Under the pieces are notes generated by a model that worked only from the letters and a program-made list of their open reading frames with translations, searched no databases and was not told the origin of the DNA. Shown one piece after another: positions 1 through 64,000 of a stretch of DNA of 64,000 nucleotides. The position numbers were made by a program, and so were the translations under genes. This DNA comes from Spirochaeta thermophila DSM 6578. GTDB taxonomy: Bacteria; Spirochaetota; Spirochaetia; Winmispirales; Winmispiraceae. The stretch lies in the NCBI RefSeq assembly GCF_000184345.1, contig NC_017583.1, positions 682,001 through 746,000 of the forward strand, given 5' to 3'. How positions within the stretch are numbered: the first letter of the stretch is position 1; every line of letters begins with the position of its first letter.

Positions 1-587
1 CCCAGCGCGCGGGAGCGCTCGATGATCGTCCGGATCTCGGAGAGGCGCTCGATCACCAGCACCACCTTGTGGCCGAGCTTGGTGCCGTAGAGGGCAAGGT
101 CGATGAACTCCCTGTCCTTGTAGCCGTTGCACACGAGCAGACTTTCCTTGTCGCGGAGGTGGGAGAGGGCGATGAAGAGTTCCGCCTTGCTGCCGGCTTC
201 GAGTCCGTAGTGAAAGGGACGACCTATCTCCACTATGTCCTCTATGACCTGCTGCTGCTGGTTCACCTTTATGGGGAAGACGCCCCGATAGGTTCCCCGA
301 TAGCCGCTCTCCTTGATGGCGGAGAGGAAGGCGTTGTTGAGTTCGTGGATCTTCGCCCTGAGGATGTCCCTGAATCTGAGGAGGACCGGGAACGAGAGCC
401 CGCCCTGTACCACCTTCTGGGCGATCTCGTAGAGGCTCACCTCCTCTGTCTTCCGCTCGGGGGTGGAGAGCTTCACCGTCACCTCGCCGGATTCGGAGAT
501 ACCAAAGAAGTCGCCTCCCCATCTGCTTATCCCGTAGTATTCGTCGGAGTCCTTTATGGTCCAGGCCTTTATCTCCTTGCGTGCCAT
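1..587 (-). CDS. speA: biosynthetic arginine decarboxylase, N-terminal part (runs off window)
   Basis: Arginine decarboxylase makes agmatine from arginine, the first step of polyamine synthesis; it is a PLP enzyme of the fold III group. Reading the minus strand from an ATG at 587 gives about 195 residues without a stop before the window edge. The N-terminus has the SpeA signature pattern W-I-x-DS-x-x-YY-I-x-x-WGG-x-FF-I, followed near residue 100 by YRGVFPIKVNQQ, where the PLP lysine of the family lies. A weak purine-rich ribosome site (GAGAAAGGG) abuts the start. The gene is divergent from the chromate-type transporter pair. The C-terminal two thirds, including the rest of the active site, lie outside the window, so integrity cannot be judged. 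The family call is confident because both the N-terminal motif and the lysine loop match. Confidence 0.9.
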   Translation of the reverse strand, partial: MARKEIKAWTIKDSDEYYGISRWGGDFFGISESGEVTVKLSTPERKTEEVSLYEIAQKVVQGGLSFPVLLRFRDILRAKIHELNNAFLSAIKESGYRGTYRGVFPIKVNQQQQVIEDIVEIGRPFHYGLEAGSKAELFIALSHLRDKESLLVCNGYKDREFIDLALYGTKLGHKVVLVIERLSEIRTIIERSRAL

Positions 588-606
588 CCCTTTCTCTTTA
601 CCTCTC

Positions 607-634
607 TTGTGGATTCGTAGTCTTTCACTATACT
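607..634 (+). promoter_or_regulatory. candidate promoter for the chrA pair
   Basis: TTGTGG (607-612) and TATACT (629-634) are 16 bp apart, 38 bp before the chosen GTG start at 673. The same stretch read on the minus strand gives TATAGT (rc of 627-632), so the divergent speA promoter may share this region. Sequence match only. Confidence 0.45.
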
Positions 635-672
635 ATGATTCCGACCACATGTGGAAGAGAGGAGGGCTCAGC

Positions 673-1236
673 GTGAATGGTGCCGTGACGGGAAAGGCCC
701 GGCTTTTCCTCACCTTCTTCTCCATAGGGGCGGTCACGTTCGGGGGAGGGTACGCGATGATTCCCCTCATCCAGCGGGACCTGTGTGAGCGTAAGGGGTG
801 GCTCGAGGAGAAGGAAATGCTCGATATCCTTGCCGCGGCCCAGTCGGTCCCGGGGGCGGTGGCGATCAATACCGCCTCGTTGGTGGGGATGCGCCTGGCC
901 GGGGTCGGGGGTGCGCTCGCCGCGATGCTCGGTATGGTGCTCCCCTCGTTCCTCGTGATCCTGCTGGTGGCGGGCGTGCTCTATCGGTTCGTACATGTGG
1001 AGCTGGTGGGGCATGCGTTCGCCGGGATGCGTGCGGTGGTGCTCGGGCTCCTCGCATCCGTGGTGCTCTCGGTGGGAAGGAGCACGGTGAAGGATGCGTG
1101 GAGCGGGCTGATCGCGGTGGGGGCGGTGGTGTGTGTGGTGGTGCTGGGGGTGCACCCGGTACTCGTGCTCCTGGGCGCAGGCGTCCTGGGGCTTCTCGCT
1201 TCGTTGTGGCGGACGGGGAGGCGCTCGGATGGGTGA
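673..1236 (+). CDS. chrA: chromate transporter family protein, first half-size subunit
   Basis: Half-size member of the CHR (chromate ion transporter) family, an inner membrane protein of 187 residues, the usual length for the short-chain members that work as two-gene pairs. The family signature FFSIGAVTFGGGYAMIPLI lies near the N-terminus, followed by a loop with the conserved PGAVAIN segment and several hydrophobic helices rich in Val, Leu and Gly. The GTG start at 673 is chosen because GAGGAGGG lies 6-7 bases upstream; an in-frame ATG at 649 lacks a ribosome site. The stop overlaps the start of the second subunit by 8 bases, pointing to coupled translation. Substrate is unproven: chromate is the family name, and sulfate or other oxyanions are possible. 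Confidence 0.85.
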   Translation: MNGAVTGKARLFLTFFSIGAVTFGGGYAMIPLIQRDLCERKGWLEEKEMLDILAAAQSVPGAVAINTASLVGMRLAGVGGALAAMLGMVLPSFLVILLVAGVLYRFVHVELVGHAFAGMRAVVLGLLASVVLSVGRSTVKDAWSGLIAVGAVVCVVVLGVHPVLVLLGAGVLGLLASLWRTGRRSDG

Positions 1237-1816
1237 GGTGTGGGGGCTTTTCGTCTCGTTTTTCAAGATAGGGGCGTTCGCCTTCGGGGGGGGATACGCC
1301 ATGATCCCCCTTATCGCTTCCGAGGTGGAGGGGCACGGGTGGCTTTCCGCGCGTGTCTTCGCCGACGTGGTGGCGATCGCGGAGATGACGCCGGGGCCGG
1401 TGGCGATCAACATGGCGACGTTCGTGGGGTTCAGGGTGGCGGGGGTGCCGGGTGCCCTGGTGGCCACCACGGGGGTGGTGCTGCCCTCGTTCCTCCTCGT
1501 GCTGGTGGTGGGAAGGTGGCTCGCGCGATGGGAGAAGGCCCCGCTCAAGGAGGCGGTCTTCTCGGGTCTCAGACCCGCGGTGGTGGGGCTCATCGGTTCG
1601 GCTGTGTGGGTGGTAGGCAGGGGGGCTCTCCTCGACCACCCGCCCGAGGCACTGCAGATTCCCCTCGGTTCGGGTGTCGACGGGATCTCGCTGCTCATCG
1701 CGGTGGCGGCGTTCCTGGTCTTCAGGACCCTGCGCCTCCACCCCGTCTGGGTGATCCTCGGGGGAGCGGCGGCGGGTATGCTCGCGGGTATGGTGGCGCC
1801 GGGGTGGGGCGGGTGA
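1229..1816 (+). CDS. chrA: chromate transporter family protein, second half-size subunit
   Basis: Second half-size CHR-family protein, 195 residues. It repeats the signature FFKIGAFAFGGGYAMIPLI and the EMTPGPVAIN loop of the first subunit, then has hydrophobic helices. The two proteins are clearly paralogous and are probably inserted with opposite topology to form a heterodimer, as known for paired short CHR proteins. The ATG at 1229 lies inside the end of the upstream gene (8-base overlap), so the pair is one operon. No regulator of the usual ChrB type is adjacent; the next gene is the SUF regulator, which has its own promoter. Confidence 0.85.
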   Translation: MGEVWGLFVSFFKIGAFAFGGGYAMIPLIASEVEGHGWLSARVFADVVAIAEMTPGPVAINMATFVGFRVAGVPGALVATTGVVLPSFLLVLVVGRWLARWEKAPLKEAVFSGLRPAVVGLIGSAVWVVGRGALLDHPPEALQIPLGSGVDGISLLIAVAAFLVFRTLRLHPVWVILGGAAAGMLAGMVAPGWGG

Positions 1817-1865
1817 GGGAAGCCGCCTGCGGTGTACGACATCGTGCCGGCGTCCGTGGACAATC

Positions 1866-1894
1866 TTGACGGAAACAGTAAAAAAAAGTATGTT
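1866..1894 (+). promoter_or_regulatory. SUF operon promoter
   Basis: TTGACG (1866-1871) and TATGTT (1889-1894) are separated by exactly 17 bp. Predicted transcription start is near 1901, inside the inverted repeat at 1896-1932. It lies 45 bp before the regulator start. Confidence 0.65.
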
Positions 1895-1895
1895 A

Positions 1896-1932
1896 TCCTT
1901 CAAATAGGATGGAAAATGTCCTATTTGAAGGA
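1896..1932 (+). promoter_or_regulatory. perfect inverted repeat, likely Rrf2 operator of the SUF operon
   Basis: TCCTTCAAATAGGA (1896-1909) and its exact reverse complement TCCTATTTGAAGGA (1919-1932) are separated by 9 bases. The left arm starts two bases after the -10 box and the right arm runs into the ribosome site of the regulator gene. It could act as an operator for the adjacent Rrf2 protein, and the transcript could also fold into a 14-bp hairpin that hides the ribosome site. Confidence 0.7.
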
Positions 1933-1938
1933 GAGGCG

Positions 1939-2346
1939 GTGATACGGATTCACAGGGACCTCGAGTATGCGTTGATCGCGCTCGCCCATCTCTCCAGGGT
2001 CAGAGGGCTCGTCTCGTCTCGAGAGCTCGCTTCTTCCACCGGGCTCCCCGAGGCGAGGTTGCGGAAGATCCTGCAGCGTCTCGGGAGGGCGGGGGTCCTC
2101 AGGGCTGTACAGGGGGCGCACGGCGGCTACGTGCTCGAGCGCTCCCTCTCTGAGCTCACCATAGGTGAGGTGGCCCGGGCGCTCGACGAGCGGGTGATCC
2201 TCCCCTGCGGCAGGGACGGGTGTGAGGTGCCCGAGTTCTGCGTGATGAGGCCCGGGGTGATCGACCTGGTGTCCCTCCTCGAGCAGCATGTCTACAGCCT
2301 GCCCCTCTCCCGTTTCATCGGAGGTGCGTATGAGTTCGCACGATGA
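1939..2346 (+). CDS. Rrf2/IscR-type Fe-S-responsive regulator of the SUF operon
   Basis: Rrf2-family winged-helix transcription factor of 135 residues. The N-terminal helix-turn-helix includes the typical DLEYALIALAHLS and the segment GLPEARLRKILQRLGRAGVL followed by the wing (GAHGGYVL). The sensory region has three cysteines in the order C-x4-C-x5-C (PCGRDGCEVPEFC), close to the C-x5-C-x5-C cluster ligands of IscR, so an Fe-S cluster is likely. The GTG at 1939 is preferred because AAGGAGAGG lies just upstream; an in-frame ATG at 1909 sits inside the operator hairpin and has no ribosome site. As first gene of the SUF operon it probably autoregulates the operon through the dyad at 1896-1932. 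Confidence 0.88.
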   Translation: MIRIHRDLEYALIALAHLSRVRGLVSSRELASSTGLPEARLRKILQRLGRAGVLRAVQGAHGGYVLERSLSELTIGEVARALDERVILPCGRDGCEVPEFCVMRPGVIDLVSLLEQHVYSLPLSRFIGGAYEFAR

Positions 2347-2668
2347 CGCTCGGGGGAAGAAGCCTCCGGTCTCCAGGGAGGTGGTCTACGAGGCCCTCAG
2401 CAATGTCTACGATCCTGAGCTGGGGCTCCCCATCACCGACCTGGGGATGGTCTACCGGGTGGACGTCTTCCCCGACAGGATCGAACTGGATTTCACGCTC
2501 ACCTACCCGGGGTGTCCCCTCGGGGAGGTGATAGAGAAGGCGATCCGGGCAGAGGTGGGAAAGGTGGCCCACACCGACAACCTGGTGGTGAGTCTGGTAT
2601 GGGACCCTCCGTGGACGCCCGATTTCATGAGCGAGGCTGCACGATTCAGCCTCGGATATCCCATATAA
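2330..2668 (+). CDS. sufT: DUF59/MIP18 family Fe-S assembly factor
   Basis: Small DUF59 (MIP18-like) protein of 112 residues, a family that helps Fe-S cluster assembly or carriage. The conserved helix and strand pattern V-x-EAL-x-x-VYDPELG-x-PI-x-DLGMVY is near residue 15, and the conserved TYPGCPLGE motif with the single reactive cysteine follows near residue 65. The C-terminus has the W-x-P-PW motif (WDPPWTPD). Start at ATG 2330 with GGAGG five bases upstream, overlapping the end of the regulator by 17 bases. Next gene sufC starts 10 bases downstream. Location in the SUF operon supports the role; the symbol follows common usage for SUF-linked DUF59 proteins. Confidence 0.88.
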   Translation: MSSHDDARGKKPPVSREVVYEALSNVYDPELGLPITDLGMVYRVDVFPDRIELDFTLTYPGCPLGEVIEKAIRAEVGKVAHTDNLVVSLVWDPPWTPDFMSEAARFSLGYPI

Positions 2669-2678
2669 GGAGCAACAC

Positions 2679-3455
2679 ATGGCGGAACTTCGCATAGAGG
2701 GGCTGCGTGCCGAGATCGAAGGAAAGCCCATCCTCCAGGGGGTGGATCTGGTCCTGCGCACCGGTAAGGTGCATGCCCTCATGGGACCCAATGGGTCGGG
2801 TAAGAGTACCCTTGCCCACGTAATCATGGGGCATCCGTCCTACACCGTGACCGGGGGGAGGATCCTCCTGGACGGTGAGGATATCCTGGAACTGCCGCCC
2901 GAGGAGCGGGCGGTGCGGGGGTTGTTCCTCGGTTTCCAGTACCCGGCCGAGGTCTCGGGGCTCACCACGGGCAAGTTCGTGAAGCGGGTGCTCGAGAAGC
3001 ATCCGGCCCGGAACATGCCGGTGACGCAGATGATCAAGGAGCTCAAGGATGCGCTGACGCGGATGGGTCTTTCCCAGGAGTTCATCAACCGGTCCCTCAA
3101 CGAGGGGTTTTCGGGTGGTGAGAAGAAGCGTATGGAGATCGTGCAGATGCTCATGATCCGTCCCCGGTTCGCGGTCCTCGACGAGATCGACTCGGGGCTC
3201 GACATCGATGCATTGAAGGACGTGGCCGAGGGGATCAACTCCCTCAGGGGACCCGAGTTCTGCGCCTTCGTGATCACACACTACCAGCGGATACTGGAAC
3301 ACGTGCATCCCGATTTCGTGCACATCATGTATCGCGGCAGGATCCTCACCTCCGGAGGGAGGGATCTGGTCGAGACGCTCGAGGCGAAGGGGTACGAGTG
3401 GTTGCGGAAGGAGTTCGGCATAGAGGAGGACGAACATGAGTACGTCCACAATTGA
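2679..3455 (+). CDS. sufC: Fe-S cluster assembly ATPase SufC
   Basis: ABC-type ATPase of the cytosolic SufBCD scaffold, 258 residues as expected. Walker A is GPNGSGKST near residue 35, the Q-loop lies in GFQYPAE, the signature reads [11 protein letters not shown], and Walker B is [17 protein letters not shown]. The ITHYQRIL segment holds the switch histidine. SufC provides the ATP-driven rearrangement of SufB and SufD during cluster formation. The ATG at 2679 follows an AAGGAG ribosome site. The 3' end overlaps sufB by 20 bases. No membrane segment is present, as usual for SufC in contrast to transporter ATPases. Confidence 0.97.
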
Positions 3456-4833
3456 TTTCGGTGAGTACAAGTACGGCTTCTCCGACGCGGTGAAGCCGGT
3501 GGTCCAGGAGGAGAAGGGGCTCTCCGAGGAGGTGGTGAAGAGGATCTCCTACTACAAGGAGGAGCCCGACTGGATGCGGGAGTTCAGGCTCAGGGCCTAC
3601 CGGATATTCAAGTCGAAGCCCATGCCGACGTGGGGCGTGGATCTCTCGGCCCTCGACTTCGACGAGATCTACTACTATGTCCGTCCCACCGATGGAGCGG
3701 GGAGGTCGTGGGATGAGGTGCCCGAGACCATCAAGCGAACGTTCGAGCGCCTGGGGATCCCCGAGGCGGAGCGGAAGTACCTGGCCGGTGTAGGGGCGCA
3801 GTACGATTCCGAGATGGTGTATCACAGTATCAAGGAGGAGCTCGCCTCCAAGGGGGTGATCTTCTGTGATCCCGAGACGGCGGTGAGGGAGTATCCGGAT
3901 CTGGTGCGGAAGTACTTCGGGACCGTGGTCCCGCCGGGCGACAATACGTTCGCGGCCCTCAATTCGGCGGTATGGTCGGGCGGGAGCTTCGTCTACGTGC
4001 CGAAGGGGGTGCATGTGGATATCCCGCTCCAGGCGTACTTCAGGATCAACACCCAGAACATGGGGCAGTTCGAGCGTACGCTCATCATCGCCGACGAGGG
4101 GAGTTTCGTGCACTACATAGAGGGGTGTACGGCCCCGGTCTACACCACGGCCTCGCTCCACGCCGCGGTGGTGGAGATCATCGCGCTTCCGGGTGCACGG
4201 GTGCGCTACTCCACGATCCAGAACTGGTCGGGGGATGTGTACAACCTGGTGACCAAGCGGGCGGTTGCCTACGAGCACGCCACGGTGGAGTGGGTCGACG
4301 GGAATATCGGGAGTCGGAAGACCATGAAGTATCCCTCGGTGTACCTCATGGGGCCGTACGCACACGGCGAGGTGCTCTCGATCGCGTTCGCCGGCAAGGG
4401 GCAGGAGCAGGACACGGGGGCGAAGATGATCCACGCGGCCTCGCACACCTCTTCGGTGATCACTTCCAAGTCCATAAGCAAGGACGGCGGGATCGCTACG
4501 TACCGCGGTCTGGTGAAGGTGGAGGAGGGGGTGAGGGGTGCGCGCTCACACGTGGTGTGCGATGCCCTCATCATGGACCCGCAGTCGGTGTCCCGGACGT
4601 TCCCGTACATGGAGATCAAGTCGCCCCATGTGCACATGGAACACGAGGCGAAGGTGAGCAGGGTGAGTGAGCAGCAGCTCTTCTACCTCATGTCGCGGGG
4701 GTTCTCGGAGGATGAGGCTGCGGCGATGATCGTGAACGGGTTCATCGATCCGCTCGTGAAGCAGCTCCCCATGGAGTACGCGGTGGAGCTGAACAGGCTC
4801 ATCGAGCTCGAAATGGAGGGTTCCGTTGGTTAA
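3436..4833 (+). CDS. sufB: Fe-S cluster assembly scaffold SufB
   Basis: SufB, 465 residues, the cluster-building subunit of SufBC2D. It has the family N-terminal region ending in YYV-x-P, the right-handed beta-helix core, and a C-terminal helical domain with [17 protein letters not shown]. The core carries the typical YIEGCTAP with a cysteine, and near the end of the helix the NCSDSRH-like surface is replaced by family-typical [20 protein letters not shown]. The ATG at 3436 lies within sufC, giving tight translational coupling. sufD starts 8 bases before the sufB stop. Sequence length and order (C-B-D-S-U) match SUF operons of Gram-positive type and of Thermotogae and spirochaetes. Confidence 0.97.
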
Positions 4834-5947
4834 GGAGTATACGTCGTTGCAGGATATCGCCCGAGTGGCGAGGGAAAAGGCTTCGGGGATGGGGCTTCCG
4901 GCCCGGAGCGAGGAGGAGTGGCGGAGAACCGATGTGACGGTGCTCGACTGGGAGCGCAGGGCCGATGCCGGGGTGAGGGTGCTGGTGGAAGGCGACGGGC
5001 CCGGTGCGGGAGAGTCCCCGGCGGTGCTCGCGATGCTGGAGCGGCTTTCCGGGAGGCTGGACAACGTGTTCCTCGCACGGGCGCTCGGGAGTGAGGAGGT
5101 GGTGTGGGTGAGGACGGGTGGGGGGGAGCGGGTGGTGCGGATACGGCAGGGGGAGCGTGTGCGATCGGATGTGCACGTGGTGGTGGAGGCGCGGCCGGGT
5201 GAACAGGGGGTGGTCCGGCTGGTCCACGAGGGGGGGCGTGGAAGTGTGCTGAACGTGCTGGTGAGTGTGTGGGTGGGTGAGGGGGCGAGGGTGGTGCTGG
5301 TGGACGAGGGGGCGCGGCGCGCGGATGCGGCGCGCGTGGTGCATGTGTGGGGTGAGGTGGAGCGGGGCGCCGTGCTGGAACACGCGAGCCTGGTGACGGG
5401 GTCGTGGTTCACCAAGCAGCGGGTCCACGTGCGACTCGCGGGGGAGGGGGCGGAGGCCTTCCTGCGGGGGGTGATGGTGGCCGGAAGGGGCGACCACTAC
5501 GATGCACGCACGGTCCAGGAGCACGTGGGTCCGCAGACGAGGAGCCTCGCCCAGTACCACGCGGTGGCGGGGGAGGACGGCCGCACGGTGTACCAGGGCC
5601 TCATCGAGGTGGCAGGCTCGGCCCGCGGCACCGATGCCTATCTCTCGAACAAGAACCTCCTCCTCTCCGAGGAGGCCGCCTCCTACTCCATCCCCACGCT
5701 GAGTATCGGGACCGATGATGTGCGGTGCAGTCACGGCTCCACCACGGGCCATGTGAGGGAGGAAGAGCTCTTCTACCTGAGGTCGCGGGGAATCCCCGAG
5801 GAGGAGGCGGTGGGCCTCCTGGCTGCGGCTCACATCAGGGCGGTGACCGATCATCTCCCCTCCTCCCTCGCCGAGAGAGTGGCACGTCGTGCCGAACGGA
5901 AGGTGAAGCGGATGAAAGGGGTTGCGCTCCGTGGCGAAGTGGCATAG
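4826..5947 (+). CDS. sufD: Fe-S cluster assembly protein SufD
   Basis: SufD, 373 residues, paralogue of SufB and partner in the SufBC2D scaffold. The C-terminal SufBD core is recognisable: [10 protein letters not shown]-like segment, [17 protein letters not shown], and then [27 protein letters not shown] with the conserved cysteine-histidine pair, and the helical end [20 protein letters not shown]. The N-terminal 200 residues are less conserved and very rich in Val, Gly, Arg and Glu, reflecting a strongly G-rich coding strand. A TTG start at 4826 is supported by GGAGGG five bases upstream and overlaps sufB by 8 bases. The start could not be placed elsewhere without losing the ribosome site. 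Confidence 0.92.
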
Positions 5948-6233
5948 GACCGTACCCGTGGACTCGTTCCAGCGCGCTGCGAGCGTCCAGTGCGGGAAGA
6001 GGCGGATCGCCCTCTTCAAACTGGAGGACGGTGTCTACGCCATAGACGATGTGTGTTCCCACGAGTTCAGCCTCCTCTCCGAGGGGGAGGTGTGGGAGGG
6101 TGAGGTCTACTGTGTCAAACACGGCTCGCGGTTCGATATCAGGACAGGGAAGGTGCTGAGCCTCCCCGCGACCAAGGATGTACGTACCTACGAAGTGAAG
6201 GTGGAGGATGGATACGTCTATGTCCGTTGCTAG
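5931..6233 (+). CDS. Rieske-type [2Fe-2S] ferredoxin within the SUF operon
   Basis: About 100-residue soluble Rieske protein. The cluster ligands are visible as CSH near residue 41 and CVKH about 18 residues later (C-x-H ... C-x-x-H), with a GSRFD segment after the second pair as in dioxygenase-type Rieske ferredoxins. There is no signal peptide or membrane anchor. GTG at 5931 is chosen, with AAAGGGG about 9 bases upstream; a TTG at 5922 is in frame but touches the ribosome site. The gene overlaps sufD by 17 bases and sufS by 14, so it is an integral operon member. Its job in SUF is not established: electron delivery during cluster assembly is a reasonable guess. Confidence 0.9.
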   Translation: MAKWHRTVPVDSFQRAASVQCGKRRIALFKLEDGVYAIDDVCSHEFSLLSEGEVWEGEVYCVKHGSRFDIRTGKVLSLPATKDVRTYEVKVEDGYVYVRC

Positions 6234-7461
6234 AGGGTACCACGTGGAAGCGCTCAGGGCCGAGTTTCCCATACTCTCCCGGCGGATGGGGGGGCGGCCC
6301 CTCGTGTATCTGGACAACGCCGCCACCACGCAGCGACCTTCCAGGGTGATCGAGGCGATGCGCTCCTATGCCAGGGAGCACCACGCGAACGTACATCGGG
6401 GGCTCCACACCCTCTCGGTGGAGGCTACGTCGCTCTATGAAGAGGCGCGCCGGGAGGTGGCCCGGTTCATCGGAGCGGGGAGCGAACGGGAAATCGTCTT
6501 CACCCGGAACGCCACCGAGGCCGTCAACCTGGTGGCCCACACGTGGGCCGAGGCCTTTCTCGAGCCGGGGGACGTGGTAGTGCTTTCCGAGATGGAGCAC
6601 CACAGCAACCTCATCCCCTGGCAGCTCCTCGCCCGCCGGAAGGGGGTACGGCTCGCCTTCCTTCCCTTCGACGAGAACGGCATGCTCGACCTCGCCTCCC
6701 TCGACGAACTCTGGACCGAACGGGTGAAACTCGTCTCGCTCGTGCATGTCTCCAACGTCTTCGGCACCGTGAACCCGGTGGAAGAGATCGTCGAGTACGC
6801 CCATCGACGGGGTGCCCTGGTCCTCCTCGACGGGGCCCAGGCCGTCCCCCATCTTCCGATCTCCGTGGAAGCCCTCGGCTGCGACTTCTTCGCCTTCTCC
6901 GGGCACAAGATGTACGGCCCCATGGGGATAGGGGTGCTCTATGCGCGAGAGGAACTCCTCGAAGCGATGCCCCCCTTCCTCGGGGGGGGTGAGATGATAC
7001 GCTCGGTCACCCTGGAGACAGCCACATGGAACGAGGTGCCTCACAAGTTCGAGGCAGGTACGCCCAACGTGGAAGGGGCCGTGGGCCTCGCTGAGGCGGT
7101 GCGATTCCTCCGGGAGGTGGGGATGGAGGCGGTGGCGGCGCACGAGCAGGAGCTCACCGCCTATGCCCTGGAGGCCATGAAGTGGGTGCCTGACATCACC
7201 CTCTACGGCCCTGGGGTCCCCCACCAGGCCGGGATCGTCTCGTTCACGCTCAAAGAGGTGCACCCGCACGACATCGCACAGCTCCTCGACAGGGAAGGGG
7301 TGGCGGTCCGGGCGGGACACCACTGCGCCCAGCCCGCGATGCGCAAGCTCGGCGTACCGGCCACCGCGAGGGCGAGTTTCGGCCTCTACACCACGAGGGA
7401 GGAGATCGATATACTGGTCTCGTCCCTCATCAAGGTGCAGGAGTTCTTTCGCCATGCATGA
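6220..7461 (+). CDS. sufS: cysteine desulfurase SufS
   Basis: Group II cysteine desulfurase, 413 residues, PLP-dependent, which takes sulfur from cysteine and passes it to SufU. Features in order: YLDNAATTQ near residue 25, NVHRG (residues 49-53), the ATEAVNLVA helix, the EMEHHSN motif with the histidine that stacks on PLP, the DGAQAVPH motif, the PLP lysine in SGHKMYGPMGIGVLY, and the active-site cysteine in VAVRAGHHCAQPAM near residue 366. ATG 6220 has GGAGG 12 bases upstream; an ATG at 6208 is in frame but sits directly on that site. It overlaps the Rieske gene and, at its end, sufU by 8 bases. Confidence 0.96.
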   Translation: MSVARGYHVEALRAEFPILSRRMGGRPLVYLDNAATTQRPSRVIEAMRSYAREHHANVHRGLHTLSVEATSLYEEARREVARFIGAGSEREIVFTRNATEAVNLVAHTWAEAFLEPGDVVVLSEMEHHSNLIPWQLLARRKGVRLAFLPFDENGMLDLASLDELWTERVKLVSLVHVSNVFGTVNPVEEIVEYAHRRGALVLLDGAQAVPHLPISVEALGCDFFAFSGHKMYGPMGIGVLYAREELLEAMPPFLGGGEMIRSVTLETATWNEVPHKFEAGTPNVEGAVGLAEAVRFLREVGMEAVAAHEQELTAYALEAMKWVPDITLYGPGVPHQAGIVSFTLKEVHPHDIAQLLDREGVAVRAGHHCAQPAMRKLGVPATARASFGLYTTREEIDILVSSLIKVQEFFRHA

Positions 7462-7894
7462 TGACCTCTACCAGGAGATCCTGCTCGACCACTACCGGCA
7501 TCCCCGGAACAAGAGGCCGCTTCCTCACATACCGGAGTCCCGCGCCCACGAGAATCCCACGTGCGGGGATTCGGTGAAGCTGGAGGTGAAGCTCCATGAC
7601 GGAGTGATCGAAGAGGTGGCCTTCGACGGGAAGGGATGCGCCATCGACACGGCATCGGCTTCCATCATGACCGAGCTGTTGAAGGGAAAGACTGTGGAGG
7701 AGGCCCTCGCCCTGGCGGAGAAGGTGATCCGCATGATCAGGGGGGAGGATCCCACCCCCTTCGAGGAGTTCGGTGACCTGGTGGTATTCTCGGGGCTTTC
7801 CGCCTATCCCGTGAGAGTCAAGTGCGCCACACTCCCCTGGCACGCCCTCCTCGACGAAATCTCGAAACTCCGGAGCGATATCCCCTCCCGCTGA
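7454..7894 (+). CDS. sufU: SufU sulfur acceptor protein
   Basis: SufU, 146 residues, the zinc-bound sulfur acceptor that works with SufS. It opens with the typical LYQEILLDHYRHPRNK, then has the metal ligands in order: Cys and Asp in PTCGDS, Cys in GKGCAI, and the last Cys in VRVKCATLPWHAL. The short insertion between the second and third Cys (the region with a GEDPT-like turn) separates SufU from IscU. It is the last gene of the operon. Its 3' end overlaps by 91 bases the 3' end of the convergent gene on the minus strand. Confidence 0.95.
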   Translation: MHDDLYQEILLDHYRHPRNKRPLPHIPESRAHENPTCGDSVKLEVKLHDGVIEEVAFDGKGCAIDTASASIMTELLKGKTVEEALALAEKVIRMIRGEDPTPFEEFGDLVVFSGLSAYPVRVKCATLPWHALLDEISKLRSDIPSR

Positions 7895-8724
7895 GGCGGC
7901 CTCTTCGAGGAGAGCTCCTTGAGGAGGTAGTGGATCCCCGAATCCACGGTACCCTTGGGAATGCCCAGGACCTCGGCGATATCGCTGTGACGCGGCTTGA
8001 GGGGGATACCGTTACGCCTCCTCTCGAGCCGGGCGAGCTGGCGTCGCCTCCTCTCCAGGCCTTTCCTGAACGCATCCCGATCGCATCCTTCCCCCTCCCG
8101 GGAGAGTCTGTCCTCGAGGAGGCGTATCTCCATGCGGAGTTCGTTGATCTTCCGGGAGAGACGAAGATACCTCGCCTTCCTCTCTGTGACCCTCTCCTGG
8201 AGCATGAGGAAACAGCCCGCGAGTCTTTCCTCCTCCATGCCCAGGGCAGCGGCCAGAGGCCTTTCCCATCGGGGAGGCAGGGATGGGAGTTCCCTCAGGA
8301 GGAGGCAGAGGAATCTCCGTTTCCGATGAGGGGCCGAGCCCCTTATCCACTCGACGATCTCTTCCATCACTGCATCGGCTTCCCCTTCCTCGAGTTTTAT
8401 GGAGGGATCGAAGAGGAGCACCGCCTCCTCGTGCTCCCTCCGGACGAGGGATCGCTCCAGGAAGGCCCGTTCCCGCTGTACCCTCTTGAACGTACGGTAC
8501 TGCCACCTCATGGAGGAACGCAGGTAGTGGAGGAAGGGAACGCCGGTATAGACGAACCTGCGGGCGAGTGCCTTGAGACGTGGGTAGAAGAACAGGAGGA
8601 AGTCGGAGCGTTCCTCCTCCCGTGAGGGGTAGGTGTACACGAACCATGAGAGATGGTGGAAGAGCGCCTCGAAGGGCACCCCGCCACGTTGGTACGCGAG
8701 CACGAGAGCGGTGAGGTGATCCAT
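7804..8724 (-). CDS. sigma-70-like protein with C-terminal helix-turn-helix, function unknown
   Basis: A 306-residue basic protein that I cannot assign to a named family. The last third contains HSDIAEVLGIPKGTVDSGIHY, which reads as a sigma region-4-like helix-turn-helix, and the N-terminal third has an aromatic helical segment (LRSSMRWQYRTFKR) like region 2 of an ECF-type sigma factor. Between them is a long Arg/Glu/Leu-rich stretch (about residues 180-245) that may form a coiled coil. ATG at 8724 is chosen because AAAGGGGG lies seven bases upstream; an upstream in-frame ATG at 8769 would read through the hairpin at 8738-8758. The end overlaps sufU by 91 bases in antisense. It lies 90 bases downstream of nrnA on the same strand. 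Confidence 0.65.
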   Translation of the reverse strand: MDHLTALVLAYQRGGVPFEALFHHLSWFVYTYPSREEERSDFLLFFYPRLKALARRFVYTGVPFLHYLRSSMRWQYRTFKRVQRERAFLERSLVRREHEEAVLLFDPSIKLEEGEADAVMEEIVEWIRGSAPHRKRRFLCLLLRELPSLPPRWERPLAAALGMEEERLAGCFLMLQERVTERKARYLRLSRKINELRMEIRLLEDRLSREGEGCDRDAFRKGLERRRRQLARLERRRNGIPLKPRHSDIAEVLGIPKGTVDSGIHYLLKELSSKRPPQREGISLRSFEISSRRACQGSVAHLTLTG

Positions 8725-8737
8725 CCGTACCCCCTTT

Positions 8738-8758
8738 CGAGAGACCGTGTGTCTCTCG
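8738..8758 (-). promoter_or_regulatory. inverted repeat in the leader of the sigma-like gene
   Basis: CGAGAGAC (8738-8745) and GTCTCTCG (8751-8758) are exact complements around a 5-base loop. On the minus strand the hairpin ends just before the AAAGGGGG ribosome site, so it could be an operator or a translational control element. Confidence 0.5.
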
Positions 8759-8814
8759 TGGGGAAGCAAATGGCATGCCAGGATGGGAGTGGGTATTTCG
8801 AGAAAACTTTACAT

Positions 8815-9786
8815 CTATTTACAAAATTGAAGAAACCGCTCGATGATGAGCGCCTTCGCTTCGGAGAGCGGTAAATCCGTTTCAAACCCCGCGGCGTGCA
8901 CGTGTCCTCCCCCTCCGAACTCCCGCGCGAGCGCCCCTACATCGAGGAAAACCTTCGATCGGAGACTCACTTTGCACCTGCCGTTCGGTTCCTCTCGGAG
9001 GGCGGCGAGGGCCTCGCACCCCTCTATGTCGAGGACGAGGTGGTAGAGAAGATCCGACTCCCGATGCTCGTCGGAGAACCGTTCCCTGTCGGCCCTGGTC
9101 TCGCAGAGGATCACGAACTTCCCGTCGCAGAGGGGCTCCATCCGTTCCAGCATCATCCCTATCCACCGCCGCGAGAGGAAGCTCTGGCCTCCGTTGATCG
9201 CGAGGGAGAGTGTGCGTGGGCTTATCCCGGCATCCACCAGGCGGGATGCGGCCCTGAAGGCCTCACCGGATCCTTGCTCGAGGAATCTGAAGAACCCCGT
9301 GTCGGTGGCGAGTCCGTAGAAGAGATAGAAGGCTTCCTCCTGGGAGATGTGCCCCGCCATCGCCTCTATGAGGAGTTGGACGAGGAACGTGGTGGAGGGA
9401 GCCGAGGGTTCCACCCACCGCAGGTCGCCAAAGGGGGTTCCGGCGCTGTGATGATCGATCACCAGCGTGGGGTGTCTGGATATGAGATCCCGGAAGGGGC
9501 CCGTACGTTCTGGGCTCGAGGTGTCCACCACCACGATCCCCACCTTCTCGAGAAAGGACAGCTCTTCTTCGTCGAATCGTGTCTTGAAGAAGGGGGCGAA
9601 CTGTCGCACCTCGGCTGAGGTGAAGGGGCCTGGCGAAAGGGGGAGGGGTTTCTTCCCCACCCTCCCGAGGAAGAGGGAGAGGGCCATCTGAGAGCCCACA
9701 CAATCGCCGTCAGGATCCTTGTGACCTATGACGAGGATGTGGTATCGTTTCTGTATCCAGTCTATCACGTCTTGGGGTACCTGCAT
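8815..9786 (-). CDS. nrnA: DHH/DHHA1 phosphoesterase, NrnA-type nanoRNase/pAp phosphatase
   Basis: A 323-residue cytoplasmic metal-dependent phosphoesterase. Motifs in order: GHKDPDGDCVGS near residue 21 (motif I), VVVDTSS (motif II), the name-giving VIDHHSAG near residue 111 (motif III), GLATDTGFFRF (motif IV), and the DHHA1 domain ending in FGGGGHVHAAGFE. Length and spacing match NrnA, which degrades short RNA (2-5 nt) and dephosphorylates pAp. A RecJ exonuclease is less likely because that family is longer. The start ATG 9786 has AAGGAG three bases ahead. It appears to have its own promoter at 9804-9832 behind a terminator of the preceding gene. Confidence 0.88.
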   Translation of the reverse strand: MQVPQDVIDWIQKRYHILVIGHKDPDGDCVGSQMALSLFLGRVGKKPLPLSPGPFTSAEVRQFAPFFKTRFDEEELSFLEKVGIVVVDTSSPERTGPFRDLISRHPTLVIDHHSAGTPFGDLRWVEPSAPSTTFLVQLLIEAMAGHISQEEAFYLFYGLATDTGFFRFLEQGSGEAFRAASRLVDAGISPRTLSLAINGGQSFLSRRWIGMMLERMEPLCDGKFVILCETRADRERFSDEHRESDLLYHLVLDIEGCEALAALREEPNGRCKVSLRSKVFLDVGALAREFGGGGHVHAAGFETDLPLSEAKALIIERFLQFCK

Positions 9787-9803
9787 GGTCTCCTTCCGGC
9801 CCC

Positions 9804-9832
9804 ATCATACACGGGTTTTCATAAAATGAGAA
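9804..9832 (-). promoter_or_regulatory. candidate nrnA promoter
   Basis: On the minus strand TTCTCA (9832-9827) and TATGAT (9809-9804) are 17 bp apart, 18 bp before the start codon. It lies immediately downstream of a terminator-like hairpin, consistent with a new transcription unit. Confidence 0.5.
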
Positions 9833-9851
9833 CAGCCGGGATGGTCCCGGC
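9822..9851 (-). terminator. terminator after the small exported protein gene
   Basis: On the minus strand GCCGGGA / TCCCGGC (9851-9845 and 9841-9835) form a 7-bp GC stem with a 3-base loop, followed by a T-rich tail ending in TTTT near 9822. Confidence 0.6.
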
Positions 9852-9941
9852 GCTTTACGAGATGTCCGCTCGTAATGAGAGATTCCTCATCCCCTCTCCG
9901 GAGAACGAAAGGGGGACTCGAGGATGGGCCGTGTTCCTGGT

Positions 9942-10340
9942 TCAGAACTCCATCTGGAGGGTATCGACCTCGAAGAGGGCCGAAACATCCTCGGTTCGGG
10001 GCAGGATCCCCCAGCCGGGGTGATCGGGTTTTTCGGGAACGTAGAGGATCACCTTGAAGAACTCGCCCTTCTTCCAGTAGATGCTCATGTACGGAAAGGC
10101 GGGATCGTTCCCCGGGACGATGACGGCCTTTTTCTCGGCGACCCAGGAGAGGGGGATGTAGACTTCACCGATATCGAGGTTGCTCTTCACGTAGAGCACC
10201 TTGTACCCTTTTTCGTGGGCATACACCTTGGTCACGTACACCGTCTTCACGTAGAGGTCCGAGGGCAGCACTTCGGCGAGGAGAAGATGTCCTGCAACCA
10301 GGAACAGCAGGAATCCTGCAACATGACGCATGGTCTTCAT
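9942..10340 (-). CDS. small exported protein of unknown function
   Basis: A 132-residue protein with an N-terminal signal peptide: KTMRH, then a hydrophobic stretch (VAGFLLFLVAGHLLL) and a likely cleavage near AEVLP. There is no lipobox cysteine. The mature part of about 110 residues is rich in aromatic and beta-branched residues, suggesting a small beta-sandwich in the periplasm; I do not recognise the family. ATG 10340 is supported by AAGGAGG eight bases upstream and a near-consensus promoter at 10386-10413. It is transcribed alone and ends before a hairpin terminator at 9835-9851. Confidence 0.75.
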   Translation of the reverse strand: MKTMRHVAGFLLFLVAGHLLLAEVLPSDLYVKTVYVTKVYAHEKGYKVLYVKSNLDIGEVYIPLSWVAEKKAVIVPGNDPAFPYMSIYWKKGEFFKVILYVPEKPDHPGWGILPRTEDVSALFEVDTLQMEF

Positions 10341-10385
10341 ATCCGGAGCCTCCTTGAGGAATGGTAAGGACTTCCTCCTCTTATG

Positions 10386-10413
10386 ATTATAAGAGATACC
10401 ATCCGATAATCAA
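10386..10413 (-). promoter_or_regulatory. promoter of the small exported protein gene
   Basis: On the minus strand TTGATT (10413-10408) and a perfect TATAAT (10391-10386) are 16 bp apart; the start codon is 45 bases downstream. Confidence 0.65.
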
Positions 10414-10469
10414 GCGGAATTCGAAAAAAGGGGGCGATTCCGGGCTGGAATACCATGGCCGTGTCGATC

Positions 10470-10475
10470 TATAGT
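10470..10475 (+). promoter_or_regulatory. candidate -10 box for the SDR gene
   Basis: TATAGT lies 31 bp before the SDR start codon. Only a weak -35 match (TGGAAT, 10446-10451) is present 18 bp upstream. Confidence 0.35.
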
Positions 10476-10506
10476 CTTGAGAAGACCATCGGCAGAGGAG
10501 GGAGAG

Positions 10507-11196
10507 ATGCAGATCCTTGTCACCGGCGCACGGAGAGGCCTGGGGCGGGCCCTCGTGGAGACGTTCCTTGCACGGGGACATAGCGTGCATGCCTTGGGGA
10601 GGAGTCTCTCGAAGGAACTGGAAGCGCTCGTCGAGGCCCATCCCGATCGATGCTTCTTCTATGCGGTCGACGTCACCGAGGAGTCGCAGCTCGAGACGGT
10701 CCGTCGGGAGGTCGGAGAACGCGTGGATGCGATCGACATCCTGGTGAACAATGCGGGTGTCCACCTCGAGCAGGACAGGCCCGACCTCCCCCTGGTGGAT
10801 TTTTCCGTGTATCTTCCCACGTTCCTGACCAACAGCGTGGCTCCTCTCATGGTGATCCGCGCGTTCCTCGATCTCATACTCAGGAGCCCCAGGAAGTGGA
10901 TCGCCAACATCTCCTCGGAGGCGGGCTCCATAGGGAATTGCTGGAGGGAGAGCGAGTATTCTTACTGCATGTCGAAGGCCGCCCTCAACATGGCCACCCG
11001 GATCCTCCAGAACCGCCTCGGCAAGGAGGGGGCGGTGGTCCGCTCGATCCACCCAGGCTGGTTCAGTTCCGACATGGGGGGCGATGCCGCTCCCATCACC
11101 CCAGACCAGGCGGCGGCGAAGGTGGCGGATGTCATCCTCACCCTCCCCGAACATCCCCTCTACGTGGACCTCGAGGGCAAGGAGCTTCCCTGGTGA
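10507..11196 (+). CDS. short-chain dehydrogenase/reductase
   Basis: Classical-type SDR of 229 residues with an N-terminal Rossmann fold. It has the nucleotide-binding turn TGARRGLGRA at residues 6-15, the VNNAG motif near residue 80, the catalytic Ser in NISSEAG, and the catalytic YCMSK (Y-x-x-x-K) followed by AALNM. The post-catalytic HPGWFSSDMGG segment resembles the C-factor/csgA-like SDR subfamily. The arginines in the glycine turn suggest NADP preference, but this is inference. Start ATG 10507 has GAGGAGGGAGAG directly upstream. It is monocistronic, convergent with lon, with the stop codons adjacent and no clear terminator between. Substrate cannot be told from the sequence. Confidence 0.88.
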   Translation: MQILVTGARRGLGRALVETFLARGHSVHALGRSLSKELEALVEAHPDRCFFYAVDVTEESQLETVRREVGERVDAIDILVNNAGVHLEQDRPDLPLVDFSVYLPTFLTNSVAPLMVIRAFLDLILRSPRKWIANISSEAGSIGNCWRESEYSYCMSKAALNMATRILQNRLGKEGAVVRSIHPGWFSSDMGGDAAPITPDQAAAKVADVILTLPEHPLYVDLEGKELPW

Positions 11197-13578
11197 TCAG
11201 GTCCTGAGTGTGAACTGTGCCTCGGGGAAGAGTATGGCGAGGGCCTCTGCGAGGGATTCCACGAAGACGAACGAGAGCTTTTGACGAACCTTCCGGGGAA
11301 CGTCGGCGAGGTCTTTCTCGTTCTCCTTCGGGAGGAGCACCGAGGGGATATCGTGTCTGTGGGCGGCGAGGACCTTTTCCTTGATCCCTCCCACCGGGAG
11401 TATCCGGCCGGTGAGGGTGATCTCACCGGTGATGGCTACATCGTGGCGAGGGGGAATCCCTGTGAGCACCGAGAGCATGGCGGCCGTGAGGGTGATGCCG
11501 GCCGAGGGACCGTCCTTTGGGATTGCCCCTTCGGGGACGTGTATGTGTATGTCCCGGCGGGAGAAGACCTCGTCGTTGAGATTGAAGCTTCTCGCGTGGG
11601 CTTTGAGGAACGAGAGACCGGCGAAGGCGCTCTCCTTCATCACATCACCCAGGCTCCCGGTGAGGATGAGATCCCCCCTTCCCTCGAAGGAGACCGCTTC
11701 CACGGGCAGGAGCCTCCCCCCGAGTTCGGTCCAAGCAAGGCCGTAGGCGAGTCCTACTCGAGGCTCGAGCGGCCTGGTGTTCCGGGGAATCCGGGGCGGG
11801 CCCAGGTAGCGTTCCACGGCCTTCGCCGTGATCACCTTGGAGAAGGGGCGCCCCTCCTTCTCCGGGTGCACCTTCTTCTCCACCACTTCGGTGGCGATCT
11901 TCCGCATGATCCTCCCGATCGTTCGGTCGAGTTCCCTCACTCCCGACTCGAGCGTGTAGTGGTGGATCACATGGTATACGGCCTCCCTCCTGAAGGTGAT
12001 CGCGGCCCAATCGAGGCCGTTCTCCTTCTGCTGCCGGGGGATGAGATGGTTCACGGCTATATGGAACTTCTCCACGTCCGAATAGCCCGAGACCTCTATG
12101 ATCTCCATCCTGTCCCTGAGGGGGTAGGGTATGGTGTGGAGCGAATTGGCCGTGGTGACGAACATCACGTGGGAGAGGTCGTAGGGGACTTCGAGGTAGT
12201 GATCCACGAATGCGTGGTTTTGTTCGGGGTCGAGCACCTCGAGCAGGGCTGAGGCCGGATCCCCTCGAAAGTCGCTGCTCATCTTGTCGATCTCGTCGAG
12301 GAGGAAGACCGGGTTGATGGAACCGGCCTTCTTCATGGTCTGGATGATCTTGCCAGGGAGGGCTGCCACGTAGGTCTTCCTGTGGCCCCGTATCTCCGCC
12401 TCGTCGCGGACTCCGCCCAAGGACATACGGACGAAGTTCCGTCCCAGGGCCCTTGCGAGCGATCTGCCGAGCGAGGTCTTGCCGGTTCCCGGAGGTCCCA
12501 CGAAACAAAGGATGGGGCCCCGCCCCTCCTCGGAGAGCTGTCTCACCGCGATGAACTCGAGGATCCTCTCCTTGACCTTCACGAGGTCGTAGTGATCCTC
12601 GTCCAGGATCTCCTGGGCCCTCCGTATGTCCTTGCTGTCCGTGGTGCGTTCGGTCCAGGGAATGTCCACTATCCACTCGAGGTAGGTCCGCAGCACGCCG
12701 GCCTCTGGTGAGAGCGGTTGGAGCTTCTTGAGGCGGTCGAGCTCGCGTTCTGCCTTTGTCCGTACCTCATCCGGGAGGACTTTCGCCTTGAGGCGTTCCT
12801 CCAGGTCTTTGAGTCCTGAAGGGTCGTCCACGTCCTTGCCGAGCTGCCGCTGTATCTCCTTGAGTTGTTCCTGGAGTACGTATTCCTTCTGACTCTGCTC
12901 CATCCGCCGCTTCACCCTGGCGGTGATCTCCTGTCTGAGGGAGAGCACCTCCTGTTCTGCCTTGAGTTCCTCGCCGAGCCGGGAGAGGTACTCCCTGGGA
13001 TTCTCGAGGGCGAGGAGTGCGGCCTTGGTCGCGGTAGGAAGCGGAAGGTGGTGGAGTATCGAGGAAAAGAGGACGAGGGGAGAGTCGGTCTGCTCGACGG
13101 TCTCCTTCACCTTGGGGGGGACGCCCCCTGCGCTCCGGGCGTATTCGAGGAACTCCTCCCTCAGGAGGCGCATGAGAGCCGCCACCTCATCGGTGATCTC
13201 GAGGTTCTCTTCGAGAGGTTTGATCTGGGCCCTGAGGGGGATGGTGAGGCTGGTGAATTGCTGGATACGGGCGCGCTCCAACCCCTGGACGAGGATACGG
13301 ACGTGCCCTTCCCTGTTCTGCTGGAGGTGGATGATCTGTCCGATGGTTCCCACCTCGTATACCGCCTCGGGCTTGAAGTCCGGGGGGGCCTCCGGTTTCG
13401 CATGACAGAAGAAGAGTCGGTTCTGGGCGTGGTCGCGGGCCTCCAGCACGGCCTGAATCCCGATTGGTTTCTCGCTCGCCATCTGGATGCCCATCCCCGG
13501 GAGCAGTACCGTATCCCTCACCGGGATCACCGGGAGGATGAGCGATCCGCGGGTGCGGTTCCTCTCGAACAACTTCAT
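11197..13578 (-). CDS. lon: ATP-dependent protease Lon
   Basis: Lon protease, 793 residues, the usual size for the bacterial LonA type. The N-terminal substrate-binding domain covers about residues 10-200 ([15 protein letters not shown] at the start), a coiled region follows, then the AAA+ domain with Walker A GPPGTGKT at residues 361-368 and Walker [11 protein letters not shown]. The C-terminal protease domain has the catalytic Ser near 692 in PKDGPSAG and the catalytic Lys in GGIKEK about 41 residues later. It degrades misfolded and regulatory proteins in the cytosol. It overlaps clpX by four bases and is the last gene of a tig-clpP-clpX-lon operon. Confidence 0.97.
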
Positions 13579-14813
13579 GCGCTCTTCTTGAGAAGCTGGA
13601 TTTCCGGCTTCTGTTCTCCCTGAACCACGTCTCTGGTGATGACCACCCGTTTGGGACCGGGGATCGAGGGGATCTCGTACATCACGTCCATCATGATGTG
13701 TTCGAAGATGGCCCTGATGCCGCGCGCCCCCGTCTTCCTGTGTATGGCGAGATCCGCGATGGCCTCGACTGCCTCATCCTCCACCACCAGATCCACGTCG
13801 TCGAGTTTGAGCGTGGCTTTGTACTGCTTGAGCACCGAGTTGCGGGGTTCCTTGATGATCCTCACCAGGTCCTCTTTCTTGAGCTCCCTGAGGCCCACGT
13901 GGATGGGGAAGCGTCCCACGAACTCCGGAATCATGCCGAACTTGATGAGGTCGTCGGGGTGCATCTGTGCGTAGAGCTCGGCCAGGTTCTTCTCCCGCCT
14001 GGACTTCACCTCGGCGCCGAAGCCCATGGGGTGTTCGCTCACCCGGCTCTCTATGATCTTGTCGAGCCCCACGAAGGCGCCGCCCGCGATAAAGAGGATG
14101 TTGGTGGTGTCGATGCGGATCATCTCCTGGTTGGGGTGCTTCCTCCCACCCTGAGGGGGAACGGAGGCCACGGTACCTTCCACGATCTTGAGGAGGGCCT
14201 GCTGCACCCCCTCTCCCGAGACGTCGCGGGTGATGGAGATGTTCTCGCCCTTCTTGGCGATCTTGTCGATCTCGTCGATGTAGACGATACCCCGCTCGGC
14301 GGCGGCGATGTTGTTGCCCGCCGCCTGGATGAGCTTGAGGAGGATGTTCTCCACGTCCTCACCCACGTACCCCGCCTCGGTGAGGGTGGTGGCGTCCGCG
14401 ATGGCGAACGGTACCTTGAGCTTCTTCGCGAGGGTCCGGGCGAGGAGGGTCTTTCCGCTCCCCGTAGGACCGAGGAGGAGGATGTTCGACTTTTCGAGTT
14501 CCACGTCTTCGGAGAGTTTGTGGCCGTGGAGGATGCGCTTGTAGTGGTTGTAGACGGCCACCGAGAGGACCTTCTTCGCGTGGTCCTGGCCGATCACGTA
14601 CTGATCGAGGTAGGAGTGTATCTCCTGGGGTGTGGGGAGTTCCTCGGTGAGTTCCCAGGTGAGGTTCTCCTCCTCTTCGTCGATGATGCGCTTGCACACA
14701 TTGACGCACTCGTCGCAGATGTACACACCCGGCCCTGCGATCAGCTTACGGGCGTACTGGACGCTCTTGCCGCAGAACGAGCAGGCTTTGTCATTTTTCA
14801 TGACGCGACTCAT
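13575..14813 (-). CDS. clpX: ClpX unfoldase subunit of ClpXP
   Basis: ClpX, 412 residues. The N-terminal zinc-binding domain has CSFCGK and CDECVNVC (C11, C14, C33, C36). The AAA+ module follows with Walker [14 protein letters not shown], the pore loop GYVGEDVE, Walker [10 protein letters not shown], and sensor motifs toward the TGARG (sensor II) segment. A loop with the ClpP-binding IGF-type motif should lie near MGFGAEVK; here the tripeptide context is [20 protein letters not shown] 14813 has CGGAG six bases upstream and overlaps clpP by 23 bases. ClpX unfolds tagged substrates for the ClpP chamber encoded next to it. Confidence 0.97.
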
Positions 14814-15411
14814 GTTTACTCCGTATGAGGATGTCGTCGATGAGGCCGTAGGCCTTCGCCTCCTCGGGCGTCATGTAGTAGTCACGCTCGAGGTCTTGTG
14901 CCACTTCCTCTTCGGGACGGCCAGTATGGTGGGCGAAGTAGTGGATGAGGAGCTTTTTGATCCTCACCATCTCCCGCGCCTGTATGGAGATGTCGGTGGC
15001 CTGCCCCTGCACGCCTCCCCATGGCTGGTGGATGAGGATGCGGGATGAGGGGAGGGCGAGACGTTTTCCAGGGGTGCCTGCGGTGAGGAGGAGCGCCCCC
15101 ATGGAGGCCGCCTGACCGAGGCAGATGGTCTGCACGTCGGGTTTCACGTACTGCATGGTATCGTAGATCGCGAGACCCGCGGTGACCGATCCACCAGGGG
15201 TGTTGATGTACACGCTGATGTCCTTCTCCGGATCCTGGGATTCCAGGAACAGGAGCTGGGCCACCACGAGATCCGCGGTCAGGTCGTTGATCTCCCCGTC
15301 GATGAAGACGATACGGTCTTTGAGGAGACGGGAGTAGATGTCGTACGAGCGTTCCCCCATCCCGGTTTGCTCTATGACGATGGGAACCAGATGGCTCATC
15401 CTTTCGTTCAT
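14791..15411 (-). CDS. clpP: ATP-dependent Clp protease proteolytic subunit
   Basis: ClpP serine peptidase, 206 residues. The catalytic Ser is in [11 protein letters not shown], the His in [10 protein letters not shown], and the Asp in LERDYYM; the oxyanion PGGSV segment is present. Proteins of this size assemble as a 14-mer barrel in the cytosol. Start ATG 15411 follows AAGGAAGGAAG; an ATG four codons later is also possible. Located between tig and clpX in the same operon, as in many bacteria. Confidence 0.97.
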
Positions 15412-15445
15412 CTTCCTTCCTTAGGTGGTGTATTCTCGTATTAAA

Positions 15446-16798
15446 TTACTCATTTGCCCCTACCAAGTCCACAAACGGGACCTTGGGACCCTTCTTTACC
15501 TTGATCTCTTCCAGGAGCTGGTCGAAGAGCTTTCGCTCCTTGAGGTCGTAGCGGATCTGTTCCAGTTGTCCCATCTGGGCGTAGTAGGCCTTCACCTGGT
15601 CGGCCGACGCCCCCGCGCCCTCGGCTACTTCCTTGAAGAATGTCTCGAGTTCATCATCGGAGACCTCTATCTTCCTTTCCTCGATGAGCCGGGTGATGAT
15701 GAGCCGCTTCTTGAGGGCCTCTGTGGCCGAGGGTTTCCACTCCTCGTAGATCTGTTCCCTGGTCTTCCCATCCTGTTCCAGCACCTTGTCGAGCGCCTCC
15801 ACCGTGGTGCGGTACTGCTGGGCGAGCTGCTGGTAGGATGCGTCCATCTCGGCCTTCAGCATGGAGGCGGGGATGGGTATCTCGGTACGTTTCGCGAGCT
15901 CGGTGAGGAACTGGTCGATCTTCTTCTGTCGGATGACCGCCTTGGCCTGTTCCATGAGCCGTTCCTCGATCGCCTTCTTGAGGTCGTCGAGGGTCTGGTA
16001 GGCCTCGTCTATATCCTGGGCGAACTCGTCGTCGAGATCCGGCAGACGCTGTTCCTTGATGGCCTTGATCTCCACCTGTACGGTGATCGTCTTGCCCCTG
16101 AACTCCTCGAACCGGTAGTCCTCGGGGAACTCCTTGGTGATGGTACGAACCTCCCCTTTCTTCGCACCGATGAGATCGTCGTCGAACTCGTAGAGGTTGT
16201 ACCTGGTCCCCACGGTGAAGACGTAGTCCTCTCTCCGGGACTCTTCCACGGGGTTGCCTTCCCCGTCGAGCTCCCAGTAGTCCACCGTGACGATGTCACC
16301 CTCCTTGACCTCGCCGTCCTGCTTCTCCACCACATAGGAGTTCTGTTTCCTGAGCTTCTCGAGCTCCCGCTCGATGTCCTCTTTCGAGATGGTGACCTTG
16401 GGCTCTTCCACCGTGATGTCGCTGTAGTCGGGGAGGGTGAACTCGGGGTACACGTCGTACTCCACGGTGAAGGTGACGTCCTTGGAGAAGTCGGTGGGGA
16501 AGTCGGTGGTGAGGGAGGGGACGGAATAGGCGAGCGGTTTTTCGTCTATCTGGTCGAAGGCCTCTCTGAGCCCTTCCTGTATGAGGCGTTCGGCGGTTTC
16601 GTAGCGGAGCCCTTCGCCGAACTTCTTCTCCAGGATATACGTAGGCACCTTGCCCTTCCGGAAGCCGGGTATCTGCGCATCCTTCTGGAGCCGGGCGAGC
16701 AGCTCGTCATACATCTTCTGGGCATCGTGCTGATCGATGGTGATGGTGAGGCGTACGGCCGAATTGTCGAGTTTCTGAATCTCCTTGTCCTTGATCAC
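15446..16798 (-). CDS. tig: trigger factor chaperone and prolyl isomerase
   Basis: Trigger factor, 450 residues, ribosome-bound chaperone. The ribosome-binding loop is recognisable in the N-terminal domain as PGFRKGKVP (canonical GFRxGKxP). The FKBP-like domain covers about residues 165-245 (start near VVEKQDGEVKEGDIVTVDY), and the rest is the helical C-terminal chaperone domain. The start is GTG at 16798, with AAAGGA nine bases upstream; a nearby ATG is out of frame. Upstream lies a candidate promoter whose -35 sits in the tRNA terminator. First gene of tig-clpP-clpX-lon. Confidence 0.95.
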   Translation of the reverse strand: MIKDKEIQKLDNSAVRLTITIDQHDAQKMYDELLARLQKDAQIPGFRKGKVPTYILEKKFGEGLRYETAERLIQEGLREAFDQIDEKPLAYSVPSLTTDFPTDFSKDVTFTVEYDVYPEFTLPDYSDITVEEPKVTISKEDIERELEKLRKQNSYVVEKQDGEVKEGDIVTVDYWELDGEGNPVEESRREDYVFTVGTRYNLYEFDDDLIGAKKGEVRTITKEFPEDYRFEEFRGKTITVQVEIKAIKEQRLPDLDDEFAQDIDEAYQTLDDLKKAIEERLMEQAKAVIRQKKIDQFLTELAKRTEIPIPASMLKAEMDASYQQLAQQYRTTVEALDKVLEQDGKTREQIYEEWKPSATEALKKRLIITRLIEERKIEVSDDELETFFKEVAEGAGASADQVKAYYAQMGQLEQIRYDLKERKLFDQLLEEIKVKKGPKVPFVDLVGANE

Positions 16799-16836
16799 AG
16801 TGGTCCATCCTTTCGATACGCTTTGTTATGGAAGGG

Positions 16837-16865
16837 AATATAGCAAAAAAAAGGCGATCTGGAAA
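16837..16865 (-). promoter_or_regulatory. candidate promoter of the tig-clpP-clpX-lon operon
   Basis: On the minus strand TTTCCA (16865-16860) and TATATT (16842-16837) are 17 bp apart. The -35 hexamer lies in the loop region of the tRNA terminator hairpin, so terminator and promoter overlap. Confidence 0.45.
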
Positions 16866-16878
16866 GGACCAGATCGCC
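16845..16878 (-). terminator. terminator of the tRNA-Leu/tRNA-Gly unit
   Basis: On the minus strand GGCGATCTGG and CCAGATCGCC form a perfect 10-bp stem with a 6-base loop, followed by eight T residues (16852-16845). Confidence 0.9.
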
Positions 16879-16879
16879 A

Positions 16880-16951
16880 AGCGGGAGACGGGACTTGAAC
16901 CCGCGACATCCACCTTGGCAAGGTGGAGCTCTACCACTGAGCTACTCCCGC
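16880..16951 (-). tRNA. tRNA-Gly (anticodon GCC)
   Basis: Full cloverleaf: acceptor GCGGGAG/CTCCCGC, anticodon loop TTGCCAA on a CCACC/GGTGG stem, T-arm GGGTTCAAGTCCC and discriminator T. CCA is not encoded. Followed after one base by the terminator hairpin. Confidence 0.97.
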
Positions 16952-16968
16952 ACTTGGAGTGGTGAACC

Positions 16969-17050
16969 TGCGAGAGAAGGGATTCGAACCCTTACACCCG
17001 AAGGCACTAGATCCTAAGTCTAGCGTGTCTACCAGTTCCACCACTCTCGC
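16969..17050 (-). tRNA. tRNA-Leu (anticodon TAG)
   Basis: Type II tRNA with a long variable arm (TGCCTTCGGGT region). Acceptor GCGAGAG/CTCTCGC, anticodon loop CTTAGGA on CTAGA/TCTAG, discriminator A. CCA is not encoded. Confidence 0.97.
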
Positions 17051-17065
17051 ACGTGTGCGAGGAGT

Positions 17066-17094
17066 ATAGTAGCGAAAAGCCCGGTATGTGTCAA
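17066..17094 (-). promoter_or_regulatory. promoter of tRNA-Leu/tRNA-Gly
   Basis: On the minus strand a perfect TTGACA (17094-17089) and TACTAT (17071-17066) are 17 bp apart, 15 bp before the tRNA-Leu 5' end. Confidence 0.7.
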
Positions 17095-17134
17095 GAGCTG
17101 CTGCCGAGAAGATGCGGGCAGGAGACAAAGAACA

Positions 17135-17152
17135 GGCCCCCTTTCGGGGGCC
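17135..17152 (-). terminator. terminator-like hairpin after tRNA-Lys
   Basis: GGCCCCC and GGGGGCC pair around a 4-base TTTC loop; on the minus strand it is followed by the T-rich TGTTCTTTGTC. It separates the His-Arg-Lys unit from the Leu-Gly unit. Confidence 0.65.
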
Positions 17153-17156
17153 CTCG

Positions 17157-17229
17157 TGAGCCGTGAAGGGATCGAACCTTCGACCCGCAGATTAAGAGTC
17201 TGCTGCTCTACCAGCTGAGCTAACGGCCC
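17157..17229 (-). tRNA. tRNA-Lys (anticodon CTT)
   Basis: Acceptor GGGCCGT/ACGGCTC with one G-T pair, anticodon loop CTCTTAA on GCAGA/TCTGC, T-arm GGTTCGATCC, discriminator A. CCA is not encoded. Confidence 0.96.
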
Positions 17230-17240
17230 ACAGTACTTCA

Positions 17241-17314
17241 CGCGCCTGGTAGGATTCGAACCTACGACCCACGGATTCGAAGTCCGGCACTCTATCCAGC
17301 TGAGCTACAGGCGC
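17241..17314 (-). tRNA. tRNA-Arg (anticodon TCG)
   Basis: Acceptor GCGCCTG/CAGGCGC, anticodon loop CTTCGAA, T-arm GTAGG-TTCGAAT-CCTAC, discriminator G. The first pair of the anticodon stem is a C-T mismatch; the rest pairs. CCA is not encoded. Confidence 0.95.
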
Positions 17315-17324
17315 ATGCTGGATG

Positions 17325-17397
17325 GGTGGATGACGGGACTTGAACCCGCGACACCCAGATCCACAGTCTGGTGTTCTACCACTGAACTACACCCACC
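17325..17397 (-). tRNA. tRNA-His (anticodon GTG)
   Basis: Acceptor GTGGGTG/CATCCAC with the extra G-1 facing discriminator C, the hallmark of tRNA-His. Anticodon loop CTGTGGA on CCAGA/TCTGG. CCA is not encoded. First gene of the His-Arg-Lys unit. Confidence 0.97.
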
Positions 17398-17459
17398 CTG
17401 TTTGCGGGTGTAAATGTGCAAAAATTCGGGTCGTTTGTCAAGTCCTACCGGCTGTCTCT

Positions 17460-17489
17460 ACGATACTATGGGAAGGCCGGCTCTGTCAA
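17460..17489 (-). promoter_or_regulatory. promoter of tRNA-His/Arg/Lys
   Basis: On the minus strand TTGACA (17489-17484) and TATCGT (17465-17460) are 18 bp apart. The -35 overlaps the stop codon region of the upstream rarA-type gene. A second TTGACA (17441-17436) has only a weak -10 17 bp on. Confidence 0.55.
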
Positions 17490-19711
17490 CCGGAGAGGCC
17501 TGCAAGAGAGAGCCTGAAGATCAGTATCGTGCGCCGCCAGGGTACTTCCCTGCCGGGGAGCGTCTCGAGGAGTTTCTGTCTGATGGTGGCCGCGAGAGCG
17601 GGTTCGAGGGAGGAGAGATGGAGCCCGTAGCCTTTGTGGGGATCACCCACCCATCTGAGGACATCCTCTCTGGTAAGGGTACGCCTGGTGGCGTACTCGT
17701 AGCGTTCCACCTGGGTGAGTGCGAGGCCGGCACGCCGGGCGAGTTCTGCGAGGGTCGCTTCGTCCCAGTTGACTCTGGGGTCCTCGGGATCGGCGAAGAG
17801 ACGCTCCTCCACCGAGGTGAGGGCCTCGCGAAGCGGGGTCTCGTCGCGTCGCCAGGGAACGAGGGAGGAAAGCCGCTGGGATGCGCGAAAGAAGGCTTCG
17901 GCGCACACGGCGATTCCTCCGGGTTCCAGGAGCGAGGCGAGGTCGGCGAGGATGCGCTCCTTGTCGGGTGAGGGGCCGAGGATGTTGCGCGCGAGGATGC
18001 GCTCGAAGGTGCGGTAACCGAGCCTCGCCTCGTCCACGAGAGAGACGAGGGGGGCGGTGCCTGTGATAAGGATCGGGGCGAGCAGGTCGTCGATGCCGGC
18101 TGCCTGGTGCCTGATGCGCTGGGCCTCCTCCTCCGAGGCGACGGCGCACACCACCTGTCCCTCCGGGGCCTGCCGGAGCGCCTCCCACACGAGGAATCCG
18201 GCCGGCCGTTCCGTCACGAGCACCCGGTGGTGCCGGACGATCTGTGCGCGTTGGAAGATCCTGTCCCTCAGCTCCTCGAGGTGAGGTTGGAGATCGGTCT
18301 CGGTCCTGCGCCACCATTCCCCCATCCCCTTTTCCGGGGTGAAGGTGAGGACCTCCTCTTCCACCTGGGCGGCCGCTGTGAGTTGGAGTTCCCGCCGTCG
18401 TAGCACCTCCTCCCTGATCCGGGCCTCGTATCCCTGCCGGCTGGGCTGGTAGAAGACGCGCCCTTTCAGCTCCGCGGGGAGGTAGTTCTGGGCCACCCAG
18501 TGCTCACGGTAGGAGTGAGGATAGAGATACCCGTCTCCGTGGCCGAAGCCCTTCGCGTCCCTGGATGCATCCTTGAGGTGGCGCGGCACCTCGTGGGTCT
18601 TCTCTTCTCGTACCGCCTTGAGGGCGTCGAAGTAACCGAGCACCGAGTTGCTCTTGGGGCAGGTGGCGAGGTAGAGCGCGGCGTGGGCCAGGTGATACTG
18701 CCCCTCAGGGAGCCCCACCCGGTCGAAGGCCTGGGCGCAGGAGAGGACCACGGTGATGGCGTGTGGGTCGGCCATGCCCACGTCTTCGCATGCGAGGATG
18801 AGCATGCGCCGAAAGATGTAGTGGGGATCCTCCCCTGCGTCCACCATGCGGGCGAGCCAGTAGAAGGCCGCATCGGGGTCGGAGCCGCGGAGCGACTTGA
18901 TGAAGGCGCTGATGATGTCGTAGTGGAAGTCCCCTTCCTTGTCGTAGAGCACGGCCTTGCGCTGGATGCTGTCTTCCGCCACCTCGCGGGTGATGTGGAT
19001 CACCTCTCCCTCAGGCGGGGGGAAGGTGTCCGGGGTGGTCTCCACCGCCAGCTCGATGGCCGAGAGCAGGGTCCGCGCGTCGCCGTCTGCCACGGTGATG
19101 AGGTGTTCCAGGGCATCCTCGTCCAGGATGATGCGGTACTTCCCGTAGCCCCGTTCAGGATCCGAGAGTGCGCGTTCGGCGATGGTCCTGAGGTGTTGGC
19201 GTGTGAGGGGTTTGAGTTGGAAGATCCTGCTCCGCGAGATGAGGGCCGAGTTGACTTCGAAGTAGGGGTTCTGGGTGGTCGCGCCGATGAGGATGACCGT
19301 GCCGTTTTCCACCCAGGGGAGGAGGGCGTCCTGCTGGGCCTTGTTCCATCTGTGGACCTCGTCCACGAAGAGGATGGTGCGCCGACCGTGGTAGGCCATT
19401 TCCTGTCTGGCCTTCTCTATGGCCGCCCGTACCTCCTGTACACCGCTCAAGACCGCATTGAGCGAGAGGAAGGCGCTCTTCGTGTGGTTGGCGATGACCC
19501 GGGCGAGGGTGGTCTTCCCGCATCCGGGCGGGCCGTAGAAGATGACCGAGGAGAGCCTGTCGGCCTGGATGGCCCGACGGAGGAGCCTCCCCGGACCGAG
19601 GATGTGCTCCTGTCCCACGAACTCGTCCAGGGTACGGGGACGCATGCGGGCGGCCAGCGGCTCGTCGTGCAGGGATTTCGCTGCTTCGAATAGATTGTCG
19701 GCCCTGTTCAC
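17486..19711 (-). CDS. RarA/MgsA-type AAA+ ATPase fused to a C-terminal methyltransferase-like domain
   Basis: A 741-residue two-part protein. Residues 1-about 430 match RarA (MgsA), the clamp-loader-like ATPase that acts at stalled forks: [16 protein letters not shown], Walker [12 protein letters not shown], Walker [17 protein letters not shown], sensor GATTQNP, and the C-terminal [10 protein letters not shown] and CPKSNSV segments. Residues about 450-741 are a second domain with a Rossmann/methyltransferase-like layout ([17 protein letters not shown], then [15 protein letters not shown]) but I see no clear SAM-binding glycine loop. Such a RarA/unknown-domain fusion is known from cyanobacteria and some other bacteria. 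GTG start at 19711 has no ribosome site; a TATCAT box lies 6 bases upstream. The function of the second half is unknown. Confidence 0.85.
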
Positions 19712-19762
19712 ACGGCTATGATATCACGAGGAGCCGTGTTGCAGAAGAGGCGTTTTGTTTCC

Positions 19763-19792
19763 TTGACACCGGCGCCTCTTTCTCCTTACAGT
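19763..19792 (+). promoter_or_regulatory. candidate promoter of the Fic-like gene, start-codon-proximal
   Basis: TTGACA (19763-19768) and TACAGT (19787-19792) are 18 bp apart. Only 8 bases separate the -10 from the ATG at 19801, which would give a leaderless or near-leaderless mRNA. Confidence 0.45.
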
Positions 19793-19800
19793 AGGGAACA

Positions 19801-20451
19801 ATGCCGATTGCAGGAACCTTCTGTATCCCCCGCATCAGGGAGAGTCTGCAAGGCTTCAAGAAGGCCTTCCCTTCGATCAACAGGCGTCTCTCCGTGCAGC
19901 GTGAGGACTTCACGGATACCCTGCTCGAGCACATCCTCCTCGCCTATCAATTCCTCAACCGTCTCCTCTCCCGGGGTATCGACATCTTCTCCCCTGCAGG
20001 CCTCTACGCCCTCCTCGAGGTGAACCACCTGGTGATGTGCGGGAACGATCCCGCCACACGCCTCTCGTTCCATCTCCATATCGAGGAGACCCGCAGGCGC
20101 TACCAGGAGAACATCGACCTCATCCTCCCTTGGGTGCGCAAGGCGAGGGGAAAGCTCCCCCCCTTTGCCTTCATCACGGAGTTCTATATAAAGTGCCTGA
20201 GTCATCCCCAGCTCTTCGTAGAGGGGAATCACCGGAGCGGCAACATTCTGGTGAACTACCTCCTCGTGAGCGAGGGGTTTCCCCCTTTCATCGTGACCCC
20301 GGAGACCGGGTACGAGTACCTCGAGCTCTCGGGGGCGGTGAAATTCTCCTCCAAGGAGAAGGTGCTGGATACCGTACTCCCGCTCAAGAAGGCGAAGAAG
20401 CGGCTCATGAGGCTGTTCCGGGAGCACGGTGATGCCCGTTATCTTGCGTGA
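19801..20451 (+). CDS. Fic-like protein with an altered active-site loop
   Basis: A 216-residue, mostly helical cytoplasmic protein. Near residue 141 it has HPQLFVEGNHRSGN, which resembles the Fic-domain core H-x-F-x-(D/E)-G-N-G-R-x-x-R: the F-x-E-G-N-x-R part is kept, but two extra residues separate the His from the Phe, the Gly after Asn is His, and the last Arg is Asn. Fic proteins AMPylate or otherwise modify hydroxyl groups; whether this one is active is open. ATG 19801 has no strong ribosome site. It is followed 12 bases later by the Na/Pi cotransporter gene, so the two are likely cotranscribed. If not Fic, it is an unrecognised helical protein. Confidence 0.55.
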   Translation: MPIAGTFCIPRIRESLQGFKKAFPSINRRLSVQREDFTDTLLEHILLAYQFLNRLLSRGIDIFSPAGLYALLEVNHLVMCGNDPATRLSFHLHIEETRRRYQENIDLILPWVRKARGKLPPFAFITEFYIKCLSHPQLFVEGNHRSGNILVNYLLVSEGFPPFIVTPETGYEYLELSGAVKFSSKEKVLDTVLPLKKAKKRLMRLFREHGDARYLA

Positions 20452-20463
20452 AGGAGCGAGTCG

Positions 20464-22122
20464 ATGGCGGTAGTCTGGAAGATCATCAACTTCATAGGAG
20501 GCCTCTCGGTCTTCTTCTATGGCATGCGCCTCATGAGTCTGGGACTGCGTAAGCGCGCAGGCGGGCGACTCCGGAAGGTGCTCAAGTCCTTCAGCGACAC
20601 GCCCCTCAAAGGGGTCTTCTCCGGTACGTTCGTGACCTCGGTGGTCCAGAGCTCGTCGGCCACCACGGTGCTCGTGGTGAGTCTGGTGAACGCGGGCCTC
20701 CTCGCCCTGGAGGAGGCGATCGGGATCGTCTTCGGTGCCAATATCGGCACCACCTTCACCGCCTGGATCGTCTCGTTTTTCGGCTTCAAGTTCTCCCTCT
20801 CATCCCTCGTGCTTCCTGTGTTCGCCCTCGCCCTCCCCCTCATGTTCAACAAGAACGAGAAGGTGAGGGAGGTGGCGGAGGCCCTCTTCGGGTTCTCCCT
20901 GGTGTTCCTGGGGCTTTCGATCATCAAGGACCAGGTCCCCGATGTGCAGGTGACCGAACAGAGCGCGACGTTCTTCAGGTTCTTCCACCATGAGAGCTTC
21001 CTCTCGGTACTCGCTTTCGTCCTCCTGGGGACGCTCGCCACCATGATCCTTCAGTCGTCGAGTACCACGGTGGCCATCACCCTCACCCTGCTCTACAAGG
21101 GGTGGATCTCGTTTCCCCTCGCGTGCGCCGCGGTGCTCGGTGAGAACATCGGTACCACGGTGACCGCGCTCCTCGCCTCCATCCCCATGAACCGCCAGGC
21201 CAAACGGATCGCCTACGCCCACACGCTCTTCAACATCACCGGGGTGCTCTGGATGCTCGCCGTCTTCCCGTGGTTCGTGAAGCTCGTGGACATCGTGGTG
21301 CCGGGGCCGGTGAGTGACGCCGGGCTCGTCACCTACCACCTTTCGGCCTTCCACACCATGTTCAACATCATCAACACCTTTCTGTTCATCTGGTTCGTGA
21401 AGCCCTACGCCGCCCTCTTGAGGCGTATCCTCCCGGAAGAGGCGGCGAAAGAAGAGCTGGTGCTCGTGGCCTCGCCCTTCCCCGAGAGCCTCGAGTCCAA
21501 CTTGGTCTTGATAGAGAAGGCCCTCTCCAGGATGGCCGAGCGGGTCTTCGACATGGCCTTGGTGATCCTCCACTCCTTGGGAGGAGACGACGCCGACCTC
21601 GACCGGATGGCGGAGCAGGCCCGCGAGATGGAGCTGCGTTTCGACGAGATGGAGGAGGCCATCCACGTGACCCTCACCAGGTGCGCGACCGAATCGATGG
21701 CTGAGGAGCAGGCGAGACGACTCATGGCGTATCAGCTCATAAGCCGGGCCCTCGAGAGCATGAGCGACAGCCTCTACCGGGTGGCGCGGCTCCTCAAACA
21801 GCGGGGTGACCTCAGTATCCCCTTCCACAAGAAGGGGATGGAGGAGCTGCAGGACTACCTCCAGATCATCCTCGACTTTCTGCGCTACAACGTGAGCTAC
21901 CTCTCGGGAGAGCTGGCGGCCTACGATGTGGAGCACGCCTACAGGCTCGAGCAACGGATCGACGGTATGCGAGACTCCCTGAGGAAACGGGCGAGGAAGA
22001 AGCTCGCCAAGGGGGCCGACGTGAGGGGAGAGCTCCTCTTCATGGACGTGGTGCGACACCTGGAGCACGTGGGTGACTACTCGCTCGACGTGTCACAGGC
22101 GATAAAAGAGATGGCCGGCTGA
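20464..22122 (+). CDS. Na+/Pi cotransporter family protein with C-terminal PhoU-like domain
   Basis: A 552-residue inner membrane protein of the Na/Pi-cotransporter II family. The two inverted repeats with the signature QSSSATT (near residue 62) and QSSSTTVA (near residue 198) are present, each followed by GA/EN-NIGTT, and eight or nine hydrophobic helices cover residues 1-about 320. The last 200 residues are helical and resemble PhoU (paired three-helix bundles, LDRMAEQAREMELRFDEMEE and a MDVVRHLEHVGDYS end). It probably moves phosphate with sodium and is linked to phosphate control by the PhoU-like tail. Start ATG 20464, GGAGCGAG upstream. A strong hairpin terminator follows. Confidence 0.9.
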   Translation: MAVVWKIINFIGGLSVFFYGMRLMSLGLRKRAGGRLRKVLKSFSDTPLKGVFSGTFVTSVVQSSSATTVLVVSLVNAGLLALEEAIGIVFGANIGTTFTAWIVSFFGFKFSLSSLVLPVFALALPLMFNKNEKVREVAEALFGFSLVFLGLSIIKDQVPDVQVTEQSATFFRFFHHESFLSVLAFVLLGTLATMILQSSSTTVAITLTLLYKGWISFPLACAAVLGENIGTTVTALLASIPMNRQAKRIAYAHTLFNITGVLWMLAVFPWFVKLVDIVVPGPVSDAGLVTYHLSAFHTMFNIINTFLFIWFVKPYAALLRRILPEEAAKEELVLVASPFPESLESNLVLIEKALSRMAERVFDMALVILHSLGGDDADLDRMAEQAREMELRFDEMEEAIHVTLTRCATESMAEEQARRLMAYQLISRALESMSDSLYRVARLLKQRGDLSIPFHKKGMEELQDYLQIILDFLRYNVSYLSGELAAYDVEHAYRLEQRIDGMRDSLRKRARKKLAKGADVRGELLFMDVVRHLEHVGDYSLDVSQAIKEMAG

Positions 22123-22132
22123 GAGACGTGAA

Positions 22133-22157
22133 AGGCCTGCCCGTGCTGGGCAGGCCT
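22133..22157. terminator. hairpin terminator between the Na/Pi gene and tRNA-Ala
   Basis: AGGCCTGCCC (22133-22142) and GGGCAGGCCT (22148-22157) form a perfect 10-bp stem with a 5-base loop. It lies between two converging units and could serve both strands; the tails are only weakly T-rich. Confidence 0.7.
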
Positions 22158-22159
22158 CT

Positions 22160-22236
22160 TGGTGGAGCTGATGGGAGTCGAACCCACGACCTCATGGATG
22201 CGAACCATGCGCTCTAGCCAACTGAGCTACAGCCCC
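22160..22236 (-). tRNA. tRNA-Ala (anticodon CGC), CCA encoded
   Basis: Acceptor GGGGCTG/CAGCTCC, anticodon loop TTCGCAT on CATGG/CCATG, T-arm GGGTTCGACTCCC, discriminator A followed by an encoded CCA (22160-22162 on the minus strand). The five tRNAs at 16.9-17.4 kb lack this CCA. Confidence 0.97.
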
Positions 22237-22249
22237 ACGATACAGGTAT

Positions 22250-22278
22250 ATAGTACGTGAATCGGGGGTTTTTGGCAA
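22250..22278 (-). promoter_or_regulatory. tRNA-Ala promoter
   Basis: On the minus strand TTGCCA (22278-22273) and TACTAT (22255-22250) are 17 bp apart, 13 bp before the tRNA. The -35 overlaps the left arm of the palindrome in which the insertion sequence landed. Confidence 0.65.
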
Positions 22279-22282
22279 GATG

Positions 22283-22291
22283 GGGGTCCAC
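22283..22291. repeat. left copy of the 9-bp target duplication
   Basis: GGGGTCCAC directly before the insertion sequence; an identical copy follows it at 23636-23644. Confidence 0.85.
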
Positions 22292-23635
22292 GGGACTGTA
22301 ACATCGAGTGTTGAAAAAGGCGGGGAAAAAAGATAAGGGGTATCTCCCACCACACTAATCCTTTTTTCAAGGAGGAGATACCCCATGAAGCATGGTAACA
22401 CACGCACACTGATTGAGACACAGTATACCCTCTCTGATCTGATGAAACAAGTGGAAGACCAGCTACGGGAGGAGGTGCGCCACACCTACAAGACGTACCT
22501 GGAACACCTCCTTGAGACGCTGAGAGAGGAGGCAGTAGGACGACCACGATATGCACGAGGGGAGGCTGAGAAGGCACCGTACTACCGGTACGGCTACAGG
22601 AAATGGAAGAGCGTGCAGACCCCCTGGGGGCCGATCGAGGATGTACGCGTGCCCCGCATTCGCACCGGCGGGGGGAAGGAGGTGAAGCTGGTCGCCTATG
22701 AGCAGAGGCTCGTGGCCCTCGCCGAGCAGCTCCTTCTCGGGTATGTGGGAGGGATGAGCGCGCGGACGTGGGCCATCCTGTTACGGGAGCTGGGGATAGG
22801 CGAGGCACATCCGCAGACACTCCTGCGGCTCATAAAGCGTCTTCGTGAGGAGAAGGAGCAGTGGCGGAGGAGGTCCCTTAGAGGAGTGAAGGCCCTTGTG
22901 CTGGATGGAGTGTGGGCAAAGAGGCGTGGGAGGGGTCAGAAGAAGCTGGTTGTCCTGAGTGCCGTGGGGGTGAAGGAGGACGGATCTCATGAGCTCCTCG
23001 ACTGGGTCGTTGCGGAGCAGGAGGACCAGGCGAGCTACGAGCGACTCCTTACCAGGCTCTATGAGCGAGGGCTTCATGAGGTGGAGCTGGTGGTGGCCGA
23101 TGAGGCTGAGGGGATCCGGCAGGCCGTGGAGACGGTGTATCCTGAGGCGAAGAAGCAGGTATGCCTCTGGCACCTGCAGGGTACGCTTGAGCAGAAGCTC
23201 CTGCAGGACATGGGGGAACGGAAGGGGAAGAACGCAGACCTCCAGAAGGAGAGGCGAGCTTTTCGAGCGGAGTACTGGAAGCTCTTTGAGGCAGGAGGGA
23301 AGGAGGACGCAGCACGTGCGTTGGAGGCATTCGTGAAGAAGTGGGCGGCGAAGGCTCCCCGGATGACGGCCTCCCTCCTGTGGCGGAAGGACCGGCTTTT
23401 CTCCTATCTGGAGTTACCCTATGAGTGGAAGGAGAAGGTGAGGACGAGCAACCTTGCGGAGAACATGTTTCGGCACATGAGAAGCTTTCTGCGGAGGTAT
23501 CCTGGGTATATGAGTCGTGCCCATGCGGATGAGGTGGTAGGCCTCTACGTGGTGGGCATGCAGGTGATACAAGAGGTGGGGAGACGCACCCCTACGGGCT
23601 CCAGCTCAATTTCAACACTCCTCCTTGACAGTGCC
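22292..23635 (+). mobile_element. IS256/Mutator-type insertion sequence, complete, 1344 bp
   Basis: The element is bounded by imperfect terminal inverted repeats of about 26 bp: GGGACTGTAACATCG... at 22292 and, read inward from the right end, GGCACTGTCAAGG..., both ending in GAGTGTTGAAA. A 9-bp duplication GGGGTCCAC flanks it. One transposase gene fills it. Removing the element and one copy of the duplication restores a palindrome (22274-22286 with 23644-23656). Intact duplications indicate simple, fairly recent transposition. The right end carries an outward TTGACA at 23625-23630. Confidence 0.93.
22385..23635 (+). CDS. Mutator-family (IS256-type) transposase without its own stop codon
   Basis: DDE transposase of the Mutator family, 417 codons to the end of the element. 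The N-terminal DNA-binding part has the helical ETLREEA region; the catalytic acids are in ALVLDGVW, VVADEAEGI and SNLAENMF. The family signature D-x3-G ... Q-x-C-x2-H is met by DEAEGIRQAV followed by QVCLWH. ATG 22385 has AAGGAGGAG eight bases upstream, within a leader of about 90 bases. The frame has no stop inside the element: it passes through the right inverted repeat, 27 codons of flanking DNA and then the whole of argF in phase, to 24709. A transposase-argF fusion of 774 residues is therefore possible. The usual length of such transposases is about 390-420. Confidence 0.93.
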
Positions 23636-23644
23636 GGGGTCCAC
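23636..23644. repeat. right copy of the 9-bp target duplication
   Basis: GGGGTCCAC, identical to 22283-22291. Confidence 0.85.
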
Positions 23645-23651
23645 CCCCTCC

Positions 23652-23681
23652 TTGCCTTCTTAGGGAAAACCGGGCTACTCT
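23652..23681 (+). promoter_or_regulatory. candidate native argF promoter
   Basis: TTGCCT (23652-23657) and TACTCT (23676-23681) are 18 bp apart, 35 bp before the argF start. Before the insertion this -35 and that of tRNA-Ala formed the two outer ends of one palindrome. Confidence 0.4.
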
Positions 23682-23716
23682 TGTGGGTATCTTTTTCCGG
23701 CATGAGGAGGGAGCCC

Positions 23717-24709
23717 ATGGGGGTCAACCTTGCAGGACGTTCGTTCCTCTCGCTCTTCGACTTTACGGCCGAGGAGATCCGGTATCTCCTCCGGCTCTCG
23801 CACGAGCTCAAGGGGCTGCGCAGGGCGGGGGTGAGGAGACGTCTCCTGGAGGGGCGACACGTGGTCCTCATCTTCGAGAAGACCTCCACGAGGACGCGGT
23901 GTGCCTTCGAGGTGGCGGCTGCGGACGAGGGGGCGCATGTGACGTTCCTCACCAACAGTCAGCTCGGCAAGAAGGAGTCGCTCGAGGATACGGCGCGGGT
24001 GCTCGGGAGGTTCTACGATGGGATCGGCTTCAGGGGGTATGCCCAGGAGACGGTGGAGGCGCTCGCCCGCTACTCCGGGGTTCCGGTGTGGAACGGGCTC
24101 ACCGATGAGTGCCACCCCACGCAGGCCCTCGCCGATGTGATGACCATAGAGGAATACGTCCGCAAGCCGCTCTCGCAGGTGAAGCTGGTCTTCGTAGGGG
24201 ATGCCCGGAACAACGTGGCCCGCTCCCTGCTGGTGATCTCGGCCAAGCTCGGGATGCACTTCGTGGCGGTCTGTCCTCCTGCCCTCTCTCCGGATGCGGA
24301 GTTCCTCGCACGGGCAGAGGAGGTGGCGCGGGGGACGGGGGCCCGTATCGAGATCACCGATGACCTCGATGGGGTTGAGGGGGCGGATGCCCTCTACACC
24401 GATGTGTGGGTCTCCATGGGCGAGGAGGAGAAGCTGGAGGAGCGGATCCGTCTCCTCGAGCCGTACAGGGTGGATATGGCCCTCATAGCCCGGACGGGGA
24501 ATCCCGAGGTGCTCTTCCTCCATTGCCTCCCTTCGTTCCACGATACGAATACCGAGATGGGGCGCCTTGTGTACGAGCGTTTCGGCATAAAGGAGATGGA
24601 GGTCTCCGACGAGGTCTTCAGGAGCCGGCACTCGGTGGTGTTCGAGGAGGCGGAGAACCGGCTTCACACCATCAAGGCGGTGATGCTTGCCACGCTGGGG
24701 GCGGTGTAG
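23717..24709 (+). CDS. argF: ornithine carbamoyltransferase
   Basis: Ornithine carbamoyltransferase, 330 residues, making citrulline from ornithine and carbamoyl phosphate (or the reverse in arginine breakdown). Motifs: carbamoyl phosphate loop FEKTSTRTRC, DTARVLGR, NGLTDECHPTQ, and the ornithine loop LHCLPSFHD with the catalytic Cys. The sequence is of the E. coli ArgF / ArcB type (longer form). ATG 23717 follows AGGAGG by six bases. It is in phase with the upstream transposase and could be read as its C-terminal extension. alr starts nine bases downstream. Whether the role is biosynthetic or catabolic cannot be told; speA at the window start also uses arginine. Confidence 0.95.
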   Translation: MGVNLAGRSFLSLFDFTAEEIRYLLRLSHELKGLRRAGVRRRLLEGRHVVLIFEKTSTRTRCAFEVAAADEGAHVTFLTNSQLGKKESLEDTARVLGRFYDGIGFRGYAQETVEALARYSGVPVWNGLTDECHPTQALADVMTIEEYVRKPLSQVKLVFVGDARNNVARSLLVISAKLGMHFVAVCPPALSPDAEFLARAEEVARGTGARIEITDDLDGVEGADALYTDVWVSMGEEEKLEERIRLLEPYRVDMALIARTGNPEVLFLHCLPSFHDTNTEMGRLVYERFGIKEMEVSDEVFRSRHSVVFEEAENRLHTIKAVMLATLGAV

Positions 24710-24718
24710 GAGGTGGGG

Positions 24719-25885
24719 GTGCGTGGCACGCATGCGGTGATCTATCTCCCACACCTCAGGCACAATCTGCGGGAGATCAGGCGGCGGGTGGGGGAGGGGC
24801 GGATGGTGTGTGCGGCGGTGAAGGCGGATGCGTACGGCCATGGGGCGGTTCGAGTGGGGAGGGTGTTGGTGGAGGAGGGGGTGGAGATGCTCGGGGTGGC
24901 GACGCCGGAGGAGGGGGCGGAGCTGGTGGAGGCGGGGGTGGGGGCGAGGGTGTTGCTTCTTGGGCTCACGGATGGCGCGGGGCTGGAGCTCGCGGTGGAG
25001 GCGGGGGTGGAGCTCGCGGTGGGGGACAGGGAGTATGTGCGTGAGGTGGTGAGGGTGGCGAGGGCGAAGGGGAGGAGGGTGCGGGTGCACGTGGAGGTGG
25101 ACACGGGGATGGGGCGGACGGGGTGTGCGCCCGAGGAGGCGGTGGGGGTGGTGGAGGAGGTGGAGGGGGCGGGGGTGCTGGAGCTTGCGGGGATGTGGAC
25201 GCACTTCCCTTCGTCGGACGAGGCCGATGACGGGTTCACCGAGGCCCAGGTGGAGCGGTTTCTCCAGGTGGTGGGGCGGGTGAGGGCGCGGGGGATCTCG
25301 CCGGGGCTGCTCCACGCGGCCAACTCAGGAGGGATTATCGGGCATCCTCCTTCCTGGCTCGACATGGTGAGACCAGGGATTTCCCTCTACGGCTACTACC
25401 CTTCCGAGGAGCAGGAGCGAACCCTTTCCCTCCTCCCGGTGATGGAGTTCGTCTCGCAGGTGGTCTTTCTCAAGAAGGTGCGGAAGGGCACCCCTGTCTC
25501 CTACGGCCGCACGTGGCGCGCGCCGCGTGATACCTGGATCGCCACCGTGGCCGCAGGCTATGCCGACGGCTATAGCAGGCTCCTCTCTTCACGGGCCGAG
25601 GTGCTCATACGGGGGAGGCGCTACCCTGTGGTGGGTCGGGTGTGCATGGACCAGTTCATGGTGGATGTAGGGCCCCACCTTGAGGTGGCCCGCTATGATC
25701 GGGTGGTGCTCTTCGGGCCTGATCCTGCAGGTCCGTCGGCCGAGGAGCTCGCCCGACTGGTGGGCACGATTCCCTATGAGATCACCTGCGCGGTCTCACG
25801 CCGGGTGCCGCGTGTGTACGTGGAGGAGAGTCCCTACCTTTCTGGGGGATCGAGCTCTGCCCACAGAGGCGGACTCACGAGGTAG
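24719..25885 (+). CDS. alr: alanine racemase
   Basis: PLP-dependent alanine racemase, 388 residues, supplies D-alanine for peptidoglycan. The PLP lysine is in AAVKADAYGHG near residue 38, the phosphate and substrate loops in HAANSGG and RPGISLYG, and the second catalytic Tyr in PVSYGRTW; the GRVCMDQFMVDV motif is intact. GTG at 24719 is preferred because AGGAGG ends five bases upstream; a GTG at 24713 overlaps that site. Between about 24850 and 25200 the coding strand is extremely G-rich (runs of GTG, GAG, GGG), so this part is Val, Glu, Gly and Ala rich. It overlaps the convergent GntR gene by 52 bases. Confidence 0.95.
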   Translation: MRGTHAVIYLPHLRHNLREIRRRVGEGRMVCAAVKADAYGHGAVRVGRVLVEEGVEMLGVATPEEGAELVEAGVGARVLLLGLTDGAGLELAVEAGVELAVGDREYVREVVRVARAKGRRVRVHVEVDTGMGRTGCAPEEAVGVVEEVEGAGVLELAGMWTHFPSSDEADDGFTEAQVERFLQVVGRVRARGISPGLLHAANSGGIIGHPPSWLDMVRPGISLYGYYPSEEQERTLSLLPVMEFVSQVVFLKKVRKGTPVSYGRTWRAPRDTWIATVAAGYADGYSRLLSSRAEVLIRGRRYPVVGRVCMDQFMVDVGPHLEVARYDRVVLFGPDPAGPSAEELARLVGTIPYEITCAVSRRVPRVYVEESPYLSGGSSSAHRGGLTR

Positions 25886-26511
25886 GATCGATAGATGTGA
25901 CGCCGCATGGTACGGGCAGCCTCGTCGGGGTCGCGGCGGGCGATGGCGTTCACCACGTCGAGGTGTGAGTACTCCTTTATGAGCGGCACTTCCTGGTACT
26001 TCTCTTCCGATTTCACGAGCAGGGTGAAGAGGTGGATCCGTTCCAGGCTCTCCAGGAGGAGCGTGCTCCCGGTGAGCTTCACGAGCTCGAAGTGGAAGGA
26101 GTAGTGCGCCTCGTCGAAATCCGTATCCTCGTGTGCCTTGCCTGCGAGCGAGTCCACGTAGGCGGCGGTCTTTCTGAGGGCCTCTATCTCGTCGATTCCT
26201 ATGGTGTAGCACAGGATCCTCACGGCCTGGGCTTCCACCGCCTCACGGAGGATGTACATGTCGGCGAGCTGTTCCTCGTTCGGGACGATGACCCGCGAGC
26301 CGTAGTAGGGGTGGGATTCCACGAGCCCCTCGCTCTCGAGGCGGTTGAGCGCCTCCACCACGGGGATGACGCTCACCCCGCAGAACTCGGCCATGCCCCG
26401 CTTGCTCAGGCGGGTGCCGCACGGGAGCTTCCCCTCCATGATGGCCTGTTTGATGGTGCGGTAGGCCCTGTCAGAGGCCCGTTCACGAGGCGGGCGCCGT
26501 CGTGTGCTCAT
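25834..26511 (-). CDS. GntR-family regulator with FCD domain
   Basis: A 225-residue transcription factor. The N-terminal GntR winged helix covers about residues 10-80 (AYRTIKQAIMEGKLPCGTRL, then GVSVIPVVEALNRLESEGLV). The C-terminal helical FCD ligand domain has the expected metal-type residues (D/E-x-x-x-H and two later H: DFDEAHYSFHFEL, MRRHIYRSY). Ligand is unknown. ATG 26511 lacks a clear ribosome site. It lies 44 bases downstream of aroC on the same strand, so it may be cotranscribed with aroK-aroC, and it converges on alr. No target site is evident nearby. Confidence 0.87.
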   Translation of the reverse strand: MSTRRRPPRERASDRAYRTIKQAIMEGKLPCGTRLSKRGMAEFCGVSVIPVVEALNRLESEGLVESHPYYGSRVIVPNEEQLADMYILREAVEAQAVRILCYTIGIDEIEALRKTAAYVDSLAGKAHEDTDFDEAHYSFHFELVKLTGSTLLLESLERIHLFTLLVKSEEKYQEVPLIKEYSHLDVVNAIARRDPDEAARTMRRHIYRSYLVSPPLWAELDPPER

Positions 26512-26555
26512 CTTGCATCGAGGATACTACATCACCGGCGGGGCTTCAATGCACC

Positions 26556-27611
26556 CTACTTCCACATGGCCTCCTGGCGCTTGTAGTGGTCTTCGATCAC
26601 GATGGCCGCCATGGCCTCCACCACGGGCACGATCCTGGGACAGATGCACGCATCGTGTCGGCCCTCGGTGATGATCTCGGTCTCGTTGCCATCGATGTCG
26701 ATGGTGCGCTGCGGTCGTGCGATGGAGGAGGTGGGCTTGACCACCACGCGGAAGACGATCTCCTCCCCGGTGGAGATGCCGCCGAGGATCCCTCCCGCGT
26801 TGTTGGTGAGGAAGCCCTGGGCGTTCATCTGGTCGTTGTGTTCGCTTCCCCTCATGTCGGCCGCCCTGAACCCTGCCCCGAACTCGATCCCCTTCACCGC
26901 ACCGATGGAGAGCATGGCCTTGGCGAGGTCGGCGTCGAGCTTATCGAAGACCGGCTCCCCGAGCCCCGGCGGTACCCCCCTGATCCGGCACTCCACGATC
27001 CCCCCCACGCTGTCGCGTTCTTCCTTTATCCTGCGGATGCGCTCCACCATCTTCTCGGCCGCCTCAGGGTCGCAGGCCCGCATGGGGTTCTTCTCTATCA
27101 CGCCGGGGTCGAAGGTGCGGCACTGGATCCCTGCAGCCCGCAGGGTGTAGGCGATGATGGAGATGCCCCGCTGGGCGAGGATCTTCTTGGCCACGGCCCC
27201 GGCGGCCACCCGGGCTGCGGTCTCCCGCCCCGAGGCGCGGCCGCTCCCCCTGTAGTCGCGTATCCGGTACTTCTTGTGATAGGTGTAGTCGGCGTGACCT
27301 GGCCTGAAGAGGCGGGCGATGGCCTCGTAGTCTCCGGGCCGCGTGTCCTGGTTGTAGAGGATCATCATGAGCGGGGTGCCCGTGGTCTTGCCCTGAAAGA
27401 CCCCGGAGTAGATGTGGACGATGTCCGACTCCTTGCGCGGGGTGCCCACCTCCGACTGACCCGGCTTGCGGCGGTCGAGCTCCTTCTGGATGTCCTCTTC
27501 CGAGAGGTCGAGGAGGGGAGGCACCCCGTCGACGATCACGCCCACCGCATGGCCGTGCGACTCGCCGAAGGTGGTGATCCTGAAGAGCGTGCCGAAGCTA
27601 TTTCCTGGCAT
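26556..27611 (-). CDS. aroC: chorismate synthase
   Basis: Chorismate synthase, 351 residues, FMN-dependent last step of the shikimate pathway (EPSP to chorismate). It begins NSFGTLFRITTFGESHG, one of the three family signatures, and has the GRASGRETAARVAAGAVA signature and the later RPQRTIDI-like signature. The start ATG 27611 is chosen because GGAGGA lies eight bases upstream and the sequence begins like its homologues; an ATG 24 bases upstream has no such support. It overlaps the end of aroK by 14 bases and forms an operon with it. Confidence 0.97.
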   Translation of the reverse strand: MPGNSFGTLFRITTFGESHGHAVGVIVDGVPPLLDLSEEDIQKELDRRKPGQSEVGTPRKESDIVHIYSGVFQGKTTGTPLMMILYNQDTRPGDYEAIARLFRPGHADYTYHKKYRIRDYRGSGRASGRETAARVAAGAVAKKILAQRGISIIAYTLRAAGIQCRTFDPGVIEKNPMRACDPEAAEKMVERIRRIKEERDSVGGIVECRIRGVPPGLGEPVFDKLDADLAKAMLSIGAVKGIEFGAGFRAADMRGSEHNDQMNAQGFLTNNAGGILGGISTGEEIVFRVVVKPTSSIARPQRTIDIDGNETEIITEGRHDACICPRIVPVVEAMAAIVIEDHYKRQEAMWK

Positions 27612-28149
27612 AGCCGTGTTCCTCCAGTGCAGCAAGTATCGAGCGTGCGAGCTCGTCCTCCCAGGTGCCCCGTGCGCGGACCACCACGTGGGCCTGGCTC
27701 AGGTATGCCTGGTGCCTGCGCTCGTAGAGGGCAAGGAAGGCCTCCCAGGGGTCTGGTCCCTCGAGGAAGGGGGGCAGTCCCCCCTCCACGATGCGCTCGA
27801 AGAGGATGTGCGGCTCCTCCTGAAGGTAGACCACCACGCCCACCTCCTTGAGGGCTGAGAGGGCCCCGGGGTTGTCGCAGATGCCCCCGCCGGTGGCGAT
27901 GACGCATGGCCTGAGCCGTGCCCGTGCAGCGAGCTCTCTGGCGGCCCGGCGCTCCAGGTCCTGGAAGCCCTCCTTCCCGAGGAGTCGGTAGATCTCCCTC
28001 ACCGGGCGCCTGGTGCCCGTCTCGGCCTCGTGGATGCGCACCACCTCCTCGTCCACATCGAAGCACGGAAGGCCGAGAAGTCGTGCGAGCGCCACACCTG
28101 CCGAGGTTTTCCCCACGTGTTTGAGTCCCACCAGGACGATGCTCTGCAT
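27598..28149 (-). CDS. aroK: shikimate kinase
   Basis: Shikimate kinase of 183 residues that phosphorylates shikimate at the 3-hydroxyl. It begins MQSIVLVGLKHVGKTSAG with the P-loop at residues 8-16; the GLKHVGKT loop is slightly unusual, with His in place of the common Ala/Cys. Shikimate-binding residues are in DVDEEV, and the ATGGG motif (IATGGGI) is present. The start ATG 28149 fits homologues but has no Shine-Dalgarno; a TATACT box sits only seven bases upstream, so the mRNA may be leaderless. Operon order is aroK-aroC and perhaps the GntR gene. Confidence 0.93.
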   Translation of the reverse strand: MQSIVLVGLKHVGKTSAGVALARLLGLPCFDVDEEVVRIHEAETGTRRPVREIYRLLGKEGFQDLERRAARELAARARLRPCVIATGGGICDNPGALSALKEVGVVVYLQEEPHILFERIVEGGLPPFLEGPDPWEAFLALYERRHQAYLSQAHVVVRARGTWEDELARSILAALEEHGYARK

Positions 28150-28156
28150 GAGAGGG

Positions 28157-28185
28157 AGTATAGCTTGGAGGATACAGGAGTGCAA
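28157..28185 (-). promoter_or_regulatory. aroK promoter, start-codon-proximal
   Basis: On the minus strand TTGCAC (28185-28180) and TATACT (28162-28157) are 17 bp apart. Seven bases separate TATACT from the ATG at 28149. Confidence 0.6.
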
Positions 28186-28221
28186 CAGAGGGGAAAAGGG
28201 ACGGTACCCAGTCATTTTTTC

Positions 28222-28250
28222 TTGAAATTCTACGAAAGTCGTGGTATAAG
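28222..28250 (+). promoter_or_regulatory. promoter of the clostripain-type lipoprotein gene
   Basis: TTGAAA (28222-28227) and TATAAG (28245-28250) are 17 bp apart, with a T-rich tract just before the -35. The 5' leader is about 70 bases and includes tandem repeats. Confidence 0.75.
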
Positions 28251-28282
28251 GTTGGAGTAGGAGTGTTATTTCGCATAGTAAC

Positions 28283-28318
28283 GATTTTAGAGATTTTAGA
28301 GACTTTGGAGATTGACCA
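28283..28318 (+). repeat. short tandem repeat in the 5' leader of the lipoprotein gene
   Basis: Four 9-base units: GATTTTAGA twice (28283-28300), then GACTTTGGA and GATTGACCA. They end directly before the AGGAGG ribosome site. Confidence 0.75.
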
Positions 28319-28329
28319 GGAGGTTTAAA

Positions 28330-31239
28330 ATGAAACGTGTCTTCATGGCGTGGCTCAGCGTGTCAGCACTCCTTCTCCTCGTGCTCACCGGGTGTCCTAT
28401 ACCCACAGGTTCTGAGGATGAAGGAGGAGGGGGAACGGATGTCTTTTTCACGGTAACTGTTGATAATAATGCCCCCAACAGGGGAGTAGTAGTGGATCAG
28501 GAGGGCTTTACCTTCCAAGGCGAATCCAGCTCAAAGAAATACAAAGAGGGTACTCAGGTTACACTCACTGCGATTCCCACCAACAACTACAAGTTTAGTT
28601 ATTGGTCCTATTCGGGGAGTATCAAAACCGAAGAGACGCTCACTTTTACAGTTACAAAAGATGTCTCGATTGGAGTAGTTTTCACTTTGCGTAATCTTAC
28701 TCTGGAGGTTGAGCCCGAAGGGGCGGGGACAATCCTTAAGGATCCAGATAAGGAAGATTACAAGGACGGTGAGAATGTAGAACTTACCGCCGACCCTGCT
28801 ACAGGATATCTGTTCAACTACTGGGAATTTTCGGATGGGAGTATTTCCAATGATAATCCTCTACAGTATGAGGTAGGGAGATTAGAAACCGTTGTAGCCC
28901 ACTTCGTTAACGAGCAGAGTCCTGGGTACACACTTACGATAGAAGAAGCCACGGGAGGTACGGTCTCTGTCGATCTTAAGAAGAACTACTATCAAAGTGG
29001 GGAAACGGTTACACTTACTGCTCATCCTGAGGAAAATTCTCGTTACCTTCTGGAGAAGTGGATCGTGACAGTAGGCGGTACATCACAGGAATTCCAGGAT
29101 AATCCTCTCCAGATTACATTTTCCTCTTCTGATATTACCGTTGAACCTGTATTTGAAGAGGGGGTCACTCTATCTGTAAGTGTGAATCCCTCCAATGGTG
29201 GTTCTGTAAATGTTTCGCCCCAGGCTCCGGGAGAGTATGATGGGGCCGCCCTTTATCTCCCAGGAAGCCAGGTTACTCTTACTGCAGTCGAAAGCACTTT
29301 CTACCTCTTCACAGGATGGACGGGAGATTATGCTTCCACAGATGCTGAAATTCAGATTGAGCTTACAGGTGATATGTCTCTCACTGCGGTATTCGAAAGA
29401 GGAGTGAGTGTAAGTCTGACAACTGAGGGAAGCGGTACAATCTCTTACGATCCTGCTCCCCAAAAAGAAGCCGATGGGAAACTTATTTATCAGCAGGGAA
29501 CACAGGTGGCTTTTACCGCAATACCTTCGCAAGGGTGGGTGTTTAAGGAATGGGATATCTCGAATCTGCAGAATGTACCTTCTGATCTTACACAGAGTCA
29601 AATCGAAGTGTCGATGGAGCCCATAGATTCTACTTCCACAGTAGAGATCACCGCCCATTTCCTGAAAGAGTGCACTATCTCTGTTGCCCCAGAAGATGTA
29701 TCGTATGTAACAATCGATCCTTCCACCGGCCCCTACTACACTGGAGATTCGATCACCGTCACCGTGACGCCGCCTTCCGGGCAGATGCTCGACTCCTGGA
29801 TCGCTCTCCCCACATGGGTTCCGGAAGAGTACGCCGGCTACACGAGCTTCACCGTGACCCTGGAAGATGATCTTACCCTCGATCCAGAGTTCGTCCAGAG
29901 AGACTGGCTCATCATGGTGTACATGGCGGGTGACAACGACCTCGAGCCCAATGCCATTGCAGACTTTAATGAGATGGAAGAGGTCGATAGAACAGGTTCG
30001 GGTGTGGAGATCGTGGTGCTCTTCGACAGGGCGAGCGGGTACGACTATTCCAACGGAAGCTGGACGAGCACCCGTGCGTACCGGGTGGTGAAGGATCCCA
30101 ACGGGGCCGATTCGACGATCGTCTCGGAACGTATCTCCCTGCCTACGCTTGGGATTACTCCTACCAGCAGTGTGGAACGCAACATGGGCGATCCGGATAC
30201 CATAAGCGGCTTCATCCAGGACGCCATGTCGGCCTACCCTGCCGCTCACTATGCCCTCATCTTCTGGAACCACGGGGGTGGGTGGCGGAGCCTTTCCACA
30301 AGGTCGCTCCCCGGTTCGCTCTCCACGCTCCCGGTGAGAGAGAGACACGACACCAAGGTGATATGTCTCGACGAGTACTCTGGAGACTACCTCTATACCC
30401 AGGAGATTGGCGCCGGTCTTGCAGCCGGGCTTGGCTCGCAGACCCTGGATGTGGTGGGCTTTGATCTGTGTCTCGGCGGTATGGCAGAGATCATGTACGA
30501 GGTGGCATCGTATGCAGACTACTTCATAGGCTCGGAGGACCTCGAGCCTGGTGATGGCTGGGAGTACTCCCTCTGGATACCGGACTTCATCACCAACGGG
30601 AAGACCGCGCAGGCCTTCTGCCAGGCGGTGGTGGATGCCTACTCCCAGCACTATGCGGGAGAGTCCTGGGTGACGCTTGCTGCGGTGGATCTCGATGCCT
30701 TCATGAACAGCGTGATCCCCGCCTTCTACGACCTTGCAGGCCTGGTGGATGAGGCCATCACGGATGCGACCACACAGCAGGCCGTAGCTACAGCCATTAC
30801 ACCACTCTTTGCAAGCCCTCAGGGGAGTGATGGAACCTATGAGTATGTAGACTTCCACGCAGATCTGGGGCAATTCGCCCAGGCCATGCTCTCGGTTTTT
30901 GCGGGGAACACGCAGATAGAGACAGCTGCCACCATACTGGCGAACGCCGTCTCCTCGGCGGTGGTAGCCGAATGGCACAGCAGCGACTACCAGGCGCAAC
31001 TCGGTGCCGAGCCCGGCGGCATCTCTATGTACTACATGATGGGAGTGTATGATGCCTCGACCGGAGATCTTCTCACGGTAACTCACTCCTCGGCCTACGT
31101 GCGTGGCTCCGGCGTAAGTTATCCGCTCTCGTTCGTAGAGGATACAAGCAACACGTGGGTCATCGACTCCCACGGGACGCCGGATAATTACGATGATGAT
31201 ACCGGCCTCCTCAATACCTTGTTCTATGTGCAATTCTAG
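28330..31239 (+). CDS. lipoprotein with six InlB-like repeats and a clostripain (C11) peptidase domain
   Basis: A 969-residue secreted lipoprotein. The signal peptide ends in the lipobox LTGC with Cys22. About residues 36-530 hold six repeats of 65-90 residues of the divergent InlB B-repeat type (GTQVTLTAIP-x-x-x-YKF-x-YW pattern). From about residue 533 follows a C11 (clostripain) cysteine peptidase domain beginning DWLIMVYMAGDNDLE; the catalytic His648 is in FWNHGGGW and Cys714 in GFDLCLGGM. It probably cuts proteins after basic residues outside the cell, but cleavage preference is inferred from clostripain. ATG 28330 has AGGAGG six bases upstream. The DNA of the repeat half is clearly richer in A and T than the peptidase half. 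It is monocistronic with its own promoter and terminator. Confidence 0.88.
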   Translation: MKRVFMAWLSVSALLLLVLTGCPIPTGSEDEGGGGTDVFFTVTVDNNAPNRGVVVDQEGFTFQGESSSKKYKEGTQVTLTAIPTNNYKFSYWSYSGSIKTEETLTFTVTKDVSIGVVFTLRNLTLEVEPEGAGTILKDPDKEDYKDGENVELTADPATGYLFNYWEFSDGSISNDNPLQYEVGRLETVVAHFVNEQSPGYTLTIEEATGGTVSVDLKKNYYQSGETVTLTAHPEENSRYLLEKWIVTVGGTSQEFQDNPLQITFSSSDITVEPVFEEGVTLSVSVNPSNGGSVNVSPQAPGEYDGAALYLPGSQVTLTAVESTFYLFTGWTGDYASTDAEIQIELTGDMSLTAVFERGVSVSLTTEGSGTISYDPAPQKEADGKLIYQQGTQVAFTAIPSQGWVFKEWDISNLQNVPSDLTQSQIEVSMEPIDSTSTVEITAHFLKECTISVAPEDVSYVTIDPSTGPYYTGDSITVTVTPPSGQMLDSWIALPTWVPEEYAGYTSFTVTLEDDLTLDPEFVQRDWLIMVYMAGDNDLEPNAIADFNEMEEVDRTGSGVEIVVLFDRASGYDYSNGSWTSTRAYRVVKDPNGADSTIVSERISLPTLGITPTSSVERNMGDPDTISGFIQDAMSAYPAAHYALIFWNHGGGWRSLSTRSLPGSLSTLPVRERHDTKVICLDEYSGDYLYTQEIGAGLAAGLGSQTLDVVGFDLCLGGMAEIMYEVASYADYFIGSEDLEPGDGWEYSLWIPDFITNGKTAQAFCQAVVDAYSQHYAGESWVTLAAVDLDAFMNSVIPAFYDLAGLVDEAITDATTQQAVATAITPLFASPQGSDGTYEYVDFHADLGQFAQAMLSVFAGNTQIETAATILANAVSSAVVAEWHSSDYQAQLGAEPGGISMYYMMGVYDASTGDLLTVTHSSAYVRGSGVSYPLSFVEDTSNTWVIDSHGTPDNYDDDTGLLNTLFYVQF

Positions 31240-31263
31240 GAAAAGACGAGCGAGAGATAACTC

Positions 31264-31295
31264 CACACCCCGGGGGTTCCCGGGGTGTGTTTTTT
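31264..31295 (+). terminator. terminator of the clostripain-type lipoprotein gene
   Basis: CACACCCCGGG and CCCGGGGTGTG form an 11-bp stem with a 4-base loop, followed by six T residues. Confidence 0.93.
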
Positions 31296-31325
31296 GTACT
31301 GAGACACTTTTTGTCGATGTCCCGA

Positions 31326-31354
31326 TTGACACGATGAGGGGGGTGGGCATACGC
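31326..31354 (+). promoter_or_regulatory. candidate promoter of the methyltransferase/ATP-grasp gene
   Basis: TTGACA (31326-31331) with a weak ATACGC (31349-31354) 17 bp downstream, 30 bp before the start codon. Confidence 0.45.
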
Positions 31355-31384
31355 TCCTCTCCGATCGGTATGAGGAGGTGGCCC

Positions 31385-33331
31385 ATGATAGAAGAGAAGA
31401 CCCAGGAGACAGACAAGCCTCCGGAACGGAGGCGAAGACGGATCCCTGCCGCACGGGCCCGGTGTCTTGGTCCGCTTTCCGATCTGGAATCCCACGTGGC
31501 CCCGGACTGGTGGTCCAGGATCTTCAACTCCTACTACATGAAGACCGACGGCGATGTGGTGGACGATCTTGCCATCACGCGGAAGGAGGATGATCTCTTT
31601 ACTTCTGTCCTTGGTCTCAAGAAAGAGGAGGTGGTGCTTGACCTGTGCTGTGGTCAGGGGAGGCACTCCCTCGAGCTCGCACGCAGGGGTTTCACCAGGG
31701 TGGAAGGACTCGACAGGTCCCACTACCTCATCCAGAGGGCGAAGGCCCAGGCGGCGAAAGAAGGGCTGCCGGTGAAGTTCAGAGAAGGGGACGCACGAAA
31801 ACTGCCCTATCCCCCGGATCAGTTCGACGTGGTGATGATCCTGGGCAACAGCTTCGGCTACTTCGAGAGCAGCAAGGACGATCTTCTTGTCCTAAAGGAG
31901 GTGGCGCGTGTCCTCAAACCGTGGGGACGGATACTCCTCGATCTGGCCGATGGTGAGTATCTACGAGCACACTACGTTCCCCGCTCATGGGAGTGGATCG
32001 ATGCAAAGCACTTTGTCTGCAGGGAGCGGGCCCTCTCGGCTGATCGGCAGAGGCTCATCTCACGGGAGGTGATCGTCCATACCGAGAAGGGGGTGGAGGT
32101 GGATCAGTTCTATGCCGAGAGGCTCTACACACCCGAGCTCATACGATCTCTCCTCGAGGAGGCGGGCTTCCAGGAGGTGTCCTTCCACGGGAGTCTCACC
32201 CCCGACTCGGCACGGGGACAGGACCTCGGGATGATGGAGCGGCGCATCCTGGTGAGTGCGAGGATACGGAAGGAGTGGGCACCTGTAAAATCGAGAAAGA
32301 AGAATGTGTCCACTCAGGTGGCGGTGGTGATGGGCGACCCCTCGAAGCCCGATCCGCTCAAGCCGTTCATGGTGTTCGACGACGATGATCTCTACACCAT
32401 CGATCGGCTCAAGGCTGCGCTCAAAGAGTGTACAGGCTATTCCTTCACCTATCTTTCGCGCCACGAGACTCTCATACAGGATCTTATGAGGCTCAAGGGG
32501 AAGGTCGATTACGTGTTCAATCTGTGTGACGAGGGATTTTTCAACGATCCGAGGAAGGAGCTGCACGTGCCGGCGCTCCTCGAGATGCTCGGCATCCCCT
32601 ATACCGGCGCGACACCTCAGGGGCTCGCCTTCTGCTACGACAAGTCGCTCGTACGGGGGGTGGCGAAGGAGATGGGAGTGCCCGTGCCTCGTGCCTTCTT
32701 CATAGATCCCACGTCGATCGTCTTCGAGGTACCGTTCGGTTTTCCCATGATCGTCAAGCCGAACCTCGGAGATTCCAGTTTCGGGATCACGCAGAAGAGC
32801 GTGGTGTGGTCGCTCGATGAGCTTTCCGCCTGCATCTCCGAGATCAGGGATACGTTCGGCTACGAAAAGCCGGTGCTTGTGGAGGAATTCCTCACGGGGA
32901 AGGATCTGACGGTGGGGATCATCGGGAATCCGACGGACGACTACATGGTGCTCCCCATAGTGGAAGAGGACTACTCAGCGCTCCCGCCGGAGCTTCCTCG
33001 GATCTGCGGATACGAGGCGAAATGGCTCCCCGACTCTCCCTACTGGAAGGCCCTCCGGTCGATTCCCGCAGGGCTTCCCGAGGAGACGGAGAAGTCCATC
33101 GTGGAGTGGTGTGTCCGTCTTTTCGAGCGGCTGGAGTGTCGGGACTACGCCCGGTTCGACTGGAGATGCGACGCGGATGGGAATCCGTATCTTCTGGAGG
33201 TGAACCCCAACCCCGGTTGGTGTTGGGACGGGCACCTCGCAAAGATGGCACGCCTCGCGGGTATGGAGTATCCCCGGATGCTGGAGGCCATCCTGAAGGC
33301 GGCCGAGAAGCGATTGGGGATACGGTCGTAG
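31385..33331 (+). CDS. SAM methyltransferase fused to a D-Ala-D-Ala-ligase-like ATP-grasp enzyme
   Basis: A 648-residue cytoplasmic fusion protein. Residues about 60-280 are a class I methyltransferase with SAM motif I VVLDLCCGQGRHSLEL and acidic motif II EGLDRS; residues about 310-640 are an ATP-grasp domain like D-Ala-D-Ala ligase: IPYTGATPQGLAFCYDKSL, MIVKPNLGDSSFG (ATP-binding lysine), VLVEEFLTGKDLTVG, and the Mg-binding end YARFDWRCDADGNPYLLEVN with NPNPGW. The first 25 residues are basic and disordered. ATG 31385 has AGGAGG six bases upstream. The anion permease starts nine bases downstream. The enzyme likely makes a peptide-like bond and methylates a product or substrate, but neither substrate is known. 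It is not a cell-wall Ddl, as the methyltransferase and loop sequences differ. Confidence 0.85.
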   Translation: MIEEKTQETDKPPERRRRRIPAARARCLGPLSDLESHVAPDWWSRIFNSYYMKTDGDVVDDLAITRKEDDLFTSVLGLKKEEVVLDLCCGQGRHSLELARRGFTRVEGLDRSHYLIQRAKAQAAKEGLPVKFREGDARKLPYPPDQFDVVMILGNSFGYFESSKDDLLVLKEVARVLKPWGRILLDLADGEYLRAHYVPRSWEWIDAKHFVCRERALSADRQRLISREVIVHTEKGVEVDQFYAERLYTPELIRSLLEEAGFQEVSFHGSLTPDSARGQDLGMMERRILVSARIRKEWAPVKSRKKNVSTQVAVVMGDPSKPDPLKPFMVFDDDDLYTIDRLKAALKECTGYSFTYLSRHETLIQDLMRLKGKVDYVFNLCDEGFFNDPRKELHVPALLEMLGIPYTGATPQGLAFCYDKSLVRGVAKEMGVPVPRAFFIDPTSIVFEVPFGFPMIVKPNLGDSSFGITQKSVVWSLDELSACISEIRDTFGYEKPVLVEEFLTGKDLTVGIIGNPTDDYMVLPIVEEDYSALPPELPRICGYEAKWLPDSPYWKALRSIPAGLPEETEKSIVEWCVRLFERLECRDYARFDWRCDADGNPYLLEVNPNPGWCWDGHLAKMARLAGMEYPRMLEAILKAAEKRLGIRS

Positions 33332-33340
33332 GAGGAGAGC

Positions 33341-34570
33341 ATGGGAGGTGGGGTGTTCTCTGTCCTCCGGGGAGGGGTGCTAGTACTCTCTTTTGTGCTC
33401 ATCGCTGTGGGGCGTGTGCCCTGGCTACGGATGAATCGTACGGGCTTTGCGTTTGTGGGCGCCACGCTAGTGGTGGTGACCGGCCTTCTCCCCCTGGAGG
33501 AGGCTCTTAGTGCAATCGATATGCGGACGATCGTGCTTCTTCTCTCCATGATGATCGTTTCCTCGAATCTCACCTATGCGGGGTTCTTCGACCTGGTGGC
33601 CGACTGGGTGATTTTGAGGGGGAAGAGCCCTCTCAGACTCCTTGCGCTTCTCATGATGTGTACGGCGATTCTTTCGGCCTTTTTCGTAAACGACACCGTG
33701 TGTGTGGTGATCACCCCTTTTGTGCTTCTCCTCACTGAGCGATATGGACTTCCCGCAGTTCCCTACCTTATTGGACTTGCGGTCTCTGCGAACATCGGTT
33801 CTGCTATGACGCTCGTTGGAAACCCCCAGAACATGTACATAGGTGCGGTGAGTGGGATTCCCTTCGGGCGGTTTTTCCTCAGGATGGTAGGGCCTTCACT
33901 CCTCTCCCTTGCTTTTGCCTATGGCGTGGTAGTCCTGGTGTATCGAAAGGAGTTTCGAGAGGTGAGGTGGGAGTCTCCTCAGGGACACGTGAAACGGCTC
34001 AGGATCTACCGTCCGCTCCTCTACAAATGCTATGCGAGCATGGCCCTCCTGGTGATTCTCCTCATGGTGGGGACTTCCATCGTGTATGCCGCTATGGTGG
34101 CGGCCTCGGTGCTTCTCATCACGAGAAGGATTCATCCTGAGAAGATCTTCACGCAGGTGGACTTCTCCATCCTCACCTTTTTTGGCGGACTTTTCGTCCT
34201 TACGAAAGGGGTAGAGGCTACAGGAATCCTTGCGGCCTTGAGGGGGGTGGAAACGCTGCTCTCCTTGAAGGGATGGGTACTCGCTCCTCTCGCTGCGGTG
34301 CTCTCCAACCTGGTCTCCAATGTGCCTGCGGTGATGCTCCTCTCTCCCATGGTGGAGCGGATGAGCTCAGAGACGGGGTGGCTCGTGCTCTCGCTTGCGA
34401 GCACCTATGCGGGGAATCTCACCCTGCTCGGAAGTGTGGCAAACCTCATTGTGGCGGAGCGGGCGAGGTCGGCGGGGGTTCTCCTTACGTTTATGGAGTA
34501 TCTCAAGGTGGGCATCCCTGTGACCGTTGTCTCGTTGAGTGTGGGGACTGCATGGCTCTTCATTCGTTGA
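33341..34570 (+). CDS. SLC13/ArsB-like anion permease
   Basis: A 409-residue inner membrane protein with about eleven hydrophobic helices, of the ion transporter superfamily that includes ArsB, NhaD and SLC13 carriers. The two re-entrant loop motifs are recognisable: SANIGSAMTLVGNPQNMYIG near residue 150 and LSNLVSNVPAVMLLSP near residue 325. Substrate is not clear; dicarboxylate, sulfate or arsenite are family options. ATG 33341 has GGAGGAGAG upstream. It is likely in an operon with the methyltransferase/ATP-grasp gene. No arsenic regulator or reductase is nearby, which argues against an arsenite role. Confidence 0.83.
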   Translation: MGGGVFSVLRGGVLVLSFVLIAVGRVPWLRMNRTGFAFVGATLVVVTGLLPLEEALSAIDMRTIVLLLSMMIVSSNLTYAGFFDLVADWVILRGKSPLRLLALLMMCTAILSAFFVNDTVCVVITPFVLLLTERYGLPAVPYLIGLAVSANIGSAMTLVGNPQNMYIGAVSGIPFGRFFLRMVGPSLLSLAFAYGVVVLVYRKEFREVRWESPQGHVKRLRIYRPLLYKCYASMALLVILLMVGTSIVYAAMVAASVLLITRRIHPEKIFTQVDFSILTFFGGLFVLTKGVEATGILAALRGVETLLSLKGWVLAPLAAVLSNLVSNVPAVMLLSPMVERMSSETGWLVLSLASTYAGNLTLLGSVANLIVAERARSAGVLLTFMEYLKVGIPVTVVSLSVGTAWLFIR

Positions 34571-34595
34571 CAGATTTCCCATGCCGTACTAGGGT
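34567..34595 (+). promoter_or_regulatory. candidate promoter of the phosphatidyltransferase gene
   Basis: TTGACA (34567-34572) overlaps the permease stop codon; TAGGGT (34590-34595) is 17 bp on, and the ATG follows after six bases. The AAGGG between could equally be a ribosome site. Confidence 0.4.
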
Positions 34596-34601
34596 AAGGG
34601 T

Positions 34602-35189
34602 ATGAGGCAGCATGCGGCGAATCTGCTCACGGTGGTAAGGATTGGCCTCGCACCGGTGTTCTTTGTGCTCTTTCTTCTCGTGCCTGAATGGATCCCCACC
34701 TCTCCATGGCTCGCATTGGGCCTCGTGTGGGTGTTGTATCTCGTGATGGAGATCTCCGATCTCTTCGACGGCATGGTGGCACGTTCCACCGGCACGGTCT
34801 CCGACCTCGGGAAGGTGCTCGATCCGTTCGCCGATGTGGTGGCCCGCCTCACCTATTTCCTGTGTTTCGTGGAGGCGGGGTTCATGCCTGCGTGGGTGTT
34901 CCTGCTGGTGCTCTACAGGGAGCTCGGGATGACCTTCCTTCGGATGATGCTCGCGCGGAAGGGGATCGCCCTGGGGGCGCGGATGGGGGGTAAGGTGAAG
35001 ACGGCGCTCTATGCGGCGGCCACGAGCACGGGGCTTGTGTGGTACACACTCGCGCAGGTAGGGGCAGGGGCGTCACTCCTTTCCATTGCAGGGATACTCT
35101 TCCTGGTGCTGCTGGGAGCAGGTCTCATCACCGCGTATGTCTCTTTCTTCGATTACCTGAAGACTGCATGGGGACACGTTCGTTCCTAG
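34602..35189 (+). CDS. CDP-alcohol phosphatidyltransferase (PgsA-like)
   Basis: A 195-residue inner membrane enzyme of the CDP-alcohol phosphatidyltransferase family, which forms phospholipids from CDP-diacylglycerol. The catalytic motif D-x2-D-G-x2-A-R-x8-G-x3-D-x3-D is complete near residues 53-76: DLFDGMVAR, then GKVLDPFADVV. About five or six hydrophobic helices are present. The best-known relative is phosphatidylglycerophosphate synthase PgsA, but the acceptor alcohol is not decided by this motif, so no symbol is given. The start ATG 34602 follows AAGGG. It converges on the alcohol dehydrogenase gene with a gap of 14 bases. Confidence 0.88.
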   Translation: MRQHAANLLTVVRIGLAPVFFVLFLLVPEWIPTSPWLALGLVWVLYLVMEISDLFDGMVARSTGTVSDLGKVLDPFADVVARLTYFLCFVEAGFMPAWVFLLVLYRELGMTFLRMMLARKGIALGARMGGKVKTALYAAATSTGLVWYTLAQVGAGASLLSIAGILFLVLLGAGLITAYVSFFDYLKTAWGHVRS

Positions 35190-35203
35190 CGTGCACCCGG
35201 TGA

Positions 35204-36241
35204 TCACTCCTCCTCACAGGTGAGAAGGACCTTCCCCGGGAGTGTGTGTTCCTCCGCGGCACGTTCGAGGAGGGAGGGGGCTTCGTCGAGGGGGTGGACC
35301 CCGGCGAGAAGTGGGGAGGGATTCAGCTTCCCTTCGGCGAGCAAGGAGACTATTTCCGGAAACTTCCGGTTGTTGAGCCTGCTCCCCAGGATGGAGAGTT
35401 CCTTGCGGATGATCTCTGCCTGGGGGATGGGGGTGGGGGTGCTGGAGAAGCCCAGGAGGACGATACGGGCTCCCGGCGCACTGCACCTGACGATGGACTC
35501 GAAGAGCGAGGGCGCTCCCACGGCGTCCACCACGGCCGTGGCTCCTTCCCCGTCTGTGCGGGCGAGGACCTCGCCGGCGAGGTCTTTTCCTGCGGTGTTG
35601 AGCGTCTCGTCGGCACCCATGCGTCGCGCCCTCTCGAGGGCTGATTCAGAGATGTCGCAGATGATGGTTCTCGCCCCTGTGAGGCGCATGACTTGAAGGG
35701 AGAGGGTTCCTATGATTCCCGCTCCTATGATGAGTACGATATCGTCTGGGGTCACCTGGAGCCTGTGTCGCACGTTCGCCGCGATGGAGTAGGGTTCGAT
35801 GAAGACCGCTTCTTCCCATGTGAGACCGTCCGGTATGGGGTGGACGTTCGTCGCCGGCACGGTGAGGTAGGGGGCGAAGCCTCCGTCCCGGTGAACTCCC
35901 ACGACCTGGAGGTTGCGGCACACATTGGGGTGGCCCGTCCTGCACGCGATGCACTTCCCGCAGCTTATCACCGGGTCCACCACCACCCGCGTGCCCGGGG
36001 GAGGGGCGGTCGTCACCTCGCTCCCCCAGGAGACGACTTCGCCTGCGAGTTCGTGTCCCGGTATGCGGGGGTAGGAGACGAAGGGGTTCGAGCCCTCGTA
36101 GATGTGCATGTCCGATCCGCAGATCCCGGCACGGTGTACCCTGATGAGCAGCTCGTGGGGGCCGGGGGTGGGTATGGGTCGTTTTTCTATCTTGGCCTGA
36201 TGGGGGGAGGTGATCACCACTGCACTCATATACGATGTCAT
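35204..36241 (-). CDS. zinc-dependent alcohol/polyol dehydrogenase (MDR family)
   Basis: A 345-residue medium-chain dehydrogenase. The catalytic zinc ligands are in GICGSDMHIYEG (Cys) and GHE (His-Glu); the structural zinc is bound by CGKCIACRTGHPNVC, a complete four-Cys set. The nucleotide fold has GAGIIG with an acidic D at the end of strand 2 (ICDISE), favouring NAD. It groups with sugar-acid and polyol dehydrogenases of the RspB/YjjN type rather than ethanol dehydrogenases. ATG 36241 follows AGGAGGAGC by three bases. It lies 57 bases downstream of the flavodoxin gene and may be cotranscribed. Substrate unknown. Confidence 0.9.
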   Translation of the reverse strand: MTSYMSAVVITSPHQAKIEKRPIPTPGPHELLIRVHRAGICGSDMHIYEGSNPFVSYPRIPGHELAGEVVSWGSEVTTAPPPGTRVVVDPVISCGKCIACRTGHPNVCRNLQVVGVHRDGGFAPYLTVPATNVHPIPDGLTWEEAVFIEPYSIAANVRHRLQVTPDDIVLIIGAGIIGTLSLQVMRLTGARTIICDISESALERARRMGADETLNTAGKDLAGEVLARTDGEGATAVVDAVGAPSLFESIVRCSAPGARIVLLGFSSTPTPIPQAEIIRKELSILGSRLNNRKFPEIVSLLAEGKLNPSPLLAGVHPLDEAPSLLERAAEEHTLPGKVLLTCEEE

Positions 36242-36298
36242 GTTGCTCCTCCTAGGGTAATGGGCCTGCTCGCCTTACCGGCTCCTCTCGTGAAAAAG

Positions 36299-36814
36299 TC
36301 AGTCTCCAGTGGTGTGCGGGCCGGCCATCCGCTTCACGTACTCTGCAGTCTGGCGTCCGAGCATGCGGGCGGCCTTTTTCTGGGCCTCGCCCGGCTCTCC
36401 TACGGCCACGGCACCGTAGTGGGCGGTCACTCCCGGGCCTGAGTAGTCGGGAAGACCGAAGACCAGGAAGCCGTAGTTCATGAGTGCGCTCAGGATGGAG
36501 AAGAGGGTCGCTTCGTTGCCGCCGCCGAGTCCTCCCGAGGTGGTGAAGGCCGCGCCGATCTTGCCTTTGGCCTTGCCCCACGCTGCGCCCACGGATTCGT
36601 CGAAGAAGCGTTTGAGCTTCCACGACATGACGCCGCAGTAGGTGGGAGAGCCCACGATGAGGCCGTCCGAGGAGAGGATGTCGTCCGCACGGGCCTCGTC
36701 CACGTGCTTGACTGCCACCTCTACCCCGCCCTCCCGGGCGCCTTCTGCGACTGCCTCGGCGAGGGCTTTTGTGTGGCCGCTCTCTGAATCGTAGATGACG
36801 GTGATCTTCGGCAT
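36299..36814 (-). CDS. flavodoxin/WrbA-like FMN protein
   Basis: A 171-residue flavodoxin-fold protein. The FMN phosphate loop is YDSESGHTKALA near residue 9-20, the second flavin loop is GSPTYCGVMSW near residue 57, and GLGGGNEATL resembles the third loop of WrbA and NADPH-dependent FMN reductases (FTTSGGLGGGNE). It likely acts as a cytoplasmic NAD(P)H:quinone or flavin-linked reductase, or as an electron carrier. The start ATG 36814 has AAGGAGGAACC directly upstream; a longer reading frame upstream overlaps the next gene and is rejected. Confidence 0.87.
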   Translation of the reverse strand: MPKITVIYDSESGHTKALAEAVAEGAREGGVEVAVKHVDEARADDILSSDGLIVGSPTYCGVMSWKLKRFFDESVGAAWGKAKGKIGAAFTTSGGLGGGNEATLFSILSALMNYGFLVFGLPDYSGPGVTAHYGAVAVGEPGEAQKKAARMLGRQTAEYVKRMAGPHTTGD

Positions 36815-36894
36815 GGTTCCTCCTTGGAGTACGGACGTGGTGATGGACCCCTTTTTACACAGTGCTCTCGTTTCGAAGATAGCAGAGGTGGCCC

Positions 36895-37779
36895 CTACCG
36901 TCCACCGGGCGAGGCCACGATGAAGGCAAAACCGAATCCTGCGGTGGTCATGGGAAAGGGCCCTTCCTCCACCTCCTGGGTGTCGGAAAAGGAGTTGACC
37001 ACGAGGAAGAGTCGGAGCTCTCCTGCAGGAGAGGGGATGAGGAGGCCCGTCTCGAGGCGGAAGGCGTACCCGGTGCCATCGGGAAAGAAGAGGATGTCGT
37101 TCCAGGTCTCGAGATAGGGATGGATGAGCCGATGCACGGGGGAGGTGAGGAGGAGCCCGGCCCTGAGGTAGGCGTCTTCCCTGAACTCGGGGAGGCCCTC
37201 GGCCTGCCAGTAGTCGAAGAGGTCGACGTAGGCGGCCCTGAGCGAGGGGGTGATGGTGAGCCAGGGGAGGGGGGTGAGGGGTGGGGTGGTGGCCAGGAGG
37301 CCGAGCCTGTCGGTGGCCGGATCGGTGAGGTGCAGGTCGTCGTGGATGCGCCACCTTAAGGGGTGGAAGCTCATGCGGGAGTACTCGGCGGCGAGGACGA
37401 GGGGAGGGAGGCGCAGGCCCAGGAGGGCGCCGTACTGGTACTGGACGGCGTTCATCCACCACTCCATGACCGAGGCGGCCTCGTCGCCGGGGGCGAGGGG
37501 GCCTACCACCAGGATGGAGTCGAAGTAGATGCGGAGGGCGAGGAGGTTATGCCAGGCAAGGGGGGTTGCGGCGCCCGAGATGCCGATGTGAAAGCTGTCG
37601 GTGGGGCTCTCCTCGAGGGTGTAGGTCTCGTACCAGAGGCGGAGGGTTCCGTGCGGGAGAATGGTGGAGGTGTAGGGGGCGGGGAAGGGGTGGATGGTGA
37701 GGATGGATTGAGGGAAGTCGCGGCCGTGAAGGGGAAGGGTGAGGAGGAGCACGAGCACAAGGAGGAGCGCGCGCCTCAT
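36895..37779 (-). CDS. exported protein, possibly an outer-membrane beta-barrel
   Basis: A 294-residue protein with a signal peptide (RRALLLVLVLLLTLPLHG, cleavage near HGRDF). The mature part is rich in aromatic residues and alternating hydrophobic positions, with repeated strands such as LRLWYETYTLEES and GFGFAFIVA, as in spirochaetal outer-membrane proteins; I do not recognise a family. ATG 37779 is preceded by TATACT seven bases away and no Shine-Dalgarno, so the mRNA may be leaderless. It lies 64 bases downstream of the ABC exporter operon on the same strand, and could also be transcribed with it. Confidence 0.7.
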   Translation of the reverse strand: MRRALLLVLVLLLTLPLHGRDFPQSILTIHPFPAPYTSTILPHGTLRLWYETYTLEESPTDSFHIGISGAATPLAWHNLLALRIYFDSILVVGPLAPGDEAASVMEWWMNAVQYQYGALLGLRLPPLVLAAEYSRMSFHPLRWRIHDDLHLTDPATDRLGLLATTPPLTPLPWLTITPSLRAAYVDLFDYWQAEGLPEFREDAYLRAGLLLTSPVHRLIHPYLETWNDILFFPDGTGYAFRLETGLLIPSPAGELRLFLVVNSFSDTQEVEEGPFPMTTAGFGFAFIVASPGGR

Positions 37780-37843
37780 GGGAAAGAGTATACCACGGGT
37801 CGGCAGAATGGGGTATGGGGAGGCCGCCGCCGGGTATCGAGGA

Positions 37844-39697
37844 TCACAGGGGGCGGGTGTCTTCCCGGGCGGGTCGGGGCTCTTCCATGGTATCCATGGT
37901 GTCCTGTGGGTGCTTCTGGTGGAACTGCCAGTAGAGGCCTTTCCGGGCCATGAGTTCGTCATGGGTGCCCTGCTCCACGATACGCCCTTCCTGGATCACC
38001 AGAATGCGGTCGGCTTCCCGCACGGTGTTGAGGCGGTGTGCGATGACGAAGCTCGTGCGGCCCTTCATGAGGGTCCGGAGGGCCTTCTGGAGGTGGCGTT
38101 CGGTGCGGGTGTCCACGCTGCTGGTGGCCTCGTCGAGTATGAGGATGGCGGGGTCGGCGAGCAGGGCCCGGGCGATGGTGATGAGCTGCCTCTGGCCTTC
38201 GCTCAGGCTGCTTCCCCTGTCGGTGAGGAGGGTGTCGTATCCCTGGGGGAGGTGCCGGATGAAGTGGTGGGCCTCGGCGATACGGGCCGCCTCTTCCACC
38301 TCTTCGTCGGTGGCATCGGGTCGTCCGTACCGGATGTTCTCCCGTATGGTGTCGGTGAACAGGTGGGTGTCCTGGAGGACCATGCCCATGTGCCGCCGTA
38401 ACGAGGCGCGCCTGATGTGCTGGGTGTCCCGCCCGTCCAGAAGGATGCGGCCTTCCTGGGGATCGTAGAACCGCATGAGGAGGTTCACCAGGGTGGTCTT
38501 GCCTGCCCCGGTGGGGCCGACGATGGCGATGAGGCTCCCGGGTGGTGCCTCGAGGGTGATGTCGCGGAGCACGGGACGTGTGGGGTCGTAGCCGAAGGTG
38601 AGGTTGTGGAGAGCGAGGTGGCCGGAGGTGGTGTTGAGATTCTCTGCTTCGGGGAGATCCTGCTCTATGGGTTCGTCGAGGAGCTGGAAGATGCGCTCGG
38701 CCCCTGCGAGGGCGCTCTGGATGAGGGTGAACTGGTTGGAGATCTCGTTGATGGGCCGCGAGAACTGGCGGGCATAGGTGAGGAAGGCGGCCACCACACC
38801 CACGGAGAGTTGTCCCTTGAGGGCGAGGTATCCCCCTGCGAGGGCGATGATGGGGAATGAGAGGCCGTTGAGGGCGTTCATGATGGGCGGGAGGACGCTG
38901 GAGACCACCATGGCCCGGTAGGCGGTGGCGGTGAACTGCTCGTTGGTGGTGGTGAACTCGTCGAGGAAGACGCCTTCCCTGCCAAAGGCCTTGATCTCGC
39001 GGAGGCCGCCTGCGGTCTCTTCCACCAGGGAGTTGAGGCTCCCGAGGAGCTGCTGCTGGGTGCGGAATGCCTCGCGGCTCAGACGGGCCAGGGTGCGGGT
39101 CACCAGGATGGCGAGGGGGATGATGATGGCGGTGAGGAGGGTAAGCAGGGGGGAGAGGGCGAGCATCATGGCGAGGGAACCTGCAAGGAGGAGGACGTTG
39201 GAGGCGAGCTGGGTGAGGGTCTGGCTGAGGGTGGTCTCCAGGGTGGCCACGTCGTTGGTGAGCCTGCTCATGAGGTCGCCGTGAGGGGTGCGGTCGAGGA
39301 AGGGGATGGGGAGGCGCTGGAGGTGTGAGAAGAGGTCGCGTCGGAGGCGATAGAGTACGCCCTGCGTGACGGTGATGAGGGAGCGGACCTGGATCCAGGT
39401 AAGGCCGGTGGAGGCGAGGTAGAGGGCGGCCATGGTGAGTACGGCGGCAAGGAGGGTGGACAGGTCGACCGTGCCGGGGCCGGATGCCATGGCGTTGACC
39501 GCGTTCCTGATGAAGAGGGGGGCGGCGAGGGCGGCGGCGCTGGTGGCGAGCACGGCGAGCACGGCCACGGTGAGGGGGATACGGTAGGGGCGCAGGTAGT
39601 GCCAGAGGCGCCTGAGGATGGGGAGGATGCGGGTAGGGCGGGGGGCTTCGAAGGGGGCGCGGGGCCGGAAGGGGCCGGGGCCTGTGGGGCTACGCAT
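37844..39697 (-). CDS. ABC exporter subunit with the intact ATP site
   Basis: A 617-residue half-size ABC exporter with about six transmembrane helices (residues 30-330) and one ATPase domain. Walker A is GPTGAGKTTL, the signature LSEGQRQ, Walker B ILILDEATSSVD with the catalytic Glu, and the switch histidine is in VIAHRL. It forms a heterodimer with the gene just upstream, in the TM287/288 or BmrCD style, in which only one ATP site is fully active. Substrates of such pairs include drugs and lipids, so the true substrate is open. ATG 39697 overlaps its partner by 8 bases, with AAGGAG eight bases ahead. Confidence 0.93.
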   Translation of the reverse strand: MRSPTGPGPFRPRAPFEAPRPTRILPILRRLWHYLRPYRIPLTVAVLAVLATSAAALAAPLFIRNAVNAMASGPGTVDLSTLLAAVLTMAALYLASTGLTWIQVRSLITVTQGVLYRLRRDLFSHLQRLPIPFLDRTPHGDLMSRLTNDVATLETTLSQTLTQLASNVLLLAGSLAMMLALSPLLTLLTAIIIPLAILVTRTLARLSREAFRTQQQLLGSLNSLVEETAGGLREIKAFGREGVFLDEFTTTNEQFTATAYRAMVVSSVLPPIMNALNGLSFPIIALAGGYLALKGQLSVGVVAAFLTYARQFSRPINEISNQFTLIQSALAGAERIFQLLDEPIEQDLPEAENLNTTSGHLALHNLTFGYDPTRPVLRDITLEAPPGSLIAIVGPTGAGKTTLVNLLMRFYDPQEGRILLDGRDTQHIRRASLRRHMGMVLQDTHLFTDTIRENIRYGRPDATDEEVEEAARIAEAHHFIRHLPQGYDTLLTDRGSSLSEGQRQLITIARALLADPAILILDEATSSVDTRTERHLQKALRTLMKGRTSFVIAHRLNTVREADRILVIQEGRIVEQGTHDELMARKGLYWQFHQKHPQDTMDTMEEPRPAREDTRPL

Positions 39698-41408
39698 GGA
39701 GGGCTCCTTCTATCTGGGTCTCGTAGAGTTCCCGGTAGAGGGGACATTGCTGGAGGAGGAGGTGGTGGGGGCCTGCGCCTGCGAGGCGGCCGTCGTCCAG
39801 CACGAGGATGAGGTCGCAGGTGGTAATGGCGCTCATGCGCTGCGAGATGAGGAGGGTGGTGATGGGGAGGGTGCGGAGGGAGGCGAGGAGGCGGGACTCG
39901 GTGGCGGCGTCGAGGGCGCTGGTGGCGTCGTCGAGGATGAGGAGGCCGGCGGGGCGGATGAGGGTGCGGGCGATGGCGAGGCGCTGGCGCTGGCCGCCGG
40001 AGAGGTTGGTACCGCCCTGCTCGATGCGGGCCTCGAGCACGCCGGGGAGCCGGGAGACGAACTCCCATGCCTGGGCGCGCGTGAGCGCTTCGATCATCTG
40101 GTCCTCGGTGGCATCGGGGAAGCCCCACCTGAGGTTCTCGGCCACCGTGCCGCGGAAGAGCACCGGCTTCTGGAAGACCACGGCGATACGGGCCCGCAGC
40201 TCCTCGAGGGAAAGATCCCGTATGTCCGTGCCGTCGAGGAGCACTCTCCCCTCTGCAGGTTCTACCATGCGAAGGAGGGTCATCACCAGGGTGGTCTTGC
40301 CCGATCCAGTAGGACCTATCACCCCGATCCTGGTGCCCGGTGGTGCCTCAAACGAGAGGTCTGAGAGGGCGGGTACGCCGTCGTACGAGACCGACAGGTG
40401 TTCTACCACCAGAGAGGCGGGCCTCCCCAAAGGCTGAAGGTCCTTGCCTCCCAGGGTGAGGGATTCCTCAGGGGCGTCGGCGAGTTCGGCGATCCTCAGG
40501 AGAGAGGCCTGGGCGCGTGAGAGTCCCATGAAGAAGAAGCCTATCATCATGAGGGCGAAGAGGATCTGGAGGAGGTAGTTGGTGAGCGCGATGATCGTCC
40601 CCACCTGAATGTCCCCCTGCTGTACGAGCAGCCCACCTGCCCAGAGTACTGCCACGATGGAGAGGTTCATGATGAGGAACACGAGGGGAAACGCGAGTCC
40701 CATGAGGCGGGAGGCGCGGGTCATCACCTCCTTCAATCTGTCGTTTACTTTGCCGAACCTCGCCTCTTCGTAGTCTGCCCGGACAAAGGCCCTCACCACC
40801 CGTACGCCCTCCAGGTTTTCCCGCACCACCGTGTTGAGCCGGTCGGTCTCCTTCTGGGCTTCAACAAAGAGGGGAATGCCTTTTCTGATGAGAAGGATGA
40901 GGATTAGGGACAGAAGCGGGAGGGCTGCGAGCATGATGAGGGTAAGACGCGGGCTCAGGACGAACGACATGGCAATGCCCCCTATGGCAAGGAGCGGGGC
41001 CCGGATCATCATCCTGAGGAGCATGTGCACGATGGTCTGCACCTGCACGATGTCGCCGGTGAGGCGGGTGATGATGGTGCCTGCACCGAACCTGGCCTCC
41101 TCCTTGAGGGAGAGCCGGAGGACCTTCCGGTAGAGGAGGTTCCTCAGGTCACGGGCGGTGCGGGTGGCGGCCGCGCTCGCGGTGATGGTGCAGCCGATAC
41201 CGCCTGCCACTCCTATGAGCACGATCCCCAGGAGGATAAGGCCGAGGCGCACGATGGCCCCCATATCCCCCGGGATGATCCCCTCGTCCACCACCCGTCC
41301 CATGAGGGCCGGCTGGGCGAGGTTCACTGCCACCTCGGTCCCCATGAACACAAGGGAGCCGAGGGCGAAATACCAGTAGCGCGCGATGTAGCGTCCGAGT
41401 ATCTTCAT
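39690..41408 (-). CDS. ABC exporter subunit with a degenerate ATP site
   Basis: A 572-residue half-size ABC exporter. Walker A is [10 protein letters not shown] and the signature LSGGQRQRL is canonical, but Walker B reads LLILDDATSALD, with Asp where the catalytic Glu belongs, and the switch His is replaced by Gln in LISQRM. This is the typical degenerate partner of an asymmetric heterodimeric exporter. The transmembrane part begins KILGRYIARYWYFALGS. ATG 41408 lies six bases after the MarR-type gene, and the gene overlaps the second subunit by 8 bases. The operon marR-abc-abc is therefore tightly linked. Confidence 0.93.
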   Translation of the reverse strand: MKILGRYIARYWYFALGSLVFMGTEVAVNLAQPALMGRVVDEGIIPGDMGAIVRLGLILLGIVLIGVAGGIGCTITASAAATRTARDLRNLLYRKVLRLSLKEEARFGAGTIITRLTGDIVQVQTIVHMLLRMMIRAPLLAIGGIAMSFVLSPRLTLIMLAALPLLSLILILLIRKGIPLFVEAQKETDRLNTVVRENLEGVRVVRAFVRADYEEARFGKVNDRLKEVMTRASRLMGLAFPLVFLIMNLSIVAVLWAGGLLVQQGDIQVGTIIALTNYLLQILFALMMIGFFFMGLSRAQASLLRIAELADAPEESLTLGGKDLQPLGRPASLVVEHLSVSYDGVPALSDLSFEAPPGTRIGVIGPTGSGKTTLVMTLLRMVEPAEGRVLLDGTDIRDLSLEELRARIAVVFQKPVLFRGTVAENLRWGFPDATEDQMIEALTRAQAWEFVSRLPGVLEARIEQGGTNLSGGQRQRLAIARTLIRPAGLLILDDATSALDAATESRLLASLRTLPITTLLISQRMSAITTCDLILVLDDGRLAGAGPHHLLLQQCPLYRELYETQIEGALHA

Positions 41409-41414
41409 GCGGAT

Positions 41415-41858
41415 CTACTCCTCTGGTTCCTGAATCCCATAGGTGCGGGAGAGGTGAGAGGCGAGGCGGCGGAAGAGTGCGATGCAGGTGCTCTGCTCTT
41501 CGGGCGAGAGCACTCCGAACATGGTACGGTGGAAGGAGTCGATCTTTTCCTTAAGCCGTTCCACCTTTTCCCTTCCTTTTGGAGTGAGGGAGACGAGTAT
41601 GCGTCGTCTGTCTGCAGGGTCACGCGCACGTTGTATGAGCCCCGCCTGTTCCATGCGACGAAGCATCACCGTGGCGCTCGCCGGGGTGATGCCCAGGGCC
41701 TCGGCGATGGCCTTCTGGTCGCTCTCGGGATGGTGGAAGAGGTGAAAGAGCACCCCCGGCTGGCCGGGGTACACGTCTTCTTCGGCCAGGATATGTCGGA
41801 AGATTTTTCGCTTGAGGAACATGAGCCGCTCGAAGGCCGAAGAGAGTGCTTCGATCAT
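41415..41858 (-). CDS. MarR-family regulator of the ABC exporter
   Basis: A 147-residue winged-helix MarR protein that probably represses the adjacent exporter operon and is relieved by a drug or other ligand. The DNA-binding part shows QKAIAEALGITPASATVMLRRMEQAGLIQR and the wing DPADRRRILVSLT, with the conserved D-x-R-R. ATG 41858 is preferred: AGGATGG lies just upstream, while an ATG at 41888 would sit at the predicted transcription start. It is divergent from the PadR-MFS unit, with two promoters in about 130 bases. Confidence 0.9.
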   Translation of the reverse strand: MIEALSSAFERLMFLKRKIFRHILAEEDVYPGQPGVLFHLFHHPESDQKAIAEALGITPASATVMLRRMEQAGLIQRARDPADRRRILVSLTPKGREKVERLKEKIDSFHRTMFGVLSPEEQSTCIALFRRLASHLSRTYGIQEPEE

Positions 41859-41892
41859 GGGTCCATCCTGGGGTTGATAATTAGACATTTAA

Positions 41893-41922
41893 ACGATACT
41901 GAAAAAGATGGGATTCTGTCAA
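41893..41922 (-). promoter_or_regulatory. promoter of the MarR/ABC exporter operon
   Basis: On the minus strand TTGACA (41922-41917) and TATCGT (41898-41893) are 18 bp apart. The predicted start is near 41886. Confidence 0.6.
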
Positions 41923-41929
41923 TAATCCC

Positions 41930-41958
41930 TTGACTGAATCGGTTCTTGATGTTATATC
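41930..41958 (+). promoter_or_regulatory. promoter of the PadR/MFS unit
   Basis: TTGACT (41930-41935) and TATATC (41953-41958) are 17 bp apart. The -10 overlaps a perfect palindrome. Confidence 0.6.
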
Positions 41959-41969
41959 GGAATCCGATA
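41955..41969 (+). promoter_or_regulatory. palindromic operator, probably for the PadR protein
   Basis: TATCGGA (41955-41961) and TCCGATA (41963-41969) are exact complements around one base. The site overlaps the -10 and the predicted transcription start, the right place for a repressor. Confidence 0.65.
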
Positions 41970-41987
41970 ACGCAATACGATACTATC

Positions 41988-42317
41988 ATGGACACCGATC
42001 GGATCGTACGGTCGTTTTTCACAGGGTTTATCAAGCTCCACATCCTCCACCACGCCTCTGAGGGGCCCATCTACGGGCTTGCGATGATACGTGAACTCAG
42101 ACGGCATGGGTACGAGCTGAGTCCCGGTTCGCTCTATCCTGCGCTCCACGGCCTTGAGGCTGAGGGCTTTCTCTCCTCAGAGGAGCGCAGCGAAGGCGGA
42201 AGGAGACGGAGGTACTACACCATTACCGAGGAGGGAAGGAGGGTGCTCGAGATGGCCCGTCACCGGATCAGAGAGCTCGTCCGAGAGGTGCTCCATGGAG
42301 AACAGCGGGAGGAATGA
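41988..42317 (+). CDS. PadR-family regulator
   Basis: A 109-residue PadR winged-helix protein. Typical features: FTGFIKLHILHHASEGPIYG at the N-terminus, helix-turn-helix with SPGSLYPALHGLEAEGFL, and a wing with RRRRYYTITEEGRRVLEM, then a C-terminal helix for dimer contact. It probably represses itself and the MFS gene through the palindrome at 41955-41969. The start ATG 41988 fits PadR homologues but has no ribosome site; an ATG at 41946 would put the operator in the coding region. It meets the MFS gene at its stop codon. Confidence 0.87.
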   Translation: MDTDRIVRSFFTGFIKLHILHHASEGPIYGLAMIRELRRHGYELSPGSLYPALHGLEAEGFLSSEERSEGGRRRRYYTITEEGRRVLEMARHRIRELVREVLHGEQREE

Positions 42318-42319
42318 GT

Positions 42320-43549
42320 ATGAGCGAGATGGTGCGACCTGAAGATGCGAGGTTGCGAAGAAAGGCCTTTGCCTTCATCGTGCTTTTCGGCGTGGTGAGC
42401 CTGCTTGCGGACATGACCTACGAAGGTGCCCGCAGTCTCGTGGGCCAGTTCATGCAGGTGCTCGGCGCCTCGGCCGCAGCCGTGGGTTTTGCGGTGGGGG
42501 CGGGCGAGTTCCTGGGCTACGCGATCCGCCTCTTTTCCGGGAAGCTCGCCGACAGAACACGCAGGTACTGGGCCGTAGCCATCGCCGGCTATGCGATCCA
42601 GCTGGGGGCCATCCCCCTCCTCGCCCTGGTGGGTCGCTGGGAGCTCGCCGTCCTCCTGGTGTTCACCGAACGCCTTGGCAAGGGCCTGCGCAACCCCTCC
42701 CGCGACGCCCTCCTCTCCTACGCCGCCTCGCGCACCGGCCGCGGCCTGGGCTTCGGCCTGCACGAGGCCATGGATCAGATCGGCGCCTTCCTCGGACCTG
42801 CCCTCCTCTCCCTCCTTCTCTTCCTTGCCGGTACGCGTGGCGCCCACACAGAGGCCACCTACCGGCTCGGCTTCGCCCTCCTGGGCATCCCTGCCGCGCT
42901 CGCCGTGCTCGCCGTGCTCACCGCGCGCTTCCTCTTCCCCCGCCCCTCCGAACTCGAGGCATCCTCCCACGCACCGCACCTCGCCCGGACGACCTTCTCC
43001 CCCGCCTACAAGTGGTACCTCGCCTCCGCCGCCCTCCTGGCCGCCGGTGTGGCGGACTTCCCGCTCGTGGCCTTCCACCTCGGCCGGCTCGGCTCCTTCC
43101 CCGAGGCCCTCATACCCGCCCTCTACGCCGGCGCCATGGCCGTGGATGCAGGCGCCGCCCTCCTGGTGGGCCTGCTCTACGACAGGGTGGGGTTCACCGT
43201 CCTCCCCGTGATGTGGACCCTGGAAGTCTTCACCGCCCCCCTTCTCTTCCTGGGCGGCCCTGCGGCCGTGGTGGCCGGCATGGCCCTGTGGGGTATCAGC
43301 ATGGGCACCCAGGAGTCGGTCATGCGCGCAGTCATCGCCGACCTCGTGCCGCACGACCGCAGGGCCACGGCCTATGGGCTGTTCCACACGGTGTTCGGCG
43401 GCGCCTGGTTTGCCGGGAGCGCCCTCATGGGCCTGCTCTACGACAGGGCCCCAATCTACCTGGTGGGATTCTCGGTGGCGGTTCAGGTCCTCTCTGTGGC
43501 AGCCCTCCTCATCGCCTGGCACATCCAGCGACAGGACCGGGCCGCATAG
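42320..43549 (+). CDS. MFS transporter, probably an efflux pump
   Basis: A 409-residue major facilitator protein with 12 predicted helices. The loop 2-3 motif is present as GKLADRTRRY (G-x-x-x-D-R-x-R-R) near residue 74, and LGKGLRNPSRDALL is a conserved cytoplasmic segment of this subfamily. Its pairing with a PadR regulator suggests drug or metabolite efflux; the substrate is not visible. ATG 42320 has GGAGGA seven bases upstream; the ATG at 42314 overlaps the PadR stop and is too close to that site. From about 42650 on the gene uses C-rich codons more strongly than its neighbours. Confidence 0.88.
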   Translation: MSEMVRPEDARLRRKAFAFIVLFGVVSLLADMTYEGARSLVGQFMQVLGASAAAVGFAVGAGEFLGYAIRLFSGKLADRTRRYWAVAIAGYAIQLGAIPLLALVGRWELAVLLVFTERLGKGLRNPSRDALLSYAASRTGRGLGFGLHEAMDQIGAFLGPALLSLLLFLAGTRGAHTEATYRLGFALLGIPAALAVLAVLTARFLFPRPSELEASSHAPHLARTTFSPAYKWYLASAALLAAGVADFPLVAFHLGRLGSFPEALIPALYAGAMAVDAGAALLVGLLYDRVGFTVLPVMWTLEVFTAPLLFLGGPAAVVAGMALWGISMGTQESVMRAVIADLVPHDRRATAYGLFHTVFGGAWFAGSALMGLLYDRAPIYLVGFSVAVQVLSVAALLIAWHIQRQDRAA

Positions 43550-43589
43550 TCCACAGGCCGCCCTCAATGTTCGGGTCTCCCCGTACAGT

Positions 43590-43603
43590 GTAACATATGT
43601 TAC
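43590..43603 (+). promoter_or_regulatory. CRP/FNR-type palindrome upstream of the cupin gene
   Basis: GTAACAT (43590-43596) and ATGTTAC (43597-43603) form a perfect 14-bp palindrome. Its centre lies about 72 bp before the predicted transcription start, a usual position for a CRP/FNR-family activator. The regulator is not in the window. Confidence 0.6.
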
Positions 43604-43633
43604 GTTTATATGCGACTATTTTTGTCGTAAATG

Positions 43634-43662
43634 TGGACGAGAATCCCTTTCTCGCGTATCCT
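43634..43662 (+). promoter_or_regulatory. candidate promoter of the cupin/hemerythrin unit
   Basis: TGGACG (43634-43639) and TATCCT (43657-43662) are 17 bp apart; the cupin start follows 39 bases later. Weak hexamers fit a promoter that needs an activator. Confidence 0.5.
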
Positions 43663-43700
43663 GGATATGTAGAGAGATACCACACCAGGGAGGACCCCAG

Positions 43701-44003
43701 ATGGCAGAACCGGTGAACCTCGATCTTACCGTTCAGGAAGGGGCCGTGGTGAGCAAGACCCTGCTGGAACGTCCCTCAGGAAGCCTCACCCTCTTCGCCT
43801 TTGGCAAGGGACAGCGGCTCTCCCCACACAGCGCGCCGTACGACGCCTACATCGTACTCCTCGAGGGGAGACTTTCGGTCACCGTGGGTGAGGAGACCGC
43901 CACCCTCACCGCCGGCACAGGAATCCTCATGCCTGCAATGGTACTCCACGCCCTCGAGGCCCTCGAGGATTCCCGGTTCCTGCTCGTCATGCTCAAGGCC
44001 TGA
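43701..44003 (+). CDS. small cupin-domain protein
   Basis: A 100-residue single-domain cupin (double-stranded beta-helix). The fold pattern is visible: SLTLFAFGKGQRLSPHSAPYD (motif 1), YIVLLEGRLSVTVGEE, AGTGILMPAMVLHALEAL (motif 2). The usual metal ligand set is reduced: His in motif 1 (SPHS) and His in LHAL are present, but the Glu of motif 1 is missing, so metal binding is uncertain. ATG 43701 follows GGGAGGACCCC. It is followed 55 bases later by the hemerythrin-type gene and shares its promoter region, suggesting a joint role in redox or nitrosative stress. Function unknown. Confidence 0.82.
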   Translation: MAEPVNLDLTVQEGAVVSKTLLERPSGSLTLFAFGKGQRLSPHSAPYDAYIVLLEGRLSVTVGEETATLTAGTGILMPAMVLHALEALEDSRFLLVMLKA

Positions 44004-44058
44004 ACGGCCTGTGGCATGCGCGTGATGAACCCACACCCTGCTCCATGAGGAGGAACAC

Positions 44059-45528
44059 ATGAAACTCAGTCCCCATACCAGGATCGCCGAGATCCTTGCC
44101 GCACACCCCGACATGCCCGAGGCCCTCGCCTCTCTCGCTCCGGAGTTCAACCTGCTCAAGAACCCCATCGCCAGGGCCACGGTGGCAAAGGTCGCCACGG
44201 TGGAGAAGGCTGCCTCCATGGCAAAGATACAGGTTGAGGAGCTCCTCGACCGTATCGCCACGCTCCTTAAGGATCGAGGGGTGGAAGTCGAGCTCGAGAC
44301 GAAGCCCGCACGGGAGGAGCGTGTGCGCATCCTCAAAGACCTCATCATGGACCTGCACAGAGGAGCCCCCTTCGATGAGGTGAAACGCAGGTTCTCAGAA
44401 CTCGTGAAAGACGTGGATGCCCCCGAGATCGCCGAGATGGAACAACAGCTCATCGCAGAAGGCTTGCCCGTCGAAGAGGTGCAGCGCCTCTGCGACGTGC
44501 ACGTCCAGGTCTTCAAAGAGGCCCTGGAGGAGCGGGAACGCCCCTCTGTGCCTCCTGGTCACCCGGTCCACACCTTCATGGAGGAGAACTCGCACGCAGC
44601 CCAGCTCCTCGACCGGATCGATGCAGCCTTCCGCGATGGCCCGCAGTGGGATACCATCACCTCCCTGCTCGAGACGCTCTCTCAGATAGACCGCCACTAC
44701 CTTCGCAAGGAGAACCAGCTCTTCCCCCGCCTGGAGGAGCACGGCGTCTCCGGCCCCTCCCAGGTGATGTGGGCCCTTCACGACGAGATTCGTGCAGGGC
44801 TCAAGGAACTCGCCCGCCTCGCAGCCAGCCGGGATGCAGGGCGGTTTGAACCCCTCTTCAGGGAAGTGGCTACAGCCATAAGGGAGATGATCTACAAAGA
44901 GGAGCGCATCCTCTTTCCCCTTGCCCTGGAGACCCTCTCAGAGGAGGAGTGGCGAAAGGTGAGGGAAGGGGAGGAGGAAATAGGCTACGCGTGGGTGAGT
45001 CCCCCGCCTCCTTTTCCTGGCGCATCGAGAGGGCCGTCTCCATCGACCCGTACGACCTCTGCGCCCTCTGAAGGACTGCGTCCCGCAGGAGAACTCCCTT
45101 CCGTCCTCGCTACCTCGATACTCTTTCCCTTCAGTACGGGCGAGCTCACGGTGGAGCAGGCCGACCTGATCCTCAAGCACCTGCCTGTGGACATCTCCTT
45201 TGTGGACGAGCACGACAAGGTACGCTACTACACCGACACCCCCCACAGGATCTTCCCCCGCAGCCCCGGTGTCATAGGACGGGATGTGCGCAACTGCCAT
45301 CCTCCAAAGAGCGTGCACATCGTGGAGAAGATCCTCACTTCCTTCAAAGAGGGGAAGAAGGACGTGGCCGAGTTCTGGATCCAACTCCAGGGCAGGTTCA
45401 TCCACATCAGGTACTTCGCGGTGCGCGATGCCCTGGGGCGCTACAGAGGGTGCCTCGAAGTCTCTCAGGACGTGACCGATATCAGGAAGCTGGAGGGGGA
45501 AAAACGCCTCCTCGACTGGGAGGACTAG
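44059..45528 (+). CDS. DUF1858-DUF438-hemerythrin-PAS multidomain protein
   Basis: A 489-residue cytoplasmic protein with four parts: an N-terminal DUF1858 domain (residues 1-about 65, SPHTRIAEILAAHPDMPEAL), DUF438 (about 80-155, RVRILKDLIMDLHRGAPFDE), a hemerythrin HHE domain (about 165-300, with HTFMEENSH, HYLRKENQLFP, HDEI and KEERILFP supplying the His and Glu ligands for a di-iron site), and a C-terminal PAS domain (about 370-480, LPVDISFVDEHDKVRYYTD to GCLEVSQDVTDI) after a Pro/Ser-rich linker. Related proteins are thought to sense or handle oxygen, NO or damaged iron centres. ATG 44059 follows GAGGAGGAACAC. It likely responds with the upstream cupin to the palindrome at 43590. Its stop overlaps the convergent gene by four bases. 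Confidence 0.87.
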   Translation: MKLSPHTRIAEILAAHPDMPEALASLAPEFNLLKNPIARATVAKVATVEKAASMAKIQVEELLDRIATLLKDRGVEVELETKPAREERVRILKDLIMDLHRGAPFDEVKRRFSELVKDVDAPEIAEMEQQLIAEGLPVEEVQRLCDVHVQVFKEALEERERPSVPPGHPVHTFMEENSHAAQLLDRIDAAFRDGPQWDTITSLLETLSQIDRHYLRKENQLFPRLEEHGVSGPSQVMWALHDEIRAGLKELARLAASRDAGRFEPLFREVATAIREMIYKEERILFPLALETLSEEEWRKVREGEEEIGYAWVSPPPPFPGASRGPSPSTRTTSAPSEGLRPAGELPSVLATSILFPFSTGELTVEQADLILKHLPVDISFVDEHDKVRYYTDTPHRIFPRSPGVIGRDVRNCHPPKSVHIVEKILTSFKEGKKDVAEFWIQLQGRFIHIRYFAVRDALGRYRGCLEVSQDVTDIRKLEGEKRLLDWED

Positions 45529-46082
45529 ACCTGCCTGGTGGGGTGAAGGGACACCCGCAGCCGCCTGGTCCGTCCTCCCCCTCCGGCGTGGAGTCCGCCG
45601 TGTCCCGGGTGGGCCTGGCCGTGCCGGGCCTCGGGGTGCAGCACCGGTACTCCGAGACGGGCATCGCGCCTGCGGACGAGCCTCACCCCTCCTGGCACGA
45701 GGAGCCCGCACTCCACCGTGGCGAGCACCGGGTTGCCAGAGGGGAGCACGTGCCCGCCGGCGAGCTCTCCCGAGGCGAGGCAGACTGTCAGGTGGAGGTG
45801 GAGCTCCGGCTCTCCCCCCTCGTTCCGGCAGAGGAAGCCTCCCCCTCCTATGATCTCCACCGGCCCCTCATAGTCGATCGGATCGCTGAAGATGAGGTGA
45901 CCGGCTTCCCTTCCCACCGGGATCACCAGCCTGATCCGCTCGAGGCTCCCCAGGACAGGGCTTATGAGGGCCTCCCGCACGTGAGCGGCCGACGCAGCCT
46001 CTATGAGGGCGGGCACGAGGTCTTCCCCCGGCTCTGCCCTCACCACCAGGGCCTTGCGGATGAACGTTACCGCATGTTCCAT
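45525..46082 (-). CDS. PPC (DUF296) domain protein with a basic C-terminal tail
   Basis: A 185-residue protein. Residues 1-about 140 match the PPC/DUF296 domain found in bacterial PD1-like and plant AT-hook proteins: AEPGEDLVPALIEAAS, EIIGGGGFLCRNEGGEPELHLHL, and GELAGGHVLPSGNPVLATVE. The tail of about 45 residues is rich in Arg, His and Gly, which is not usual for the family and could be a DNA-binding addition or the result of a frame change near the end. ATG 46082 has AAGGGGGG upstream and a TATACT box at 46101-46106. It is transcribed away from the TRAP cluster. Function unknown. Confidence 0.75.
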   Translation of the reverse strand: MEHAVTFIRKALVVRAEPGEDLVPALIEAASAAHVREALISPVLGSLERIRLVIPVGREAGHLIFSDPIDYEGPVEIIGGGGFLCRNEGGEPELHLHLTVCLASGELAGGHVLPSGNPVLATVECGLLVPGGVRLVRRRDARLGVPVLHPEARHGQAHPGHGGLHAGGGGRTRRLRVSLHPTRQV

Positions 46083-46100
46083 ACGTCCCCCCTTACTGGA

Positions 46101-46106
46101 AGTATA
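46101..46106 (-). promoter_or_regulatory. -10 box of the PPC-domain gene
   Basis: TATACT on the minus strand, 18 bases before the start codon. A good -35 is not present. Confidence 0.4.
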
Positions 46107-46272
46107 GTAGGTATCGTGCGTTCCTGCACATCTTCGTGGGACGGAGCGTCTCCTTCCCCCAAAGTGATGGAGACACCCTCTGATGGAGGAGGGTGAAACC
46201 ATCCCACACTCTCTTCCGTGGCTCCTCGGAAGGTGGGTACCACCTCGAGGACACACCAGGCATATGTTTCCC

Positions 46273-46301
46273 TTGACATATGTTGTCTGACGTCATATAA
46301 T
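46273..46301 (+). promoter_or_regulatory. consensus promoter of the solute uptake cluster
   Basis: TTGACA (46273-46278) and TATAAT (46296-46301) with exactly 17 bp between: a full sigma-70 consensus. It lies 28 bases before the TRAP binding protein start. Confidence 0.88.
46278..46298 (+). promoter_or_regulatory. GntR-type operator in the promoter spacer
   Basis: ATATGTTGTC (46278-46287) and GACGTCATAT (46289-46298) match as complements at 8 of 10 positions around a central T. The core GTC-T-GAC is typical of FCD-type GntR sites. It fills the -35/-10 spacer, so binding would block the promoter. The FCD GntR gene at the end of the cluster is the likely regulator. Confidence 0.6.
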
Positions 46302-46329
46302 ATGGACATACCACACAAGGGAGGGGATC

Positions 46330-47322
46330 ATGAAACGACAGTCTATCCTCGTTCCTGTGCTGGTGCTTCTCATGAGCTGTGCGACCACTTCTCAGTCAGG
46401 GGAGGAACCTGCCCCTGCTTCCCATACGATCACCATCAAGGTGGTCAATGCCTTTGCCCCGCAGAACATCATGAGCCTCACGGCCGACAGGTTCAAAGAG
46501 GTACTCGAACGAGACGGTGGGGGGAGGTTCCTCGTCCAGATCCTCGATGTGGAGCGAACCGAAGAGAAGGCCAACGAGCTGTGCAGCTCCGGAGCGGCGC
46601 ATCTCCAGTTCACCGGTGGGTATCCGCTCCAGGTCTTCGCTCCCGAGTATTCCTTCTTCAACGCTCCCTATGTGATGAAGGACTTCGCCCACTTCACGCG
46701 GGTCTGGAACGGGCCTCTCGGGGATGCGGCCAGAAGGATGGTCGCGGAGAAGGGCAACATGCTCTGGATAGGGAACGTCTACCGCGGCTTCCGCCAGACC
46801 ACTGCGAACAAGCCCATCTATTCGGTTGAGGATGTCCAGGGGCTTCGACTCAGGCTTCCTGGCGTCCAGACGTGGGTCACGGTGTGGAAGGCCATGGGAG
46901 CCGATCCTGTGACCGTCCCACTCAGCGGGCTCTACGACTCCCTCAAGACGGGAAAGGCCGAGGCATCCGAGGGCGACATCCCTCAGATCCACAGCTACAA
47001 GCTCTACGAGGTCCAGAAGTACCTCATCATCACCAACCACCTGGTGCAGACAGGCGGCGTGCTCATCAACAAGCCCTTCTGCGAGTCGCTCTCCGAGGCC
47101 GACAGAAAGGCTGTGTGGGATGCGGCCGTCGAGGCCATTGAGTGGGCCACCAACAAGGTGATGAGCGAGGAGGGGATGCTCCTCGTGGATCTCCAGAAGA
47201 AGGGGATGCAGGTGATCATCCCCGATGCGGCCTCATTCAGGGAAAAGGGCAAGACTGCGGTGGAGGAGCTCTTCCGCACGCTCTGGTCGGTGACCACCTG
47301 GGAGGAGGTGCTCTCCCAGTGA
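46330..47322 (+). CDS. TRAP transporter solute-binding lipoprotein (DctP type)
   Basis: A 330-residue DctP-family substrate-binding protein. The signal peptide ends in the lipobox LLMSC (Cys17), so it is membrane-anchored outside the cytoplasmic membrane. The conserved segment with the carboxylate-binding Arg is GLRLRLPGVQTWVTVWKAMG, and the later PLSGLYDSLKTGKAEASEGD is family typical. No DctQ or DctM membrane subunit is present in the cluster, so it either pairs with a distant permease or works with the neighbouring TctAB. ATG 46330 follows AGGGAGGGGATC. It is the first gene after a consensus promoter. Confidence 0.9.
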   Translation: MKRQSILVPVLVLLMSCATTSQSGEEPAPASHTITIKVVNAFAPQNIMSLTADRFKEVLERDGGGRFLVQILDVERTEEKANELCSSGAAHLQFTGGYPLQVFAPEYSFFNAPYVMKDFAHFTRVWNGPLGDAARRMVAEKGNMLWIGNVYRGFRQTTANKPIYSVEDVQGLRLRLPGVQTWVTVWKAMGADPVTVPLSGLYDSLKTGKAEASEGDIPQIHSYKLYEVQKYLIITNHLVQTGGVLINKPFCESLSEADRKAVWDAAVEAIEWATNKVMSEEGMLLVDLQKKGMQVIIPDAASFREKGKTAVEELFRTLWSVTTWEEVLSQ

Positions 47323-47347
47323 ATGTCCATACCAAGGAGTAGAAGAG

Positions 47348-48463
47348 ATGACGACGTGGCATCCTGATGAGATCGCGGAAAAACTGCGACGGGTAAGAGC
47401 TCTCATGGAGGAAAAGGGACTTGAGGCCGTCTACCTCAAACGGCAGACGAACTTCTCCTGGATCACAGGGGGAGGTCGGAATGTAGTCGGGATCACCCTC
47501 GAACTCGGCGTGGCGGGAATCCTCGTGACCTCCACCCGGTGTTACGCGGTGTGCAACAACATCGAGTCCCCGCGGATGAGAGAGGAGGAGCGACTCGAGG
47601 AAAAGGGATTCGAGGTCCACGACTTCCTCTGGTACGAAGACAGGGAGGGCGAGATCGTGCGGAAGCTCTCCGGAGGGGGAAGACTGGGTGCCGATCATCC
47701 CTTCCCCGGTGCGGAGGACCTGTCGGCCGAGGTGAAGCGGCTGCGATATGCCCTCACCCCCTGGGAGGTGGAGCGCTACAGGGAGGTGGGCTACCTCACC
47801 TCCCTCGCGATCGAGGAGACCGCGAGGGAGGTGCGTCCGGGCGACAAGGAGTGCGCCGTCGTGGGGAGGCTCGCCCACAAGCTGTGGGCACATGGGCTCG
47901 ACTATGTGACCATCTTCGTGGCCGCCGACGAGAGGATCAGCGCCTACCGACACCCCATCTCCACAGAAAAAGAAGTGAAACAACGAGCCATGCTCTGTGT
48001 GAATGCTCGTAAATATGGACTCGTCGTGTCCCTTACCCGGTTTGTCAACTTCGGACCCATTCCTGAGGACTGGTACCGCCAGTACCTGGACAACGTGAGG
48101 ATCGACTGCACGTTCATGGCGGCGACGCGTCCTGGGGTCCCGGTAGTGGAAGCATTCAAACGAGGTATCGAGGCTTACAAGGCCCTGGGGTATCCAGACG
48201 AGTACAAGCTCCACCACCAGGGAGGAGCCATCGGCTATGAGGGGAGGGACTACAAGGTCACCTTCACCACCCAGGAGGTGGTACAGACGAATCAGGCCTT
48301 CACCTGGAATCCATCCATCACTGGGACCAAGAGTGAGGATACCATGGTGGCAACCACCGAGGGACCGCAGCTTCTCAGCAAACCGATACTGTTTCCCTCC
48401 ATCTCTCTGGAGGTGGATGGGATACGATTCGAGCGGCCGGGTGTACTTGAGATGCCCGGCTGA
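47348..48463 (+). CDS. M24-fold (creatinase/aminopeptidase-like) protein lacking metal ligands
   Basis: A 371-residue cytoplasmic protein with the creatinase N-terminal domain (residues 1-about 130, including NFSWITGGGRNVV) and a pita-bread M24 domain. At the five metal-ligand positions of M24 peptidases it has Asn (NARKYG), Ser (SLTR), Gly (GGAIGYEGRD, in place of the GHG-IG histidine) and Asn (WNP), with only the last Glu (EDTM) kept. The catalytic-type His of the HHQGG segment is present. It therefore cannot be a normal dinuclear metallopeptidase; creatinase, an M24 hydrolase that needs no metal, is a precedent. ATG 47348 has AAGGAG upstream. Its place among uptake genes suggests it acts on the imported compound. 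Confidence 0.8.
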   Translation: MTTWHPDEIAEKLRRVRALMEEKGLEAVYLKRQTNFSWITGGGRNVVGITLELGVAGILVTSTRCYAVCNNIESPRMREEERLEEKGFEVHDFLWYEDREGEIVRKLSGGGRLGADHPFPGAEDLSAEVKRLRYALTPWEVERYREVGYLTSLAIEETAREVRPGDKECAVVGRLAHKLWAHGLDYVTIFVAADERISAYRHPISTEKEVKQRAMLCVNARKYGLVVSLTRFVNFGPIPEDWYRQYLDNVRIDCTFMAATRPGVPVVEAFKRGIEAYKALGYPDEYKLHHQGGAIGYEGRDYKVTFTTQEVVQTNQAFTWNPSITGTKSEDTMVATTEGPQLLSKPILFPSISLEVDGIRFERPGVLEMPG

Positions 48464-48502
48464 GCGCCGTGAGGCGCACACTACATAACCAGGAGGCATG
48501 GT

Positions 48503-49480
48503 ATGAGATGGCGAGGTCTGACATTCATCCTGTTGTGCATGCTCGTCGGCGGTGTGCTCTGGGCTGAGGGACAGAAGGAAGAGGAGACGTATCCCTCTCG
48601 TCCCATTGAGATCATGGTGCCGTGGAGCGTGGGAGGCGCCACCGACGTGGTGTTCAGGACCTTCCAGATGGTACTCCCCAAGTACCTCCCGGTACCGGTC
48701 ATCATCGTGAACAGGCCGGGTGGGGGGGCCGTGCCCGGATACACCGAGGCACTCGGCAAGAAGCCCGACGGCTACTACTTCGTGGCATGGGCCACTCCTT
48801 CCATCACCAAGATCCACATGAGTAAGACCCCATACGATGTGGATTCCTTCGAACCGGTGATCAACCTGGTGAACGCACCGTGCTGGCTCCTCGTACCCGC
48901 GGATTCCCCTTATCAGAACCTCAAGGACTTCGTGGAGGATGCCAAGAAGCGGCCCGGGCAGATCAACGTGGCGAATGCAGGGGCGGGAGGCGGCACGCAC
49001 CTCATCATGCTCGCGTTCGAGCGGGCGGCGGGCATCAAGGTGAATCACGTCCCCCATGCGGGAGGTGGTCCGGCTGTCACCGCGGCGGTGGGTGGTCACG
49101 TCGATGCGGTGATCTGCAGCCCACCCGAGGGGGTTCCCCAGCTCCAGGGCGGGCAGCTCAGGTGCCTGGCGGTTTTCTCGGCCGAGAGGCTTCCCCAGTT
49201 CCCCGACTATCCGACCGCCCGTGAGCAGGGGATAGACTTCACCCTCGGACAGTGGCGGGGAGTGGCCGCCATAAAGGGTACCGATCCAGAGAAGATCAAG
49301 ATCATACACGATGCCTTCAAGGCCGCCATGGAGGATCCCGACTTCAAGGTGCTCGCGGAGAAGGCCGGAATCCTCACCGACTACAAGGGAACCGAGGAGT
49401 TCAAGAAGTTCGTCCTGGAACAGAGCGAGCTCTACAAGCAGATCATCATAGAGAACAAGCTGGGTGACAGGTATCAATGA
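48503..49480 (+). CDS. tctC: tripartite tricarboxylate transporter binding protein (TctC/Bug family)
   Basis: A 325-residue periplasmic binding protein of the Bug/TctC family. A signal peptide ([20 protein letters not shown]) is followed by [19 protein letters not shown], the typical start of the mature domain, and later [14 protein letters not shown] and the [20 protein letters not shown] motif around the carboxylate site. It has no lipobox. It delivers a carboxylate to TctAB in the inner membrane. ATG 48503 follows AGGAGG. A strong hairpin between it and tctB may raise its level over the membrane subunits. Confidence 0.93.
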
Positions 49481-49486
49481 CAGAGG

Positions 49487-49512
49487 AGTGCCGCCCCCGT
49501 GGGGGCGGCACT
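49487..49512 (+). terminator. strong intercistronic hairpin between tctC and tctB
   Basis: AGTGCCGCCCCC (49487-49498) and GGGGGCGGCACT (49501-49512) are exact complements, 12 bp with a 2-base spacer. No T-run follows, so it is more likely a partial terminator or an mRNA-stabilising element. Confidence 0.75.
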
Positions 49513-49562
49513 GCCTTATCGCTTCGATATATGTTATTTGTCTATAGAAAGGAACATGGCCT

Positions 49563-50012
49563 ATGATCGATGTGGTGTGGGGTGTCGTGGTCTTCCTGTT
49601 CGCAGTGGTCCTCGTAGCGGCGACGTTCGGATTTCCCGAGACCCAGATAGCCCTCTCGCCCGCGGTCTTTCCCAGGGTGATCGGGGGGGTCCTCATGGTC
49701 CTCTCCATCCTCCTCGCGGTGAGGGGAGGGCTGCAGCTCAGGACCGGAAAACCGGGGAAAGGCGCCTCGGATGAGCGGGCAGTATGGATGAGGCTCGTCC
49801 TCCTGGTGGTGGTTTCGGTCGGGTATGTCTTCTCCCTCGGGTTCCTTGGGTTCGTCGTCGCGGGTATCCCCTACATGGCGATGGTCTTCCTCATCTTCGG
49901 AGAGCGACGTCCGTTGATGGTGGGGCTCCTCTCATTCGGCATACCACTGGTGATCTACTCGGTCTTCAGGCTCGGGTTCCAGGTCCCCCTCCCACGGGGA
50001 ATTCTCTGGTGA
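49563..50012 (+). CDS. tctB: tripartite tricarboxylate transporter small membrane subunit
   Basis: A 149-residue inner membrane protein with four predicted helices (residues about 1-20, 38-55, 73-103, 110-140), as in TctB. The short segment ALSPAVFPRVIGGVL (P-x-x-FPR) is the typical TctB motif. It forms the membrane complex with TctA. The gap between tctC and tctB is 82 bases and contains the hairpin at 49487-49512. ATG 49563 has AAAGGAAC ten bases upstream. tctA follows 19 bases downstream. Confidence 0.88.
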   Translation: MIDVVWGVVVFLFAVVLVAATFGFPETQIALSPAVFPRVIGGVLMVLSILLAVRGGLQLRTGKPGKGASDERAVWMRLVLLVVVSVGYVFSLGFLGFVVAGIPYMAMVFLIFGERRPLMVGLLSFGIPLVIYSVFRLGFQVPLPRGILW

Positions 50013-50031
50013 ACGACGAGGAGTAAAGGAC

Positions 50032-51516
50032 ATGGACTTCGTGCAAGGAATGCTCTACGTATTCACGCCGCTTCACTTCGTCTATCTCTTCATCGGAGTA
50101 GCCGGCGGTATAGTGGTGGGTGCCCTCCCGGGTATCACCGGATCGGTGGGGATCATCCTCTTGCTCCCCTTCCTCTTCTACCTCGAACCTGCGAGCGCCC
50201 TCCTCATGCTCAGCGGGATGTTCTGTGGCGCCATCTATGGAGGTTCCATCCCTGCGATCCTCATCTCCACGCCGGGGACTCCTTCCTCCGCGGCCACGGT
50301 GCTCGACGGATACCCCATGGCGCAACGCGGGGAGGCCGGGAGGGCCCTGGGGATCGCCACCATCGCCTCGGCCACCGGTGGAATCGTCTCCACCCTCTGC
50401 ATGATCCTCATCGCTCCTCAGCTCGCGAGGGTGGCGCTCGCCTTCGGACCCGAGGAGTACTTCGCCCTCATGATATTCGCCCTCACCATCATCGCCTCGG
50501 TCTCCACCGGCATGATCCTGAAGGGCCTCATCTCCGGGTTCCTGGGGCTCCTCATCGCCTGCGTGGGGATAGATGAACTCACGGGCTATGCCCGGTTTTC
50601 ATTCGGGATACCACAACTCATGGCGGGCTTTCCGATGCTCGCCGTGCTCATAGGGCTCTTCGCCATATCGCAGGTCTTCATCGAGCTCAAGAACATAGGC
50701 AAGGAGCTTCCCCGGTATCATCAGAGGATAGAGCGGGTCATCCCTCCCCTCCGTGAACTGGCTCGGCTCATGAAGGTGATCATCCCCTTCTCGTTCCTCG
50801 GCACGTTCATAGGGATCATCCCCGGGACGGGGGGTACGATCGCCTCCTTCCTCGCCTACAACGAGGCCAGACGATTCTCGAAGGACCCGGATGGCTTCGG
50901 GAAAGGGGTCCCCGAAGGGATCGCGGCGCCGGAGGCGGCCAATAACGGCACCACAGGAGGGGCCATGGTGCCGCTCCTCACGCTGGGCGTTCCCGGCGAT
51001 GTGATCACCGCGGTGATGCTCGGCGCCCTCATCCTCATAGGCGTACGGCCCGGGCCGCTCCTCTTCAAAGAAGATCCGCAGCTCATCTCCTCGCTCTTCG
51101 TGGGGTTCTTCGTGGCCCAGTTGCTCATACTGCTGCTCGGCCTGGTGGGCGCCCGTCTTTTCCCCCTCATCCTCAGAATACGGGTGTCCCACCTTTTTCC
51201 CGTCATCCTCATGCTGTGCCTCGTGGGGGCCTTCTCCCTCAACAACAGCCTCTACGACGTGGGGGTGGCCCTGGCGTTCGGGGTGGTGGGCTACTTCATG
51301 AGGAAGGCGTCCTTCCCCGTGGCGCCCATGGTCCTCGGTGTGATCCTGGGCCCTCTCGCGGAGCGGGAGTTGGGCAAGGCCCTCATCATCTCCCACGGCG
51401 ACTGGAGTACCCTCGTGAGGTCTCCCATCGCGGTGGCCTTCTATGTGCTGGCGGTTCTCTCCATAGGGTATGCCCTGTGGAGGTCGAGAGGGCATGGTCA
51501 CACCTCTAGTCTTTGA
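50032..51516 (+). CDS. tctA: tripartite tricarboxylate transporter large membrane subunit
   Basis: A 494-residue inner membrane protein with 11-12 predicted helices. Family segments: GIVVGALPGITGSVGI near residue 25, GMFCGAIYGGSIPAILISTPGT near residue 65, and the internal repeat GTFIGIIPGTGGTIASF near residue 260, then EAANNGTTGGAMVPLLTLG. It is the transport channel of the TctCBA system, using an ion gradient. ATG 50032 follows GAGGAGTAAAGG. A small 7-bp hairpin (51500-51521) lies at its 3' end before the oxidoreductase gene. Confidence 0.93.
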   Translation: MDFVQGMLYVFTPLHFVYLFIGVAGGIVVGALPGITGSVGIILLLPFLFYLEPASALLMLSGMFCGAIYGGSIPAILISTPGTPSSAATVLDGYPMAQRGEAGRALGIATIASATGGIVSTLCMILIAPQLARVALAFGPEEYFALMIFALTIIASVSTGMILKGLISGFLGLLIACVGIDELTGYARFSFGIPQLMAGFPMLAVLIGLFAISQVFIELKNIGKELPRYHQRIERVIPPLRELARLMKVIIPFSFLGTFIGIIPGTGGTIASFLAYNEARRFSKDPDGFGKGVPEGIAAPEAANNGTTGGAMVPLLTLGVPGDVITAVMLGALILIGVRPGPLLFKEDPQLISSLFVGFFVAQLLILLLGLVGARLFPLILRIRVSHLFPVILMLCLVGAFSLNNSLYDVGVALAFGVVGYFMRKASFPVAPMVLGVILGPLAERELGKALIISHGDWSTLVRSPIAVAFYVLAVLSIGYALWRSRGHGHTSSL

Positions 51517-51565
51517 GGTGTATCTGAGTCTACCATGAGATCACTATGAGATCAGGGAGGATGTT

Positions 51566-52612
51566 ATGAGCCATGGGATAGGTATCGTGGGTACAGGAGG
51601 TATTGCGGACAAGCACGCACTCGCCGTAGGGCAGGTTGAGGGTGCAGAGCTCGTGGCGGTGATGAGTCGCTCGGAAGAGCGCGCGAAGGCGTTTGCCGAA
51701 CGGCATGGGTGCAGGGCGTACACCAGTATGTCGGAGTTCCTCGACGATCCTGAACTGGATATCGTTTCCATCTGTACTCCATCGGGGTACCACATGGAGC
51801 CGGCTCTCGAGGCCATAGCGGCAGGGAAACACCTGGTGGTGGAGAAGCCCCTCGAGATCACCTTGGAGCGATGCGACGCCATCATCGAAGCTGCGGCCCA
51901 AAAGGGAGTGAAGGTGATGGGGATCTTCCAGTCGCGGTTCTACGATGCCTCCAGGGTGCTCAAGGAGACGGTGGAGAAGGGCAGGTTCGGGAGGCTTGTG
52001 CTGGGGGATGCGTACGTGAAGTGGTACAGGTCCCAGGAGTACTACGACAGGGGTGAGTGGAAAGGGACGTGGCGCTTCGATGGGGGAGGGGCCCTCATGG
52101 TGCAGGCCATCCACGCGATCGACCTCCTGCAGTGGTACATGGGCAGAGTGGACACGGTGCAGGCCTACGCCAAGATACTCGGCCACGAGCGGATAGAGGT
52201 CGAAGACACGGCGGTGGCCACCCTCGAATTCGAGAACGGCGCCCTCGGGGTGATCGAGGGCTCCACCGCGGTGTATCCGGGTTTCCTCAAGCGGATCGAG
52301 ATCTCCGGGACCGAGGGATCGGCCATCATGGAGGAGGAGGATTTCAAGGCCTGGACGTTTGCGAAGGAGATCCCGGAGGACGAGGAGATCCGCCGGCGCT
52401 TCTCAGGCGCCACACGAACACAAGGCGGTGCCGCTGATCCAGGGGCGATCAGCCTCGAGGGGCATGTGCGTCAGTTCCAGGCCTTCGTGGATGCGCTGAG
52501 AGAGGGAAGAGAACCACCCGTGGATGGCTACGAGGCGCGCAAGGCGGTGGCGATCATCCTGGCGATCTACGAGAGCGCGAAGACCGGTCGGAAGGTGAAG
52601 GTGGACTACTGA
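51566..52612 (+). CDS. Gfo/Idh/MocA-family oxidoreductase
   Basis: A 348-residue NAD(P)-dependent dehydrogenase. The N-terminal Rossmann fold has GIVGTGGIADKHA, then ICTPSGYH, and the family motif EKPLEIT with the catalytic Lys; the C-terminal domain has GGGALMVQAIHAIDLLQW with the active-site Asp-His pair. These enzymes act on sugars, inositols and related hydroxy compounds. Its position after tctCBA and before a convergent GntR gene suggests it starts breakdown of the imported compound. ATG 51566 follows GGGAGGAT. The stop overlaps the GntR gene by seven bases. Confidence 0.92.
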   Translation: MSHGIGIVGTGGIADKHALAVGQVEGAELVAVMSRSEERAKAFAERHGCRAYTSMSEFLDDPELDIVSICTPSGYHMEPALEAIAAGKHLVVEKPLEITLERCDAIIEAAAQKGVKVMGIFQSRFYDASRVLKETVEKGRFGRLVLGDAYVKWYRSQEYYDRGEWKGTWRFDGGGALMVQAIHAIDLLQWYMGRVDTVQAYAKILGHERIEVEDTAVATLEFENGALGVIEGSTAVYPGFLKRIEISGTEGSAIMEEEDFKAWTFAKEIPEDEEIRRRFSGATRTQGGAADPGAISLEGHVRQFQAFVDALREGREPPVDGYEARKAVAIILAIYESAKTGRKVKVDY

Positions 52613-53343
52613 GTCTCCTCCCGACTGGGGAAAGCGTGGGGAATGGTCTTTGCCCACTGTTTCCTCTGGGTTCTCCTGTAGCTCTTCTCGAGGTGGTGTT
52701 TCATGGCCTGGCCGGCCTTTTCCCCGTGGCCCTCGCGGATGTGGGAGAGGATATCCCTGTGTTCCTCGAGGGCTTCTCTGTGTTCCTCGAGGGTGCGGGG
52801 TGCCTCCCCGTAGATCTTCCTGATCGCGTCGGTGATGAGGGGTACCAGGCGCATGATCACAGGGTTCCGGGTGGCCTCCGCGAGGCTCCGGTGAAACTCC
52901 ATCTCGGGCACGAGACCGATTTGACCGTCACGGATCTCTTGCTCCATCCGGGCGAGGATATCCTCAATGTGGGCGATGTCTTCAGGCGTACGCCGTTCCG
53001 CGGCGAGTTTTGCCACCGGCGGTTCCACGATGAGCCTCACCTCGATGAGGGCGAGCTGGAGGTTCTCGTCCATGAGGAACTCGAGCCCCAAGGGATCCTC
53101 CTGGAGCCCGGGGGTCCGGGAGACGTAGGTGCCCTTCCCCCGGACGATCTCTATGATGTTTTGTGAGACGAGGGTCTTTATCGCCTCCCTGATGGTGGGG
53201 CGGCTCACGCCGAAGAGCTGTGCGAGCTCGATCTCGTTGGGAAGCTTTTCTCCAGGGTTGAGTTTCTTCCGGCGGATGAGGTCTTTGATATGATCCGCAA
53301 TCTCCCGTGAGAGGTGGGTCTTCCCGTTCACCCGTCTGTACAT
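52606..53343 (-). CDS. GntR-family regulator with FCD domain, likely controller of the uptake cluster
   Basis: A 245-residue FadR-type GntR protein. The winged helix is in residues about 8-75 (LSREIADHIKDLIRRKKLNPGEKL; GVSRPTIREAIKTLVSQNIIE; RGKGTYVS). The FCD domain has ALIEVRLIVEPPVAKLAAER and the metal or ligand histidines in EFHRSLAEATRNP and HREALEEHRDILSHIREG, ending MKHHLEKSY. ATG 53343 has GGAGGATGC upstream and a promoter TTGATC-17-TACCAT. It most likely binds the GTC-T-GAC dyad in the promoter at 46273-46301. Convergent with the oxidoreductase gene. Confidence 0.92.
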   Translation of the reverse strand: MYRRVNGKTHLSREIADHIKDLIRRKKLNPGEKLPNEIELAQLFGVSRPTIREAIKTLVSQNIIEIVRGKGTYVSRTPGLQEDPLGLEFLMDENLQLALIEVRLIVEPPVAKLAAERRTPEDIAHIEDILARMEQEIRDGQIGLVPEMEFHRSLAEATRNPVIMRLVPLITDAIRKIYGEAPRTLEEHREALEEHRDILSHIREGHGEKAGQAMKHHLEKSYRRTQRKQWAKTIPHAFPSREETQ

Positions 53344-53358
53344 GCATCCTCCACTGGT

Positions 53359-53387
53359 ATGGTAGAACCTCTCGAAGGCATGATCAA
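53359..53387 (-). promoter_or_regulatory. promoter of the GntR gene
   Basis: On the minus strand TTGATC (53387-53382) and TACCAT (53364-53359) are 17 bp apart, 15 bp before the start codon. Confidence 0.55.
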
Positions 53388-53417
53388 GGAGGTGGAGAGG
53401 CTGGTGAGAGCCGGGGC

Positions 53418-53446
53418 TTGCCTCTGGTGGCAGATGTTACTATTTT
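53418..53446 (+). promoter_or_regulatory. promoter of the metal ABC transporter operon
   Basis: TTGCCT (53418-53423) and TATTTT (53441-53446) are 17 bp apart. The -10 overlaps the left arm of a large palindrome. Confidence 0.65.
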
Positions 53447-53462
53447 TAGCATACGCTAAAAA
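53443..53462 (+). promoter_or_regulatory. palindromic metalloregulator-type operator
   Basis: TTTTTAGC (53443-53450) and GCTAAAAA (53455-53462) are exact complements around ATAC. The TTAG...CTAA layout resembles DtxR/TroR-family sites, and its position on the -10 suits metal-dependent repression of the operon. Confidence 0.7.
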
Positions 53463-53483
53463 CTGTCGGGAAGGGATACGATA

Positions 53484-54440
53484 ATGAACCGTCGTCTGTT
53501 CGGTCTTCTTTTCATCGCCGTGCTCTTGCTCGCCGGATGCGAACGTGGAAAGGAGAGCGGAGCCGATGACCGTTCCACCGTGAGGGTGGCGGTCTCGCTC
53601 TTCCCCTACTACGACCTCGCACGCCGCGTAGGAGGCGATGCGGTCGAGGTCCACCTCCTCCTCCCCTGGGGCGCGAGCCCTCATGGGTACGAGCCCACGC
53701 CTCGTGACATACAGGTGGTGCAGTCTGCGCAGTATGTGATCTACACCAGCGATGAGCTCGAGCCGTGGATGGGGAGGCTCACCCGAGGGCTTCCCGATGA
53801 GGTGAAGGTGCTCACCCTGGAAGATGTCGCAGGCAGGGGGCTCCATCCCCATGAGGAGGAACATGCGGGGGAGGATGATCACGAAGCCTCGGAAGGCAAC
53901 CACCATGCCCCCCACCTGTGGCTCGATCCTCTGACCCTCGCGGCCCTTGCCCGTGCCTATGCCGAGGAGCTTGTGCAGGCCGTGCCCGATCGCGAGGAGG
54001 AGATAAGGTCCCGGCTCTCGGCCTACCTCGAGGGCCTGGAGGTCCTCGATCGGAGGATGGAGGAGCTGGTGGATGCTGCGCCTCGAAGAACGGTGGTCTT
54101 CGCCGGCCACAGGATGCTCGACGCATGGGCCGCACGGTACGGGGTGCAGGTGATCTATCCCTTCGAGAGCGCCTCCCCTTCGGCCGAGGTCCTCCCCCGC
54201 CAGGTGAGAGAGGTGCTCGGACACGTTCTTGAAGAAGAGGATGCTCCCGGCGTACTCTACGAAGCGGTCTCAGAGGTGAGGCTCGGCGGGTTCCTCGAGG
54301 CCGAGGGTATCGCGGTGTATCCTTTCTACGGGCTGCACACCCTCCCCAAGGAGATGGCCGATGAGGGATATGGGTACGTGGAGGTGTGGGAGATGAATCT
54401 CGCTTCTCTCAGGAAGGTGCTGTATGGCGCCACTGATTGA
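53484..54440 (+). CDS. znuA: zinc/manganese ABC transporter binding lipoprotein
   Basis: A 318-residue cluster A-I metal-binding protein (ZnuA/TroA/AdcA type). The lipobox is LLAGC with Cys19. Metal-binding histidines are seen in WGASPHGYEPTPRD, HLWLDP and FAGHRMLDAW. Between the first two lies a loop rich in His, Glu and Asp (residues about 118-145: LHPHEEEH, then GNHHAPH), which favours zinc over manganese. It hands metal to ZnuB/ZnuC. ATG 53484 follows GGAAGGGAT. The stop lies inside znuC (17-base overlap). Regulation through the palindrome at 53443-53462 is likely. Confidence 0.93.
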   Translation: MNRRLFGLLFIAVLLLAGCERGKESGADDRSTVRVAVSLFPYYDLARRVGGDAVEVHLLLPWGASPHGYEPTPRDIQVVQSAQYVIYTSDELEPWMGRLTRGLPDEVKVLTLEDVAGRGLHPHEEEHAGEDDHEASEGNHHAPHLWLDPLTLAALARAYAEELVQAVPDREEEIRSRLSAYLEGLEVLDRRMEELVDAAPRRTVVFAGHRMLDAWAARYGVQVIYPFESASPSAEVLPRQVREVLGHVLEEEDAPGVLYEAVSEVRLGGFLEAEGIAVYPFYGLHTLPKEMADEGYGYVEVWEMNLASLRKVLYGATD

Positions 54441-55122
54441 GGTGAGGGGCCTTGCCGCGGGCTACGGCACGCAGGAGGTCCTCACCGACGTGTCCTTTTC
54501 GGTGGAGGAGGGGGAATTCCTGGTCATCCTGGGCCCCAACGGATCGGGGAAGACCACCCTCGTCCGCACCCTCCTGGGGTTCGTCCGCCCGATGCGAGGG
54601 GATGTGCGGTTCGGGACGAAGGGCCTCCGCATAGGCTACGTGCCCCAGGAGGTGGACACCCGTGCGCAGTTCCCGGCCACCGTGGAGGAAGTGGTGTGTT
54701 CCGGCCTCTATACGCGCAGACTGCCGCGACCCGAAGCACGTCGGCGCGTGGATGAGTTGCTCGGCCTCCTGGGGATACGTGATCTGAGGCGGAAGAGACT
54801 CGATGCGCTTTCCGGCGGCCAGAGACAGCGGACCCTCCTCGCCCGTGCCTTGGTGGCCGATCCGGACCTCCTCGTGCTCGACGAGCCGACCGGTGCCCTC
54901 GATCCGAGGACGAGGGAGTGCTTCTACCTCACGCTGAGCGACATCAAGGGGCGCCACCCCGTCACGGTGATCATGGTCACCCACGACGTCACCGGTGTGC
55001 TCCCCTATGTGCAGAAGGTCCTCCTCCTCGACAGGAGGGTCCAGTTCTTCGGCACGCCCGAGGAGTTTGCGAACCAGGCCGCACGGCACTACTTCTCGCA
55101 CGGGGAGGTCGCCTGTGACTAG
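54424..55122 (+). CDS. znuC: zinc/manganese ABC transporter ATPase
   Basis: A 232-residue ABC ATPase with Walker A GPNGSGKTTL near residue 37, the Q-loop in IGYVPQEVD, signature LSGGQRQRTLLARAL, Walker B LLVLDEPTGALD and the switch His in MVTHDV. It powers the ZnuAB system. ATG 54424 lies in the end of znuA, with AAGGTG upstream. znuB follows 42 bases after the stop. The combination of the cluster A-I binding protein and the ABC-3 permease identifies the system as a divalent metal importer. Confidence 0.94.
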   Translation: MAPLIEVRGLAAGYGTQEVLTDVSFSVEEGEFLVILGPNGSGKTTLVRTLLGFVRPMRGDVRFGTKGLRIGYVPQEVDTRAQFPATVEEVVCSGLYTRRLPRPEARRRVDELLGLLGIRDLRRKRLDALSGGQRQRTLLARALVADPDLLVLDEPTGALDPRTRECFYLTLSDIKGRHPVTVIMVTHDVTGVLPYVQKVLLLDRRVQFFGTPEEFANQAARHYFSHGEVACD

Positions 55123-55164
55123 GTGTATTATGATACGCCGGTACGTCACCTCGAGGGTGCTGCC

Positions 55165-55986
55165 ATGATCGATCTCCTCTCCCTCGGTTTCGTGCAGAGG
55201 GCCTTTCTCACAGGCCTCGCCTTGAGCCTTCCGGCCTCGCTTCTGGGGATGTTCCTCATCCTCCGTCGGTTCTCCATGGTGGGCGACGGTCTCGCGCACG
55301 TGAGTTTCGCCACCGTGGCCCTGGGTCTCCTCGTGGGCACGCAACCCTTCCTCCTCTCCCTCCCTCTGGTGATCGCCGCCTCGCTCCTTCTTCTCTTCCT
55401 CGTGGAGCGGCGGGGGGCGTACGGGGATGCCGCAGTGGGCATGATCTCAGGTGCTGCGGTGGCCCTGGGTGTGGTGCTCGCGAGCGTGGCGGGCGGATTC
55501 AACGTGGACCTCTTCGCCTACCTCTTCGGGAGCATCCTCACCGTGACGTGGGGGGAGGTGTGGACGAGCCTCCTCTGGGCCGGGGTCGTGGTCGCGGGGA
55601 TCGTGGTGTGGTATCGCCCCCTCTTCATGGTGACATACGACCCCGAGTTCGCGCAGGTCCAGGGTCTCCGGGTGCGACGGTACGAGCGGGCCCTCATGGT
55701 GGCCACCGCAGTCACCGTGGTGTTGGGGATCCGGCTCGTGGGGGTGCTCCTCATCTCGAGCCTCATCGTGTTTCCTGCGAGCTGCGCCTTCCTCCTCCGG
55801 AAGGGGTTTGCTGTCACCCTCACCGTCACGGCCCTCGTCGGAGTGGCAGGCGTGGTCATCGGCATGACCGCCTCCCTCGCCTGGAACCTCCCCACGGGCC
55901 CGGCCATCGTCCTCGCCTACGCCCTCGTCTTCCTGCTCCTTGCCCTTATCCCCCTCCTCCACCGGGCGGTGCGCTCCCGGTCGTGA
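55165..55986 (+). CDS. znuB: zinc/manganese ABC transporter permease (ABC-3 family)
   Basis: A 273-residue ABC-3 permease with eight or nine hydrophobic helices. The segment RRFSMVGDGLAHVSFATVALG with the conserved GDGLAH motif is near residue 35, and GVLLISSLIVFPASCAF is the typical late helix. ATG 55165 is preferred, with GAGGG upstream; a TTA-like start in the same frame further up has no support. The last gene of znuACB, it is followed by the malic enzyme gene 63 bases later with no clear terminator. Confidence 0.92.
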   Translation: MIDLLSLGFVQRAFLTGLALSLPASLLGMFLILRRFSMVGDGLAHVSFATVALGLLVGTQPFLLSLPLVIAASLLLLFLVERRGAYGDAAVGMISGAAVALGVVLASVAGGFNVDLFAYLFGSILTVTWGEVWTSLLWAGVVVAGIVVWYRPLFMVTYDPEFAQVQGLRVRRYERALMVATAVTVVLGIRLVGVLLISSLIVFPASCAFLLRKGFAVTLTVTALVGVAGVVIGMTASLAWNLPTGPAIVLAYALVFLLLALIPLLHRAVRSRS

Positions 55987-56049
55987 ACCCCTTCCCCTTT
56001 TGGGCGCTTTTTGACATCCTGTGAGCCACACCCCTGTGGAGGAGGAGCC

Positions 56050-57330
56050 ATGTCCCTGAAGGAGCGCGCACTCGCCTACCATAAAGACCCGGTCCCGGGC
56101 AAGCTCGCCGTGAGGCCCACCAAGCCCTGTGACACCGCGGAGGAGCTCTCGCTCGCCTACACCCCCGGCGTGGCCGAGCCGGTGCGCGAGATCGCCCGCC
56201 TCCCCGAGGAGGTCTACGACTACACCGCCAAGGGGAACCTCGTGGCAGTGGTCTCGAACGGCACGGCCATCCTCGGCCTCGGGAACCTGGGGGCCCTCGC
56301 GAGCAAGCCCGTCATGGAGGGCAAGGCCGTGCTCTTCAAGCGATTCGCCGACATCGACGTCTTCGACATAGAGGTGGACACCACCGATCCCGACGAGTTT
56401 ATCCGCACCGTGAAGCTCATAAGCCCCACTTTCGGAGGCATCAACCTCGAGGACATCAAGGCCCCGGAGTGCTTCCATATCGAACAGCGGCTCATCGAGG
56501 AGTGTGACATCCCCGTGTTCCACGACGATCAGCACGGCACCGCCATCATCGCCACGGCCGGCCTCATCAACGCGTGCGAGCTCGCAGGGAAGAGGCTGGA
56601 GGACGTACGGGTGGTCTTCAACGGCGCCGGCGCGGCGGGGATCGCATGCGCCCGCATGTTCATAGCGGCCGGAGTGAAGAAGGAGCACATCGTGATGTGC
56701 GACAGGAAGGGCGTCATCCATAGAGGGAGGGATGACCTCAGCCCGGAGAAAACCGCATTCGCCGTCGATACACCCTTGCGGACCCTCTCAGAAGCCCTCA
56801 AGGGAGCCGATGTCTTCGTGGGGCTCTCGGTGGGAGGGGTGCTCAGCCAGGAGATGGTGAGGAGCATGGCGAAGAGTCCCATCATCTTTGCCATGGCGAA
56901 CCCCGACCCCGAGATCCCTTATCCCGAAGCCAAGGCGGTGCGGCCCGACCTCATCATGGCCACCGGCCGGAGCGACTTTCCCAACCAGATCAACAACGTA
57001 TTGGGGTTCCCCTTCATCTTCCGTGGAGCGCTCGACGTACGGGCGAGCCGCATCACCGAGGGCATGAAGATGGCGGCGGCGCGTGCCCTCGCCGAACTCG
57101 CCCGAGAGCCGGTGCCAGAAGAGGTCTCCCGGGCCTACGGGGGGGTACGATTCGCGTTCGGCCCTGAGTACATCGTACCCAAACCCTTCGATCCGCGGGT
57201 GATCGCCTACGAGTCCGTGGCCGTGGCCCGTGCCGCCTGTGAAGAAGGGGTGGCCCGCAGGCCCATCACCGACTGGGATGGTTACCGGGACTCTCTCCTC
57301 CGCCGGGTAGCGCGGTACTGGGGCACATGA
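56050..57330 (+). CDS. NAD(P)-dependent malic enzyme
   Basis: A 426-residue malic enzyme of the short bacterial MaeB/YtsJ type without a phosphotransacetylase domain. It converts malate to pyruvate and CO2 with reduction of NAD(P). Motifs: [14 protein letters not shown] (catalytic Tyr), [25 protein letters not shown] in part (catalytic Lys), CFHIEQRL and FHDDQHGTA (metal-binding Asp residues), and the cofactor fold [17 protein letters not shown] 56050 has GGAGGAGG upstream. It may feed pyruvate metabolism that supplies NADH to the hydrogenase downstream, but it is separated from hydCBA by a 206-base AT-rich gap with its own promoter. Confidence 0.94.
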
Positions 57331-57473
57331 GGATAGATGAAGGCTTCTATATAACGAGCAGCCAATATTCAAAAAAGTATTCGGGATGGTGGTGTATTGT
57401 CTCAAGTATTTCTATAAAAAGAAACAAATATGAGTCATAGTGCCTCATAAAGGCATCTTTCGAGAAATTTTTC

Positions 57474-57502
57474 TTGACAGCATTCCGGTATGGATTTAAA
57501 AT
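57474..57502 (+). promoter_or_regulatory. promoter of the hydrogenase operon
   Basis: TTGACA (57474-57479) and TAAAAT (57497-57502) are 17 bp apart, 34 bases before hydC. The 206-base gap before it is unusually AT-rich; it also holds a small hairpin TGCCT/AGGCA (57441-57455) that may end the malic enzyme transcript. Confidence 0.78.
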
Positions 57503-57536
57503 TATAGATACCAAAATCATCTTTCAGGAGGGCCCC

Positions 57537-58031
57537 ATGGCGCATATTGACCGGCCGTGGAAGGCGTATCCTCCCCGGAGAGACAACCTCCTCCTCATCC
57601 TCCACGATATCCAGGATCATAACCCCCGCAACTACCTCCCCGACGAGGAAGTGGAAGAGGTGGCCCGGTACCTGGGTATCCCGGTATCGGAGCTCGACGG
57701 CATCATCTCGTTCTACTCCATGTTCTCCCGGAGGCCTCGGGGGCGATACGTCATCCGTATGTGCGACTCGCTGGCCTGCAGGCTGGCCGGATCGCTCGAC
57801 CTCTACTTCGCCCTTCAGGAAGGGCTGGGGATCAAGAGAGGCCAGACCACGCCCGACGGCCTCTTCACCGTGGAGCTCGTCAACTGTCTGGGGTGCTGCG
57901 ACAAGGGCCCCTCGCTCATGGTGAACGACGAGCTCCATACCCGCATGACCCGGGAGAAGCTCGACCTTCTCCTCGAGGAACTCGCGAGAAGGGAGGGGGT
58001 GGCCTATGAACCACGCACGGTTCATTCTTGA
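57537..58031 (+). CDS. hydC: NuoE-like [2Fe-2S] subunit of the [FeFe]-hydrogenase
   Basis: A 164-residue thioredoxin-fold [2Fe-2S] protein of the NuoE/HydC family. The cluster ligands are in CDSLAC (C-x4-C) and CLGCC (first and fifth residues, C-x3-C) some 40 residues later. The helical N-terminus has LLILHDIQDHNPRNYLPDEEV. In trimeric hydrogenases this subunit relays electrons between the flavin subunit and the catalytic subunit. ATG 57537 follows AGGAGG by seven bases. It overlaps hydB by 26 bases. Confidence 0.94.
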   Translation: MAHIDRPWKAYPPRRDNLLLILHDIQDHNPRNYLPDEEVEEVARYLGIPVSELDGIISFYSMFSRRPRGRYVIRMCDSLACRLAGSLDLYFALQEGLGIKRGQTTPDGLFTVELVNCLGCCDKGPSLMVNDELHTRMTREKLDLLLEELARREGVAYEPRTVHS

Positions 58032-59262
58032 GTTCGCATCGGACGGGGATGCCCTCGACCTGGAGGCCTGCCTCTCGAGGGGCGGGTTCATGGGGCTGCG
58101 TCAGGCCCTCGCCCGCACCCCTGCAAAGGTGATCGCCGAGGTCAAGGCTTCGGGCCTCCGGGGAAGGGGTGGAGCCGGGTTCCCCACCGGGGTGAAGTGG
58201 GAGAGTGTGCAGCGGCACAAGGAGCCCTACGTGGTGGCCAACGCCGACGAGGGCGAGCCCGGAACCTTCAAGGACCGGTACATCATGGAGCACGCACCGT
58301 ACCTCCTCATCGAGGGGATGACCATCGCGGGGTATGCGGTGGGAGCCAGGCGCGGGTTCATCTACATACGTGGCGAGTATCCTGCCATCGCCAAAGGGCT
58401 CATCAAGGCGGTGGAGGAAGCGAGAAAGCACCACTTCCTTGGAGAAAAGATACTCGGCTCTGACTACTCATTCGACATTTCCATCAAGCTGGGAGGTGGC
58501 TCCTATGTGGTGGGGGACGAGACCGCGCTCCTCAACTCCCTCATGGGGAACCGAGGCTACCCCATGATGAAGCCTCCCTATCCCACCGAGGAGGGCCTGT
58601 GGGGCCACCCCACCCTGGTGAACAATGTGGAGACCCTCGCCTACGTGCCTGCAGTCTTCACCAAGGGAGCGTCGTGGTTCACGCAGATCGGTCCCGAGCA
58701 CTCGCCCGGGCTCAAGCTCTTCTGCGTGAGCGGTGACGTCCACGCTCCGGGCCTCTACGAGTTGCCCATGGGGGTGCCGCTTCACGACCTCCTCGAGGCC
58801 GCCGGAGGGGTGAAGGGGACGCTCAAGGCGGTGCAGATCGGGGGTACCGCAGGCCCGGTGTATGACGATCGGGCGCTCTCCTTCCCCCTCGACTACGATT
58901 CACTCAGGGCCGAGGGAGGGGCCCTCGGCTCGGGTGCCGTGGTGGTGATGAATCACACCCGCAACATGGCCGAGTTCCTCGAGGTGACCACCCGTTTCTT
59001 CTCCGAGGAGTCGTGCGGCCAGTGTTTCCCCTGCAGGTACGGCACGCGTCAGCTCGAGTTCATGGCGCGCAACATCATGATGGGAAAGGGCAAGGAGGAG
59101 TACCTGGACGAGATGCGGGATATCGTCGCAACCATGACCGTGGCCTCGTTCTGTCCGTTCGGCAAGTCGGTGGCCCTTCCCGTGGGGAACGTGCTGGACC
59201 TCTTCGGTGACGAGATCCGCACGTTCATCGCACACCAGCGCTACGTGAAGGAGGCCGGATGA
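58006..59262 (+). CDS. hydB: NuoF-like NADH/FMN subunit of the [FeFe]-hydrogenase, short form
   Basis: A 418-residue flavoprotein of the NuoF/HydB family. NADH and FMN loops: LRGRGGAGFPTGVKW near residue 51, NADEGEPGTFKDR, and GGGSYVVGDETALLNS-like glycine loop. The [4Fe-4S] ligands are in ESCGQCFPCRYG and the later SFCPFG. Compared with electron-bifurcating HydB of Thermotoga (about 600 residues) it lacks the N-terminal [2Fe-2S] thioredoxin-like part and the C-terminal ferredoxin part. It oxidises or reduces NAD(H). It overlaps hydC and hydA. ATG 58006 has GGAGGGGGTGG upstream. Confidence 0.94.
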   Translation: MNHARFILEFASDGDALDLEACLSRGGFMGLRQALARTPAKVIAEVKASGLRGRGGAGFPTGVKWESVQRHKEPYVVANADEGEPGTFKDRYIMEHAPYLLIEGMTIAGYAVGARRGFIYIRGEYPAIAKGLIKAVEEARKHHFLGEKILGSDYSFDISIKLGGGSYVVGDETALLNSLMGNRGYPMMKPPYPTEEGLWGHPTLVNNVETLAYVPAVFTKGASWFTQIGPEHSPGLKLFCVSGDVHAPGLYELPMGVPLHDLLEAAGGVKGTLKAVQIGGTAGPVYDDRALSFPLDYDSLRAEGGALGSGAVVVMNHTRNMAEFLEVTTRFFSEESCGQCFPCRYGTRQLEFMARNIMMGKGKEEYLDEMRDIVATMTVASFCPFGKSVALPVGNVLDLFGDEIRTFIAHQRYVKEAG

Positions 59263-61052
59263 TGGCAAGACAAGCCAAGACGGTGACCATCACCATAAAC
59301 GGCACACCCCTGCAGGTGGAGGAGGGCACGCTCCTCGTGGAAGCTGCCTCACGGGCCGACGTGGAGATCCCCACCCTCTGCTACCATGAGGATCTCTCGC
59401 CGCGGGGTATCTGCGGCATCTGCCTGGTGAAGGTGAACGGCGAGTACGTGCGTTCCTGTATCACGCGGGTCCAGGAGGGCATGGAGGTGGTCACCTCCGA
59501 CCCGGTCATCAGGGAGACGAGGCGGAAGATCCTCGAGCTCATCCTCGCGACACACCCCGACGACTGTCTCAAGTGCATCAAGCACGGTAAGTGCGAGCTC
59601 CAGGATCTCGCAGAGCGGCTCGAAGTCAGGAGCATCCCCTACGACAAGTACGAGCGTGGGCTCCCGGTAGACCGCACCTCGCCGAGCATCGTGCGCGACA
59701 TGAACAAGTGTATAGGGTGCGGCCGGTGCATCGAAGTGTGCCACAACGTGCAGTCGGTGGGCGCCATATTCTTCCACCACAGGGGATCGCACACCATCGT
59801 GGCGAACGCCGCAGGCCAGACCATGGGGACGAGCGTGTGCGTGGCGTGTGGTCAGTGCGTGGTCTACTGCCCGGTGGGCGCGCTCTACGAGAAGGAGGCA
59901 GTGGAGCGGGTGTGGGAGGCCCTCGCCGATCCGGAGAAGGTGGTGGTGGCACAGATCGCCCCTGCGGTGCGCGTGGCCCTCGGCGAGGAGTTCGGGATGA
60001 AGCCAGGCGAGCTGGTGATCGGCAAGATCTACGCCGCGCTCCGAAGGCTCGGGGTGGACTACGTGTTCGACACCAACTTCAGCGCCGATCTCACCATCAT
60101 GGAAGAGGGCACGGAGTTCCTCCACCGGCTCGAGAAGGGGGAGCGCCTCCCCCTCATCACCAGCTGCAGTCCGGGCTGGATAAAGTTCGCCGAGACCTAC
60201 TATCCCGACCTGTTGCCGCACCTTTCCACCTGCAAGTCGCCCCAGCAGATGATGGGTGCGGTGGTGAAGACCTACTTCGCCCAGGCGAAAGGGATCCCGC
60301 CTTCCAGGATCGTCTCGCTCTCCGTCATGCCGTGTACGGCCAAGAAGTTCGAGGCCCAGCGTGAGGAGATGCGTGACAGTGGGTTCTGGGACGTGGATAT
60401 CGTACTCACCACCAGGGAGCTCGCCCGGATGATCCGTCAGGCGGGCATCCGCTTCGATCAACTCAAGGAAGAGCCCGCCGATCCGGTGCTCTCCTCGTAT
60501 TCCGGTGCCGCCACCATATTCGGTGCCACGGGCGGTGTGATGGAGGCGGCCCTGCGCACGGCCTACGAGCTCAAGACCGGCAAGAGCCTCCCGAGAGTGG
60601 AGTTCGCCCAGGTGAGAGGAGTGAAGGGGGTGAAGGAGGCGGTCATAGAGCTGAACGGTACGCAGATCAGAGTGGCCGTGGCCCATGGGCTGTCGAACGC
60701 GAGGAAGGTCCTCGATAGGGTGCGCGAGGCGAAGGAGAGAGGGGAGCCTCTTCCCTACCACTTCATCGAGGTGATGGCCTGTCCCGGCGGGTGTGTGGGA
60801 GGGGGAGGCCAGCCGCTCCCGAGTCCGCTCAAGAAGCGCGAGGAACGGCTCATGGGACTCTACGCCGAGGACGGCGCCCTCTCTGTGCGCAAATCGCACG
60901 AGAACCCGGAGGTCCGGGCCCTCTACGAGCACTTTCTCAAGGAGCCCAACGGCGAACTCCCGCACACCCTGCTCCACACCCACTACGAACCACGCGATCC
61001 TTACCGGCTCAGGAAGAGCCCTTTACGGGAACAGGTGAGTACGCCGGAATAA
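59259..61052 (+). CDS. hydA: [FeFe]-hydrogenase catalytic subunit
   Basis: A 597-residue [FeFe]-hydrogenase. In order: N-terminal [2Fe-2S] domain with CYHEDLSPRGICGICLVKV, the His-ligated [4Fe-4S] segment HPDDCLKCIKHGKCELQ, two [4Fe-4S] clusters (CIGCGRCIEVC and CVACGQCVVYCP), and the H-cluster domain with motifs L1 TSCSPGW (Cys about 303), L2 MPCTAKKFE and L3 EVMACPGGCVGGGGQP. All are canonical, so it is a true H2-evolving or H2-oxidising enzyme and not a sensory type. No C-terminal [2Fe-2S] domain. ATG 59259 or the next ATG at 59262 fits the AAGGAGG site. Maturases HydE, HydF and HydG are not in the window. Confidence 0.97.
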   Translation: MMARQAKTVTITINGTPLQVEEGTLLVEAASRADVEIPTLCYHEDLSPRGICGICLVKVNGEYVRSCITRVQEGMEVVTSDPVIRETRRKILELILATHPDDCLKCIKHGKCELQDLAERLEVRSIPYDKYERGLPVDRTSPSIVRDMNKCIGCGRCIEVCHNVQSVGAIFFHHRGSHTIVANAAGQTMGTSVCVACGQCVVYCPVGALYEKEAVERVWEALADPEKVVVAQIAPAVRVALGEEFGMKPGELVIGKIYAALRRLGVDYVFDTNFSADLTIMEEGTEFLHRLEKGERLPLITSCSPGWIKFAETYYPDLLPHLSTCKSPQQMMGAVVKTYFAQAKGIPPSRIVSLSVMPCTAKKFEAQREEMRDSGFWDVDIVLTTRELARMIRQAGIRFDQLKEEPADPVLSSYSGAATIFGATGGVMEAALRTAYELKTGKSLPRVEFAQVRGVKGVKEAVIELNGTQIRVAVAHGLSNARKVLDRVREAKERGEPLPYHFIEVMACPGGCVGGGGQPLPSPLKKREERLMGLYAEDGALSVRKSHENPEVRALYEHFLKEPNGELPHTLLHTHYEPRDPYRLRKSPLREQVSTPE

Positions 61053-61070
61053 AAACGTTCACTTCCACTC

Positions 61071-61107
61071 CAGGGGAGGTCGATGCGTCGGCCTCCCCTG
61101 CCTTTAT
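61071..61107 (+). terminator. terminator after hydA
   Basis: CAGGGGAGG (61071-61079) and CCTCCCCTG (61092-61100) pair as a 9-bp stem with a 12-base loop, followed by CCTTTAT. Confidence 0.6.
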
Positions 61108-61143
61108 GGTCGGTTGGTGCCTCAAGGAACTGTTTCGGGGTGC

Positions 61144-61172
61144 TTGACAGAGAAAGCGGGATGCGATAATGT
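61144..61172 (+). promoter_or_regulatory. feoAB promoter
   Basis: TTGACA (61144-61149) with TAATGT (61167-61172) 17 bp on, or the better hexamer GATAAT (61165-61170) 15 bp on. The operator-like dyad at 61170-61187 overlaps its downstream edge. Confidence 0.6.
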
Positions 61173-61187
61173 TTTAACGATAAAACA
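61170..61187 (+). promoter_or_regulatory. dyad at the feoAB promoter, probable metalloregulator site
   Basis: TGTTTTA (61170-61176) and TAAAACA (61181-61187) are exact complements around ACGA. It covers the predicted transcription start; the DtxR-family protein encoded at the end of the same operon is the likely binder. Confidence 0.62.
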
Positions 61188-61218
61188 AAAAGTTGAAGTT
61201 GAAACTCGAGGAGGAACC

Positions 61219-61539
61219 ATGCCGCGATTCGGGTACCGACACAGGCACGGGAGGATGCACCATCTGGGGATGCCCCTCCCGCTCGAAGAGGCGGATCCGG
61301 GTGGCACCGTGACCCTCTCCCGGCTCAGGGAGGGGGAGAAGGCCGTGGTGGTGGGATTCAAGGGCGGTCCCGGCCCGTACAGACGCAAGCTCCTCGCCAT
61401 GGGATTCATCCCCGGGACCCCCATCGCCGTGAAACGGAGGGCCCCGCTCGGCGACCCCGTGGAGGTGGAGCTGAGAGGGTACCTCGTCTCGGTGCGAAGG
61501 GATGAGGCGGAGATCCTTCTTCTGAGGAGGGCCTCATGA
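61219..61539 (+). CDS. feoA: FeoA-type protein with His-rich N-terminus
   Basis: A 106-residue SH3-like FeoA protein. The domain spans about residues 30-105 (TLSRLREGEKAVVVGF, then LLAMGFIPGTPIAVKRRAPLGDPVEVELRG, typical of FeoA). The first 20 residues are rich in His and Arg (RHRHGRMHH), which is not part of the usual domain and could bind metal. FeoA assists FeoB in ferrous iron uptake. ATG 61219 follows GAGGAGGAACC. It overlaps feoB by four bases. Confidence 0.93.
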   Translation: MPRFGYRHRHGRMHHLGMPLPLEEADPGGTVTLSRLREGEKAVVVGFKGGPGPYRRKLLAMGFIPGTPIAVKRRAPLGDPVEVELRGYLVSVRRDEAEILLLRRAS

Positions 61540-63779
61540 GGACCTATACCTGCGCCCTCATCGGTACCCCGAACACCGGGAAGACATCGATCTTCAACGC
61601 CATCACCAACCGCACCGAATACATAGGGAACTGGCCGGGGGTGACCATCGAACGGACCGACGGCATCCTCACCACCGTGTATCAGGGGGAGGACGTCCGT
61701 CTGAGGATCGTGGATCTCCCGGGGATCTACCACCTGGGGAGTTCCGCCCCCGAGGAGAGGGTGGCCTTCGAGTTCTTCCTTAATGAAAAGGTGGATCTCG
61801 TCATCAACGTGATGGACGGGCTCTCCCTGCAGAAGAATCTCTACCTCACCCTCCAGCTCCTCGAGGAGGGGCTTCCCGTGCACGTGGTGATCACCAAGAA
61901 GGATCTCCTGGAACAGAACGGGATCCGGATCTCCCCAGAGGTCCTCTCGCGGCGTCTCGGGGTGCCGGTCTCCCTGGTGAACTCCCACAGCAGGGAGGAC
62001 GCCCGTCTCCTGGTGGACTCCCTCGTCCAGTCCTGCCTCTCCCCTCCCTCGCCGCCCCGTCCCGTCACCTATGACGAGGCGGTGGAGGAGTGGCTCTCCC
62101 GGTGGCAACACGAGCTCTCGTTCCTCGGGATCCCGTCCCCCCGTCTGCGCACCCTTCTGCTCCTCTTCCTGGAAGGCGAGGAGGCGCTCTTCTCCCTCCA
62201 TCCCTCGCTTCGTGAGAGGAAGGCCGAACTCGCAGAGAGCAGGACCCGGCTTGAGGCGCGCGTGGGCGAGGACCTCGACATGTACCTCGCACGGCGACGC
62301 TACGAGGAGATCGAATCGATCCTCAAGGAGGCGCACGAGGCCGCAGAAAAGCTCACCCTCACCGAGAGGATCGACCGGGTGGTCCTCCACAAGGTGTGGG
62401 GGATCCCGATCTTCTGGGCCGTGCTCTTCCTGCTCTTCTGGGCCACCACCTCCTTCGGAGGGGTCTTCATCGACTTTTTCGACGGGATCTTCCAGATCCT
62501 GGCCGTGGACCTCCCGCTCTACGGGCTCTCACGGATAGGCGCAGGCCCCTTCGTACAGACCCTCGTGGAGGGGGTTGGCACGGGTATCCAGACCGTGGCC
62601 ACGTTCGTCCCCATCATCTACATCCTCTTCTTCCTCCTCACGATCCTCGAGGACTGCGGGTACATGGCGCGGGCCGCGTTCGTGGCCGATAGGGGCATGA
62701 GAGGGTTGGGGCTTTCGGGAAAGGCCTTCGTCCCGCTCCTCCTTGGATTCGGGTGTACCGTGAGCTCGGTCCTCGCCACCCGGACCCTGGAGAGTCGCAA
62801 GGAGCGGCTGCTCACCATCTTCATGGCGCCGCTCATGTCCTGCGGCGCCCGGCTCCCGGTCTACGTGATCTTCGCGGCGGCGCTCTTCCCCCGAACCGCC
62901 GGGCTCGTGGTCTTCTCCCTCTACTTCGTGGGGATCGTCCTCGCGGTGGGCACCGGGCTCCTCTTCAAGCACACCCTTTTCAAGGCCGAGCGCACCCCTC
63001 TGGTGATGGAGCTTCCGCCCTATCACCTCCCGAACATGTCCCTGGTCCTCAAGATCACCTGGATCAGGTTCTCCGCCTACATCAAGCGGGCGGGCATCAC
63101 CATTACCACCGCGGTGTTCATCCTCTCGCTCCTCAATGCGGTGGTCATCGAGAATGGCAGGGTCTCGTTCGAGAGCGGATCGCCGGATTCGCTCCTCATC
63201 CGGACGGGCAAAGCCATCACAGCGGTCTTCGAGCCCATGGGCGTGGAAGAGGAGAACTGGCCGGCGGTGGCGGGACTGTTCACCGGCCTCTTCGCCAAGG
63301 AGACCATCATCGGTACCCTTCAGGCCATGTACGGTATCGAAGCGGAGGAGGAGGCGGAGGAGCCCTTCTCCCTCCAGGTGGCCCTCTCGGGCCTTGTCGA
63401 TGCGGGGAGGGCCCTCCTGAGAGGCTTGTATGAGCTGCTCGTGCCTTCTCCCGGAGGGGAGGAGGAAGCGGGAGGATTCTCGCTCGTGCGGGAACGCTTC
63501 ACCCCGGCGGCCGCCTATGCCTATCTCCTCTTCGTCCTCATCTACTCGCCGTGTGTGGCAGCCCTCTCGGCGATCCTCCAGCAGGCGGGAGTGGGGACCA
63601 TGCTCGCGAACGCGGGCTACCTCACCCTCCTCGCATGGATCATCGCAACCCTCTACTTCCAGGTGGTGGAGGGCGGGAGCCTCCTGTGGCTCGGGGTCGC
63701 GGGAGGACTCCTCCTCGGCCTGATGGTCGTCCTCTACCTTGTGGGAAGGAGCACACGATCGAAGGAGGCTGTCTCATGA
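61536..63779 (+). CDS. feoB: ferrous iron transporter FeoB
   Basis: A 747-residue FeoB: cytoplasmic G domain, a helical GDI-like spacer and a membrane part with about eleven helices. G1 is GTPNTGKTS, the G2 Thr is in NWPGVTIERT, G3 is DLPG. The G4 motif reads TKKD in place of the usual NKxD, a change that could alter guanine specificity. The membrane part has the two Gate motifs with Cys: GFGCTVSSV and CGARLPVYVIFAAALF, and GLFAKETIIGT. It imports Fe2+ across the inner membrane. ATG 61536 overlaps feoA (ATGA), and its stop overlaps the DtxR-type gene (ATGA). Confidence 0.96.
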   Translation: MRTYTCALIGTPNTGKTSIFNAITNRTEYIGNWPGVTIERTDGILTTVYQGEDVRLRIVDLPGIYHLGSSAPEERVAFEFFLNEKVDLVINVMDGLSLQKNLYLTLQLLEEGLPVHVVITKKDLLEQNGIRISPEVLSRRLGVPVSLVNSHSREDARLLVDSLVQSCLSPPSPPRPVTYDEAVEEWLSRWQHELSFLGIPSPRLRTLLLLFLEGEEALFSLHPSLRERKAELAESRTRLEARVGEDLDMYLARRRYEEIESILKEAHEAAEKLTLTERIDRVVLHKVWGIPIFWAVLFLLFWATTSFGGVFIDFFDGIFQILAVDLPLYGLSRIGAGPFVQTLVEGVGTGIQTVATFVPIIYILFFLLTILEDCGYMARAAFVADRGMRGLGLSGKAFVPLLLGFGCTVSSVLATRTLESRKERLLTIFMAPLMSCGARLPVYVIFAAALFPRTAGLVVFSLYFVGIVLAVGTGLLFKHTLFKAERTPLVMELPPYHLPNMSLVLKITWIRFSAYIKRAGITITTAVFILSLLNAVVIENGRVSFESGSPDSLLIRTGKAITAVFEPMGVEEENWPAVAGLFTGLFAKETIIGTLQAMYGIEAEEEAEEPFSLQVALSGLVDAGRALLRGLYELLVPSPGGEEEAGGFSLVRERFTPAAAYAYLLFVLIYSPCVAALSAILQQAGVGTMLANAGYLTLLAWIIATLYFQVVEGGSLLWLGVAGGLLLGLMVVLYLVGRSTRSKEAVS

Positions 63780-64000
63780 GACAAGAGGATCTCACCTCAC
63801 GGATGGAAGACTACCTGGAGGCCATCTACGTGCTCGCGAAGACCAAGCGGGTGGCCCGGGTGCGGGACATCGCCGAGGCCCTCGGCGTGTCCCGCTCCAC
63901 GGTCTCCAACACCCTCCATACCCTCTCGGATAAGGGGTTCATCGAGTATGCGCCGTACGACATCATCAGTCTCACCGAGGAAGGGGAAGAGGCCGCCAAG
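63776..64000 (+). CDS. DtxR/MntR-family metalloregulator, N-terminal part (runs off window)
   Basis: The first 75 codons encode the winged-helix domain of a DtxR/MntR-family repressor: SRMEDYLEAIYVLAKTKR at the start, RVRDIAEALGVSRSTVSNTL as helix-turn-helix, and SDKGFIEYAPYDIISLTEEG as wing. These proteins bind DNA when loaded with Fe2+ or Mn2+. ATG 63776 has GAAGGAGG upstream and overlaps the feoB stop by four bases, so it is the third gene of the feo operon. It likely controls the dyad at 61170-61187 and possibly the palindrome at 53443-53462. The metal-binding and dimer domains are beyond the window edge. Confidence 0.92.
   Translation, partial: MRQEDLTSRMEDYLEAIYVLAKTKRVARVRDIAEALGVSRSTVSNTLHTLSDKGFIEYAPYDIISLTEEGEEAAK

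Follow-up and report, generated by a model that had tools for sequence, protein, structure and literature searches.

The cluster lies within a window of 64,000 nucleotides, the whole stretch of the Spirochaeta thermophila DSM 6578 genome that was analysed, and comprises the gene of a TRAP-type receptor (dctP), a gene for an M24-like protein, the tctC, tctB and tctA genes of a tripartite tricarboxylate transporter (TTT), and genes for a Gfo/Idh/MocA oxidoreductase and a GntR regulator (Table 1). All seven, which an earlier note had listed, are open reading frames whose positions match or come close to those given there, and all reach the Pfam cut-offs; the base at which that note had begun the cluster, 46273, is where a perfect sigma-70 promoter begins. 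Other species show the same gene order, so the cluster is not a chance assembly. As expected of a TTT, all three subunits are encoded together in a single operon with one TctA, which is the sole TctA of the genome; unlike in a typical TTT, a TRAP-type receptor is located behind the same promoter and an M24-like protein is encoded alongside. The NCBIfam models nearest to the Gfo/Idh/MocA protein are inositol and sugar dehydrogenases, all under cut-off. Judging from the sequence, the hairpin between tctC and tctB is possibly a processing or attenuation element, and the FCD-type GntR is probably the repressor of the unit.

Table 1 Features of the cluster, with positions in the window
Feature	Position	Strand	Evidence
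Sigma-70-type promoter	46273..46301	+	TTGACA, 17-bp spacer, TATAAT; 12/12 consensus bases
Operator-like palindrome inside the promoter, probable GntR site	46278..46298	+	Pattern search, site matrix; predicted GntR binding
dctP, orphan TRAP-type receptor	46330..47322	+	Pfam DctP E 1.1e-49
Metal-less M24-like (pita-bread) protein	47348..48463	+	Pfam, AlphaFold2 model, fold matches, alignment
tctC, TTT receptor	48503..49480	+	Pfam TctC E 5.4e-56; closest PDB chain 4x9t
Perfect GC-rich hairpin between tctC and tctB	49488..49511	+	Sequence alone
tctB, small TTT membrane subunit	49563..50012	+	Pfam TctB E 7e-21
tctA, large TTT membrane subunit	50032..51516	+	Pfam TctA E 1.3e-153
Gfo/Idh/MocA oxidoreductase	51566..52612	+	Pfam; Rossmann and C-terminal domains both found
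FCD-type GntR regulator, opposed to the rest of the unit	52606..53343	-	Pfam GntR HTH and FCD domains

The first gene behind the promoter is dctP, and with as many as 3 mismatches allowed, the palindrome is the single match of its kind across the 64 kb, where 0.05 would be expected. Sites of the same type are present upstream of M24 in 13 of 32 relatives, a count that comes from a matrix trained partly on the sites it then scored and with a random-window control that contains true sites. A held-out matrix, built on 10 sites that lie upstream of M24 in other genomes, was employed to remove the training overlap for dctP and family f28. Across 7 loci (136,557 bp), exactly 7 places score above 12 with this matrix, namely, 3 before M24 and 4 before dctP, and the next-best place scores 11.7. 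In three more spirochaete genomes, an unlinked dctP orthologue is likewise preceded by this site type; the site is absent from the region before dctP of G497 and L059 in the held-out scan, and no site of this type was seen before gntR within the 64-kb window. The sequence evidence makes the palindrome the probable site of this GntR. Given that the operator-containing promoter precedes dctP, and that the same site type is found before M24 and before unlinked dctP elsewhere, dctP is no bystander in the cluster.

The M24-TctCBA unit is kept in Spirochaetota, Rhodospirillales and one Desulfobulbaceae bacterium, frequently together with Gfo and GntR. Among the 32 relative loci whose M24 proteins are at least 43% identical, TctA is located within 8 kb in 29 and TctC in 28, and Gfo (at least 50%) and GntR (at least 45%) are found in 15 and 11, respectively; none of the 9 loci with M24 identity below 42% has TctA within that distance. 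This count leaves out L027, in which M24 is cut by the contig end, and the duplicate contigs L019, L022 and L026. In the M24 tree, from which L041 and L028 were omitted as well, the TTT-linked M24 proteins group in a single clade of 30 rows (support 99/96), of which 28 are linked. The proposal that these genes are conserved together holds for M24, TctCBA, Gfo and GntR; dctP is linked to M24 only in two congeneric genomes and in one Xanthobacteraceae genome, where the linkage includes a different TTT; elsewhere, dctP is unlinked.

The M24-like protein matches the Pfam domains Peptidase_M24 (30.9 bits; cut-off 23) and Creatinase_N (27.1; cut-off 22), and its AlphaFold2 model (pLDDT 94.9) has the pita-bread fold, with matches to creatinase (7yto, Z 32.7), EutD (6yo9, Z 32.4) and metallopeptidases (Z 33). 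Xaa-Pro peptidases and prolidases (M24B) share this fold and show distant similarity (1wy2, E 4e-22 by profile). Unlike in these enzymes, the metal-ligand positions, as aligned to prolidase, are occupied by N219, S228, G293, Q316 and E330, where prolidase has D, D, H, E and E. With E330 the only one of the five ligands kept, the protein is aptly described as metal-less, and four of the five are replaced across the family (63 aligned rows, duplicates included). Creatinase works without a metal, and both creatinase and the ectoine hydrolase EutD cleave C-N bonds. The M24-like protein shares the pita-bread fold with creatinase and EutD/DoeA and differs from them in its sugar-gene context and in sequence, with 13-14% identity to creatinase and EutD in structural alignment.

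In bacteria and haloarchaea, the wider M24-like family is part of operons for xylose, arabinose and other sugars. Among 37 plasmid records with an M24 relative, 18 loci were fetched (haloarchaea, 11 of 11; Nostoc, Gloeothece and Deinococcus, 3 of 3 together; Thermus, 3 of 11; Pantoea, 1 of 12), and 17 of these 18 have carbohydrate genes in the flank, including an arabinofuranosidase in 10 of the 11 haloarchaeal loci; no sugar genes are present in the flank of L115. For the Gfo protein next to M24 in Thermus, alignment is confined to the Rossmann part (33% across 120 residues). The closest relatives of DctP with named neighbours are encoded beside mannonate dehydratase and OtnK, and the dctP copy in G065 adjoins DGOK and DHDPS-family genes. 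Because the M24 family belongs to sugar operons and the DctP relatives are encoded beside sugar-acid genes, a sugar-derived acid fits better than a guanidino or amide substrate. Within the cluster itself, Gfo is the only candidate sugar-acid enzyme recognised. We found no paper in the open-licence literature tying this M24 family to the TTT or to sugar operons, and a partial text of a paper on haloarchaeal pentose metabolism (PMC3102087) does not mention M24.

The genome encodes 6 DctP and 5 DctM proteins. The other 5 dctP genes are located 0.6-1.6 kb from a same-strand DctM gene, and that of the cluster is about 257 kb from the nearest one. Thus, as the earlier note had it, DctP is an orphan, and membrane subunits are at hand for the TTT only: it has no DctQM of its own, and each DctM is already paired with another DctP. 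Like TRAP receptors of the SiaP type, the protein contains the DctP domain and keeps the ligand-site arginine position, with R175 presumably equivalent to R147 of SiaP. Unlike canonical DctP, it lacks two residues of the stretch that reads GG there, belongs to its own clade of 7 (support 98/96) and has no DctQM partner. Its N-terminus is lipobox-like (LLMSC), as are those of the spirochaete members of the clade; the AlphaFold2 model, made from 7 rows (pLDDT 68), is too poor for use. The genome searches were a fast first look with few candidates scored per genome, so the absences that follow are soft. DctP was detected in 4 of 392 Spirochaetota genomes, each of which also belongs to the 26 that encode the M24 protein, and is absent at E 1e-50 from 22 of those 26. 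In the class of the L026 genome, DctP was detected in 1 of 337, and the same genome is the one with M24 among the 347 of its order.

We consider it probable that the cluster is a unit controlled by the FCD-type GntR and equipped with two receptors, which imports a sugar-derived acid from the class of uronates, aldonates and aldarates and carries out the initial steps of its breakdown. The original notion of a regulated unit dedicated to uptake and catabolism, in which receptors of two families take part, is thereby retained, given the conserved M24-TctCBA-Gfo-GntR linkage and the presence of the orphan DctP in the regulon. When the ligand is present, the repressor would leave the operator; TctC and the lipoprotein-like DctP would bind, outside the cytoplasm, either the same sugar acids or related ones, with TctBA as the likely import route. 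The Gfo/Idh/MocA enzyme would then oxidise the imported sugar acid, and the M24-like protein might act metal-free on the product, in the simplest case, by hydrolysing a sugar lactone. DctP would serve the regulon as its dedicated second receptor, and its candidate partners are TctBA, a TRAP permease and a sensor.

Published TTTs include systems that transport glucarate/galactarate and systems that transport alginate products (PMC5812351, PMC13390454). The carboxylated sugar cargo predicted here would be shared with the Halomonas galactarate/glucarate TctABC and the Vibrio alginate TTT, and the Vibrio locus, according to its partial description, has GntR genes as well. In contrast to the S. thermophila cluster, the same description of the Vibrio locus includes known catabolic enzymes, and the excerpts on the Halomonas and Vibrio loci do not mention a second receptor family. 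In an excerpt of PMC9602780, S. thermophila is named solely for its sugar-rich receptor set.

A serious alternative, short of an even chance in our judgement, is that DctP is an extra receptor for one of the five resident TRAP permeases (DctQM) and the TTT uses TctC alone. DctP does belong to the TRAP receptor family, and a TRAP partner, perhaps for another substrate, is possible because a complete DctPQM operon adjoins the dctP orthologue tail to tail in G065 and G091. However, the DctM encoded beside dctP in these two genomes has no orthologue in S. thermophila (best match 39%), the surroundings of dctP in L059 and L177 showed no recognisable DctM, and across the seven DctP carrier genomes, the TTT is the only transporter found with DctP in all. 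Passages of a 2018 review (PMC5812351) describe the contacts of DctP with the membrane subunits as specific, not promiscuous, even among members of the family, and a cross-family receptor-permease pair would therefore come as a surprise; the same specificity argues against borrowing by a permease that already owns a DctP, as each of the five does. The cross-family pairing itself, in which DctP would hand its ligand to TctBA in unrelated bacteria and the M24-like proteins would be metal-free enzymes of sugar catabolism, perhaps lactonases, is a tentative proposal that we rate as somewhat doubtful; we found no report of DctP-TctBA pairing in the open-licence literature.

It seems unlikely that DctP acts as a lipoprotein for sensing or scavenging, giving its ligand to a chemoreceptor or sensor instead of a permease. 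Such a role would agree with the lipobox-like N-termini of the spirochaete members and the lack of an obvious permease partner, and a chemoreceptor with a binding domain adjoins M24 in L096, and a hybrid histidine kinase follows tctA in L059; yet both are missing from the S. thermophila cluster, and the L096 chemoreceptor carries its own binding domain. We deem it quite improbable that a TRAP system was displaced and left dctP behind, as a relic, by chance before the operon: a replacement of TRAP by TTT is imaginable because the M24 relative in L037 adjoins DctP, DctQ and a DctM-cluster gene, but dctP is intact and 96% identical between the two congeneric genomes, and its supported clade extends to unrelated genomes, with the same promoter-operator retained where the gene is unlinked. 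Slightly less probable still is the original suggestion of guanidino or amide acid uptake with C-N cleavage by a creatinase-like enzyme, which has the creatinase and EutD fold matches behind it and is countered by the equally good metallopeptidase matches, the low identity to both enzymes, and the sugar genes around the M24-like family, where no genes of guanidino or ectoine catabolism were recognised in the fetched loci.

With a complete TTT and a lone TRAP receptor in one regulon, transporter families considered separate may cooperate. In a section of the 2018 review (PMC5812351), receptors from other transport families are raised as a possible explanation for TctA without TctC, and the regulon of our preferred reading, the two-receptor sugar-acid unit, is a concrete co-regulated case where this idea becomes testable. 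The M24-like family, defined by sequence, annotated as peptidase and recurrent in pentose and other sugar operons, is probably misnamed.

An apparent TctA-Gfo fusion in Rhodospirillales is an artefact of stop-to-stop reading. In L058, DctM is a candidate left unconfirmed by comparison, and DctQ is confirmed. Further operator-like matches were inspected in L150, L151 and L153; that in L153, the 2296928 region of the S. thermophila genome, was taken as chance, and that in L151 lies upstream of an NAD-epimerase gene of a family that adjoins M24 in L021 and L023.

The seven genes listed in the earlier note (dctP, an M24-like gene, tctC, tctB, tctA, a Gfo/Idh/MocA oxidoreductase gene and an opposing FCD-type gntR) were all found as described in the genome, a single contig of 2,560,222 bases of which the window covers bases 682001-746000. 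The genome encodes one TctA and six DctP proteins. The cluster DctP is the sole one without a DctM, the nearest being 256,864 bp from its gene; each of the others has a DctM on the same strand at a distance of 615-1612 bp. An ortholog search matched 12 of 27 genomes at E 1e-40, with identities of 44-52% in G029, G065, G091, G497 and G098, and the next best match falls to 36%. These five orthologues and the proteins of this genome and its congener form a clade of seven (support 98/96) that leaves out the other five DctP of the genome as well as five compared DctP with DctQ or DctM neighbours. All proteins of the clade are two residues short where canonical DctP reads GG, and R175, invariant among them, corresponds to the SiaP carboxylate-binding arginine. 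That role of the SiaP arginine is described in PMC4646407.

The M24-like protein, with a TTT transporter, is present in all seven DctP-carrier genomes. Among 392 sampled Spirochaetota genomes, M24 was found in 26 and DctP in four (both at E 1e-50), all four within the 26 (chance p = 1e-3 by genus and 1.5e-5 by genome, the latter made too small by relatedness); DctP was not found in the other 22 M24-bearing genomes of this sample. The dctP gene comes first in the operon in S. thermophila and its congener, and a Xanthobacteraceae locus (L059) has the order dctP, M24, tctC, tctB, tctA, with a different TTT (TctA 40% and TctC 48% identity vs 56% for M24 and 48% for DctP). In G029, G065, G091 and G497, dctP lies elsewhere in the genome, apart from the M24 unit: tail to tail with a DctPQM operon in G065 and G091, and solitary in G497.

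A perfect sigma-70 promoter (TTGACA-17-TATAAT) precedes dctP, and a 21-bp palindrome starts at the last base of its -35 box and ends three bases into its -10 box; we infer that the GntR of the cluster binds this predicted operator. Of the 32 relatives with M24 identity of at least 43%, 13 have a similar site upstream of M24 (score >15), and four loci (L018, L033, L034, L095) have one upstream of gntR. To avoid circularity, a held-out matrix of 10 M24-upstream sites, none from this genus or family f28, was scanned over 136,557 bp in seven loci. Scores above 12 were reached at exactly seven positions (next best, 11.7): three upstream of M24 in f28 genomes and four upstream of dctP, in the window and in the unlinked orthologue loci L152, L175 and L176, where a TTGACA-17-TAGAAT or TACAAT promoter overlies the site. 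With this matrix, the five other DctP loci of the genome showed no site above 10.2, and no such site was found upstream of dctP in L177, L059, L058, L178 and L179. Besides the dctP site, a whole-genome pattern scan returned a single position, 2296928, taken as a chance match. Two lineages thus connect the orphan dctP with the M24-TTT unit through gene position, and a third does so through the control region. The NAD-epimerase gene of locus L151 may be a further regulon member, given that the same family adjoins M24 in L021 and L023.

Features in the window and in loci of relatives
Location	Strand	Feature	Remark
Window 45528-46187	-	PCC/DUF296-type domain gene	Divergent from dctP; of the loci compared, that of the congener alone also has it beside the unit
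Window 46278-46298		Palindrome ATATGTTGTCTGACGTCATAT	Sole match in 64 kb
Window 49488-49511		Perfect 10-bp GC-rich hairpin, 4-base loop, no T-run	Directly after tctC; may give higher tctC mRNA relative to tctBA
Window 53484-55986		Zinc/manganese-type ABC uptake genes	Directly behind the unit; ZnuA-like binding protein recognised with Pfam, ATPase and permease assigned from the reading frames
L096 11819-17897		Chemoreceptor with sugar-type binding domain, SDR, DctPQM-like set	Adjoin M24-TTT unit; another operator-like site close to the dctP start in this set
L151 6862-7875		NAD-epimerase gene	Operator-like site upstream
L023 8655-13280		MtaA/CmuA-like methyltransferase gene, nicotinate phosphoribosyltransferase	Follow an M24 relative that has no TTT

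Relatives of M24, gathered by a pattern scan (10 loci) and whole-genome searches, are present in 17 of 98 relatives' genomes (E 1e-3), in 1 of 347 genomes of the order of the Xanthobacteraceae genome and in 4 of 297 of the order of the L027 genome. Linkage was tabulated for 41 loci. Where M24 identity is at least 43% (32 loci), 29 loci have TctA within 8 kb and 28 have TctC, with Gfo (at least 50% identity) in 15 and GntR (at least 45%) in 11; TctA was found in none of the nine loci below 42%. The three loci lacking TctA are L021, L023 and L103; the count leaves out a divergent TctA (42%) that lies farther away in L021. A tree of 57 M24 proteins places those linked to a TTT in a clade of 30 rows (support 99/96; 28 of 30 linked), and the linkage label changes 3 times vs a mean of 19.3 in shuffles. 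Alphaproteobacterial and Desulfobulbaceae rows are nested among spirochaetes in this clade, which suggests that the unit moved between phyla. The earlier view of a hybrid, dedicated unit is borne out by the conserved M24-TTT linkage and by the ties of dctP through position and control region. No published pathway matching the cluster was found in the literature searched; the earlier note likewise did not recognise the pathway.

Every DctM of the S. thermophila genome has its own DctP, and this genome lacks an orthologue of the DctM that adjoins dctP in G065 and G091 (best 39%). Among transporters, only the TTT was found in every DctP-carrier genome; together, these comparisons favour TctBA as the partner of DctP. 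DctP-membrane interactions are described as specific in a section of PMC5812351, which also suggests that TctA might work with receptors of other transporter types where TctC is missing. The cluster does have a TctC, however, and in most relatives TctC evidently suffices. Cross-family delivery, in which DctP would hand its ligand to TctBA, appears rather unlikely.

The conserved DctP arginine and the presence of a TTT suggest a carboxylate substrate, and the M24 family context a sugar-type one. Plasmid loci of distant M24 members (about 29-33% identity) carry carbohydrate genes in the flank in 17 of 18 cases: xylF-xylA-xylB operons in Thermus, with M24 adjoining a Gfo gene; arabinofuranosidase genes in 10 of the 11 loci from haloarchaea, which include near copies; a fucose isomerase in Deinococcus; and weaker cases in Nostoc and Gloeothece. 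Chromosomal spirochaete members adjoin GH4, PfkB, transaldolase, a fucose-isomerase-like gene, or SIS and glucosamine-isomerase genes, and dehydrogenases (Gfo, SDR, GMC, zinc ADH) are recurrent neighbours. The nearest DctPs with named neighbours lie by mannonate dehydratase and by 3-oxo-tetronate kinase; in G065, the orthologue has a 2-keto-3-deoxygalactonokinase-family gene and DHDPS-family genes as neighbours. TTTs for galactarate/glucarate and for alginate products are reported in parts of PMC5812351 and PMC13390454. On these combined grounds, we favour a uronate, aldonate or aldarate; the nitrogen-containing substrate proposed earlier is not supported, the family context being one of sugars.

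The AlphaFold2 model of the M24-like protein has the pita-bread fold (pLDDT 94.9). It matches Xaa-Pro peptidases (Z 33.6), creatinase (32.7) and EutD (32.4) equally well, and the DMSP lyase DddP slightly less well (31.0). Unlike prolidase, with its five metal-ligand positions, the protein keeps only E330 in the alignment, and the ligand histidine position is an invariant glycine, G293. The invariant residues in a 63-row alignment, counted among rows covering each position (R196 and the like excepted where a row is cut), are W38, G42, R76, W95, E168, R196, H202, G224, R231, G292, G293, G326, K328 and E330. We read the family as active proteins, not a decayed peptidase; in the simplest chemistry on offer, the protein would be a lactonase acting after a sugar dehydrogenase. 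In the Thermus plasmid xylose operons L114, L122 and L124, the metal-less family gene is named M24 peptidase or aminopeptidase P, probably wrongly.
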